Positions 1 to 38,401 of a stretch of 38,401 nt of DNA are shown piece by piece (the first letter of the stretch is position 1; every line of letters begins with the position of its first letter). The stretch lies in IMG/VR virus record IMGVR_UViG_3300034072_000566, positions 1 to 38,401 of that record. One strand, written 5' to 3'. The position numbers were made by a program, and so were the translations under genes. Under the pieces are notes generated by a model. The model was not told where the DNA came from, did not search any database, and saw nothing but the letters and a program-made list of their open reading frames with translations. This stretch comes from a virus.

Positions 1-142
1 AGAGATTTTGCCCGATCAGATCTGTGAGTTCTGAAACGTTGGGATTGAGTGTCGCAATGTCGTTTCCCCACGCGGGGACAGCATAGCCAGCCTCGCCAAA
101 TCTTCCGACGTTGTACCATCTGACTGTATCACTTGTTACCAT
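1..142 (-). CDS. Hypothetical protein, 3' end beyond the window edge
   Basis: Only the first 47 codons are visible. The ATG at 142 overlaps the last codons of the thioredoxin-like gene and has a strong ribosome binding site (GGAGG, five bases before the ATG). The peptide begins MVTSDTVRWYNVGRFGEAG and continues in a composition typical of a folded protein, whereas the other two frames read as arginine-rich or low-quality sequence. No family is recognised. The 14-base overlap with the upstream gene suggests translational coupling. Confidence 0.6.
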   Translation of the reverse strand, partial: MVTSDTVRWYNVGRFGEAGYAVPAWGNDIATLNPNVSELTDLIGQNL

Positions 143-1160
143 CTTTGCCTCCATGCGCGGCTTTATGCTGCGCAATCAAATTATCGAGCATTGCAACGGT
201 GCCCTCTGCCCCGCTGTACTTTTTGACAAGTTCCGCTGTTGCCCATGCGTAGGCGTCGGCGTGAGTGTTCACGTCGACCGGGACATATTGATTTGTTGTG
301 ACGATCTGCTGCGGAGCCGGAGGAACGTCTGTAGAGACCACCACCGGCACCTCTCTGACTGTCTCCTGTCGCACGATCTGCCGAGGCTCTGGTTTGCTGG
401 TGCCGGTCCTATTTCGCCACGCACGAAAGAGGAATCCAGCAACGCCAAGAGCCCCGGCAGGCAATGCGACCTGCGGGGCAGCTGCGATCAGTCCGAGTTG
501 CACCGCGGCATCCATCACCGCTCCCCAGCCATTGAGAGAGCCAGCCGGCGCGGCTTCCTGCGTTGCCGGCTGACTCACCACAGGAGGACTCACCGGCGCC
601 GCCGCCTGCGTCTCTGGCGGTCGAGGCTCTGGCCGTGTCGATAGTTCGCGAATCAGTTGTTCCAAGTTGCCCAAGCGGTCATTGATCGGGGCGAGGTTCA
701 CTGGCGGGGTGGCAGGCTGTTGTGGCTGTGGTTTCGGTTGCTGCACCTGCGGAGCTGGCTGCAGATACGGCTCTCGCTCCGGATGCGATGGGACCAAAAC
801 ACCATTGACAATGTATTCGTCCAGATCCACTCTGCGGAGCCAATCCTGCCAATCACCGGCGTATCCCGACCACATGCACAGCACTCGATGCCGGTGCACC
901 ACGATATATGACGGGATTTGCGTAACGCCCATCCGTCTCGCCCATCGCTGATCGCTGGGCTTGTCCCAGTCGCATTTTTTCACCGCGTAGTTGGTGCCCA
1001 CCAAACGGGCCAATCCCGGGACTGTGTCCCAGTCCCTGCGGAACCGCTGGCATGGCGCACACCACGATGCTGTCACAACGTAGATAGTCGGCTCCTGCGG
1101 CAGTGTCGGGTCTTGCGCGGAGGCGGTTGCGGCCAGCAGTAACAGGGCGAGGAGTCTCAT
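129..1160 (-). CDS. Exported, membrane-anchored thioredoxin-like protein
   Basis: 343 residues. Residues 1-15 are a signal peptide (hydrophobic run ending ATASAQ). Residues 25-110 are a thioredoxin fold with the redox motif WCAPC (Cys34, Cys37) and the expected cis-proline loop TQIPSY near residue 83. A long Pro/Gln-rich linker (about 130-207) follows, then a probable transmembrane helix (about 219-246) ending in basic residues, and a soluble tail. Known of the fold: thiol-disulfide exchange; which partner is oxidised or reduced is not shown. The start ATG overlaps the stop of the nuclease-like gene (ATGA). An exported redox protein is unusual in a phage. It could act on an envelope or lysis protein, or be a cargo gene; both are inference. 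Confidence 0.8.
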   Translation of the reverse strand: MRLLALLLLAATASAQDPTLPQEPTIYVVTASWCAPCQRFRRDWDTVPGLARLVGTNYAVKKCDWDKPSDQRWARRMGVTQIPSYIVVHRHRVLCMWSGYAGDWQDWLRRVDLDEYIVNGVLVPSHPEREPYLQPAPQVQQPKPQPQQPATPPVNLAPINDRLGNLEQLIRELSTRPEPRPPETQAAAPVSPPVVSQPATQEAAPAGSLNGWGAVMDAAVQLGLIAAAPQVALPAGALGVAGFLFRAWRNRTGTSKPEPRQIVRQETVREVPVVVSTDVPPAPQQIVTTNQYVPVDVNTHADAYAWATAELVKKYSGAEGTVAMLDNLIAQHKAAHGGKDGNK

Positions 1161-1549
1161 TTGATTTTCTCCCGCGTCGCGTGCCCCGCCTTGACCTGCG
1201 CTTCGGCAAGGTTTGTTCCGTCTTTCAGCAAATACACGTCGCCGATCACCCGCCCCATACTGGTTGAATCACGAAAATCCCCATCGGGGCTGCCGACAAC
1301 GTGCAGGCGGACCTGATAGCCCTCGGCGAGAGTCTTCATGTGCCAGTGTGCCGCCGCCCCCGTGCCGGGCGGAATGTTTCGGATGCCCCAGCGCCGCAAC
1401 TGCTCGACCGATTCCATCTCTGGCGCCCAACAATCGCGAAGGCGGACGACGAATTTGCGAGTGACTTCCACTTCAATCGTATCGCCGTCGAGGACTCGCG
1501 AAACGCGGCCGTCGGTCGTCCAGCCAAGTTCCGGGATTTGCTCGCTCAT
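1157..1549 (-). CDS. Staphylococcal-nuclease-like (SNase/thermonuclease) domain protein
   Basis: 130 residues. The N-terminal part reads GRVSRVLDGDTIEVEV then VVRLRDCWAPE, the typical SNase start with the metal-binding DGDT and the catalytic-type Arg in RLRD. A second SNase feature is SMGRVIGDVYLLKDGTNLAEAQVKAGHA, cut here as SMGRV and NLAEAQVKAGHA, carrying the later Arg. No signal peptide is seen, so it probably acts in the cytoplasm. The chosen ATG overlaps the stop of the DUF1353-like gene (ATGA) and follows GGAGGGCGGCGAA. Known of the family: Ca2+-dependent cleavage of DNA or RNA. Possible roles are host nucleic acid degradation or processing. An inactive SNase-like fold cannot be excluded. 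Confidence 0.75.
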   Translation of the reverse strand: MSEQIPELGWTTDGRVSRVLDGDTIEVEVTRKFVVRLRDCWAPEMESVEQLRRWGIRNIPPGTGAAAHWHMKTLAEGYQVRLHVVGSPDGDFRDSTSMGRVIGDVYLLKDGTNLAEAQVKAGHATREKIK

Positions 1550-1962
1550 TTCGCCGCCCTCCAGATCAGTCGCCGGTACGCTGACACGGCCAGGAACATT
1601 GCATAATGCCGCCATGCAGGGACGCCGGCATCGCGCAAGAGCCAGAGAAAAATCGCGTCGCCGAAAACTCGCTGCGGGCGAGTTTCGGCCTCTTCACAGA
1701 TCCAGTCGTGCACCAACGAAGCAAGAGCGAACTTGGGATCTTTCGGGCGTCCGATAATCCACCAGCAGCATCGCGGGATCGACGCACCGTCCCATTGATA
1801 CAGAGCCGGAATGGATACCTCAACGACTGCACCCGTGCAAATCTGAGCCCGAACAAGCAAATCATTCAGCACAATGGTAAATCGCGAGTCGCCGGGAAAC
1901 TGCACCACATACGGCGCCAACTCCTCAGTGCACTGAATCACCACCGGCTCTTTGATCGCCAT
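1546..1962 (-). CDS. DUF1353-like phage protein
   Basis: 138 residues. The central stretch YQWDGASIPR, then WWIIGRPKDPKFALASLVHD with a His-Asp pair, is the hallmark of the DUF1353 family, found in phages and prophages. The C-terminus (about 100-135) is hydrophobic and basic. The function of the family is not established; members often lie near tail or lysis genes. It overlaps the following SNase-like gene by four bases, so the two are probably co-translated. Confidence 0.75.
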   Translation of the reverse strand: MAIKEPVVIQCTEELAPYVVQFPGDSRFTIVLNDLLVRAQICTGAVVEVSIPALYQWDGASIPRCCWWIIGRPKDPKFALASLVHDWICEEAETRPQRVFGDAIFLWLLRDAGVPAWRHYAMFLAVSAYRRLIWRAAK

Positions 1963-2022
1963 GCTCGCCGCCTCCGCAGTTTGTTCCGCCGCAATACGTC
2001 CGCCGTGGGTGGGGGCCGCACC

Positions 2023-2118
2023 TCAGGGCTGCGGGTCCTGCAGGGCCTCCCACCCGGCGGGCGTTCCACCGGATGATAGGCTAGCGGACTTTGCGGATTT
2101 GGCAATATGGATCAGCAT
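2023..2118 (-). CDS. Possible 31-residue ORF
   Basis: A short ATG-initiated frame (begins MLIHIAKSAKSASLSSG) lies in the 168-base gap between the 164-residue gene and the DUF1353-like gene. No clear ribosome binding site precedes it and no family is recognised. It may be chance. The rest of this gap is GC-rich and shows nothing else that I can name. Confidence 0.2.
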   Translation of the reverse strand: MLIHIAKSAKSASLSSGGTPAGWEALQDPQP

Positions 2119-2130
2119 AGATCGGCGGGA

Positions 2131-2625
2131 TTATTCGAGGGACGCAAAAAGATCCAGTTCGCGAACGGCTTTCATCACGTCCGCCGCTGGCGTCGCGTCT
2201 GCGGGCCTCCGATTGTGCGGGCGAGGAATCGGGCCTGCCGGATGCAGCATCGTCTCAGATGCCCAGTCAGCAGCCTCACCGGGGCAGCCAGTCCACCAGT
2301 GCCAGTCTCCGGGCAATGCCGAATCGTAGGCGATGGCGTCGCGGGTGAGTTGCCCAGTCGCCAGCCCGTCGCGTTCGATGGCTGCCAGAGTCGCCCACGC
2401 TGCCGCCAGTGCGTCGCCTGCGAGGATACGCCGTTCTTCCGCCGCCCCGAGTGAGACACGCAGCCAGACGAACGCCTGCGGGGTCAGGCGACGATGCCAC
2501 GTGTCTGGGATGTCGCCGCGGAAGTCGGCGCGGAGCCAGTCGCCCCATATGGGATTGGCGACGACGACCACCCGGGATAATTTTGCGGAAACGAATAACA
2601 AACAATTCGGAGAAAGCGAAGACAT
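2131..2625 (-). CDS. Hypothetical protein, 164 aa
   Basis: The protein has a sensible mixed composition, with stretches such as VVVVANPIWGDWLRADF and WHWWTGCPGEAADWASE rich in Trp, which argues for a real folded protein. No family is recognised. The start at 2625 has no clear ribosome binding site; a downstream GTG near the VVVVAN stretch is an alternative. The gene begins next to the repeat-rich gap that follows the primase gene, so its 5' region is inside the putative origin. Confidence 0.6.
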   Translation of the reverse strand: MSSLSPNCLLFVSAKLSRVVVVANPIWGDWLRADFRGDIPDTWHRRLTPQAFVWLRVSLGAAEERRILAGDALAAAWATLAAIERDGLATGQLTRDAIAYDSALPGDWHWWTGCPGEAADWASETMLHPAGPIPRPHNRRPADATPAADVMKAVRELDLFASLE

Positions 2626-2640
2626 ATTGGATGGGATCTG

Positions 2641-2956
2641 TGTAACGGTGGATTTGGGATCTTGTGTAACGCTGCCGCAGGCCCAGAATACCAGTTTTTT
2701 GCTGTGTTTTTACGCGTGTAACAGTGTAACAGTGATTTCTGAGAGGATACGAACACTTTTCGGGAGAGTGTCGCAAAATATTTTTTGAGGGGTTGAGAGA
2801 GCGAATCTTTGGGCTTCATGGGTTTGGTGTGTTACACTGTTACAACTATCTCAATCTCTCTCTCTAACTCTCTATCTACTCTCTACTTACGTCATCTACT
2901 CTCTTGTAACAGTAATCAGTAACAGTAGGGTTTTGTAACGCAGAAACGCCGTTACA
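2641..2956. repeat. TGTAAC iteron cluster, candidate replication origin
   Basis: This stretch occupies the 334-base gap between 2626 and 2959. TGTAAC occurs at 2641, 2665, 2717, 2725, 2905 and 2934, with a related CAGTAACAGT at 2917. The reverse complement GTTACA occurs at 2831, 2839 and 2951. The pair at 2717 and 2725 is a tandem TGTAACAGT spaced by eight bases. Between the groups lies a polypyrimidine tract (2848-2904, almost only C and T on the plus strand) with repeats of CTCTCTA and ATCTACTCTC. Iterons beside a low-complexity tract just downstream of a replication primase gene resemble phage and plasmid origins. Origin function is inferred. Confidence 0.55.
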
Positions 2957-2959
2957 CGC

Positions 2960-5761
2960 TCAAAACGGCCGGAAGTCTGCCAAATCCGCTCCGTCTGCCT
3001 GTTTTGCCTGCTCTATTTCTTCCGGCTGGTGACTGAAGGGCTTGAACTCAATGCGGGGGACGATTGTCCACCTGTTGACCGATTTGCCCGCTCGGATCAG
3101 TTTCCCCGTCACGCCTGGGATACGGCGGAGGATGATGTCGATGCGTTTCCCCCGCCACTCGTTGGGCAACAGGTACCGCAGCACAGCGGATTTTTGGATC
3201 ATCACCACCTCCGGCGTCACCTGCAGCCCACACGCCAGCAGGGCCTCTGATGCCTCTGTGTCGGCAAAGGCCGATTCGATCAGCGAAGAGACCGGCGCCG
3301 TGCGTCCGCCAGGCAGCCGGACCTGTGCTGTGGCGATTGCCTCGATCAGCTCCGCGGAGTCACTCTGCACTTGGTCCGTTTCTGGGATCGCTCCCAGAGC
3401 CGCTACGAAGAGCGCCAGAGCGTCGGAGTCAGGCATCCCGACGGATGTAGCGTACATCGCCACCGGGACCGCGTAGGACTCGCACACGCGGCCGTGGACG
3501 TTCTGGGGCCTGTTGTCCATCAAATGCTCCACCAGCCTGCGGGCGGGGCGTACAGACAGCAGGGCGACGGCCATGAGCTTCTGCCCCAATGCCGCCAACT
3601 CCTCGTAGCTGGGTAATTCGATTTTTCCGGAACGGCTCAATTCGCAGACAATAAACCGGCTTGTGTCCGCCTCGCCCACCAACCCCGACTCGATCGCCGC
3701 ACACCAAAAAATGTGTTGCAAGCGAAATGCAATGTGGCTGTGCTGGGATGCCGTCCCGCGGAAAGACTCGTCTCCGCGGCCGGATGCGCGAACCATTTCG
3801 AGAATGCGTGGGCGGTCGGCCGCCTTCTCCAGCTCGTCGCAGATGGCAATGCGTCCGGATGCCCCGATGTACTGCCGGATGCCAGCGGCTGAGCTGTTGC
3901 TGCTCATTTTGCAGAGTCGCCCAAACACCTGAGCCAGTGCCTTCAGCAGCGTCGTTTTGCCTGAATACGCCTGGCCGATCAAAAACACCTGCGGGCGCCA
4001 TTTCCACAACGTCTGCGTCCAGGTGGCCAGAACCAAGCCGGTAAGCACCTCCGGCCAGGCGTGGGCTGCGTGCCCGTAATTGAACTTGCTGAACACGTTA
4101 TGCAACTGGAACACCTCGTCCACATACAGCCGCCCGGGTTCCGCGTTCACCGATCCGATTGCCGCCTGCGTCCGCCGCAAGTCGATCCAGTTGCAGCGGT
4201 CCCCGACGTTGAACGCCTCGCCACAAAACACTGGGTTGTTGGACACCTGCAGCATGGGCGTTCCGTTGAGGATGCCGAGTCGTTTGCTGGTGCACACCAC
4301 CAAAGAGCCATGGTGTTCCCAGATGCCGACCCCGCGTTTCTCGTCCTCCGTCGTGTTGTTGCTGGCCACCGCGGCAATGGCGGTTCGGATCTCCGTGAGA
4401 GCGTAATCGCCAGCGTCTGCTGACGTGCCGCGGACGTGGCGAATCACCTTGTGCCCGCCCGCTTGGATCAAAGCCTCGTACTTCAGAGCCCCGACGTCGC
4501 GAATCGTCGTGAAGCGTTGCGTGCACTCCGAGAAGATTTCCACCGCCCCGCCGTCCTGCTGTGAGACGTGGGTGATGCCGCATTTTGCGAGGACAGCCTG
4601 ATAATACCGGAGCCAGTCGGGCGAGTTTTCCGGGTCGTCGTCTTCTGCCTCCAGCGCTTCCGCTGCTGGCTGGGATGCGAGAGTCGGCGCCGGCTGGTGC
4701 GGTTGCCGAATGGGTGGCGTGTATTTGTCATCTCGCAACAGCCTGCCGCGTTCTCCGGCCACCTTGTCGGCGTCCTCCAGTTTGTGCAGGAGTTCGGCCG
4801 TGGTCCATGGTGGTTCACAGCGTTGGTTCCAGGTCTCCAGCAGTTCGAGGGCGTCCGGGATCGGCAATCCGAAGTCGAGCACCAACACACAGGCCGCGTG
4901 GAATGTTTTGTCATGCCCAGACTCACCACTGACTGCCGGCGGTACTTTCTCCAGATATTTCGCCGCACGATCCACCACCGACTTCCGCGGCCGCGGTCGT
5001 TTCTCCGCTTTGGGCGCCGTAGCGTCCGCTGGCGCGTCTGCCGCCAGTGCTTGCACCTTTTGCCACGCCACCAGCTTGATCTCGTCAGGCACGCGATGGA
5101 GCGTTGCCACGCGGTGCGGCCGGTCTGGTGTTGAATCGCCCTTGCGTGCCACCGTGCCGTAAAGTTTGCAGACGCGGGCCGCGTTGAAGACTTTGGTGTC
5201 GATCGTCACGGCCGCTGTGGAAAACTTCGCCGCCAGTGCCCGCAGTGCGTTGCGGATGGTCGTCTTCGTCTCCTCGTCGTTTTCGGCGTCCGTCATCCAA
5301 TGGAGGTGCCACCCGTTGCCCGAGCAGCACACCACCGGGGCGGGCCAGCCTTGGGATACCAGATATTTTGCCACCTCCGCCGCGGTCAATTGGGCTGCTT
5401 TCCACTCCGCCTCTGACGACGATATCCCCGCGGGGCGAACTGGGTCGCAGTCAACAAAAAACCACCGCCGGCGGGTGACGTCAGCATCGTTCACGGTCGC
5501 GTCGATGCGTTCGGCAAACCTGTTCAGTGCCCTCGCTGTCACCGCCGCGTTGAACGGGTTGAGGACAAAGTAAATGCCAGAATTCCGCGGATGGTTTGCG
5601 TACTGCCCAACCGCACTCGCAGCCTGTTCGTAGTTCGTCCAATACCCTGCGTCCGTTCGCGACTTGCTGCCGAAGGCGTTCAGCACCCTGATCTCCACAG
5701 CCTCACCAGCCCCGAACACCTGCAGCGTTCGCAGCACCGTTTCCCTGTTGTATGTCAGCAC
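2960..5761 (-). CDS. Primase-helicase: AEP (PrimPol-type) domain fused to AAA ATPase
   Basis: 933 residues. The N-terminal primase domain has the archaeo-eukaryotic primase motifs in order: FFVDCDPVRP (catalytic Asp104 and Asp106), SGNGWHLHW (147-155), and IDTKVFNAARVCKLYGT (Asp188 onward). Residues 283-331 look like a PriCT helical domain. The C-terminal half has a Walker A motif GQAYSGKT (about 596-603) and a Walker B-like IAICDELE (about 638-645), as in D5/SF3-type replicative ATPases. It should synthesise primers and unwind DNA at the phage origin. The start is GTG with AGGAG upstream. A strong terminator lies just before it, so it may need its own promoter or read-through. The gene ends beside the TGTAAC repeat cluster. 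Confidence 0.88.
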   Translation of the reverse strand: MLTYNRETVLRTLQVFGAGEAVEIRVLNAFGSKSRTDAGYWTNYEQAASAVGQYANHPRNSGIYFVLNPFNAAVTARALNRFAERIDATVNDADVTRRRWFFVDCDPVRPAGISSSEAEWKAAQLTAAEVAKYLVSQGWPAPVVCCSGNGWHLHWMTDAENDEETKTTIRNALRALAAKFSTAAVTIDTKVFNAARVCKLYGTVARKGDSTPDRPHRVATLHRVPDEIKLVAWQKVQALAADAPADATAPKAEKRPRPRKSVVDRAAKYLEKVPPAVSGESGHDKTFHAACVLVLDFGLPIPDALELLETWNQRCEPPWTTAELLHKLEDADKVAGERGRLLRDDKYTPPIRQPHQPAPTLASQPAAEALEAEDDDPENSPDWLRYYQAVLAKCGITHVSQQDGGAVEIFSECTQRFTTIRDVGALKYEALIQAGGHKVIRHVRGTSADAGDYALTEIRTAIAAVASNNTTEDEKRGVGIWEHHGSLVVCTSKRLGILNGTPMLQVSNNPVFCGEAFNVGDRCNWIDLRRTQAAIGSVNAEPGRLYVDEVFQLHNVFSKFNYGHAAHAWPEVLTGLVLATWTQTLWKWRPQVFLIGQAYSGKTTLLKALAQVFGRLCKMSSNSSAAGIRQYIGASGRIAICDELEKAADRPRILEMVRASGRGDESFRGTASQHSHIAFRLQHIFWCAAIESGLVGEADTSRFIVCELSRSGKIELPSYEELAALGQKLMAVALLSVRPARRLVEHLMDNRPQNVHGRVCESYAVPVAMYATSVGMPDSDALALFVAALGAIPETDQVQSDSAELIEAIATAQVRLPGGRTAPVSSLIESAFADTEASEALLACGLQVTPEVVMIQKSAVLRYLLPNEWRGKRIDIILRRIPGVTGKLIRAGKSVNRWTIVPRIEFKPFSHQPEEIEQAKQADGADLADFRPF

Positions 5762-5783
5762 TTGCCCTGTCTCCTGAGTCGAT

Positions 5784-5823
5784 AAAAAAACCCCGGCGCG
5801 TGGTGGTTCGTCACGCGCCGGGG
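5784..5823 (-). terminator. Strong intrinsic terminator
   Basis: A perfect 12-bp stem (5791-5802 with 5812-5823, CCCCGGCGCGTG/CACGCGCCGGGG) with a nine-base loop is followed on the minus strand by seven T residues (5790 to 5784). It lies after the stop at 5923 and 23 bases before the GTG of the primase gene. The remaining bases, 5824-5922, show no convincing gene. Confidence 0.85.
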
Positions 5824-5922
5824 CGAATAACCGGCTGCCGTCGCGGCCGGGAGAATCAGGTTGTCTCTGCAGTCGCCGGGAACCACTCCGATAACTGCAG
5901 CGTAGTTGGTTGTTTTAGGATG

Positions 5923-6396
5923 TTACCACAGTAACCCTTGCTTCAATTTCGGCTTTCGCTTCATCACCTTTTCAAATGCCTCGTCGATCAGCTCTTTGAG
6001 TCCGCAAACGTACTCATCCGCCGGCCAACCCTCCAGTTGGCAAATTCGTAGGTCCATGAGTAGATCAGCCATCAGCCTGTGTTTCATTTGAGCGCGGGCA
6101 AGTTCGTTTTGCACCCATGCTGCCGCCTTTGCATCTTCGACTGTCTCAACTCTCTTTGGTGGCTTTGGTGGCTTTTGCGCGGGTGGCTGAACAGCAGGCG
6201 CCTCAGTCGTCTCCGCAATTTTCAGCAGCCCTTTTCTGCCTCCACGCAATCGGCTTACGCCGTCGCAAATTGGCACGTATCCGGAAACAGGACTGCCCCA
6301 ACTGGTGTCGAGCCTCCAGCCGTCTGGCATGGCGTCGAATTGTGGCAGGCAGTCACCTTCGTGGATTGTGACGCGGTTGATTGTGTGAGTGGTCAT
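5923..6396 (-). CDS. Hypothetical protein with a DNA-methyltransferase-like N-terminus
   Basis: 157 residues from the ATG at 6396 (AAGG eight bases upstream); an in-frame ATG at 6420 overlapping the previous stop would add eight residues. The first residues, MTTHTINRVTIHEGDCLPQF, look like the N-terminus of many N4/N6 DNA methyltransferases (I-x-x-GDCL), but no DPPY or FxGxG motif follows. Then come a short middle segment with a PVSGYVPICDG stretch, a Pro/Lys linker (about 68-85), and a helical C-terminus (about 90-150). The same 14-residue start is repeated at 6946-6987. It may be a chimera carrying only the start of a methyltransferase gene. Function unknown. Confidence 0.65.
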   Translation of the reverse strand: MTTHTINRVTIHEGDCLPQFDAMPDGWRLDTSWGSPVSGYVPICDGVSRLRGGRKGLLKIAETTEAPAVQPPAQKPPKPPKRVETVEDAKAAAWVQNELARAQMKHRLMADLLMDLRICQLEGWPADEYVCGLKELIDEAFEKVMKRKPKLKQGLLW

Positions 6397-6416
6397 TGGG
6401 TCGCCTTGTTTAATTG

Positions 6417-6845
6417 TCATTCGCAGGTTGGTGCTTTTGTTGTTGGGGCGCCGTACTTTTTCACCAAATGCCTCAAACGTGATCCGCGCCGTGCGTTTGC
6501 CATACTGCCAATGTGCAGGCAGCCGGTGGCAATTCTCTCGAAACGGCAGGGCTTATTCATCACGTCGTCGGTGTCGTCTTCTGTGTATTTTCGGCCACAG
6601 TCAGCCATCAGGCGGGAAAGCGATCTGCAGTCCACGTTGGTAAAACCTGCCTGCTCCAGCATTGCAATTGTTTCGCTGGGCCTCAGACGTTTCAGCCCGT
6701 CGATGTTTTTGGCTAATTGCACCATCATGTCAATTGCAAGTTCAGCTAGGCTCATTGCGCGGTTGTAGTCATGATTGACTACCGATGCCCACGTCTGCAA
6801 ATCTGCAAGCGTTGCGGTTGGTCTTTCTGTGATCTGGTCAGTCAT
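6417..6845 (-). CDS. Hypothetical protein, 142 aa
   Basis: The start ATG at 6845 is preceded by AAGGACGAATCAG. The protein is largely helical in appearance, with LADLQTWASVVNHDYNRAM near the N-terminus and a basic C-terminal half containing several Cys (NVDCRSL, DCGRKY, NKPCRFE, TGCLHIG). No family is recognised. Its stop overlaps the alternative start of the next gene by four bases, which ties the two together in one transcript. Confidence 0.65.
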   Translation of the reverse strand: MTDQITERPTATLADLQTWASVVNHDYNRAMSLAELAIDMMVQLAKNIDGLKRLRPSETIAMLEQAGFTNVDCRSLSRLMADCGRKYTEDDTDDVMNKPCRFERIATGCLHIGSMANARRGSRLRHLVKKYGAPTTKAPTCE

Positions 6846-6895
6846 CTGATTCGTCCTTTTCTGTAGCGTCCGTGATACACAATTTTGCTTGCCTC

Positions 6896-6940
6896 TCACA
6901 GATCTTTGTAAAATGGCTTGATGGCTGTCGCGGTTGTCAT
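6896..6940 (-). CDS. Micro-ORF, 14 aa (MTTATAIKPFYKDL)
   Basis: The ATG overlaps the stop of the 16-codon ORF upstream (ATGA). It encodes MTTATAIKPFYKDL and stops at 6896. It is either a coupled short peptide or the surviving start of a truncated gene. Only the coupling and the tidy start support it. Confidence 0.3.
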   Translation of the reverse strand: MTTATAIKPFYKDL

Positions 6941-6987
6941 TGGTGACCTTCGTGGATTGTAACGCGGTTGATTGTGTGGGTGGTCAT
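6937..6987 (-). CDS. Micro-ORF, 16 aa, duplicate of a methyltransferase-like N-terminus
   Basis: The ATG overlaps the stop of the 85-residue gene (ATGA). The peptide is MTTHTINRVTIHEGHQ. Its first 14 codons match the start of the gene at 5923-6396 with only two base differences, both silent (ACC/ACT Thr, GTT/GTC Val). Silent-only divergence suggests that the peptide has been translated under selection, or that the duplication is recent. Confidence 0.4.
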   Translation of the reverse strand: MTTHTINRVTIHEGHQ

Positions 6988-7241
6988 GGCGTCGCCTTTC
7001 CGCGCTTAATGCGTTCCTCTGCAAGCCGCAACAAAACACTGTCATACTGCTCCCGCGGCACAGCATCGACCGGCCGCCGCCATTCCAGATCGTCACGGCC
7101 GATGATGCCGACGGTTGCGTCTGGCATCTCTGCCGCCTGCTCCTCGGTATGCTCGCACCATTCCATGTCAGAGTTTCGCAGCCGGTAAAGGTCGCCGGCC
7201 TGGAGACTCTCGCCTTCGGTCAAGTCTCGATAAAGTTTCAT
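6984..7241 (-). CDS. Hypothetical protein, 85 aa
   Basis: Good ribosome binding site (AAGGAG, eight bases before the ATG). The sequence MKLYRDLTEGESLQAGDLYR resembles small phage proteins with an early beta-rich domain, then an acidic stretch (MEWCEHTEEQAAEMPDATVG) and a charged helix at the C-terminus. No family is recognised. The gene starts one base after the end of the upstream zinc-finger gene and its stop overlaps a 16-codon ORF. Confidence 0.7.
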   Translation of the reverse strand: MKLYRDLTEGESLQAGDLYRLRNSDMEWCEHTEEQAAEMPDATVGIIGRDDLEWRRPVDAVPREQYDSVLLRLAEERIKRGKATP

Positions 7242-7242
7242 C

Positions 7243-7548
7243 TTAGAACTCCTTCAGATGTCTCATTGCCGTTTCGGTGTCCTGTGTTTTGCATCTGCAC
7301 TCCGTCCCCGCCTCGCACTTGCATCCGCGGCAGAAGTCTCCCCAGTCCCACGAATCCCATTCCTCACGCGGCAGCGTCTGCAGTGCAGCGTAGCATTCGG
7401 GATGGTAGCGATTGGAGGCTATTTCACAGTCCTCCGTTAGCCCGATGAGAACGTCGCAGGGTTGGCCCGCGTCGATCATTTCGCCGCACCATACGCAGCG
7501 GAACGGCTTGCGCGTGCGTTTGACGTAAGCGTGGGTGGAAAAGGTCAT
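7243..7548 (-). CDS. Small Cys-rich, probable zinc-binding protein
   Basis: 101 residues. FRCVWCGEMIDAGQPC followed by a YHPECY motif forms a treble-clef-like Cys/His set (CxxC...HxxC). A second cluster, CRGCKCEAGTECRC, lies near residues 74-87. The fold suggests nucleic acid or protein binding. The ATG overlaps the stop of the Cro-like gene. Phage proteins starting with a permissive 'KxxRKPFRCVWCGE' motif are common, but their function is not established. Confidence 0.75.
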   Translation of the reverse strand: MTFSTHAYVKRTRKPFRCVWCGEMIDAGQPCDVLIGLTEDCEIASNRYHPECYAALQTLPREEWDSWDWGDFCRGCKCEAGTECRCKTQDTETAMRHLKEF

Positions 7549-7748
7549 TGCTGCCCCTCCTCAATCGGGACCAGTTTCCACCGCATGCCCAACACTGCGG
7601 CGATTTTGTCAGCGGTCACTGCCGTTGGCGGTCGGCCTTTGCGGATGTTGCGAATCGTCCGCTCGTTGACTCTGCACTTTCGCGGCAGTTCGTCCGCTGG
7701 GATCTTCGCTGCCGCAATTGCCGCGGCGAGTTGTTCGGTAATGGTCAT
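7545..7748 (-). CDS. Cro/XRE-like helix-turn-helix protein
   Basis: 67 residues from the ATG at 7748, which overlaps the previous stop (ATGA) with AGGAG upstream. The sequence ITEQLAAAIAAAKIPADEL, then ERTIRNIRKGRPPTAVTADK and IAAVLGM, is a typical small XRE HTH domain (recognition helix about 30-45). It probably binds an operator in this phage, as a Cro-like or early regulator; the site is unknown. Confidence 0.75.
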   Translation of the reverse strand: MTITEQLAAAIAAAKIPADELPRKCRVNERTIRNIRKGRPPTAVTADKIAAVLGMRWKLVPIEEGQQ

Positions 7749-8071
7749 TGTGGGGGCTCCTGCGCGCAGGCGTCGCAATATTGCCACATGATTCTCGGGC
7801 TGTTTATAATTGTCCCGCATCCATGGCACGTTGTGGGCTGCTCAATTGCATCACCATCATCATCATCATGCCGCTGCAGCCGATAGCAGTCAATGCACAG
7901 CGGGCCGTCGATGTGTTCGACTGTCATTTCATCCTCTTCGCAGCGACCGGTTTCGTCGCTACACAGGACACACAACTGCCGCGTGCCTGGATAATTCATT
8001 GCATTCCATTGCTCATGCTCATCAGGATACATTGCGCGCCTGCGATTTTCTGGCCATGTGTTTTCACTCAT
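7745..8071 (-). CDS. Small acidic protein with two CxxC pairs
   Basis: 108 residues from the ATG at 8071 (GAGGGG seven bases upstream; an ATG two codons earlier is less well spaced). LCVLCSDETGRC and PLCIDCYRL form one likely zinc site, and TCHGCGTII with YCDACAQE a second. A run of Asp codons (RHDDDDGD) lies between them. The two zinc-ribbon-like modules suggest binding of nucleic acid or protein. No named family. Confidence 0.7.
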   Translation of the reverse strand: MSENTWPENRRRAMYPDEHEQWNAMNYPGTRQLCVLCSDETGRCEEDEMTVEHIDGPLCIDCYRLQRHDDDDGDAIEQPTTCHGCGTIINSPRIMWQYCDACAQEPPQ

Positions 8072-8085
8072 CGTCATCCCCTCTC

Positions 8086-8184
8086 AAAAAACACCCGCAG
8101 TGCCGTTCATCGGTCGATGGGGATCGGCCATCCAGTGAGACTCCGCCTCACCTGCACTCAGCCTTGTGCTGCCTGCGGGGTGTT
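8086..8184 (-). terminator. Structured intergenic RNA ending in a T run, terminator-like
   Basis: On the minus strand, a closing stem ACACCCCGCAG (8183-8173) pairs, with one bulged base, with CTGCGGGTGT (8100-8091), which runs directly into six T residues (8091-8086). The enclosed 72 bases contain smaller hairpins, such as GTGAG/CTCAC (loop GCGGAGT) and CATCG/CGATG. It starts five bases after the stop of the 84-residue gene and ends 15 bases before the next start. The large loop is unusual for a plain terminator, so a structured leader or small RNA is possible. Confidence 0.5.
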
Positions 8185-8188
8185 GTGG

Positions 8189-8443
8189 TTATTTGTTCAC
8201 GTCCGGAAACGACTCCGGCGCTCCATAGCCCTGGTATCTGCTTTGAGCGACAACCCGCCGCTCCTGAAGGTCAAACACGTGCCACCAATTGTAATCCCCA
8301 GATGGATTGGCAAGCAACTTTTCGCCAACCTGCAGCGCCTCCTCCAGTGTGTCACGTGACGCCCGAAAGTCATGCCATCCGCCAGACGGGTAGTAGTCCG
8401 GGCCAGCGAATATGCAGTATCGCCGCGGGAGTTGCTGGTACAT
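8189..8443 (-). CDS. Hypothetical protein, 84 aa
   Basis: The sequence begins MYQQLPRRYCIFAGPDYYPS and contains GGWHDFRASRDTLEEAL and NWWHVFDLQERRVVAQS. This pattern (F-x-G-x-x-YYPxGGW...) is common in small proteins of unknown function encoded by phages and bacteria, where a beta-sheet core is expected. It follows the tandem-HTH gene by two bases and ends before a structured RNA element. Confidence 0.75.
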   Translation of the reverse strand: MYQQLPRRYCIFAGPDYYPSGGWHDFRASRDTLEEALQVGEKLLANPSGDYNWWHVFDLQERRVVAQSRYQGYGAPESFPDVNK

Positions 8444-8445
8444 AA

Positions 8446-8838
8446 TTATGCCTCACCCAAAAAGATCCATTCCAGCCCCAGCGCCGCCGCCAGAGCTTCC
8501 ACCGTCCGCATGTGCGGCTTTCGTGCGCCTTGGATCACAGCCCTCACGGTGCAGATGTCGATCTTTGCCGCCCGGTGTATTTGCGTGACTGTCATGCCGC
8601 TGTCAGTTATTGCCTCCCGCAGTTGGTCGGTCGGATGCCCGGTGTACTTCGCCCCGAGCGACAGCCGCATTCCGCACGCCTCAAGGTACTCCGCGGCGAA
8701 TCCAATTTCGGGGAATTGTTTGCCCGTAATGATCTCGCTCACAACTGACTGGTGCCGTCCATGCGCCTTTGCGATTGTGGTCAATGGCCTCTCGTCATCC
8801 AGCAGCATCTGCTGCAGTCGTTCGGTTATTGTTTTCAT
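8446..8838 (-). CDS. Tandem helix-turn-helix regulator
   Basis: 130 residues from the ATG at 8838 (GAGG upstream). Two XRE-like domains are visible. The first covers about residues 5-55 (LTTIAKAHGRHQSVVSEIITG, split as LTTIAKAHGR and QSVVSEIITG). The second covers about 72-125 (MTVTQIHRAAKID, TVRAVIQGARKPHMRTVEAL). It probably acts as a DNA-binding repressor or activator. It could be the phage repressor, but it carries no protease domain and lies inside an operon on the same strand as everything else. Confidence 0.75.
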   Translation of the reverse strand: MKTITERLQQMLLDDERPLTTIAKAHGRHQSVVSEIITGKQFPEIGFAAEYLEACGMRLSLGAKYTGHPTDQLREAITDSGMTVTQIHRAAKIDICTVRAVIQGARKPHMRTVEALAAALGLEWIFLGEA

Positions 8839-8846
8839 CTTCGCCC

Positions 8847-9620
8847 TCAATCAAAATCCACGCCTTGAAATGGATCGGATTCCGCAGCCGATCTCACAAT
8901 GTTGCTCAGTTCCTTTTGCTTCGATCGCCAGAAGCAATCCAGCAGTCTGAACGCCACGTTCTCTGCGTGTACCCGCGATTCACAAAACCACCAGTGCACG
9001 CCCGGATAAGCCACCTGCCAAGCCGTTACGGTGCGATGGATTGCCTTACCAGACATCCCGTAGCCGTGTTCGTCGCGCAGGAAGAAACTCCACGGGTGTT
9101 CGACGATCACCGCGGCGAATTCGCACGCCTCAGACAGTCGCCGGATCTCAGCCTCGAACGCTTCGCGTCTCTGTGCCAGACTGCTGGGCAGGTCGTCGCC
9201 TTTGCGTTCGAGTTGAACCAGATCTTCCATCCCGTCGATCGTGTAGTCTCCGCCGCCGACGGTGTAGAGCGGGCGGGTGCGCGTTCGCACTTGTACGCGG
9301 TCGCCGGATTTATTGCGTATCGAAGTGAACGCGAAGGGATACTGCTCGTTGGTGTCAATCACGATGGTAAACGGACACAGCAGTTCACTGATCTCCTGCG
9401 TTGCCGCCTCGCGTTCCACTTCGAGCCAGTACGCCGCCGGATTGTCTCCGCGAAGGTTCAGCCCGCTGTGAGCCAGCCACAGCCGCAACTTCAAAACGAA
9501 CGTCTCGCCGCAGCCCTGAACGCTGAGAAGGTCAGCAGCAGACACACGCCGCCAGTCGTCTTGACATTGCACGCGGAACAAGTCTGCGCAGCGTCGGTAG
9601 ATTTTGGTTTTGGTGTTCAT
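8847..9620 (-). CDS. ERCC4/XPF-type DNA nuclease with helix-hairpin-helix region
   Basis: 257 residues. The nuclease core has IDTNEQYPF (Asp89, Glu92) and GDYTI, then LERKGDDLPSSL with the family signature ERKxxxD at 138-144. An N-terminal helix-hairpin-helix-like stretch (VSAADLLSVQGCGETFVLKL) may bind DNA. Known of the family: cleavage of branched DNA or single-strand/double-strand junctions (XPF/Mus81). It probably resolves or processes recombination intermediates with the adjacent RecD-like helicase, RecT-like protein and SSB. The ATG lies two bases after the helicase stop. An upstream in-frame extension (21 residues) is Cys/Gly-rich and unlikely. Confidence 0.85.
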   Translation of the reverse strand: MNTKTKIYRRCADLFRVQCQDDWRRVSAADLLSVQGCGETFVLKLRLWLAHSGLNLRGDNPAAYWLEVEREAATQEISELLCPFTIVIDTNEQYPFAFTSIRNKSGDRVQVRTRTRPLYTVGGGDYTIDGMEDLVQLERKGDDLPSSLAQRREAFEAEIRRLSEACEFAAVIVEHPWSFFLRDEHGYGMSGKAIHRTVTAWQVAYPGVHWWFCESRVHAENVAFRLLDCFWRSKQKELSNIVRSAAESDPFQGVDFD

Positions 9621-9622
9621 CG

Positions 9623-11965
9623 CTACACAGTCTCCCACAGACTTTCGTGATCCACCACCCGTGCCGCAGTCTGCCGGTTGCACAGCTCAACCAGCATCGT
9701 CTTTCGTCCGCTTATGCCTTCGCGTCGCATCGCCTGTTCCAGCGTCGCCCTCTGCCCGATCACCAGAGTTGCCCGCTCGGCTCGGCTGATTGCAGTATAG
9801 ACCCACTGGCGTGATTGCACCATAGCGGCGGCGCGGTCGGCCACCACAATAACGAACCGCCACTGGCTGCCCTGTGAGCGATGGACGGACAGGCAATAGC
9901 CCAAGTCCCAGTCGCCGAGAGCCCCGCGGGAAGACTCCTCGCCCTCGCCGGTCTGCCGGTCGTCCTCGCGGACGGCTGCGTGGGTCACCAGCACAGAGCG
10001 TTGCGGATCGCTCAAAGCCACCACCATGCGGCCGGGTTGGATCCGCAGAACGCGGCCCAGTTCGCCGTTGGCCACGAAATGCGCGACGGTCTTTTCCTCC
10101 GCGTCGGGATAGGTGCCGTTTGACAAGCAAACCACCTTGTCACCGATGCGGAATGGGTTGCCCTCATGCTGCTGTCCGGCGAAGTTCAACGCCTTCTGCA
10201 GCATCGCATTCAACGCCTTCCGCCGGTCGTTTTTGCCGCAGACGATTTGCACCTGCTCAACCACGTCTTCGCAGTGCGGGGCGAGCCACTGCACTTGCTG
10301 CAGCATCAGGTCGGCCGCTCGTGCATCGTCGCATTCGTACAGCACCAGATTTTCACCGGCAGGCAGGTCTAGCGTTGCAGCCGCGGAAAACCGCCGGTTG
10401 TCTCGGATCTCCGCACAGGTCTGGACGATGCGGCCGGAGTTGCGCCGAATTTCCGTGAGCCTGCCGGTTGGCACGATCTTCTGCAGGTCCGAGAACGGCC
10501 GGCCATGCCCCACCGGTGGGAGTTGGTTGTCGTCACCGACGAATAGGATGTGAGTGGTCTTTGTGCACGCTCGCAACAATGCCGCCATCAGGTCCACGTC
10601 AATCATCGAGCTTTCATCGACGATCAAAAACCGCTGCGTGAGCGGGTTCTGCGAATTGTGGACGAAACTCCAGCCGTCGCCCGATTCGCTCGCCACCCCG
10701 AGAAGGCGGTGGATTGTGCTTGCCGTCAGGTCCACGCCGTTCGCGGCGAGTGACTGCGTGACGCGGACCGCCGCTTTCCCGGTCGGCGCACAGACTGCCA
10801 CGGTCTCCGCTCCGTGCGACTTCAGCAGAGCTTTGACGATGCAAGCCACGCTGAAGGTCTTGCCCACGCCTGGGGAGCCCTGCAAGCAACCGATGCGCCC
10901 ATCGGTTGCAAAAATAATAGCATCCAGTTGGTGGTCGCTCAGCGGTTTGTCGGCCGGTGCCTGCAGTCCAATTTCCTCAATGTCTGGCCAATCGGTTTTG
11001 CAACTGTCGGCCACTACACCGCCGCAAAAATCGGCGATGTCCAGTTCGTGCTCAGCACACTGATGGAGTGCAACGAAACCATCCCGCGTCTGCAGCCTGC
11101 CAGTCACCCGGCATTCCGCCAACGCCTCCTCAAACCGCGACTCCGCTCCTGAAAGCACCGCCCGCAGTTTGGACGATGCCCAGCCGATGGCGTGCCATGT
11201 GCTGCCGCTGGATCGCGTCTCCCGGCTGACTGCGTCGGTCAGTGCCTCCACCTGGCGGCAGAGAGCGGCCATGGATGCCGTGTAGCCTGCGTGGTTGTCC
11301 TTGTGCTGCGCTCGCATCAACCGCTGGTAAATCTGGTCGGCGAGTTGGAAGGCGATGCCGGGAAAACGGCACAGGACAAAAGGATTCTCCCGCACCTTTG
11401 CGGCCGCCGCCGTGCCCCATTCTTTGATTGCCCTGTCCACCGTTCTTTTCGGGGCGCGGCTGCCGTCGAGAATCTGGATGAGGTCCATTTTGGTGCGCTG
11501 CGTGCCTCGTTGTTCCCGCAGGATCTTCGCCGCGATTCCGGCTTTCTCCGCCGTCCACTGTGCGATGCCCTCAGCGGCTTCGGCGGGGGACTCGATCAGT
11601 TTATCGACAGCCTCAATGCCGTAGCGATTCACCAGCAGCGTTGCCACCCGCTGGGATACGCTGCCGCGCTCCGGTCCCTTGCATTGCGTCAGGTAGGCTA
11701 TCACGCTGTCCTCGTCCACTGGAGCCTCTTCCACGAACGAGGAGAATTGAAACTGCGGACCGTATTTCGGGTGCGTTTTGTACTGTCCGAAAAAACGGTA
11801 CGTCAGCCCTTCGATCAGTGCGCCCGGTGCCGCGTTGCCGCGAAGAGTGACCGTCTTACGGTCCAGTAGTCGGCCGTCACCAATCACCATTCGCCGTTCC
11901 GGGTCGTCCCCGAATGCGTGCCGCTCGCCCCGCCATGTTGCGGTCAATTCAAAATTACTGGCCAT
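9623..11965 (-). CDS. RecD2-like SF1B DNA helicase
   Basis: 780 residues. The N-terminal region (about 1-330) has the RecD2-type OB/HhH-rich character. The motor has Walker A GSPGVGKT (363-370), Walker B LIVDESSM (447-454), motif III GDDNQLPPVG (about 488), and C-terminal UvrD-like motifs CLSVHRSQGSQW (about 705) and YTAISRA (about 735). It should be a 5'-3' ATP-driven DNA helicase. The start ATG at 11965 overlaps the end of the upstream gene; GAGGTG lies six bases before it. It precedes the ERCC4-type nuclease, so the pair may act together on recombination substrates. Confidence 0.88.
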   Translation of the reverse strand: MASNFELTATWRGERHAFGDDPERRMVIGDGRLLDRKTVTLRGNAAPGALIEGLTYRFFGQYKTHPKYGPQFQFSSFVEEAPVDEDSVIAYLTQCKGPERGSVSQRVATLLVNRYGIEAVDKLIESPAEAAEGIAQWTAEKAGIAAKILREQRGTQRTKMDLIQILDGSRAPKRTVDRAIKEWGTAAAAKVRENPFVLCRFPGIAFQLADQIYQRLMRAQHKDNHAGYTASMAALCRQVEALTDAVSRETRSSGSTWHAIGWASSKLRAVLSGAESRFEEALAECRVTGRLQTRDGFVALHQCAEHELDIADFCGGVVADSCKTDWPDIEEIGLQAPADKPLSDHQLDAIIFATDGRIGCLQGSPGVGKTFSVACIVKALLKSHGAETVAVCAPTGKAAVRVTQSLAANGVDLTASTIHRLLGVASESGDGWSFVHNSQNPLTQRFLIVDESSMIDVDLMAALLRACTKTTHILFVGDDNQLPPVGHGRPFSDLQKIVPTGRLTEIRRNSGRIVQTCAEIRDNRRFSAAATLDLPAGENLVLYECDDARAADLMLQQVQWLAPHCEDVVEQVQIVCGKNDRRKALNAMLQKALNFAGQQHEGNPFRIGDKVVCLSNGTYPDAEEKTVAHFVANGELGRVLRIQPGRMVVALSDPQRSVLVTHAAVREDDRQTGEGEESSRGALGDWDLGYCLSVHRSQGSQWRFVIVVADRAAAMVQSRQWVYTAISRAERATLVIGQRATLEQAMRREGISGRKTMLVELCNRQTAARVVDHESLWETV

Positions 11966-12467
11966 TGGTTGCACCTCGCTTTACAAGTTTGTCAATATGC
12001 TTCGGCAGCATACACACCAAACGAGGCGGGTCCGCGAACCGAACCACCAAGCAATAATTTCGCATTTCATCAACAATCCCACATTCTCCACTTTTAACCA
12101 CTTGCACAAGCAACGGCTCCAAAGCCTTCGTGTATGTGCCAGTGGCCAAGCACATTACCTCGTCGCCCATCGCGTATTTATGCGGAAGCGGCTGCACCTG
12201 TGGTTCCGGCGTTGGTTCCGGTTGCGTCCTGCCAGCCCTCCGCTTTTGCTTCAGCATCTGCCTCGCCTCTTCGATGGACTGCGCGGCTTCGTCCAAATCT
12301 TGCTCGTTGTCCTTGTGTCCGCGGATGCCAGCACAGAGCAGTTTTTTGATCGCGTGAGCAGTCGCCGGACACGTCACGTTAAATGCGTCCAGAACGCGGT
12401 AAACGTCGATCGTTATGCAGGCGTCTTCGTATTTACTGAAAATCTGACGGTCGTATTTTTTGCCCAT
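11955..12467 (-). CDS. Conserved phage protein of unknown function, 170 aa
   Basis: The N-terminal part, ITIDVYRVLDAFNVTCPATA, then HAIKKLLCAGIRGHKDNEQD, matches a small domain I recognise in many phages (CPALxHAxKKLLCAGxRGHKD) whose function is unknown. A Pro/Gln-rich linker (about 84-95) and a beta-rich C-terminal domain (about 96-160, YAMGDEVMCLATG and CGIVDE) follow. Upstream is GGAGGCTGCGACG-ATG. The stop overlaps the start of the RecD-like gene. Confidence 0.75.
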   Translation of the reverse strand: MGKKYDRQIFSKYEDACITIDVYRVLDAFNVTCPATAHAIKKLLCAGIRGHKDNEQDLDEAAQSIEEARQMLKQKRRAGRTQPEPTPEPQVQPLPHKYAMGDEVMCLATGTYTKALEPLLVQVVKSGECGIVDEMRNYCLVVRFADPPRLVCMLPKHIDKLVKRGATNGQ

Positions 12468-12486
12468 CGTCGCAGCCTCCAGAAAG

Positions 12487-12547
12487 GCCCGCGGATCGCT
12501 CCGCGGGCTTTGTTGTCATTGTGCGGCCGAGAACCATTCACGGCCGC
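12487..12547 (-). terminator. Tandem hairpins after the SSB-like gene
   Basis: Two perfect hairpins follow the stop at 12556. The first has a 7-bp stem (12523-12529 with 12541-12547, GCGGCCG/CGGCCGC). The second has a 9-bp stem (12487-12495 with 12500-12508, GCCCGCGGA/TCCGCGGGC) and a four-base loop, followed on the minus strand by CTTTCT. The U tract is weak, so partial termination or RNA processing is possible. Confidence 0.5.
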
Positions 12548-12555
12548 GTTCCTCG

Positions 12556-13218
12556 TCAGAACGGCACGTTGCCGAACGGGTCGGCGTCGTCGTGGCTCGC
12601 CACTGGTGCGGCAGGTGGTGCGGGGCGTGTCACTGGCTTTGCCTGCGGTACTGCTGCTGATGCCGCCGTCGCCGTGATGCCCATTCGCTGCAGCCTCGCC
12701 GCGTCCTTTGGCCATGCCGCCACCTTTGGATCCAGTGGGTGATGCCAGCCAAGGCCGATGTTGCCCACGCGAAGATATTTCTTTGCTGGATCGTTTTTGT
12801 CCGGCTCCTCGATGAATTCCACCATGATCGGACGCCCAACCGCGTTGTGCAAATCAAAACTCAAACCGCGGCCCTCCGCCTTTGCTCGCTGGTATTGATC
12901 GACCGTGACAACACCAGCAGCAAGCGCCAGTGTCAGACAGCGTCGTTGCCAGAATTTTTTGCCAGTCGGGTCTTCGTGGTAGATGTTTTCATCGTGCGTC
13001 CGCCCGTTGTCAGCAGTGGACACAACCCACGTTCCGTTGCTGAGCACAGCCCACGCGACGATTTCCAACGTCACAGTGTGCGCCTTACCTTTGGAACGCT
13101 GGCTGTACTCCTCGTATTTTGTCACGATTGCCATTCCTCGCCCAGGTGTCGGGCGATTGCCGGCAGAGTTCAAAGATTCCGGATTCTCCGGCATGTCGCT
13201 CAAATCAAAATCAAACAC
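12556..13218 (-). CDS. Phage single-stranded DNA-binding protein (DUF669-like)
   Basis: 220 residues. The body (VFDFDLSDMPENPE, YSQRSKGKAHTVTLEIV, GKKFWQRRCLTLALAAGVV) fits the phage single-strand-binding type. The tail is a disordered Pro/Ala linker ending in the acidic-aromatic tip DADPFGNVPF, like the SSB C-terminal tip that recruits other repair proteins. The GTG at 13218 has CAGGAG seven bases upstream. An ATG at 13224 is too close to that site. It overlaps the preceding gene. It probably coats ssDNA for the RecT-like annealase and the helicase. Confidence 0.72.
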   Translation of the reverse strand: MFDFDLSDMPENPESLNSAGNRPTPGRGMAIVTKYEEYSQRSKGKAHTVTLEIVAWAVLSNGTWVVSTADNGRTHDENIYHEDPTGKKFWQRRCLTLALAAGVVTVDQYQRAKAEGRGLSFDLHNAVGRPIMVEFIEEPDKNDPAKKYLRVGNIGLGWHHPLDPKVAAWPKDAARLQRMGITATAASAAVPQAKPVTRPAPPAAPVASHDDADPFGNVPF

Positions 13219-13495
13219 GATCATTCTCCTGAAGGTATCCAATGACAGCAGCCTCCACGGCCGCCGCCTCTTCGTCCGTATCCGCCCACGTTGGGGGATA
13301 GTCCAGAATCATCAGCCCGATATCGTAGACGATCTCAGGCCTGCAGAGTTGCACCAGCGAATGCAGGCGCGGGTCCCATCCGGTCCGGATATCACCGCCG
13401 TAGCGGATCACGTCGCCGGTCATCATTCCGCGGTGGTCAATGCCGCCGCCCAAGTCTGCCACGTGCCGTTTCCAGCCGGTCCTACTGGGGTCCAC
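13211..13495 (-). CDS. Hypothetical protein, 94 aa
   Basis: Starts at a GTG that overlaps the stop of the RecT-like gene, with GGGAG eleven bases upstream; an alternative ATG pair lies at residues 23-24. Contains LGGGIDHRGMMTGDVIRYG and an acidic C-terminus (ADTDEEAAAVEAAVIGYLQ). No family recognised. Its position between RecT-like and SSB-like genes suggests a role in the recombination set. Confidence 0.6.
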   Translation of the reverse strand: MDPSRTGWKRHVADLGGGIDHRGMMTGDVIRYGGDIRTGWDPRLHSLVQLCRPEIVYDIGLMILDYPPTWADTDEEAAAVEAAVIGYLQENDRV

Positions 13496-14477
13496 GGCTC
13501 AACCGCTCCCGAAACTTGCCGATCAGTGCCAGCACCTGCCGGCGTTTTGCCTGTCGATGGTCGGTGACGTGGCAGGCTTTTTTCAGGCCGGTGAGAACCT
13601 CCTCCGCGTTGTATCCGCGGGATGGGTCGTTGGGGCTTTGAAGCTTCGAGGCGACGGCCAGCAGCGTGCGGAAATCCTCGTTGGTTGCGAGTGCTTCGGG
13701 GTCGTCGATTGCGTTCGGGACTTCAGAGACTGGCGGGGCTTCGACTGGTGCCGGTGCCGGTTGTGGCTTCGGCTCAAACTCCGCGTCGATCACGTCGCCC
13801 GGTGCCGTTGGATTCGGCGTTGCGTTCCAAGCTGCCTCAACCTGTGCCGGACTCACAGCAGCTACAGCCTCAGCCACCTCCGCTTGCCTGCGGTCGGCCA
13901 CTGCTTTGCGTGCCGCCGCCGGCTTCACCTGCGCGTCTTCCGCAAAATCTGCCACCTCTTCAGGCGTGTAGACTCCGGCCACGATCTCCGGGGCGAGGAT
14001 GCGGATTGCTTTGGAAGTCAGTCGGGCCCGCAGCATTGCCCCAGGATCTTTTTCCCAGTTCCCGCCGGGCTTGTCGATGCGGTCTTTGCCGTCCTTGCCC
14101 TTGCCGAGCAGGCGTCGGGCGTCGTCCATCGTGAAGGCCATTTTCAGCGTCTGCCCCTCAAACTCGAATTCCGCTTCAGCGGTACCCGAGTCGCCCAACT
14201 GCAGCCACCGCACCTTTCCGCCACGCATGCGAAATTCAGCCGTCATCGCGTCGGCCCTCATCGACGGTCGCCCCTCGATAATGTGGAACTTTCGGATGAA
14301 ATCCAGCGGAGTAATGCCGTCCGCCATGCAGGTCATGGCCAACACGATCCCATCACCTGGCGTCGTCAGTCCCAGCATCGGGCTTGTCTTGAATGCCTCC
14401 CCGAGCGTTTTGATTGCGGCCAGAGGGTCCGGCATTCGCCCGTAGAGCGTCAGTGCGTTGTTGTTCGTTTCAGTCAT
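13482..14477 (-). CDS. RecT-like single-strand annealing recombinase
   Basis: 331 residues from the ATG at 14477 (AAGGCTGCGACA upstream); a GTG at 14537 overlapping the previous stop would add 20 residues. The conserved stretch GITPLDFIRKFHIIEGRPSM plus DAMTAEFR, then a variant W-x-K-D-P-G-A-M-L-R-A-R-L block and ILAPEIVAGVYTPEEV, matches RecT-family phage annealases. The C-terminal part (about 200-270) is a low-complexity linker followed by a helical domain. It should anneal complementary single strands. The exonuclease gene immediately upstream is the likely partner. Confidence 0.8.
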   Translation of the reverse strand: MTETNNNALTLYGRMPDPLAAIKTLGEAFKTSPMLGLTTPGDGIVLAMTCMADGITPLDFIRKFHIIEGRPSMRADAMTAEFRMRGGKVRWLQLGDSGTAEAEFEFEGQTLKMAFTMDDARRLLGKGKDGKDRIDKPGGNWEKDPGAMLRARLTSKAIRILAPEIVAGVYTPEEVADFAEDAQVKPAAARKAVADRRQAEVAEAVAAVSPAQVEAAWNATPNPTAPGDVIDAEFEPKPQPAPAPVEAPPVSEVPNAIDDPEALATNEDFRTLLAVASKLQSPNDPSRGYNAEEVLTGLKKACHVTDHRQAKRRQVLALIGKFRERLSRGPQ

Positions 14478-14533
14478 TGTCGCAGCCTTAAAAGAACCAG
14501 AAAATGCGTTTACCACACTGGTAAACTCGTCAG

Positions 14534-15550
14534 TCACACCACAGTGTATTCGGCAATCATTTCGTACAGTTGACGTTCGATCTTCGCGTCACTCTGGACG
14601 TAATGCGCGATGCCGTCCCAGTCGTTCGCCTCGACCAGATCCAGCACCTTATCCCCTCGCATTTCGTACCCAGCCTCAGGGACGATGCCCAATGCCTCGC
14701 ACAGGTCTTTGAGTTTGTAACTGTCGCGGGAGGCGCCAAACAGCATCGTAAACAAGTCGATGCGAGCTTTGTCGTAACGCCCAAGATCCAACCCCAACCC
14801 GTGGCTGTCAGCCTTCAGCAGCATCGACCGAGCCACCACAACACGATCGTCAAAGGCGGTGATGTTATAGCCGATGCGTCGCTTGTTCGCGTTGCAGTGC
14901 GTCCAGAACACCCGCAGCAGTTTGCGTTCTTCGTCCGGCGTCTTTGCGATTGCCCGCCAAACGTATTCGCGGGTCGCGATTCCGAGAGCCACAATGCGGC
15001 ACGAAAACGGATCGAACGACCGTTTCCGCCACTGGTCCACATCGCTCGAATCGGTGCCGGTGAGCAGGCTGATTTCTGCGTTGATCTTGTCCACCATCGT
15101 ACTGCGATTTTTGCCCGCCTGCTCCCACGCCAGCATCTGCTGCAGTTCGGCCACTGACATTTTGCTGAGCCAAGGCACCACCATATTGATAGCCTTGCCC
15201 AGCAGTTCCTCGGATGCGTTTCCGCAGGGCTGACGGTCTTGTGGTTGCTTCACCTCCGGCTTCGGGAATCGTGCATGGTCCGGAACCGTCTCAAGGTCGT
15301 AGACGAACCAGCCGCTGCCTTTGATCGGCGGAAGTCCCGCAATCCAGTGCGGCCCCGCTGCTGTCTGGTGTGCACCAATCGCACCGTCGGCAGTCATCCC
15401 CGGCTCAATTACCCGGTACTGTCGCTGCATCCGTTGCTCCACCGGTGCCTGTTGCATCGGTGGTGAGTGATAAGTCATCTCAGTCACGTTCGCCGGCTCC
15501 ACGTCGTCCAGCCCGGCGAATGGGTCGTTATCATCGTTCGTCGTCGTCAT
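14534..15550 (-). CDS. PolB-type 3'-5' exonuclease (DnaQ-like fold)
   Basis: 338 residues. Exo motifs: YDLET at about 84-88 (Asp85, Glu87), GYNITAFDDRVVVARS (Exo II Asp) and AHYVQSDAKIERQLY (Exo III Tyr/Asp). This arrangement, with a long insert between motifs I and II, resembles the phage family of exonucleases related to the proofreading domain of family-B polymerases. No polymerase domain follows. It precedes the RecT-like gene, so it probably supplies single strands for annealing rather than proofreading. The ATG at 15550 is preceded by AAGGTGCTGCG. Confidence 0.8.
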   Translation of the reverse strand: MTTTNDDNDPFAGLDDVEPANVTEMTYHSPPMQQAPVEQRMQRQYRVIEPGMTADGAIGAHQTAAGPHWIAGLPPIKGSGWFVYDLETVPDHARFPKPEVKQPQDRQPCGNASEELLGKAINMVVPWLSKMSVAELQQMLAWEQAGKNRSTMVDKINAEISLLTGTDSSDVDQWRKRSFDPFSCRIVALGIATREYVWRAIAKTPDEERKLLRVFWTHCNANKRRIGYNITAFDDRVVVARSMLLKADSHGLGLDLGRYDKARIDLFTMLFGASRDSYKLKDLCEALGIVPEAGYEMRGDKVLDLVEANDWDGIAHYVQSDAKIERQLYEMIAEYTVV

Positions 15551-15563
15551 CGCAGCACCTTTC

Positions 15564-15770
15564 TCAAGTCGTTTTGTTCTGAGCTGCGGAACGCTCCAGC
15601 AGCTCCTCACGCACAATCACAGTTTTTGGCGGGGCCTCGATCGTCACACGGGCCTTGACGCCCTGCGGGAGTTTCAATCTCACGATGACATCCCCGATCT
15701 GAATTGCCTCGCCGTCCATGCGAGTCAGCACCAGTCTATTTCGCAGGACTCCGTCTTTTCCGCGTTCCAT
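15564..15770 (-). CDS. CsrA-like translational regulator
   Basis: 68 residues. After an eleven-residue N-terminal extension, RLVLTRMDGEAIQIGD aligns with the CsrA core (LxLTRxxGExIxIGD), and IEAPPKTVIVREELLER aligns with the CsrA tail (AP..V.VHREEI), including the Arg used for RNA contact. CsrA binds GGA-containing sites, often over ribosome binding sites, and blocks or stabilises mRNA. The ATG at 15770 has GGCGGAG upstream and overlaps the winged-helix gene by 35 bases. It could regulate phage or host translation. The start is uncertain by some residues. Confidence 0.72.
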   Translation of the reverse strand: MERGKDGVLRNRLVLTRMDGEAIQIGDVIVRLKLPQGVKARVTIEAPPKTVIVREELLERSAAQNKTT

Positions 15771-16041
15771 CGCTCCGCCTTTCGTTGCTCGCAAACATGC
15801 CGCGCCTGAGTCTCCACCGGTGCGGCTCGTTCTGTCTGTCGATCTGTATTTCCAGCACAGCCCCGCCGCGTTCCAGGCTGCGGAGTGCCCGCTGGATTGT
15901 CTTTGTGCTGCAGCCCATTGCTGCAGCCAGTTCGGTCTTCGTTGCTGGTCCCGCCGCCAGCAGGCTTTCCAAGCGCCGGAGTTGGTCCACTGCAGGGTGG
16001 ACTACCACGGGCCCGGATCTCGCTTTCGCACGTCGCCTCAT
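15736..16041 (-). CDS. Winged helix-turn-helix regulator
   Basis: 101 residues. LRRLESLLAAGPATKTELA, then GCSTKTIQRALRSLERGGAV and RQNEPHRWRLRR, is a winged-helix domain of the DeoR/GntR-like kind (recognition helix about 45-57) with a beta hairpin. The ends are basic. It probably binds DNA as a regulator. The ATG overlaps the stop of the small membrane protein (ATGA). Confidence 0.75.
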   Translation of the reverse strand: MRRRAKARSGPVVVHPAVDQLRRLESLLAAGPATKTELAAAMGCSTKTIQRALRSLERGGAVLEIQIDRQNEPHRWRLRRGMFASNERRSDGTRKRRSPAK

Positions 16042-16229
16042 TCGTCGTCATCCGTCAGTTCGCCTTTGGTCATGGCGTCCTGCCGTCGTTGTTGCCGTCC
16101 TTGTTCGTCCAGTCGTTCATGCCGCAAACACGCCAGCCAAACGGCAGTAAGCCAGCCGGCGGCAATCATGCAGATCCCGCCGAAATACATGCCGATGATC
16201 GGGTCGGTGAAAAGGTTTGTCGCGGCCAT
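16038..16229 (-). CDS. Small single-pass membrane protein, 63 aa
   Basis: The ATG at 16229 follows the previous stop by one base. Residues about 9-33 are hydrophobic (PIIGMYFGGICMIAAGWLTA then VWLACL), followed by a charged C-terminal tail (HERLDEQGRQQRRQDAM, TKGELTDDDE), consistent with one transmembrane helix and a cytoplasmic tail. Function unknown. Small membrane proteins in phage early regions often affect superinfection or host physiology, but nothing here shows that. Confidence 0.6.
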   Translation of the reverse strand: MAATNLFTDPIIGMYFGGICMIAAGWLTAVWLACLRHERLDEQGRQQRRQDAMTKGELTDDDE

Positions 16230-16230
16230 G

Positions 16231-16404
16231 TCAGTAGTCCATCCTTCCGCGTTCCTCGGCTCGCACGCCGCGAATGCGACACTCAGGGATGGTGTATGGA
16301 TCCGGCATGCGGCGGCGCTCGCCCAGCAGTCGCTCCCGCTCACGGCGTTCCCGCTGGATTTCCTCGCAGCGTTCGCGGATCTCTTCGGGCGTTGGGTCTT
16401 GCAT
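16231..16404 (-). CDS. Small Arg/Glu-rich coiled-coil protein, 57 aa
   Basis: The ATG at 16404 has TGAGG upstream. Residues 4-33 form a highly charged helix (EEIRERCEEIQRERRERE). The C-terminal half is basic (RIRGVRAEERGRMDY). The ORF could be extended upstream, but the chosen ATG has the only ribosome binding site. No family is recognised. Confidence 0.5.
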   Translation of the reverse strand: MQDPTPEEIRERCEEIQRERRERERLLGERRRMPDPYTIPECRIRGVRAEERGRMDY

Positions 16405-16414
16405 CGCATCAGCC

Positions 16415-16537
16415 TCAGAAATGGTAGAAAAGAACCGTAACAATGATGCCGCAGCCAAGCCCTGTAAGGAATAGGGTGATGGCATGCCATGGATCTCGCA
16501 CATCCAGTACGAATACATCCCAGTTGTCGTCTTGCAT
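16415..16537 (-). CDS. Tiny membrane protein, 40 aa
   Basis: Short ORF with AGGAG eight bases before the ATG at 16537 (an ATG two codons upstream is too close to it). The sequence begins MQDDNWDVFVLDVRDPWHAI; a hydrophobic segment LTGLGCGIIVTVLFYHF follows, so one transmembrane helix is likely. It lies between the tRNA-like element and the charged small protein. Composition and ribosome binding site support it; no homologue is known to me. Confidence 0.55.
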   Translation of the reverse strand: MQDDNWDVFVLDVRDPWHAITLFLTGLGCGIIVTVLFYHF

Positions 16538-16576
16538 CAACATCGCTCCTGTAATGGTATCGAAACAGAACCAGAA

Positions 16577-16635
16577 TCCGCCCGCGGGAATCGAACCCGC
16601 ACTGTCACCACACAGTCGGCACCAGCCGGGGCGGT
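16577..16635 (-). ncRNA. tRNA-like cloverleaf, 59 nt
   Basis: It begins five bases after the stop of the DGQHR-motif gene. The stems, in 5'-3' order on the minus strand: acceptor CCGCCC (16634-16629) with GGGCGG (16583-16578), 6 bp; D-like arm CGGC-TGGT-GCCG (16628-16617); anticodon-like arm ACTGT-GTGGTG-ACAGT (16616-16601); T arm GCGGG-TTCGATT-CCCGC (16600-16584). All four stems are perfect, and the T loop TTCGATT is canonical. It differs from a normal tRNA: no bases at positions 8-9, a four-base D loop, a six-base anticodon loop, no variable loop, no CCA. I call it tRNA-like rather than tRNA. Confidence 0.5.
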
Positions 16636-16640
16636 TGTTG

Positions 16641-17453
16641 TTACATCACTTCACCGATGAAAGACTTTGCACGCTGTGTGACTTCCGCCTTTAAAATATC
16701 ACGATGATTCACGCGGCTGATCTTCAGGTCTTTACGCTTGACATCAAAGGCAAGGTAAATGCGAAAAAACAACTCCTCCGCAGAACTAGCGTTTTGTGCT
16801 GTGGCTCGCGATCCTGAGCCAGTAACCAGCCAGCCATTAAACGCACGCACATGCGGCCACATGTGTTCGTATTGCTGCTGAAAAAACAAGGAGTATTGCT
16901 GCAGTGATTCGTCAATTTCCTCATCAGTCCTGTCAGCATATGCGGTCAGCAAAAGAGCAGCCATTGCGCACGCACTGCCAACCACTCTCTTTCGTGCCAC
17001 GCACAGCGTCAGAATCCGTTCAATTTTGGATTCGTGAACTGAAAGAATTGCAGAGACCTGATGCGGAGCAGCGGTTTTCGATGTTGTGTGTTTCACCAAC
17101 CGCGTGACGATTTCAACGTGACTTCGCGGCTTGACCAGCACATCGAATATTGTGCGTCTCAATCCGCGGTCTACTGGCAATTGCAAAGTCTCTTCTGTGC
17201 TGCCATAGGTTGCCAGCAGCATTGTTCCAGACCAGTTTGCCGCGATCACTGCAGCCAGCCTGTGCTGCCCATCGACCAACCGCCCTGTCTCATCGACAGC
17301 AATTGGCTGATGCGTTGTTCGCCACTGCCCTGCTGACATCTCGGCAGCGTAGGATTTGACAGTTGCCTGTCGGCATTCTCTGTTGCCATCATTTTTAGCC
17401 AGCATCTGCGCCGCCAATTGTGGCGTCATGAAAATTTCTGTGACTCGCATCAT
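16641..17453 (-). CDS. DGQHR-motif (ParB/DndB-like) protein
   Basis: 270 residues from the first of two adjacent ATGs at 17453 and 17450, with GAGAGG upstream (the second is better spaced). The N-terminal domain reads PIAVDETGRLVDGQHRLAAV, with the DGQHR loop typical of ParB/DndB-type proteins that bind nucleotides or DNA, followed by a mostly helical domain to residue 270. Phage relatives act in DNA modification, partition or unknown processes. Its stop is five bases before the tRNA-like element. Leader hairpins and a TCACCAC motif precede the start. Confidence 0.72.
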   Translation of the reverse strand: MMRVTEIFMTPQLAAQMLAKNDGNRECRQATVKSYAAEMSAGQWRTTHQPIAVDETGRLVDGQHRLAAVIAANWSGTMLLATYGSTEETLQLPVDRGLRRTIFDVLVKPRSHVEIVTRLVKHTTSKTAAPHQVSAILSVHESKIERILTLCVARKRVVGSACAMAALLLTAYADRTDEEIDESLQQYSLFFQQQYEHMWPHVRAFNGWLVTGSGSRATAQNASSAEELFFRIYLAFDVKRKDLKISRVNHRDILKAEVTQRAKSFIGEVM

Positions 17454-17477
17454 AGCCTCTCGATCTGTGGTGATATG

Positions 17478-17546
17478 TTCCCGAGAACTGCTTCGGGAAT
17501 ATGGGTGGTGAAAAGTGCCCCAGAACTCCCGCTGAGGCGCCGGGAG
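17478..17546 (-). promoter_or_regulatory. Two hairpins in the leader of the DGQHR-motif gene
   Basis: Hairpin one has a 6-bp stem (CTCCCG 17526-17531 with CGGGAG 17541-17546). Hairpin two has a 7-bp stem (TTCCCGA 17478-17484 with TCGGGAA 17493-17499). They lie between the stop at 17554 and the start at 17453. On the minus strand the first is followed by TTCTGG and then TTTTCACCACC, so neither is a clear terminator. RNA stability or processing is possible. Confidence 0.45.
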
Positions 17547-17553
17547 GAGTGTG

Positions 17554-18177
17554 TCAGGTAAGGTTGCCAAAGCACACATCAGCAGCTTCCTTGATCCACT
17601 CAAGCACAGCCGCCTCCTCGTCAAACCCCGCCTCGAACCTGTCGGGCCACAGGTAGCCGCTGGCGTAGTCGGCCGCCTCTTCTGGAGTGCACTCGTAATC
17701 GTCCTCCTCTGCACTAGGCATGACAATACCGTCTGAAAGGGCGGATGCAAGCGCCCAGCCGGCGAGCATTGGGTGGTCCTGCATGCGCAGTCCGGTGACC
17801 AACTCCAGATTTCGCACCACTTGCTTGCAGGTCTCCATCACCTGATCGACAGCCTCGCATTCAGCAGGCATCCGCAATCGGCGGCGAGCCTCGCGGGCGT
17901 CGTGCTCCAGTTGCCGTTGCTCCGCCGCTCGCATGGCTTGGCGGATTTCGGCGGTCGCCGTGTCTCTCTGTTGTTCATCCCACTCCCACCGGCGGGCCAA
18001 AATTTGTGCAGCAACCGCAGCCAGTTCAGTTACAGGAACCAAAGCCAGTCCGCCGTTATTGCGGTGCCCTTGCAGGGCCACTCCGACATGCGACAGGGGA
18101 TACTGTGAGTGCCCAGCGTAAGCCGCGGCCAGATGGTCAAGGATCTGCGAAACGGCTTCATTGTGTTCAGTGGACAT
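17554..18177 (-). CDS. Hypothetical protein, 207 aa, coiled-coil centre
   Basis: The ATG at 18177 has CAGGAG six bases upstream. The centre is a charged helix (EWDEQQRDTATAEIRQAM, EQRQLEHDAREARRRLRM). The C-terminal part is acidic (EEDDYECTPEEAADYASGYL, WPDRFEAGFDEEAAVLEW). Looks cytoplasmic and largely helical. No family recognised. It lies in the cluster with repeated TCACCAC leaders. Confidence 0.6.
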   Translation of the reverse strand: MSTEHNEAVSQILDHLAAAYAGHSQYPLSHVGVALQGHRNNGGLALVPVTELAAVAAQILARRWEWDEQQRDTATAEIRQAMRAAEQRQLEHDAREARRRLRMPAECEAVDQVMETCKQVVRNLELVTGLRMQDHPMLAGWALASALSDGIVMPSAEEDDYECTPEEAADYASGYLWPDRFEAGFDEEAAVLEWIKEAADVCFGNLT

Positions 18178-18205
18178 GGGAAACTCCTGCATAATTGTGG
18201 TGATG

Positions 18206-18232
18206 GAAGAAAACCGCGGACCAACCGCCGCG
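18206..18232 (-). terminator. Weak terminator-like hairpin
   Basis: A 5-bp stem (CGCGG 18215-18219 with CCGCG 18228-18232) with an eight-base loop is followed on the minus strand by GGTTTTCTTCC and then the TCACCAC motif. Short stem but good T content. It lies between the ParB-like gene (stop 18249) and the next gene (start 18177). Confidence 0.35.
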
Positions 18233-18248
18233 AGGTCGGCAAAGTGTG

Positions 18249-18545
18249 TCAGATTGCCCGGTAGATAGCCGCCAGTGCCCGGCGTTGCCGCTCCGGTCGT
18301 CCGGGGTCGGCAGCCAGTGCGATCAGGTCGGTGTTGTCGCAGGTGATGCAGTCGATATCCGCCTCGCCTGCTGCGATCATGCCAGCGATTCGGTGATAGC
18401 CGTCTACGATCTCCACAGAGCCCCCGTCGAGGACTTCGACGATCGGGGCGCGTCGGCAATCGAACTGCGACAGCGGCGGCGCTGTGACGTCTGCCACGAT
18501 GTGGCGGAGACGGTCGGCGGGAATCGTAAGGCGGGTGACTCGCAT
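18249..18545 (-). CDS. Short ParB-like protein
   Basis: 98 residues from the ATG at 18545, which follows ACCGGATCACCACA. Contains PIVEVLDGGSVEIVDGYHRI, then AGMIAAGEADIDCITCD, the ParB/sulfiredoxin-fold N-terminal motif (D-G-x-H-R-x-A) in a shortened form. There is no HTH domain. It may bind DNA or a small ligand, or be a partial ParB-like module. It is separated from the DGQHR-motif gene by one gene. Confidence 0.65.
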   Translation of the reverse strand: MRVTRLTIPADRLRHIVADVTAPPLSQFDCRRAPIVEVLDGGSVEIVDGYHRIAGMIAAGEADIDCITCDNTDLIALAADPGRPERQRRALAAIYRAI

Positions 18546-18580
18546 TGTGGTGATCCGGTCAAGTGGTGATGGGAAACGAA

Positions 18581-18991
18581 TCAGCAGCTCTCTCCGATGT
18601 TGTGGCGGTAGCCGTCGTGGTCTTCCACCCAGCCGAACGCTCCGTCTTCCAGCATCTGCTCTGTGAACATGTCGTTCAATTGCTTCACGGCGTTGTCGAA
18701 GTCGGGGGCGGTGATGGTGCCTGAATCGGCATCGGTGCAGAATTTGTACTCCTTCATCACCACGTCGCCGCAGTAGATTTTCCATGCCAGTTCGGCAATG
18801 TCGCAATTCTCATCAGCGTTGTGGTCTGCGGGCAATTGCACGCCTGAGTATGCCTCAAGTCGTTCAATCACGTCAAATTCGGTAACGTCCTCGCGGCCTG
18901 CGTAGTACAGCTCAGCAGCGGTTGTTGTCGCCTTCACGATGTCTGTGTAACTGGCGTTGTCGATGACTGCGATGACTGTGCGTGTGCTCAT
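18581..18991 (-). CDS. Hypothetical acidic protein, 136 aa
   Basis: The ATG at 18991 is preceded by AAAAGGATCACCACA. The protein begins STRTVIAVIDNASYTDIVKA and is acidic through the middle (PADHNADENCDIAELAWKI) and C-terminus (NDMFTEQMLEDGAFGWVEDH). No family recognised. It is the first gene after the promoter at 19049-19077, and its leader holds a 9-bp hairpin at the predicted 5' end. Confidence 0.65.
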   Translation of the reverse strand: MSTRTVIAVIDNASYTDIVKATTTAAELYYAGREDVTEFDVIERLEAYSGVQLPADHNADENCDIAELAWKIYCGDVVMKEYKFCTDADSGTITAPDFDNAVKQLNDMFTEQMLEDGAFGWVEDHDGYRHNIGESC

Positions 18992-19018
18992 TGTGGTGAT
19001 CCTTTTCGTGTGGTGAAT

Positions 19019-19041
19019 CCCGCAGCGTCATTCGCTGCGGG
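19019..19041 (-). promoter_or_regulatory. 5'-end hairpin in the leader of the acidic gene
   Basis: A perfect 9-bp stem (CCCGCAGCG 19019-19027 with CGCTGCGGG 19033-19041) with a five-base loop lies at the predicted transcript start of the promoter at 19049-19077. Such a hairpin may protect the mRNA 5' end. It is followed by GGATTCACCACACG, not a T tract. Confidence 0.5.
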
Positions 19042-19048
19042 TGTGTGG

Positions 19049-19077
19049 AGTATATCGGCTGGCCAAATTGTTGTCCA
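19049..19077 (-). promoter_or_regulatory. Sigma70-type promoter
   Basis: On the minus strand, TGGACA (19077-19072) and TATACT (19054-19049) are separated by exactly 17 bases. It lies in the gap just after the zinc-finger gene (stop 19081) and reads into the acidic gene. Same -35 hexamer and spacing as the promoter at 20048-20076. Confidence 0.65.
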
Positions 19078-19080
19078 GAG

Positions 19081-19302
19081 TCATTCCGCGGATTTTTCTG
19101 GAATCGTCAAAAATTCCAGCCGCCGCTCCAGCTGGTCGATCCTCTCCAGCAGCGCCTGGATGCGGCGATCAGTGGCGGATGTCACTTCGCGTTTGCGGCC
19201 GCTGTCAGCCCTTCGACGGCATCCGGCGGAGCAGTAGACGGACGGACGACCACGGCCGGATCCGGCGGGCAATTCGAGAGAGCAGGTGCGGCATGTCGGC
19301 AT
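19081..19302 (-). CDS. Small zinc-finger and coiled-coil protein
   Basis: 73 residues. An N-terminal CRTC...YCSAGC cluster (Cys4, Cys7, and a CxxxC pair near 24-28) forms a zinc-binding site, followed by RRRADSGRKREV and a helix with a heptad-like pattern (RIQALLERIDQLERRLEFL). CAGGAG lies before the ATG. Phages often encode such short DNA-binding, dimerising proteins; the target is unknown. Confidence 0.75.
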   Translation of the reverse strand: MPTCRTCSLELPAGSGRGRPSVYCSAGCRRRADSGRKREVTSATDRRIQALLERIDQLERRLEFLTIPEKSAE

Positions 19303-19331
19303 GGGATGGACTCCTGAAAGGGTGTGGGGAA

Positions 19332-19577
19332 TCAGCGGATAACGCGACGAATAGCCAAGTTGCTGAACGCGGTCTGTGTGAGACGGTCGGAATAGCCGCC
19401 GTAGCCGTCGGTGATTTTGCTGCAGCGGTCCAGCAGAACCACGTCACGGCCGCGGCTGTTGATCGTCAATGCGAGCACCACGCCAAGAACGCGAACGTCC
19501 CCGGTTTCAGTGCGGCGGGCAATCGTGTCGCCGATACGAACATGGCTGATTTGAGAGATAGGGTTGGAAACTTGCAT
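19332..19577 (-). CDS. Hypothetical protein, 81 aa
   Basis: The ATG at 19577 has AGGAG upstream. The protein MQVSNPISQISHVRIGDTIA continues with a beta-rich pattern and ARRTETGDVRVLGVVLAL, perhaps an SH3-like or OB-like small fold. The C-terminus reads TQTAFSNLAIRRVIR. No family recognised. A terminator-like hairpin precedes it. Confidence 0.6.
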   Translation of the reverse strand: MQVSNPISQISHVRIGDTIARRTETGDVRVLGVVLALTINSRGRDVVLLDRCSKITDGYGGYSDRLTQTAFSNLAIRRVIR

Positions 19578-19600
19578 GGCGGAAACTCCTGAAGGTGGTG

Positions 19601-19629
19601 AAAGAAAACCCGGAGCCGGTCTCCCCGGG
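19601..19629 (-). terminator. Terminator-like hairpin
   Basis: CCCGGGGAG (19629-19621) can pair, with a bulge, with CTCCGGG (19615-19609) on the minus strand; the stem is followed by TTTTCTTT. It lies between the Cys-rich gene (stop 19645) and the next start at 19577. It is followed by the TCACCAC motif of that leader. Confidence 0.4.
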
Positions 19630-19644
19630 GGCCTACCGGGCCTG

Positions 19645-19989
19645 TCAGCTGCAGATTGCGTCAATTCGCTTGTGAATCATTCGGAGAATCTCTTCGAATT
19701 CCCATTCCTCGTGAATGACACAGACGGCCGCAAAGTCGCGGGCCTTGAACAACTGAGATTCTGTCAGTCGTGCGATTGATTCGCGGGTTGCTTTTCGCAG
19801 CCAGTTTCGTTTGACTTCGTTCTCAGCAGCCGCCTTTTCCATTGCAAGTCGATCAGATTCGCTCACAACCGCCTCCCGAACGCGAATAACGCCAGTTCCA
19901 TGACAGGTGAAGCAGTCACCGCCGGCGATGTGTGAGAAAGCGTTGATTTTCTTTGATCCGCAGCATTTCCAGCAGGTTGCAGTTTTCAT
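19645..19989 (-). CDS. Cys-rich, DnaJ-type zinc-finger-like protein
   Basis: 114 residues from the ATG at 19989 (AAGGA upstream). CWKCCGSKKINAFSHIAGGD (4 Cys-type ligands begin here), then CFTCHGTG, forms a CxxC...CxxCxG zinc site like one DnaJ zinc repeat. The remainder is a charged helix (AAENEVKRNWLRKATRESI, AAVCVIHEEWEFEEILRM). It is the first gene after the promoter at 20048-20076 and may bind nucleic acid or protein. Confidence 0.75.
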   Translation of the reverse strand: MKTATCWKCCGSKKINAFSHIAGGDCFTCHGTGVIRVREAVVSESDRLAMEKAAAENEVKRNWLRKATRESIARLTESQLFKARDFAAVCVIHEEWEFEEILRMIHKRIDAICS

Positions 19990-20047
19990 CTCAGTGTTCC
20001 TTCCCGGTGGTGATTCGGTCGCGTCGCTCACTGCGTCGCATGGAAGT

Positions 20048-20076
20048 ATTATCGGCCATAGCCGCGAATATGTCCA
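20048..20076 (-). promoter_or_regulatory. Sigma70-type promoter
   Basis: TGGACA (20076-20071) and GATAAT (20053-20048) are separated by exactly 17 bases. It lies in the 136-base gap after the glycosyltransferase-methyltransferase gene, beside a CGGAATTCCG palindrome (20098-20107) that could be an operator. It is the likely start of the transcript for the small-gene region. Confidence 0.65.
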
Positions 20077-20125
20077 GACTACTCCGGAAGATTTTCACGG
20101 AATTCCGGAAAATTGTTCGGCAAGG

Positions 20126-21361
20126 TCAGTCAACCGCCTTGCGCCCTGTGACGATCACATCATCCCACCTGCCGCTTTGCTCTCGCCAGTCGTGCACCGT
20201 GATCTGCCAGTCCGCAGGAAACGCAGCCTGCACTGCAGCGGTCGCAGCGTCGTTCTGCAGATCCTCAACGACGAACATTCCACCCGGCCGCAGGAGCGGG
20301 CTGAGCTGGTTGATTGCTGCGAGTTGGTGAGCGACCTGGTGCGATCCATCGTCAATTATCAGATCGAACTGTTGCCCCTGCAGTTCGGCCAGGGCGGGGC
20401 TGAAATCCGGGGCGGTGCATCGGATCACTGGGATTCCCGGGCAGGCGTTGCGGTCGATTCCGACTACTTCCACGGGCTGCGGCAGGTGTCGCCAAGCACG
20501 GATGGACGCGCCGCGAAGGACGCCAACTTCCAGCACTTTGCGGGGCTGCAGATCGGCTATCAGTTCATCATAGAACTGGCCGTAGGTGTGGATGGTTGTT
20601 TTATCGCTGCCCTCGCGCTCCAGTGCCTCGCTGAAGGTTGCTGGCTGGCTCTGTGTGGGCTTCCGGCGTTTATGTTCGGCGTAGGTTGCGGCTGACGCGC
20701 CGGATGCTGCCATTGCCCTATCAATCGCTCGCATATTAATTGGCGTGCGAGCCACGTCGATTCTGCTGAGCGGCTTTGGCCGATACCGGCTGAGTGTCGG
20801 GGTGTGCGCGTCTCCGTGACGAATCCAGATCCAGCCCACATCACGACTCACAACGATCGTGTGCCACTGCTGCAAGAATTTGTGGTGCTGCATCTGGTGT
20901 GGACTGACATCCTGCTCCGTGACGATGCTCACGAATTGGTTGCCTGCGTGCTCCCAACTGTAAGCGCGGTTGCGCCAATATGTCATGCCGACGGGCCAAA
21001 TCAGTGCGTGCTCGCCTGTCGCTGGTGCCGCCTTGTAGGTCCGCTCGCAAAAATCAAACGCCAGAACGTCATCATCATCGCACCGAGAGACCACTTTCCG
21101 CCCGGCGGGCAGTTCGTAGTTCTCGCCGTACAGCCGCCATCTATCCCGCCAGATCTCTCGCACATCACAACCGGTGCTGCGCAGCATGTCGGTTCTTGCG
21201 GCTGCGTGTGGGTCCGCCGGATGCTGTGCAAGGTGAATGGTGGGTTTTCGCGTCTGATACGTGAGCGAAGGCCTGATAGTATGCTGTGAGATTTCCAATC
21301 GTCGCTTACTGAGCCTTGCATCGGTGTACACTGCCTGAATAATCATGATATGCGGGGTCAT
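20126..21361 (-). CDS. Glycosyltransferase-like and methyltransferase fusion
   Basis: 411 residues from the ATG at 21361, which overlaps the previous stop (ATGA); an upstream extension has no support. The N-terminal part (about 1-215) resembles putative rhamnosyl/glycosyltransferases (VVSRCDDDDVLAFDF, DDD at 95-98). The C-terminal part is a class I SAM-dependent methyltransferase (KVLEVGVLRGAS about 275-286, DLIIDDGSH about 333-341, LLRPGGMFVVEDL). It could transfer a sugar and methylate it. Target (virion, host glycan or DNA sugar) unknown. Only the methyltransferase motifs are strong. Confidence 0.75.
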   Translation of the reverse strand: MTPHIMIIQAVYTDARLSKRRLEISQHTIRPSLTYQTRKPTIHLAQHPADPHAAARTDMLRSTGCDVREIWRDRWRLYGENYELPAGRKVVSRCDDDDVLAFDFCERTYKAAPATGEHALIWPVGMTYWRNRAYSWEHAGNQFVSIVTEQDVSPHQMQHHKFLQQWHTIVVSRDVGWIWIRHGDAHTPTLSRYRPKPLSRIDVARTPINMRAIDRAMAASGASAATYAEHKRRKPTQSQPATFSEALEREGSDKTTIHTYGQFYDELIADLQPRKVLEVGVLRGASIRAWRHLPQPVEVVGIDRNACPGIPVIRCTAPDFSPALAELQGQQFDLIIDDGSHQVAHQLAAINQLSPLLRPGGMFVVEDLQNDAATAAVQAAFPADWQITVHDWREQSGRWDDVIVTGRKAVD

Positions 21362-22398
21362 GCTTGCACCTTTGGCCGTCGCTTCACCACTCGCTGCCGG
21401 CCTGCCTGTAACTTTGTCACGCGCCGCCATTCCGGCCTGTAACCGCTGTCCTCAGTCTCGCCTTTTGCTGGCGTTGGCAGTAGTGCAGCCAGATAGTCTC
21501 TAATTGCCGGGCACCATGCTCCCGCGGTGTGGTTCATCACGTTTGCATCTGCTGTGCGGGCCTGTAGTTGTTCGGGCGTCAGTCGATCTGTAATGCGGGC
21601 GAAGAATGGTTTCGGATGCCACGGTTTGCCGCGGTACACGTTGCCGTAGAGCACTTCCCACAGGTAGGTATTCTGGTGCAGGTTGTATTCGGTGAACAAC
21701 TGACGGAGTTTGTTTTTCTCGACTGTGTGTGGAAGGTGGGTTGCGTAGTCGTAGTTGGTGCGGCCGTTGGCTCGCAAGGCTTGCATCGTGTTGCTCTTGC
21801 GGCGCTGCCAACTGTTCCGGCGATCTTCAACCCATCGCGTTGCTCGTGGCGTGTCGAGCTCATCCCACGTTGTCGGTTTGATCAAATACACGTCGTCCAT
21901 CATCCAAACGAATTCGCTATCAATCTGCGGGTGACTGGCCATCGTCCACATTTTCGCCAGCATGTCACGGAACCCGCGGTTGCCCTGTGGCTCCACTCTG
22001 GCCTGTTCAATGACATGCCCACGATACCACGGCGGACGGTCGCCGATGATTGTGATTTTAGCCTCGCCGTTGTAGTGCGTTTCAACGGAGCGGATTGACC
22101 AGCGGAGTTCGTCGGCGCTTGCGCCGGCGTGCCAGTAGGGCCAGACAAATTGAACGGCCGAATCCCTGCGCTTGAATGAGCCGCAGCCGCCACAGGAGCG
22201 GGGTTGTGGGCGGTAGTGGCCTGCGTGTTGCTTTGCGAGTAGTAGGCGGTCGGTTTGGGCGAAAAAGTCTGGTTCACGGGCGAAGGGGCAGATGCTGCAG
22301 GTGTCAAGCGAAACAGTGCCAGTGTGAAAGAGGTCTTTGTGATTGCCGCAGGCAGCGCGACCTTCACTGACTAATCCACGATACACGCAAGGCTTCAT
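21358..22398 (-). CDS. Stealth-like glycosyltransferase with a Cys-rich N-terminus
   Basis: 346 residues. Residues 1-75 contain six Cys (4, 17, 34, 37, 69, 72), a probable zinc module. The rest resembles Stealth/capsular-phosphosugar transferase-like proteins: ELRWSIRSVETHYNGEA, ITIIGDRPPWY, and SEFVWMMDDVYLI with the DD of the GT-A type (about 166-173). It overlaps the previous gene by four bases and the next by four. It is predicted to modify a glycan. The weakest point is the family assignment, not that it is a real enzyme gene. Confidence 0.7.
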   Translation of the reverse strand: MKPCVYRGLVSEGRAACGNHKDLFHTGTVSLDTCSICPFAREPDFFAQTDRLLLAKQHAGHYRPQPRSCGGCGSFKRRDSAVQFVWPYWHAGASADELRWSIRSVETHYNGEAKITIIGDRPPWYRGHVIEQARVEPQGNRGFRDMLAKMWTMASHPQIDSEFVWMMDDVYLIKPTTWDELDTPRATRWVEDRRNSWQRRKSNTMQALRANGRTNYDYATHLPHTVEKNKLRQLFTEYNLHQNTYLWEVLYGNVYRGKPWHPKPFFARITDRLTPEQLQARTADANVMNHTAGAWCPAIRDYLAALLPTPAKGETEDSGYRPEWRRVTKLQAGRQRVVKRRPKVQA

Positions 22399-23069
22399 GC
22401 TGGCACCGGTTGAATAGTGATAGTGCTTGGCAATCCCGGATCTTCGCCTGTCAGGAAATTACAGTTGCACGGGCTTCCAAACCCTGTTGTCGGCATAAAC
22501 GGGCGAGACATGCTCCATCGCCTGAAATTCAAGTACAATGTGACTGTATCGAGACAATTGCGGTCCCAGTTTTGCGGAAATGAATAACCCGCAACGGATA
22601 CTTCGTAGAAACTGTTGCGAGCATTGTACTCCATGTACGCGATTCGGACTCCGATGTAGTCTACTGCTGGACTTAGGTTGAATGACATGCGGACGCGACT
22701 CGTGGACAGCCGCGGCTTGAAGCATGGCACGTTATTAAAGTTTCCATGCAGCGCCCACTCTTCGCTGAAATACTCGCAATAAAACGGATCGCTAGTTTGC
22801 CCGGGAATTAAAAAGCGCCTGTACAGCCTGTAGGTTTTCTGCTCTGTGTATGTCTGACAGCAACTTTTGCTCGTCGCGAAAGCGCTAGTGTAGTTCCATG
22901 CCATTTCATACACTGCAGCGCTTACGCCATCACGACAACTTATGCAATCACTGGTGATAATGGGGGCCTCGCTCTGACCACTGGAAAGCGATCCTGATGG
23001 CGGTATCGAAAGGCTAAAACTGGATTCGCCTCGATCTCGCACGCATCGACAACCACACCCAACAAACAT
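22395..23069 (-). CDS. Cys-rich hypothetical protein, 224 aa
   Basis: Contains twelve Cys (GCGCRC at residues 4-9, DCISC, KSCCQTY, FYCEYF, VPCFKP, NRNCLD, SPCNCN). The remainder is beta-rich, with TSRVRMSFNLSPAVDYIG. ATG follows GGAGGCGGTT. No family recognised; it may be a tail-tip or surface protein by position. Cys-rich phage tail proteins can carry structural disulfides. Confidence 0.7.
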   Translation of the reverse strand: MFVGCGCRCVRDRGESSFSLSIPPSGSLSSGQSEAPIITSDCISCRDGVSAAVYEMAWNYTSAFATSKSCCQTYTEQKTYRLYRRFLIPGQTSDPFYCEYFSEEWALHGNFNNVPCFKPRLSTSRVRMSFNLSPAVDYIGVRIAYMEYNARNSFYEVSVAGYSFPQNWDRNCLDTVTLYLNFRRWSMSRPFMPTTGFGSPCNCNFLTGEDPGLPSTITIQPVPA

Positions 23070-23078
23070 AACCGCCTC

Positions 23079-23522
23079 CTACAACCCGCCCCCAGGCCCC
23101 GGCGGGAACAGACTTGGGTCTGACGCAATCGCCGGGTCACTCCCTGCGGATGATATGCTCTGACTGTCGGGAGCACAATCCGCCCCGTAGGGCTGCCACT
23201 CGCCGTCGATCCATTCAATCTTGATATACGTATCCGCGTCAATGGAAATGTTCTGGAAGCGGTTGTAGACCGTGACTTCGGTGTTCGTGAGTTCAAGATT
23301 CCCCGCTGCGTTTTTGCGGAGCAGGCGGGCGCGGGCTGTTGATGGGTCCGCGAGCGTGTCTTCGGCGGCAAATAGGTCTTCAAGTAAATAGGCCTGGCGG
23401 TTGCGTTGACCAATGATGCCGCGCGTTCGGCCGCCCACGTTGTTGCGGATGTCTGCAGCGTAGTCTCTGACGACTCGCCGAATCAATGCGACGAATTCAC
23501 CACTCAGCAGATAGCTGCTCAT
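23079..23522 (-). CDS. Conserved protein of unknown function, distal tail position
   Basis: 147 residues. AYLLEDLFAAEDTLADPSTA, then LTNTEVTVYNRFQNISI and ADTYIKIEWIDGEWQPYGAD, matches a protein type I associate with Planctomycetes genomes and their prophages (an EDL.AAEDAL segment, then an IE.I.G.W.P segment). Function unknown. The ATG overlaps the stop of the upstream gene. The C-terminus is Ser/Pro-rich. Confidence 0.7.
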   Translation of the reverse strand: MSSYLLSGEFVALIRRVVRDYAADIRNNVGGRTRGIIGQRNRQAYLLEDLFAAEDTLADPSTARARLLRKNAAGNLELTNTEVTVYNRFQNISIDADTYIKIEWIDGEWQPYGADCAPDSQSISSAGSDPAIASDPSLFPPGPGGGL

Positions 23523-24364
23523 GTCAGCGGCAGTGTTGAAAAGGCGCGGGTTTTGTAGACGGCGAATGTGCGATAGACGGCCGTGGTTGGTGATGGATTG
23601 TCGAGCTTGCGGCCGTTGCCGTCAAGGAGAAACGGTAGTTTCGGGTCGGTTCCATCGTCCATTGTGATTTGTTCCCGCTTGTCCGGGTCCGTTGCAATCT
23701 TCTGTGTGTAGCCGATGTCAAGTAGCGACAAATCCCAGCCGTCGCGTTGCAGAGCAATCGTAAACCGGACATTGCGGAATGCGGTTGTGTCGCGGCGCTC
23801 AACTGGTCCGACAGATACCCGCTGCATTTTTGCTTTGCCTGCCGTAATGCTCACGCCGTCGATCGTGAATGTGTCGGAATTCACGGCGTCCTGATAGTCC
23901 AAGATCCATGTCGGAACCGCGGTCAAGTTCTTCTCGACGGTCACCACGCGCCGACTATCGTCAATGGTCGGCATCGGGTCAAAATACTCGCCTGCGGAAT
24001 TGGTGATGGCGTTCTCATCTTTGTCTGCGATTGCCACTCGCTGAAATTGTTCTGTTTCCCACGTGATTCGTGCGGGGTCGAGTGTTGCGACGGCATTCAG
24101 CACCCGCTCTGTGGAATAGTGGGCTGTGACGGTCCATTCCTTCCACCCCGCCACGCATTTCACGTCGAGCTTGTTGCAATAGGCGTTTGCGTCGCCAGGG
24201 TGCGGGCTGCTGATAACCGGCAAACCGAGAGCGCTGCCGACCGCGTAGGCTGTGTCTGTAAGGGCTGTTGTTTCGAGCCGGAACACGCGCGTGTATGATC
24301 GCTCACCGCGATCGTTGGTGGCTGTGCGCCCGAGTGGGTCTTCGCCCTTGAGAACAACCGTCAT
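23519..24364 (-). CDS. Phage tail protein (distal tail, unnamed)
   Basis: 281 residues. Beta-rich sequence including GWKEWTVTAHYSTERVLNAV, then ETEQFQRVAIADKDENAI, NSAGEYFDPMPTIDDSRRVV, and a DTFTIDG stretch. It directly follows the tape measure gene with a four-base overlap, the position of distal tail or baseplate-hub proteins in siphoviruses. Family assignment is by position. Confidence 0.65.
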   Translation of the reverse strand: MTVVLKGEDPLGRTATNDRGERSYTRVFRLETTALTDTAYAVGSALGLPVISSPHPGDANAYCNKLDVKCVAGWKEWTVTAHYSTERVLNAVATLDPARITWETEQFQRVAIADKDENAITNSAGEYFDPMPTIDDSRRVVTVEKNLTAVPTWILDYQDAVNSDTFTIDGVSITAGKAKMQRVSVGPVERRDTTAFRNVRFTIALQRDGWDLSLLDIGYTQKIATDPDKREQITMDDGTDPKLPFLLDGNGRKLDNPSPTTAVYRTFAVYKTRAFSTLPLT

Positions 24365-25992
24365 GCGACACCTGCCGTTTGTATTGTGAGGATGGCATCA
24401 GTGACGCCGTCCAGTTTCGCCGCGATGTTTTTATTCATTTGATTGACGGCCGCAACCTGTGGGTCTTTGGTTTGCATGGATCGCAGGATTGCACTGAATG
24501 CCTCCTGTGAACCTTTCTGCATGGCGCTTGCGGCTTGAAATTCGGCTGGCCTGATCGGCGTAGTTGGGCCGCGGAAGTCCTCCTCAGCCTTCTGCAGTGC
24601 CTGTTGAGCCTGCAGGTCTGTAAGCAGATTCGCGGCTCGCAGCACGTCAATTTCCATTTGTCGATCGAGCAGTTTATCGGCTGGTGTTTTCAGGCTTTCG
24701 ATAATCACCTCTGCCCGTGACTGCATCGCCATCTGCTGTTGCTCTGCAGCCCTCGCTGCGCGTTCGATTTCATCGGCGATGGCCTGTTGTTTCTTTCGCT
24801 CTTCCTCCTGCAGTCGCAAGACTCGCATTCGCTGCATTTCCATGAATCGCAACTGCTTCAGGTCGCGATCAGTAGCTCCAGCCTGAGCCAACTTTTCAAG
24901 TTCAATATTGAATGAAGTCGTCTCGCCCCGCAGAATTCGCAACTCATCCCGCATGGCAGCGATTCGCGACTGTGCATCTGCGCTGCCAGTCATTTTTTGC
25001 TGCACATCATCGTCGCCCAACTGGTCAGCGAGTGCTTTTTGTTTTTTCTCTGCGTTTGCCAATTCTTCATTCATCGCGCTGGTTTGCGACACCACAACAG
25101 CAAACGCACCCGCAGCGACAAGAGCGGCACCCGCAAGAATAGCCCAGCCTTTTGGGCCACTCAGAGCCAGCACCAACACCTGCTTTTTGGCGTACAGGTC
25201 GAGAGCAAGGTTGAGGATTTTGAATGCAGCCACAACTGCCGCAAGAGCCACAGCCCCGCCGGCAATGGCAGCAAACAACTTCGGTGATGTTGCGACCAAT
25301 TCGGCGATTACTTTTGCGACTTTTGTAATCGCAGGAGCAAGTGCGGCACCAAACCGCGCAGCGATCATGCCAACTGACATTCGCATGGTATCGAGAGCGT
25401 CTCCGGCAGCAGCGGCTGATGTTGCCATGTCATCGGTGAATGCCAGCCCGAGTCGTTCGGCTTCTGCCTGCATTTCACTGATACCATCCGATCCCGCCCG
25501 CAATAGCGGGACGATCTTCCCTGCAGACTCGCCGAATACTGCCATTGCGGCATTCAGTCGCTTTGTCGGGTCGTCAATTGCTCGCACGGCATCGGCAAAT
25601 TTTTTGAACTGCTGATCCGGCGTGAGTCCGATCAGATCCTTTGTTGTGAGTCCCAGTTTCCCAAGGGCTTCCGTGGCGGTAGCGCTGCCCTTGCTGAGTT
25701 CATTCAGAAACCGCTGCATTTTCACCATCGACTCTTCGACGGCCTGAATACTGGTTCCTGAGAGTTTTGCAGCGTAGCTTAATGTTGATAATTCACTGGC
25801 GGCGACACCCGTGCGCAGACTCATTTTATCGAGAGCATCGCCCATGGAGATGAACTGATAAACGGCCGCAGTGGCAGCGGCAGCCGTGGCAGCAGCGAAC
25901 ACATCCAACTGCTTCTTCGCAGACTTCAGCGCGGCATTCAGTTTTGCACTGCTCGCTGATATGTTGATTACCAGGTCGCCGATACTAGCCAC
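24361..25992 (-). CDS. Tail tape measure protein
   Basis: 543 residues, short for this role. The N-terminus, IGDLVINISASSAKLNAALK, then long Ala-rich helices and hydrophobic segments (about 225-300), is typical of phage tape measure proteins; middle parts form coiled coils (EEERKKQQAIADEIERAA). Follows the chaperone pair, as expected. Starts at a GTG with AGGGG upstream that overlaps the chaperone stop. It sets tail length; 543 residues suggest a tail of about 80 nm (inference from about 1.5 angstrom per residue). Confidence 0.88.
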   Translation of the reverse strand: MASIGDLVINISASSAKLNAALKSAKKQLDVFAAATAAAATAAVYQFISMGDALDKMSLRTGVAASELSTLSYAAKLSGTSIQAVEESMVKMQRFLNELSKGSATATEALGKLGLTTKDLIGLTPDQQFKKFADAVRAIDDPTKRLNAAMAVFGESAGKIVPLLRAGSDGISEMQAEAERLGLAFTDDMATSAAAAGDALDTMRMSVGMIAARFGAALAPAITKVAKVIAELVATSPKLFAAIAGGAVALAAVVAAFKILNLALDLYAKKQVLVLALSGPKGWAILAGAALVAAGAFAVVVSQTSAMNEELANAEKKQKALADQLGDDDVQQKMTGSADAQSRIAAMRDELRILRGETTSFNIELEKLAQAGATDRDLKQLRFMEMQRMRVLRLQEEERKKQQAIADEIERAARAAEQQQMAMQSRAEVIIESLKTPADKLLDRQMEIDVLRAANLLTDLQAQQALQKAEEDFRGPTTPIRPAEFQAASAMQKGSQEAFSAILRSMQTKDPQVAAVNQMNKNIAAKLDGVTDAILTIQTAGVA

Positions 25993-26293
25993 GTTTTGCC
26001 CCTAACATTTCTAAGGCTGCAAACATTGTATCCACCGTGGCCTCTGGCTCTGGCGGTCGCTGTCTCCACCAATGAAAGTGCCACGGATCGACTGGTTCTG
26101 CTTTGCCGCCTGTCATGTAGTTGGTGATCAGTGCTGCAATCTGTGCCAGTATTTCGTGAGTGCCAGCATGCCCGATTGGTTCTGCCAAGTCCTTCGCTTG
26201 CCATTCAATGAACTGAGCGGGAGTCATTTGCTCAAGCATGCCATCGACATCAGTGGTGTGAGCCACGTGCTCCGCCAGACGCAGCGCCGTCAT
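25985..26293 (-). CDS. Tail assembly chaperone C-part (lambda T-like, DUF4035-like)
   Basis: 102 residues. MTPAQFIEWQAKDLAEPIG matches the T-like motif (MTxxEFxEWxAxxxLEPFG). Its ATG overlaps the stop of the upstream chaperone gene (ATGA). It is expected to be translated mainly as a fusion made by -1 frameshifting at 26314-26320, and possibly also from its own ATG. Confidence 0.8.
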   Translation of the reverse strand: MTALRLAEHVAHTTDVDGMLEQMTPAQFIEWQAKDLAEPIGHAGTHEILAQIAALITNYMTGGKAEPVDPWHFHWWRQRPPEPEATVDTMFAALEMLGAKRG

Positions 26294-26679
26294 GCGGGCT
26301 GCGTCGACTCGGAGTTTTTTGCCAGTTCCTCTGCGTCCTTGCCTGTGATACCCGACACCTCAAGCGCCGCATTGACCAGCCGCTCCACGATGCCGCAGTT
26401 CTGCTCACCGATCGCTGAAATGTCTGCATCCGTAAACAGTGGAACGCCGTGATCGTCGCGACAGCATCGCACCACCAGACGTTCGCGCACGCGCTTAGCT
26501 TTCGCATTCGGCTTGCCGTCCTTTCCTTGCTGTTCTGACTGAAAATCGGTCCACTCTTTTGCATTTAACGGCCACACCGGCACGACGCAACCCGGGCCAA
26601 ATTCTGGCACGGGAACGTCGACAGGCTTCGGTGCCATCGGCTGCAGAAACTGGTCTCGACTGATTACGGTTCTACTCAT
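26290..26679 (-). CDS. Tail assembly chaperone N-part (lambda G-like)
   Basis: 129 residues from the ATG at 26679 (GGAGG nine bases upstream; an ATG three codons earlier overlaps the ribosome binding site). Middle region VPVWPLNAKEWTDFQSEQQ, then ERLVVRCCRDDHG and ALEVSGITGKDAEELAKNSE, fits tail chaperones. The slip site A AAA AAC is in the last codons before the stop. It folds the tape measure during tail assembly. Confidence 0.75.
   Translation of the reverse strand: MSRTVISRDQFLQPMAPKPVDVPVPEFGPGCVVPVWPLNAKEWTDFQSEQQGKDGKPNAKAKRVRERLVVRCCRDDHGVPLFTDADISAIGEQNCGIVERLVNAALEVSGITGKDAEELAKNSESTQPA
26314..26320 (-). promoter_or_regulatory. Programmed -1 frameshift slip site A AAA AAC
   Basis: In frame GCA AAA AAC of the G-like gene, the heptamer A AAA AAC fits the X XXY YYZ rule. 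A -1 slip continues CTC CGA GTC GAC GCA GCC CGC ATG ACG, directly into the T-like ORF, giving a G-T fusion. This is the arrangement known from lambda G/GT and most long-tailed phages. The exact reading frames were checked by hand. Confidence 0.85.
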
Positions 26680-26956
26680 CGGTCTCATCCTCCTCGGTTG
26701 GTGGCGTGTAAAGTCGCCTGATTGCAGACTGGGCAGCGGCGATCTGCTGAACAGTCATACCGCACGCTTCGCGGCATTCATCATCTTCAGGAACCGCAAT
26801 GCCTGCCCGAACATCGACGGCCGGACGCGACAGGGCATGAACCGCTGCATCAACGATTGTTCCTGCAGCGATTACGCGGCGTCCATTTTTGATTGTAACG
26901 AGTGCTGGGTCGCAAAGGTCGCCGGCGTCTACGTCACGGGTGTATCTGCATTTCAT
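26672..26956 (-). CDS. Hypothetical protein, 94 aa
   Basis: Starts MKCRYTRDVDAGDLCDPALV; contains VIAAGTIVDAAVHALSRPAV and an acidic C-terminus (PTEEDETDE). Located between the tail tube and the chaperones, so a tail-assembly role is likely by position. The stop overlaps the chaperone start. No family recognised. Confidence 0.65.
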   Translation of the reverse strand: MKCRYTRDVDAGDLCDPALVTIKNGRRVIAAGTIVDAAVHALSRPAVDVRAGIAVPEDDECREACGMTVQQIAAAQSAIRRLYTPPTEEDETDE

Positions 26957-26968
26957 GATTGAACCTCA

Positions 26969-27406
26969 TCAGGTGGGCCACGTGACGTTGCCGGAAATCT
27001 TGATTGTAACATCAGACCGAAGGATGTCGGCCGCGTCGCCATTCAGATCGACGCCCAACCCGACGCCCGTGAATGTGATCGTGCTGGTTGACGTGTCCGC
27101 GGCTTTGATTCGCCATGGAATTTCAAGAGCAGCGCCCGTCGTTTCGAGGTGCCCGGAAACCAGAATATCAGTCAGCGCCTGATGCCCTGCGAGGGCCAAA
27201 TCATGAATCAGCGAGAACGTCACACTGCCGCTTTCGGTGTAGCCCGTTGGGCTGTATTCGATACCGACAGTGCCATCCAGCGTTCGGCTTTCAACAGTCT
27301 CGGTTGCGCCGCCCGTCACCGCAAAATTGGTGATCTGTGCGACGGCTGTGAAGTTGGTTCCCGAGCCGATTTCGAGCACCGTACCTTTGACTTTTGTCTT
27401 TGCCAT
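26969..27406 (-). CDS. Tail tube protein
   Basis: 145 residues. KGTVLEIGSGTNFTAVAQIT, then ESRTLDGTVGIEYSPTGYTE and SGSVTFSLIHDL are typical of the major tail (tube) protein of non-contractile tails: beta-sandwich with a TLDGT segment. The C-terminal DVTIKISGNVTWPT strands fit. Its position, between the joining genes and the chaperones, supports it. There is no sheath gene, so the tail is siphovirus-like. Confidence 0.85.
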   Translation of the reverse strand: MAKTKVKGTVLEIGSGTNFTAVAQITNFAVTGGATETVESRTLDGTVGIEYSPTGYTESGSVTFSLIHDLALAGHQALTDILVSGHLETTGAALEIPWRIKAADTSTSTITFTGVGLGVDLNGDAADILRSDVTIKISGNVTWPT

Positions 27407-27417
27407 TTCATGAATCC

Positions 27418-28068
27418 TTATGCGTTGAAATCGGAGGGATAAACGTGAGTTGTTTTGCCGTCAGGGCCAATCACTGAGACCATTTCCTCAAGATGCCCAA
27501 TTCGGCACGTCGGGAGAACGTAAAGGCTATTGTCTGCTGCTTTCCACTCGCGCCAAAAGTAGATGTCCTCGTCCACTCGATCATCACCCCAGCGGCCGTC
27601 GAAATCAGGTTGCGACCAGAACCATGGGCGAGAGACTTGACGGAGGGCAGACGTGCGGAGCAGTGTAAGGCCGAAGTGGGCTGTGGCGACTTCGAGCGGC
27701 TCTTTGTCGATCGTGACGTAACCATCCTGGTCTGATCCGACAGTCAGAAGCGGCGACGGTTTGCCCCTGCGAGCCTGCAGGGCTGCGAGGGCGTGAATGT
27801 GTTCTGATTCATGGAATACCGTCATCAGGTGCAGGAGTTGCTTTGCGGTAAACCATGAGTCACCGTCGATGGTCAGAATCCACTCCGCCCCCTGATCCAT
27901 TGCGGATTCCATCAGACGGGTCATGCACTGCCCGTAGAACACACCCTGAGCGGTCATGAGCGGAATACCGATCTGCCTCAGTGCTGCCTCGATCTGTGTG
28001 CGTGCGGCTGTGCACTCCCATCGCGGGAGCGTCATGATTGCAATAATTCGTGCGCTGGCTGTTGTCAT
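27418..28068 (-). CDS. Glycosyltransferase (GT-A fold) inside the tail module
   Basis: 216 residues. The start IIAIMTLPRWECTAARTQIE, then EWILTIDGDSWF (DxD-type DGD at 68-70) and the middle RGKPSPLLTVG, WSQPDFDGRW, DDRVDEDIYFWREW, identify a family 2-like GT-A glycosyltransferase. The ATG overlaps the stop of the upstream gene. Known of the family: transfer of sugars from nucleotide donors. The substrate is unknown. Its insertion between tail-completion and tail-tube genes suggests a link with virions or with late expression. Confidence 0.8.
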   Translation of the reverse strand: MTTASARIIAIMTLPRWECTAARTQIEAALRQIGIPLMTAQGVFYGQCMTRLMESAMDQGAEWILTIDGDSWFTAKQLLHLMTVFHESEHIHALAALQARRGKPSPLLTVGSDQDGYVTIDKEPLEVATAHFGLTLLRTSALRQVSRPWFWSQPDFDGRWGDDRVDEDIYFWREWKAADNSLYVLPTCRIGHLEEMVSVIGPDGKTTHVYPSDFNA

Positions 28069-28583
28069 CGCTTCGTCAGTGCCCTTGTTTGCCGCTCAAG
28101 TGTTTTCCCTGCTGCTTTTGCCATGGCGGCCTTCGCTCTGCCTTGTGAGCGTGCCCAAGCGTTTTGAACGACTCCGGGCTGCTGTGGTCGCATGATTCCT
28201 GTAGATGCGTTGTTGAGCGTCTTGCGTTTTCGTGGCGGATTTTGAAGGCCTGCCCCGAGAATCCACCAATGTACATTCTGCCCGCTGATCCCCACACCGC
28301 CTTTATTGCGCCCACTGCGGACTGCCACCAGATCCTTTTTCTTACCGACTCGAAAACCGACTTTTGCTGTGATTCGCCCTTTGCGATTTCGCTTGACCGT
28401 AACGCCAACCGTTTTGCGGACATGCTCGACGGGTGATTTGAGTTCTTTGCGGATCTGGTTTGCGACGACGTTCAACCCGCCTCGCAATGCGCTCATCATG
28501 ATGGCGATTGCGTCTTTATCCCCGAGCAGCGTCAGGCGACGTGCAATGTCCTCCAGCCCCTCCAGTTCAAAATTCAGCTTCAT
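28065..28583 (-). CDS. HK97-gp10-like tail completion protein
   Basis: 172 residues. LEGLEDIARRLTLLGDKDAI, then NVVANQIRKELKSPVEHVRKT, a basic stretch (VKRNRKGRITAKVGFRVGKK) and a conserved WWILGAG near the centre are typical of HK97 gp10 / minor tail family proteins at the head-tail junction. It overlaps the previous and next genes by four bases each. Confidence 0.75.
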   Translation of the reverse strand: MKLNFELEGLEDIARRLTLLGDKDAIAIMMSALRGGLNVVANQIRKELKSPVEHVRKTVGVTVKRNRKGRITAKVGFRVGKKKDLVAVRSGRNKGGVGISGQNVHWWILGAGLQNPPRKRKTLNNASTGIMRPQQPGVVQNAWARSQGRAKAAMAKAAGKTLERQTRALTKR

Positions 28584-29035
28584 GGACTCGGCTCCACCTC
28601 CACAACCAAATACACGCTTGCGACGAATAATCGAGACGTGTGCAGGGCGGTTTTGTCGGGAACAGCCTTAATATCGTTTTCGATGTCAAAAACCATCACG
28701 CGGCCGTTCGACGATCGAAAGTTATTGAGCCTCTGGAATATCTGCCGGCAGAGTAGTTTGAGCGGGTCGATTTCGTCGGGTGTGACTGCTTGCAATTTCT
28801 TTCGCAACCAGACGCGGATCACGTGGCGGGTGTTGTCTTCAAGGTCGCACGTCTCAATCAACTGCTCTTCGGACTCGCTGCAAACGTCAACACGCAAACC
28901 AACAATCTCTTCGAGTGGGTCCACCAGTTGTTCGCTGTAGGTTGCTTTGAGGTCCAATTCGTAGGCCGTCCCGGAATTGATCCGGTCTGTGATTGCCTGC
29001 ATAGCCTCAATGGATGGTGCGATGGTCGCCGGCAT
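28580..29035 (-). CDS. Tail terminator-like protein
   Basis: 151 residues. ATIAPSIEAMQAITDRINSG, then YELDLKATYSEQLVDPLEEI and NTRHVIRVWLRKKLQAV, with YLVVEVEP at the end, fit the helical/beta pattern of tail terminator proteins that stop tube growth. Its start overlaps the stop of the head-tail joining gene (TAATG). Assignment rests on position and shape more than on motifs. Confidence 0.55.
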   Translation of the reverse strand: MPATIAPSIEAMQAITDRINSGTAYELDLKATYSEQLVDPLEEIVGLRVDVCSESEEQLIETCDLEDNTRHVIRVWLRKKLQAVTPDEIDPLKLLCRQIFQRLNNFRSSNGRVMVFDIENDIKAVPDKTALHTSRLFVASVYLVVEVEPSP

Positions 29036-29376
29036 TACTGCACCTGCTTACTGTGAAGGCGAACCATCTTCGGTGACGTAATGCGGAACACCTTTTCGCC
29101 AGCAAATGGCTGCAACTCAAAACGCTGGTTCCCGGCGATGATTAGATCACCGGGAAGCGGCGTTGCGTATGGAAGGGCGATGTTGCGGGCGATCCAGTCC
29201 ACGGGCCGGATTTCCAACACACCGCCGTTTCCGTTGTCCTGATATTGCGTTCGGCCTGCCGCTCTGCGGAGAGTAATTGTGGTGGACTCCGTGCCGCGGA
29301 TGTATGTGCATGACTCGCCTGCCTCTGTGAGTAGGTCGTCGGTCATGTCGCCAATAGCGTCATCGAAGTCACTCAC
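29035..29376 (-). CDS. Head-tail joining protein
   Basis: 113 residues. The GTG at 29376 has GAGGTG upstream. AIGDMTDDLLTEAGESCTYI, then RGTESTTITLRRAAGR and PGDLIIAGNQRFELQPFAG, match head-tail joining proteins of the lambda gpFII/HK97 gp7 kind. It fits between the decoration protein and the tail terminator genes. Confidence 0.7.
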   Translation of the reverse strand: MSDFDDAIGDMTDDLLTEAGESCTYIRGTESTTITLRRAAGRTQYQDNGNGGVLEIRPVDWIARNIALPYATPLPGDLIIAGNQRFELQPFAGEKVFRITSPKMVRLHSKQVQ

Positions 29377-29391
29377 AAATCACCTCACAGA

Positions 29392-30105
29392 TTAGAGAGC
29401 ATCGGGAACAAGAGCGGCCTGAGCAGCACCGAGTTTTGTCAGTCCGGTCACGATCCAGAAACCTGCCTTTGTGTACTGGCAGGTATAGAGAGCCTCAGCA
29501 GTCAATGCCAGTTCGTTGGTTGCTCCAACAGTCACTTCATTGACTTTGTCGGCGGCGACCGATGAAATTAATTCACAGGCCGTCGTGCCGACAAGGATGC
29601 GCAGCGTCTGCCCGATGTAACCGGCGGGAAGAGCGATCTGGTGATTCGCGTTTGAGCTGGTCACCGTGACAAACGATGCACCTGCGGGAATGACGGCTGT
29701 TCCTGTGCCGTCGCTGGTCGCGGTCACTGCAACCTGCCGCGGCGGGATCGGAGCGTTCAAGATCACCAAACAGGTGTTGTCACCGCTGGCCTGTGCCTGC
29801 ACAGCAATCCCGATATACGATCCGGTGCCGGTCTGATTGGCTGCACCGCTGCCAGCATCTCCGCTGTCGGGGTCACCAGTCGGATTCCAGAAAATCGGCT
29901 GGCCGGCCACAATTGCGCCGGTCGATTTCGGCACCTGGTAGACGCCCTCGATCTGCAGGGCACCCTTTTCGCCGGTTGCCAGATCCGTCGGGACAACGCC
30001 GATCACGGCGCCCGAAACAACCACGTCACCACCAGTCACCGCAGCGGCTGGCGTGTAATCTACAGCGTCATCAGAGCTGTAGAGAAAAGCAGGACTCTGA
30101 GCCAT
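29392..30105 (-). CDS. Capsid-associated DUF2190-like protein
   Basis: 237 residues. VVVSGAVIGVVPTDLATGEK, then GVYQVPKSTGAIVAGQPIFW and GSYIGIAVQAQASGDN match the DUF2190 family, small beta-rich proteins beside phage capsids (decoration or stabilising). The C-terminal half (about 130-237) is a second beta-rich region (PAGYIGQTLRILVGTTACE). It follows the capsid gene with a hairpin between. Confidence 0.78.
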   Translation of the reverse strand: MAQSPAFLYSSDDAVDYTPAAAVTGGDVVVSGAVIGVVPTDLATGEKGALQIEGVYQVPKSTGAIVAGQPIFWNPTGDPDSGDAGSGAANQTGTGSYIGIAVQAQASGDNTCLVILNAPIPPRQVAVTATSDGTGTAVIPAGASFVTVTSSNANHQIALPAGYIGQTLRILVGTTACELISSVAADKVNEVTVGATNELALTAEALYTCQYTKAGFWIVTGLTKLGAAQAALVPDAL

Positions 30106-30139
30106 TGTATAAACTCCCTGAAGGATGTTTTCGAGAAGT

Positions 30140-30163
30140 GCCCGGCAACACCAGTCACCGGGC
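30140..30163 (-). other. Hairpin between capsid and decoration genes
   Basis: A perfect 6-bp stem (GCCCGG 30140-30145 with CCGGGC 30158-30163) with a twelve-base loop, without a T tract, lies after the capsid stop (30185). It could slow RNA decay or set the ratio of capsid to decoration protein (inference). Confidence 0.4.
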
Positions 30164-30184
30164 TTTGAGCAGCGTCAGGCGACG

Positions 30185-32287
30185 TTATGCGGCGCCTTTC
30201 GACTTGACGCCAGCGAGGTATTCGGATTGCGAGCAACCGAAGTCGTGATAACCGCGAAGCTGGATGCCCAACGTGTTGAAGTCGGCGTCTGCAGATTCGA
30301 CGGTCGGAGACTGCTGACCGTTGAGGAATGAAACCACAACTGGCTTCATGATGTCATCGAACAGGTACCAGGCGGTGGCGCTGTAGCCGCCGCCATAGGC
30401 GCTATCGCTGAGTTCCGTGGCGATCACAGGGCGGTACTTGTTGACGTGGATGTTGGCGTCGGCTGCCTTCACGGCGGCCAGATTGCGGGCGACGTAAAGA
30501 GCCTCTGCAACCGCTTCAAGTTCTGGCGGAACGAGCAGTTTCGTGGGCTGCCCGCCAAGCGTCATGCGGCTGGTCTCTTCGGCGCCCGTGACAAGCGGCG
30601 ACTTACGCTGACGGAAGGCCTTGATGCCTTTGCTCAGACCAGCGCCATCAGTTCCGAGCACACTGTCGGCGCCGTCGATGAAGTTCGTCCGGGCAGCGGT
30701 CCAGAACGTCGTCGGGTTACTGAGAAACGTCGTCCACACCAAACGATTCAGCCGACGAGCAGCACCACGGCCGAGGCGCGTTCGAAGATCGTCGAATGCT
30801 CCGAGATCATCATTGATGATGTCGCGGCGGGTGAGGCTGAACATCTTGGCATACGTGTCAGCGGATCGCGTGTAACTTTCCTCGCTGATCTTGCCATTCT
30901 TGATCATTCCACCGGGGCCGAGTTCCTCGTATTCCATGTCATCGAGGAGACGGTAAGACGTGTGAGTCTTGAAGTCGCTGACGGACTTGATCTCAGCAAT
31001 CTCCGTCCAGTTGTTCGCGACTTCCTCAAACCCCTGCAGCAGTTCTTTGTTTGCGAGGTTGCTGAAGATGCCGGGAAGGCTGACTGTCGAGAATCCGGCC
31101 TGAATGCTGCGGCCGAACGCGTAGTTCATCACTTCACGCAGGTTGCCGTCATGCAGTCGCGTTCCGGGCATGACAGACATGCCATTTGCCGCGGCTGCCA
31201 TCAGCATGACTTGCTGCAGTCCAATGCGTCCGCGGAACTGGGTCTGCGCGGCCTGCAGTTCAGCGTCGCTGTATTCCTTTTCAGTGCCTTTGTGGCCACG
31301 CGCCATGGAAAGGCCGGCCTGAAGGATGCGCGATGGATCGCCGCCGTTCTGCGCGGCGACGAACGATGTTGGGCGAGTGCGGCCGCTCGAAACTTGCCGC
31401 TTCAGGATTTCCAGTTCCACCTTTTCGGCAGACCAGTTGTTCTCCAGTGCGGCGGCAATCACGTCGGGGTGACCGGCGGCTTTGGCCTGGATTTCTGCCT
31501 GTTGGCGGTAGACGCCGGCGATCTGCCGGCGAAGGTCTGCGGCTGCCTGCAGATCATTCTTTGCGGCAGCCTGTGCGGTCGGCTTCTCTTCGGTCGGCAT
31601 GGCGGCCATATCCTTTTTTTCGGGGTCCACGTGTTCTTCAGCCTGCACAGGCGGGGCTGACTTCATTTCCCACGCCTTCATCAGCGCGGCTTGATTTTCG
31701 GGGGTCATGTTGTCGAGCGACAAACCCAATTCCTTCAACCAGTCTTCGAATGACACGGCTGCACCTCGTAACATTGCGGCAGCCGCGGCTGCCAGGTTAA
31801 CCGCTGTGGCGCCGTCTGCACCCATCGGCAGAACGGACGTTTCGCGGAGGACTGCACGGCGAGCGAGGATAAATGGGCCGTGTTGAATACGGCCATTCAC
31901 CTCAACAGACTCGCCGGCGGAAATTTCGATTTCTTCGATGATGCGGGCGCCGATAGACGCCTGCCATTGATGCCCGGCGGCGCCTTGCTGCAAGACACCT
32001 TGCACCTTTGCAGATACACCTGTGACTGGTCCGGCCAGAATCAGGCTTTGCCCGTCGTTCTGGATCGTGTCTGTAACGCCGAGTGTATCTTCGACGGTGT
32101 TCTGATGGTCCAACAGAATCGGCACGTTGCCGGGAGTTTCGAGTCCAGCCAAATCGACTACGACAGGCAGGCTAAACCCAGTCACTGGCAGTGGTCCCCC
32201 GGTGTAGGCAAGGATGGAAAATCGGCGCGGCTTTGAGCCTTCGGCCGCTTTGAGTTCGATGGTTGCTGTGAGCGAGATTGGCTTCAT
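30185..32287 (-). CDS. Prohead protease fused to major capsid protein
   Basis: 700 residues. Residues 1-165 are an HK97-type prohead protease: VPILLDHQNTVEDTLGVTD with His61 and QWQASIGARI with Ser111, spaced as in HK97 (His65/Ser115). Residues about 165-300 are a charged, helical, Gln/Ala-rich region that looks like a scaffold or delta domain. Residues about 300-700 are the HK97-fold capsid protein (RRDIINDDLGAFDDLRTRL, SYTRSADTYAKMF, MTLGGQPTKLLVPPELEAV). Protease and capsid are usually two genes. The ATG overlaps the portal stop (ATGA). Autocleavage during assembly is expected from the family. Confidence 0.82.
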   Translation of the reverse strand: MKPISLTATIELKAAEGSKPRRFSILAYTGGPLPVTGFSLPVVVDLAGLETPGNVPILLDHQNTVEDTLGVTDTIQNDGQSLILAGPVTGVSAKVQGVLQQGAAGHQWQASIGARIIEEIEISAGESVEVNGRIQHGPFILARRAVLRETSVLPMGADGATAVNLAAAAAAMLRGAAVSFEDWLKELGLSLDNMTPENQAALMKAWEMKSAPPVQAEEHVDPEKKDMAAMPTEEKPTAQAAAKNDLQAAADLRRQIAGVYRQQAEIQAKAAGHPDVIAAALENNWSAEKVELEILKRQVSSGRTRPTSFVAAQNGGDPSRILQAGLSMARGHKGTEKEYSDAELQAAQTQFRGRIGLQQVMLMAAAANGMSVMPGTRLHDGNLREVMNYAFGRSIQAGFSTVSLPGIFSNLANKELLQGFEEVANNWTEIAEIKSVSDFKTHTSYRLLDDMEYEELGPGGMIKNGKISEESYTRSADTYAKMFSLTRRDIINDDLGAFDDLRTRLGRGAARRLNRLVWTTFLSNPTTFWTAARTNFIDGADSVLGTDGAGLSKGIKAFRQRKSPLVTGAEETSRMTLGGQPTKLLVPPELEAVAEALYVARNLAAVKAADANIHVNKYRPVIATELSDSAYGGGYSATAWYLFDDIMKPVVVSFLNGQQSPTVESADADFNTLGIQLRGYHDFGCSQSEYLAGVKSKGAA

Positions 32288-34314
32288 TCGTCGTCCCTCG
32301 CGTCCATTTGTCGCATGACTTTATTTGCCCATGCCTCTCCTGCGTCTCCGCCCCACAGTGCCCAGGCAATGCGCCCGTTCGATGGATAGCCGTCCTCACC
32401 CGGCGAAAACCCATCCGCCTTTTTGTCGACTGCATGCCGCGGGAAATATCGCACCATGCGGCTGATCGTTTCAGGACTGACTGCCACGCCATTGCTTAGA
32501 TCGCGTGCTCTTGCAACACCAATGGCAGTTCCGCCGCGGCCAAATTCACGGCGCCATTCCAGCCCCTTTGCGGCTTCCTTGCGGACTCCTTCGGGCGGAG
32601 TGAAGTCAATGCCGTCGTATTTGCCCGCGGCTTGCAGATTGGCTGCGGCTTCGATGTCGCTGAGTTCGTCATCGGTAACGCCGTCGCCTTCCAGTGCGTC
32701 GTCGACCAGAACGGCAATTCGTTGATCCGACAGGCCGATACTGGCGAGCGTTTGCTCTGTGAATGCGCGTGACGCTTCACCCTGCGCCAACTCATCGAGA
32801 GCCTTGCGAATGCGTTTTTGATTGTTGCTGAATGCTCGCTGTCCGATGGTTGTATATTCGCCGGCGGCCTGTGCAGGCGCTGGGGATGATTGAGACGCTG
32901 ACAGAGGCGCCGCCGGCTGAATTCCAAATGTTTTATTGAACACTGCACGCTTGTATTCTTCCACCGTAACGCCGAAGTCAGCAGCCGCACGAATGGCTTC
33001 CATCTCCCATTCTTTGCCGCGTCGTGCGTGCTCATCGCTCATCGTGCTCTGACCGGTCGCCAGTCGAGTTGCTGCAGCGTTTGCGGCTTCGGTTGCGTCC
33101 AGTTCAGGGAGTGGCGGCCATGTCCACTGGTGATTGATTTCCTCAATTCGCGGCATGCCTGCGAGCAGCCCGGGAACAAATACGGCAGCCTCCAGAAACC
33201 ACTGCCAAACTCGCTCGACAATTGCCCACGTGATGCGGTCGCGTTCGACGTTCACTTCCGGCGCCCAAACGTTGGACATATCCCCTTTGAATGAGGAAAA
33301 GTTTGCGTCTTTGCCGGTGCCTGCGGCGAGCGTGTACGGCATGTTGGTACAACGACAGAAACTCATAAGAGCCTGTCGCTGGAACATCTCGTAAAGCGGG
33401 CCAGGCTGCTTTGGTTCAACCTGTCCGATCTCCCAGCCTTCCGGCAGGGTCGTCAGCATGTTGCGCGTGAGTTCGATCTCAGCGAAGTCTGCCGGACTGG
33501 CTGCGGGTGTTGCGGCCGGGGACGTGCTCTTGAGATACATGGCGAAATTCGCGGCAGTCTCTGCAGAGTAGAGCGTTGCCAGTTCCTGCCGTCGCATGAT
33601 TGGCAGTGTCTGGAGTGCCGGCGTTGCCCGGGGGATGCCTCTGGTTTGCCCAGGTCGCTCCGCTCTGTACAGGTGAAGCACTTCGCTTGATGGATACCAG
33701 TCACCGCTGAGCAGGCTCACAGGTGCGTTTGTGCCGGGATGATGGTCGTAGACAAAGAATTCCAACTCATTGAGTGATGGGTCGAAGCGAATGCCATCAT
33801 CCACGAATGGATCTTGTAACTGCGACTGCTGCCACGGCATGGCGATCTGATCGGCTTCGAGCGTTCGTAAATCGAGTGACAGTGGATACCATCGCGGCCG
33901 ATCGGCTCGCATAACGAACACTTCACCGTCACGCCAGTAGGCTTCGACAGCAGTTCGCAGGATGTCTGCGAAATCGACTTTTGCAGTCCATCGACGCCAA
34001 GCGATCTCTACTCGCTGATTCGCTTCGGGATCAGTCGTGAGGACTTGCAAGCGCGGGCCACTGCCGACAATATGATTCACGGCCGTGCGGAGAATACCAG
34101 CGTACCACGAATTGTTCTCTGCTTCGTAGCGACTGCGAATGCGAACAACACGGCGCACTGCCGGAGACATTGCAGCACGTGCGGCGAGACCGTCGGCGTT
34201 TGTCCAATGCCTGCGATTTTCCGGCGTCGTTTGAGCGAGGTCAAACTTTGCCCGAACCTGCGGCGGCGTCGGTGTGCGAGCGACTGCCTGTGATCGACTG
34301 CGGCGGCGTCCCAT
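32284..34314 (-). CDS. Portal protein (lambda type) with a C-terminal extension
   Basis: 676 residues. The N-terminal part is lambda-type portal: RHWTNADGLAARAAMSPAVR, YAGILRTAVNHIVGSGPRLQ and WRDGEVFVMRADR, WYPLSLDLRTLEADQI. A C-terminal extension of about 190 residues has EASRAFTEQTLASIGLSDQR and, at the end, FPRHAVDKKADGF with GRIAWALWGGDAGEAW. That final motif is common in phage head proteins, often with the protease. The portal forms the DNA entry channel. The start overlaps the connector stop (TAATG). Confidence 0.85.
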   Translation of the reverse strand: MGRRRSRSQAVARTPTPPQVRAKFDLAQTTPENRRHWTNADGLAARAAMSPAVRRVVRIRSRYEAENNSWYAGILRTAVNHIVGSGPRLQVLTTDPEANQRVEIAWRRWTAKVDFADILRTAVEAYWRDGEVFVMRADRPRWYPLSLDLRTLEADQIAMPWQQSQLQDPFVDDGIRFDPSLNELEFFVYDHHPGTNAPVSLLSGDWYPSSEVLHLYRAERPGQTRGIPRATPALQTLPIMRRQELATLYSAETAANFAMYLKSTSPAATPAASPADFAEIELTRNMLTTLPEGWEIGQVEPKQPGPLYEMFQRQALMSFCRCTNMPYTLAAGTGKDANFSSFKGDMSNVWAPEVNVERDRITWAIVERVWQWFLEAAVFVPGLLAGMPRIEEINHQWTWPPLPELDATEAANAAATRLATGQSTMSDEHARRGKEWEMEAIRAAADFGVTVEEYKRAVFNKTFGIQPAAPLSASQSSPAPAQAAGEYTTIGQRAFSNNQKRIRKALDELAQGEASRAFTEQTLASIGLSDQRIAVLVDDALEGDGVTDDELSDIEAAANLQAAGKYDGIDFTPPEGVRKEAAKGLEWRREFGRGGTAIGVARARDLSNGVAVSPETISRMVRYFPRHAVDKKADGFSPGEDGYPSNGRIAWALWGGDAGEAWANKVMRQMDARDDE

Positions 34315-34514
34315 TAGTGCCCTCCGGGCGGGACGATACGGGTGATCATTGCGCGGAGACCGGCAGCCGGATCTGCGGTTGCGGTCTTGCTCGCCTGATG
34401 CTTTTCGTACTCCATCAGCTCGCTGAGACTGCGGCGCGCGACAGTCACGCCATCGTTAGAGGCGCTGGCAGCCTTTGCGGCTTGATCGGCGAGGATTTGT
34501 GATGGGGTGCTCAT
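34314..34514 (-). CDS. gpW-like head-tail connector
   Basis: 66 residues. ASNDGVTVARRSLSELMEYE (Gly/Arg then Leu helix) is typical of lambda gpW-like proteins found just before the portal gene. A weak ribosome binding site precedes the ATG. It should help DNA retention and tail attachment in the head. Confidence 0.65.
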   Translation of the reverse strand: MSTPSQILADQAAKAASASNDGVTVARRSLSELMEYEKHQASKTATADPAAGLRAMITRIVPPGGH

Positions 34515-34572
34515 GCCCGCAGGATTGCAGGCGAATGACGCAGTGTGAATAGCGCTGTGGCATTACTGCCAA

Positions 34573-34797
34573 CTACTCGCGGCAGGGGTCGCTGAATGAG
34601 CGTTTACCGATTCGCTCTCGCGTGCCCACGATTCGCTCCGAGGTCGTGTTGATGCGTCCGCACTTGCTGCAGTGTCGCTCTCGAAGAATAAACCCCGGGG
34701 TCGTGCGAGTGTGACTGACACGCGGCAGATGCTCCCCGCAGTGCTGGCATGACAGCCCTGAGTGCGGGAGCTGGAATTGTCGCCGATCGTCATGCAC
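34573..34797 (-). CDS. Zinc-ribbon protein overlapping the terminase stop
   Basis: 74 residues from a GTG at 34797, which overlaps the terminase stop. CQHCGEHLPRVSHTRTTPGF, then LRERHCSKCGRINTTSERI, is a CxxC...CxxC zinc ribbon like the N-terminus of NrdR. An ATG in another frame at 34793 gives a Ser-rich product without motifs and is rejected. It could be a DNA-packaging accessory or a regulator. Confidence 0.6.
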   Translation of the reverse strand: MHDDRRQFQLPHSGLSCQHCGEHLPRVSHTRTTPGFILRERHCSKCGRINTTSERIVGTRERIGKRSFSDPCRE

Positions 34798-36940
34798 GGA
34801 CGGCTCCAGGTAGAGCGAAGGTCCGGCGTTCGGCTTTGGCTGGTCGCTCTCCTGCCATCCCCACCCCGACGATACTTGCCCCAACGCAGCACCCGACGTA
34901 GCAGTCAAACCAGTCATTATCCCTCCCCGGAATAGCCTCCCAAACAACTCCCGCAGATCCATCATAGGTGATTTGCTTCGGGTTTTCTGCCGTCAGATGC
35001 TCCACCAGCAGTCGATTTTCGCGTTCGTTGATGCCAGGTAGCAGAACAGCGGAGGGTGCACCGACCGTGGTTTGCAGTCGACGGGCTGCGTGGCTCTTCC
35101 ATATGTTGGCATCATACTGGACATGTGCGGGTGTTTCGCTGCGTTTTTCAACCCAGCATTGCCCGTTGTTGCGGTCCCGATGTTGATCGCCCCACAGATG
35201 CACGGGCTTTCTGCCGGGCTTCACCGCGAATGCCTTTGATGGGCGAATGCGGTTGCGGTTTGCCGATGCCATCACCTGTGATTCAATTCGCGGCTTTTGT
35301 TGGCCGTCTGCCCAGTCTTTAAGGATGATATCGAGACCGGGGAAAGTCGTGAGCAAATAAGATTCAAGCTGATTGTGCGCGTGCGTAAATGCCTCTTCCC
35401 ATGATGCGTTTGGGAGTTGCTGGCTGATCTTTGCGGCGAGGTCGGACTTGTAGAACGTCGGGCGGTTTTGGTCAGGCCACGTTCCGTAGTCGATGATGAT
35501 TCCACTGAAATCCTTCTGCCAACCGCAGACCATCCACCACAGGACTTGGTCGGATGAGTCGATGAATGCTGTGAGATAGTTGGCTTGTTGCGGAACGTGC
35601 CCGCGGGGAACGCGGCTGAGGCGTGTGACGAGCTGCTGACTGTCGAGCCTCATTCCGCTGCTGTCTGCAGGAGCGCCGCCCTCTTGCTGGATCTCACGGC
35701 GGAAGAATTCGGGGTCCAGTGCCCGGATTGTCATCAGTGATTGCAGGGCTGTCATTTCGTTCGGGAGCTTGTCAAACTCCCACGCGACTTTCCCGCCTGC
35801 GTCCATCTCTGACTGGTTGGCAGCGTAGAACGCCTGAGCGGCTTTCTTGCCCTCCTTCGGCGTGTCGCCTGTCCCCAGCAGTGCGGCGTAGCGGTCCCAT
35901 AGGTCGGAGCGGTCCGGCATTCGTAGGACGGATTTCCAGATTCGCCCATGCCAGTCTGGATGGCGCTTGCGGTCCATGAATCGTTCGGTGAGGTCTTGAT
36001 GTTGCCGAACGGTGCAAACCATGATTGACGCCATTTCTTGCCCGAGACCAGCCAGCCCCATGAAGGTCTTTGTGATGAGTTCCTCTCGCTCATCGGTTTG
36101 TAGTGGGCTGGATGCCGACTGCGGCGTTTGCACGTCGTCGAAAACAATCAGATCCGGTCGGACGGTAACACCGCGGTCGTTTGTGTAGGCAACGCCGGAA
36201 ACGTCGGTTGCCATCAGTGAGTATGGGGCCACGCGGATCTGGTCGCAGTCAGTGCCGGGAATGTCTGGAAATACGATGCAGCCGCGGGAGTCTTTGGGAT
36301 GCAGTGTGAGTAGTTGCCCGTCTAAACGGAACTGGCGTTTGGGCTGCTTCCATTTCAGCACGAGCGGGCCGATTTCAGGGAAGTCGTCTGCAAGCATCTG
36401 ACTGGATGCCATCAGAGCGAAGAAGTTGTCTCTGTGTTCGGTGCCTTTGTCGTCGGTTGCTCCGACCAAGACGATGAATCGACGATGCCCGTAGACTGCA
36501 GCCCAGATTGCGGCAACACGGGCGCAGGTCGATTTGAGGCCACCGCGGCGGACTGCGTGGGCTTCGCGTCCGCCACTGAGAATGACTGACTGAAACCGCT
36601 CAAACATCGCCACCTGATACGGGGCGAGTTGGATGTAGAAGGTCTCAGCGAAATACGTCAGGGCGAAGTCGAGCAGGTCGGTCTTGCATCGCTGCCGGCG
36701 AGCTGGGTCGCGGACTGTGGCGAGTGGTCCGATTTCCTGCGCGGCTGCCGTTTTGGCATTGATCACCTGAGCGTTTCGGCGGGAGCGATCGGAAGCGTAG
36801 TTATCGCCGAATTGCAGACCGTCAATTTCGGCTGCAACGTCGTCGAGGATGTCACTCGGAAGCGTCTGCAGAAAGTCGCTCAAGTCGGATTCGCTGAGCG
36901 ATCTGAGTTGCGAGATTTCGTCCGGATTGAGGATTGCCAT
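34790..36940 (-). CDS. Terminase large subunit
   Basis: 716 residues. Walker A-like RRGGLKST (131-138) and Walker B LIVFDDVQ (264-271) with the nuclease-domain segment LTAFIDSSDQVLWWMV later (about 450). N-terminal sequence is helical with LGxFxxxLP-like repeats. It packages DNA into the prohead. The ATG has GGAG thirteen bases upstream and overlaps the small-terminase-like gene by 89 bases in another frame. Neighbour order is standard. Confidence 0.9.
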   Translation of the reverse strand: MAILNPDEISQLRSLSESDLSDFLQTLPSDILDDVAAEIDGLQFGDNYASDRSRRNAQVINAKTAAAQEIGPLATVRDPARRQRCKTDLLDFALTYFAETFYIQLAPYQVAMFERFQSVILSGGREAHAVRRGGLKSTCARVAAIWAAVYGHRRFIVLVGATDDKGTEHRDNFFALMASSQMLADDFPEIGPLVLKWKQPKRQFRLDGQLLTLHPKDSRGCIVFPDIPGTDCDQIRVAPYSLMATDVSGVAYTNDRGVTVRPDLIVFDDVQTPQSASSPLQTDEREELITKTFMGLAGLGQEMASIMVCTVRQHQDLTERFMDRKRHPDWHGRIWKSVLRMPDRSDLWDRYAALLGTGDTPKEGKKAAQAFYAANQSEMDAGGKVAWEFDKLPNEMTALQSLMTIRALDPEFFRREIQQEGGAPADSSGMRLDSQQLVTRLSRVPRGHVPQQANYLTAFIDSSDQVLWWMVCGWQKDFSGIIIDYGTWPDQNRPTFYKSDLAAKISQQLPNASWEEAFTHAHNQLESYLLTTFPGLDIILKDWADGQQKPRIESQVMASANRNRIRPSKAFAVKPGRKPVHLWGDQHRDRNNGQCWVEKRSETPAHVQYDANIWKSHAARRLQTTVGAPSAVLLPGINERENRLLVEHLTAENPKQITYDGSAGVVWEAIPGRDNDWFDCYVGCCVGASIVGVGMAGERPAKAERRTFALPGAVRA

Positions 36941-37208
36941 TGACCTGCACTCCTACATTGACGACAGGGCCACCGGTGCCTCCTCCGGCTGTCCTGCTGT
37001 TGCTGTCGTGCATTTGCACTAGCACTTTTGCGGCTGCGATTTTATGCCGCGGCTCACCTTCTGTCACAATCTTCGCCAGTGCGGCTGGCAGGCGATCCAA
37101 TAACAAATCCGGGATCTTCCATCCCTTGCGGACTGCCTGCCCGATCAGTTGCATGTCAGAGCGGGAAAGCGGCTCTGTGAGAAGTGCGGAGTCGGTTGGT
37201 TGGATCAT
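36852..37208 (-). CDS. Small terminase-like protein
   Basis: 118 residues. SDMQLIGQAVRKGWKIPDLL, then EGEPRHKIAAAKVLVQMHD, fits a small terminase or DNA-binding start protein; no HTH motif is clear. GAGGTG before the ATG. Its end overlaps the large terminase by 89 bases, so translational coupling is likely. Position directly upstream of the large terminase is the main evidence. Confidence 0.6.
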   Translation of the reverse strand: MIQPTDSALLTEPLSRSDMQLIGQAVRKGWKIPDLLLDRLPAALAKIVTEGEPRHKIAAAKVLVQMHDSNSRTAGGGTGGPVVNVGVQVNGNPQSGRNLATQIAQRIRLERLSADASE

Positions 37209-37211
37209 TTG

Positions 37212-38336
37212 TCACCTCGCTTCCAGTGTCGCGGTTTTGCCTGTCAGCGTTTCCCAGCGTTTCACTATGACGTCGCAATACTGCGGACTGATTTCCATGC
37301 CGTAGCATTTGCGGTTGAGTTGCTCGGCGGCGATGAGGGTGGTGCCGGAGCCAAGGAATGGGTCAAACACGTCGCCATCTGTGTACGACAAACACCATGC
37401 CATTAAGCCGACAGGCTTTTGTGTTGGGTGCTCTTTGCCATAGGAGGTGACAGACATGCGAAACATTTTTGCTGGCGTGTCGATGTTGGTCCATGCCATT
37501 TCACACATTGCCAGAGTGAAGTCCTCTGGCTGTTTTTTGTCCCACACAAAAAAGCCTTTTGCTGGCGGCAAATCAAAATAATTGCCGCCCCACACTATCG
37601 CTTGTGGTACTGATTCAACAAATTGTTTCGGCTCGACTGGCTTTGCGTCCCAATCGGCTTTCGCGTGTTTTTGTCGCACTGGATTGGAAGCAATGCCGAT
37701 GCCATACGGCGGGTCGGTTAATATGCAGTTTGCTTTCACGCCCGCCATCAGCCTTGCGACATCCTCCGCCTTCGTCGAATCGCCACACAGCAGCCGATGC
37801 TCGCCTAAAATCCAAAGGTCGCCCGGCTTCGTTATCGGATCGGCAGGAGGTTCCGGAACCTCATCCTCCTTCACCTCAACCGGCGTCTCTGCCGGCATGT
37901 CATAGCCCATCAACTTCGACAACTCATCCGCATCGAAGCCCAACAGCCCGAGGTCATACTCGTCAGCGTGCAACTCCGCCAACTCCACCTCAAGCATCGC
38001 GTCGTCCCACCCGCTGTTCAGGGCGATTCGGTTGTCTGCCAGGATGTAGGCTCGCTTCTGAACCTCACTGAGATGCCCCAGCCGGATGCACGGCACGGAC
38101 TGCAGCCCCAGTTTCTGCGCCGCCATCACGCGGCCATGCCCGGCAATGATGCCGTTAGTTGAGTCGATCAACACGGGATTCGTGAACCCGAACTCCTGAA
38201 TGCTGCCAGCGATCTGAGCCACCTGGCTTTCGCTGTGCGTCCTCGCGTTGCGAGCGTAAGGAATAAGGTCGGCCGTGGCGATGGATTCGATCTGCGGGCC
38301 TGCCTGAGCCTCTGGTGATGGTGCCTTGCGTCCCAT
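37212..38336 (-). CDS. ParB-DNA methyltransferase fusion
   Basis: 374 residues. N-terminal ParB-like domain: IPYARNARTHSESQVAQIAG, IIAGHGRVMAAQKLG (GHGR loop), then LADNRIALNSGWDDAML (to about 115). C-terminal N6/N4-type DNA methyltransferase: LTDPPYGIG (DPPY 208-211), VWGGNYFDLPPAKGFF, and DVFDPFLGSGTTLIAAEQL (FDPFLGSGTT 324-333). It should methylate adenine or cytosine in a phage-specified sequence, possibly to protect phage DNA from host restriction. The ATG has GGGGGAAGGGGG upstream. Such fusions are common next to terminase genes. Confidence 0.9.
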   Translation of the reverse strand: MGRKAPSPEAQAGPQIESIATADLIPYARNARTHSESQVAQIAGSIQEFGFTNPVLIDSTNGIIAGHGRVMAAQKLGLQSVPCIRLGHLSEVQKRAYILADNRIALNSGWDDAMLEVELAELHADEYDLGLLGFDADELSKLMGYDMPAETPVEVKEDEVPEPPADPITKPGDLWILGEHRLLCGDSTKAEDVARLMAGVKANCILTDPPYGIGIASNPVRQKHAKADWDAKPVEPKQFVESVPQAIVWGGNYFDLPPAKGFFVWDKKQPEDFTLAMCEMAWTNIDTPAKMFRMSVTSYGKEHPTQKPVGLMAWCLSYTDGDVFDPFLGSGTTLIAAEQLNRKCYGMEISPQYCDVIVKRWETLTGKTATLEAR

Positions 38337-38401
38337 TTTGCCCCCTTCCCCCTGCGCTTTTTCTCAATCCGCCTGCAAACAAAAGAAACTCTGACGAAAG
38401 G

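Follow-up and report, generated by a model that had tools for sequence, protein, structure and literature searches.

A repeated UCACCAC word in the leaders of small phage genes, a possible lineage-specific element for translation initiation

The window analysed here is the whole of a 38.4 kb (38,401 nt) virus record from IMG/VR, IMGVR_UViG_3300034072_000566. This siphophage-like virus contig encodes portal, head/protease, terminase, tape-measure and replication-type functions, with nearly every gene on the minus strand. The portal is common to a broad group of viral contigs, and the host is probably a planctomycete, because relatives of this protein, with identities of up to about 40%, were found in 53 of 392 genomes of Planctomycetota, the sole phylum searched. 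Between the tail-side and the replication-side genes sit seven small neighbouring genes, six of which are preceded by leaders with the heptamer TCACCAC (Table 1). The small genes behind these leaders are ORFan-like cargo; most of the seven have no family match, and a check of the cargo genes for defence-protein families gave none. Directly after the last motif-bearing gene comes a compact tRNA-like element.

Table 1. Features of the small-gene region (window coordinates; L084 is the contig of the close relative G001; SD, Shine-Dalgarno sequence)
Feature	Position	Strand	Remarks
Gene, 114 aa	19645..19989	-	CxxC/CxxCHG zinc-finger-like; different 154-aa gene in G001
Gene, 81 aa	19332..19577	-	no family match
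Gene, 73 aa	19081..19302	-	sole gene of the run without TCACCAC
Gene, 136 aa	18581..18991	-	no family match; different 78-aa gene in G001
Gene, 98 aa	18249..18545	-	weak ParB-like match; different 59-aa gene in G001
Gene, 207 aa	17554..18177	-	no family match above cut-off; 72% identical in G001
Gene, 270 aa	16641..17453	-	phrog_5931; weak ParB-like matches
Compact tRNA-like four-way-junction RNA	16578..16634	-	canonical T arm; directly after last motif-bearing gene
Sigma70-like promoter TGGACA-17-GATAAT	20048..20076	-	palindrome CGGAATTCCG upstream (~20105); aligns with two copies in L084
Sigma70-like promoter TGGACA-17-TATACT	19049..19077	-	aligned in L084
Weak 5' leader hairpin before copy 1	20020..20040	-	folding not better than shuffles
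Terminator-like hairpin + TTTTCTT before copy 2	19609..19629	-	
Leader hairpin CCCGCAGCG-AATGA-CGCTGCGGG	19019..19041	-	copy 3 almost directly after; identical in L084
Terminator-like hairpin + TTTTCTT before copy 7	18214..18233	-	
Hairpin TTCCCG-AAGCAGTTCT-CGGGAA before copy 9	17478..17499	-	
TCACCAC copy 1	20007..20013	-	17 nt to ATG 19989; kept at L084 15800
TCACCAC copy 2	19595..19601	-	17 nt to ATG 19577; after hairpin + TTTTCTT
TCACCAC copy 3	19010..19016	-	directly 3' of hairpin; 18 nt to ATG 18991; kept at L084 17057
TCACCAC copy 4	18993..18999	-	between SD (AAAAGGA) and ATG 18991, gap 1 nt; kept at L084 17078
TCACCAC copy 5	18563..18569	-	17 nt to ATG 18545; kept at L084 17334, unrelated gene behind
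TCACCAC copy 6	18547..18553	-	between GGA and ATG 18545, gap 1 nt; kept at L084 17353, unrelated gene behind
TCACCAC copy 7	18197..18203	-	19 nt to ATG 18177; after hairpin + TTTTCTT; kept at L084 17588
TCACCAC copy 8	17505..17511	-	distal, 51 nt to ATG 17453; after hairpin and TTTT; kept at L084 18284
TCACCAC copy 9	17467..17473	-	13 nt to ATG 17453; after hairpin 17499-17478; kept at L084 18322

The original prediction placed nine minus-strand copies of TCACCAC in the leaders of six consecutive genes. All nine lie exactly where it had them and six genes are indeed led by the motif, but the genes are not strictly consecutive, since gene 19302-19081, with a leader that reads TTCCCCACACCCTTTCAGGAGTCCATCCC and has no TCACCAC, stands between those starting at 19577 and 18991. 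Counted over the whole contig, 9 of the 10 coding-strand copies are intergenic, although intergenic DNA makes up 5.6% of the contig (binomial P = 5.5e-11); the word is not equally frequent in coding sequence, and it is the commonest intergenic 7-mer of the contig. A first-order Markov model of the 649 nt of leaders gave an expectation of 0.19 copies, with a maximum of 3 in 5000 runs. The ten plus-strand hits, which read GTGGTGA on the coding strand, are distributed otherwise, nine of them within genes and one (16611-16605) in the tRNA-like element.

Within the leaders, the heptamer always has the orientation of the gene that follows. Six copies stand directly 5' of the SD, which lies outside the heptamer, and end 17, 17, 18, 17, 19 and 13 nt before the ATG; in two genes (18991 and 18545) a second copy is found between SD and AUG, in both cases 1 nt from the start codon, and a single distal copy ends at 51 nt. 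The edges of the word are sharp: seven identical letters are preceded by A or T, and over the 36 pairs of copies the flanks are 27% alike. By predicted RNA folding, the mean unpaired probability of the motif is 0.83, against 0.69 for scrambled letters put in its place and 0.56 for heptamers of the same composition elsewhere. It had also been claimed that several copies are preceded by hairpins and TTTTCTT. This holds for two of them (19601 and 18203), while other copies follow hairpins without that T run. The hairpin at 19041-19019 is the sole leader hairpin that folds clearly better than shuffled sequence (z -4.3 for its 71-nt leader, with none of 200 shuffles folding as well). Two leaders have a promoter of the TGGACA-17-TATACT/GATAAT kind, and a palindrome-like sequence lies upstream of these promoters.

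The motif region is covered by one close relative, the G001 contig (L084/L003), which is 88% identical to the window over the right part. Eight of the nine heptamers are exact in G001, so that the word is conserved, within the one pair of close relatives on which this conservation rests; the leader that corresponds to copy 2 reads TTTCAACACCACAA. Between the two contigs 62 of 63 motif positions are identical, as compared with 358 of 435 positions in the leader flanks (P = 1.4e-4). Spacing is preserved as well, with 13-22 and 1 nt between motif and ATG and the distal copy again at 51; for the two leaders with a double motif, the ATGs at L084 17086 and 17361 give gaps of 22, 1, 20 and 1 nt. Behind the leaders of 19989, 18991 and 18545, however, other proteins are encoded in G001, 154, 78 and 59 aa long, which means that leader and word were kept while the gene was exchanged. 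Searches for further relatives with the 207-aa gene, the 270-aa gene and the tRNA-like sequence returned G001 only, and the 360-aa exonuclease as a query returned nothing. Scanning viral collections for the double-motif pattern yielded no clear relative of the leader besides G001 (L126); matches to this pattern in genome collections were discarded, being at chance level by base-count arithmetic.

More distant relatives were reached through a 346-aa neighbour gene, by which 62 loci were fetched, a simple script assigning their gene starts. The leaders of these 62 loci show no enrichment of TCACCAC. Some of the loci have instead a repeated leader word of their own. In locus L276 this is CACAACA, with 11 of 14 copies intergenic and distributed over 8 leaders (P = 6e-9); the same word is used in L284, where it occurs on each side of the SD (CACAACACACAAGGGACACAACAATG), and it is found once in L279. 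The leader word of L291 is AACGACAA/GGAACGA, in a looser repetition of the layout. What these relatives share is the succession of hairpin, C/A-rich word, SD and ATG, in some cases with the word present again between SD and start codon. Of all the evidence, the recurrence of one layout with different words speaks most strongly for a translation-start element with lineage-specific letters.

Two known systems invite comparison. The start-associated sequences (SAS) of cluster K mycobacteriophages (PMC3203893) are likewise short asymmetric words that stand in one orientation just 5' of the starts of non-structural phage genes of different families; they too are lineage-specific and rare outside their group, some are accompanied by inverted repeats, and a role in translation is suspected. 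As regards orientation and position TCACCAC behaves in the same way, with 9 of its 10 coding-strand copies in leaders at gaps of 1-19 nt and, once, 51 nt. In contrast, the SAS consensus, GGGATAGGAGCCC, contains the SD, whereas UCACCAC has no G and no SD core, lies 5' and sometimes 3' of the SD, and is often found behind an RNA hairpin. TCACCAC does not match the consensus with up to two changes, nor does it resemble it, and by analogy it is perhaps a counterpart of the cluster K SAS rather than a member. The other system is that of S1/standby sites and CA-rich enhancers of Escherichia coli mRNAs (PMC4611024), which share with our leaders an unpaired, G-poor tract beside the SD and next to a hairpin, the value of 0.83 for UCACCAC being a prediction. 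However, those sequences are AU-rich or are CA repeats located downstream, while UCACCAC is made of 4 C, 2 A and 1 U and recurs letter for letter across a set of phage genes.

The original prediction had left three readings open: a shared protein site, a translation element or a spread cassette. The translation element fits best, because the word occurs on the sense strand only, keeps a near-fixed distance to the ATG, abuts the SD, is predicted to be unpaired and is replaced in relatives by other C/A-rich words in the same layout. With a probability of about one half, we therefore regard UCACCAC as an RNA-level, start-associated and lineage-specific leader element for translation initiation, serving as a 30S/S1 loading tract or as a regulator site. 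Position, strand, conservation, sharp boundary, predicted accessibility and layout reuse with other C/A-rich words were computed; the role in initiation we infer, and it is most likely that of a loading or standby tract. Transcripts, some of them from the repeated TGGACA-17-TATACT-type promoters, would then present a hairpin, the unpaired G-free UCACCAC, the SD and the AUG in this order. The 30S subunit could read the word as a loading or standby tract, S1 capturing the mRNA just 5' of the SD, and the hairpin might insulate the tract. S1 on the 30S subunit captures mRNA immediately 5' of the SD, and CA-rich sequence can stimulate expression (PMC4611024). Several points speak against such an explanation. 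The S1 sites described in the literature are AU-rich, and the stimulatory effect of CA repeats was demonstrated for positions downstream of the start, not upstream (PMC4611024). Scrambled motifs are, by the folding model, nearly as unpaired as the real ones, one copy lies 51 nt before its start, and transcription might end at the terminator-like hairpins 5' of two copies. Furthermore, a loading tract would not require seven fixed letters; such exactness speaks rather for a dedicated reader, perhaps a phage-specific one. Alternatively, then, a phage or host RNA-binding factor might read UCACCAC and place the set of small genes under joint control.

That the reader is a phage- or host-encoded RNA-binding protein which co-regulates the small-gene set seems possible, if rather doubtful. 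An exact, sharply bounded, single-stranded word beside hairpins and SD is suggestive of such a site, and a different word in each lineage is what a co-evolving regulator and site would produce. The Anti-TRAP match of the 114-aa protein (19645..19989) is, on the other hand, below the Pfam cut-off, and in G001 another gene stands in its place although the motif persists. CsrA sites are built on GGA, so CsrA is an unlikely reader of UCACCAC, which has none. Pairing with 16S rRNA is not supported: GUGGUGA does not occur in the 16S of four Planctomycetota genomes that served as host proxies and may not match the true host. Duplication of promoter-hairpin-leader units with recombination, the heptamer being a by-product, would agree with the presence of the promoter unit twice in the window and three times in G001, and with the occurrence of near-identical promoter-hairpin units among the CACAACA leaders of L276 and L284. 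Yet the promoter unit is missing from the leaders of six copies, and conservation is higher at the motif positions than in their flanks. Spread of a cassette is insufficient, because similarity among the flanks of the nine does not exceed chance and because the word stays where genes are swapped; it accounts only for the duplicated promoter-hairpin parts, and as an explanation of the heptamer we consider it unlikely. An operator or recombination site acting at the level of DNA, such as a word that promotes small-gene exchange at leaders, would suit the swapping of genes behind leaders that stay. It is nevertheless very improbable, since the word is non-palindromic and of single orientation, its spacing is tied to the start codon and not to the promoter, and copies come within a few nt of the AUG.

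The remaining alternative involves the tRNA-like RNA at 16634-16578, the middle hairpin of which has a GUGGUG loop (16611-16606) complementary to the CACCAC of the leaders. By pairing through GUGGUG(A) with UCACCAC this RNA might block or open ribosome binding at the six genes. The complementarity is exact over 7 nt and reaches 8-10 nt in several leaders, with predicted duplexes of -11 to -16 kcal/mol; the complementary bases are in a hairpin loop of the four-way junction, the element adjoins the last motif-bearing gene and contains the sole intergenic GTGGTGA on the coding strand, and it is kept in G001 with one pair-keeping change. Genomes of Planctomycetota contain tRNA genes that match its T arm. 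ARAGORN in several modes detected no tRNA in it, Rfam tRNA models scored below cut-off (tRNA-Sec 21.2 bits versus 47), and Rfam at cut-off gave nothing in the whole window. But the match was a post hoc find, and the chance of a GTGGTGA in 61 nt is about 1.4% at the coding-strand rate (ten copies). The predicted fold is a perfect four-way junction, but it is not far from that of shuffles (z -1.9). Moreover, the RNA is present in only two closely related phages: its exact pattern recurs in none of the other viral contigs searched, and the CACAACA and AACGACAA relatives, several of which are fragments, yielded no such RNA when searched with a T-arm pattern. Nor was there a noncoding TGTTGTG candidate in the stretches read around complement hits in the CACAACA phages, including G053. 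A loop in L087 resembling the complement of ACACAACA was set aside, as no CACAACA occurs on the presumed coding strand (minus) of this contig. Antisense control of the six genes thus appears improbable to us, and the fuller version, a one-RNA, many-leaders translational regulon in which a miniature tRNA-like RNA with an anticodon-like GUGGUG loop is the key to the UCACCAC lock, more improbable still.

If UCACCAC is indeed a start-associated element for translation initiation, leader words of this type, still unexplained and so far reported from one mycobacteriophage cluster, now extend to an unrelated metagenomic phage group that probably infects Planctomycetota. Since the layout persists although its word differs from lineage to lineage, what such words do becomes open to experiment. 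Leaders that stay while the genes behind them are exchanged would give phages a simple means of adding small genes that are expressed from the outset.

In the more distant relatives L276, L284 and L279, small genes are preceded by near-identical promoter-hairpin-(CA)n leader units, in which the sequences TTTCCGATAATGAAATTATACTTC, TCAGACACGAGTCTGA and CACAACACACACAAGGGG are found.

The tRNA-like element of the window and of its close relative L084 is a four-way junction without linker bases, composed of a D-like hairpin with a UGGU loop, a GUGGUG hairpin and a canonical T arm, and shows weak similarity to tRNA-Sec minus its anticodon arm. For the T-arm-bearing elements of the related contigs L087 and L302, ARAGORN made no tRNA call.

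Coordinates of features in the window and related loci
Feature	Locus	Position	Strand	Remark
Repeated promoter-hairpin-(CA)n leader units	L276	12300-13150
	L284	12300-13450
	L279	12363
Leader word AACGACAA/GGAACGACAATG	L291	4059-12070		ahead of several small genes
Compact tRNA-like four-way junction	window	16578-16634	-
Its counterpart	L084	about 19155-19222	+
tRNA-like element with T arm	L087	about 8260-8330	-
tRNA-like element with T arm	L302	about 19840-19925	+
Palindrome-like CGGAATTCCG / TTCCGGAAAAT	window	about 20105 and 19110
	L084	15710, 16335, 16975
ParB N-terminal domain fused to N6/N4 DNA methylase	window	37212-38336	-
434-aa protein	window	20126-21430	-	matches: rhamnosyltransferase-like (N-terminal), methyltransferase (C-terminal)

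Upstream of the repeated promoters of both the window and L084 lies a palindrome-like sequence, CGGAATTCCG / TTCCGGAAAAT, which is a possible operator.
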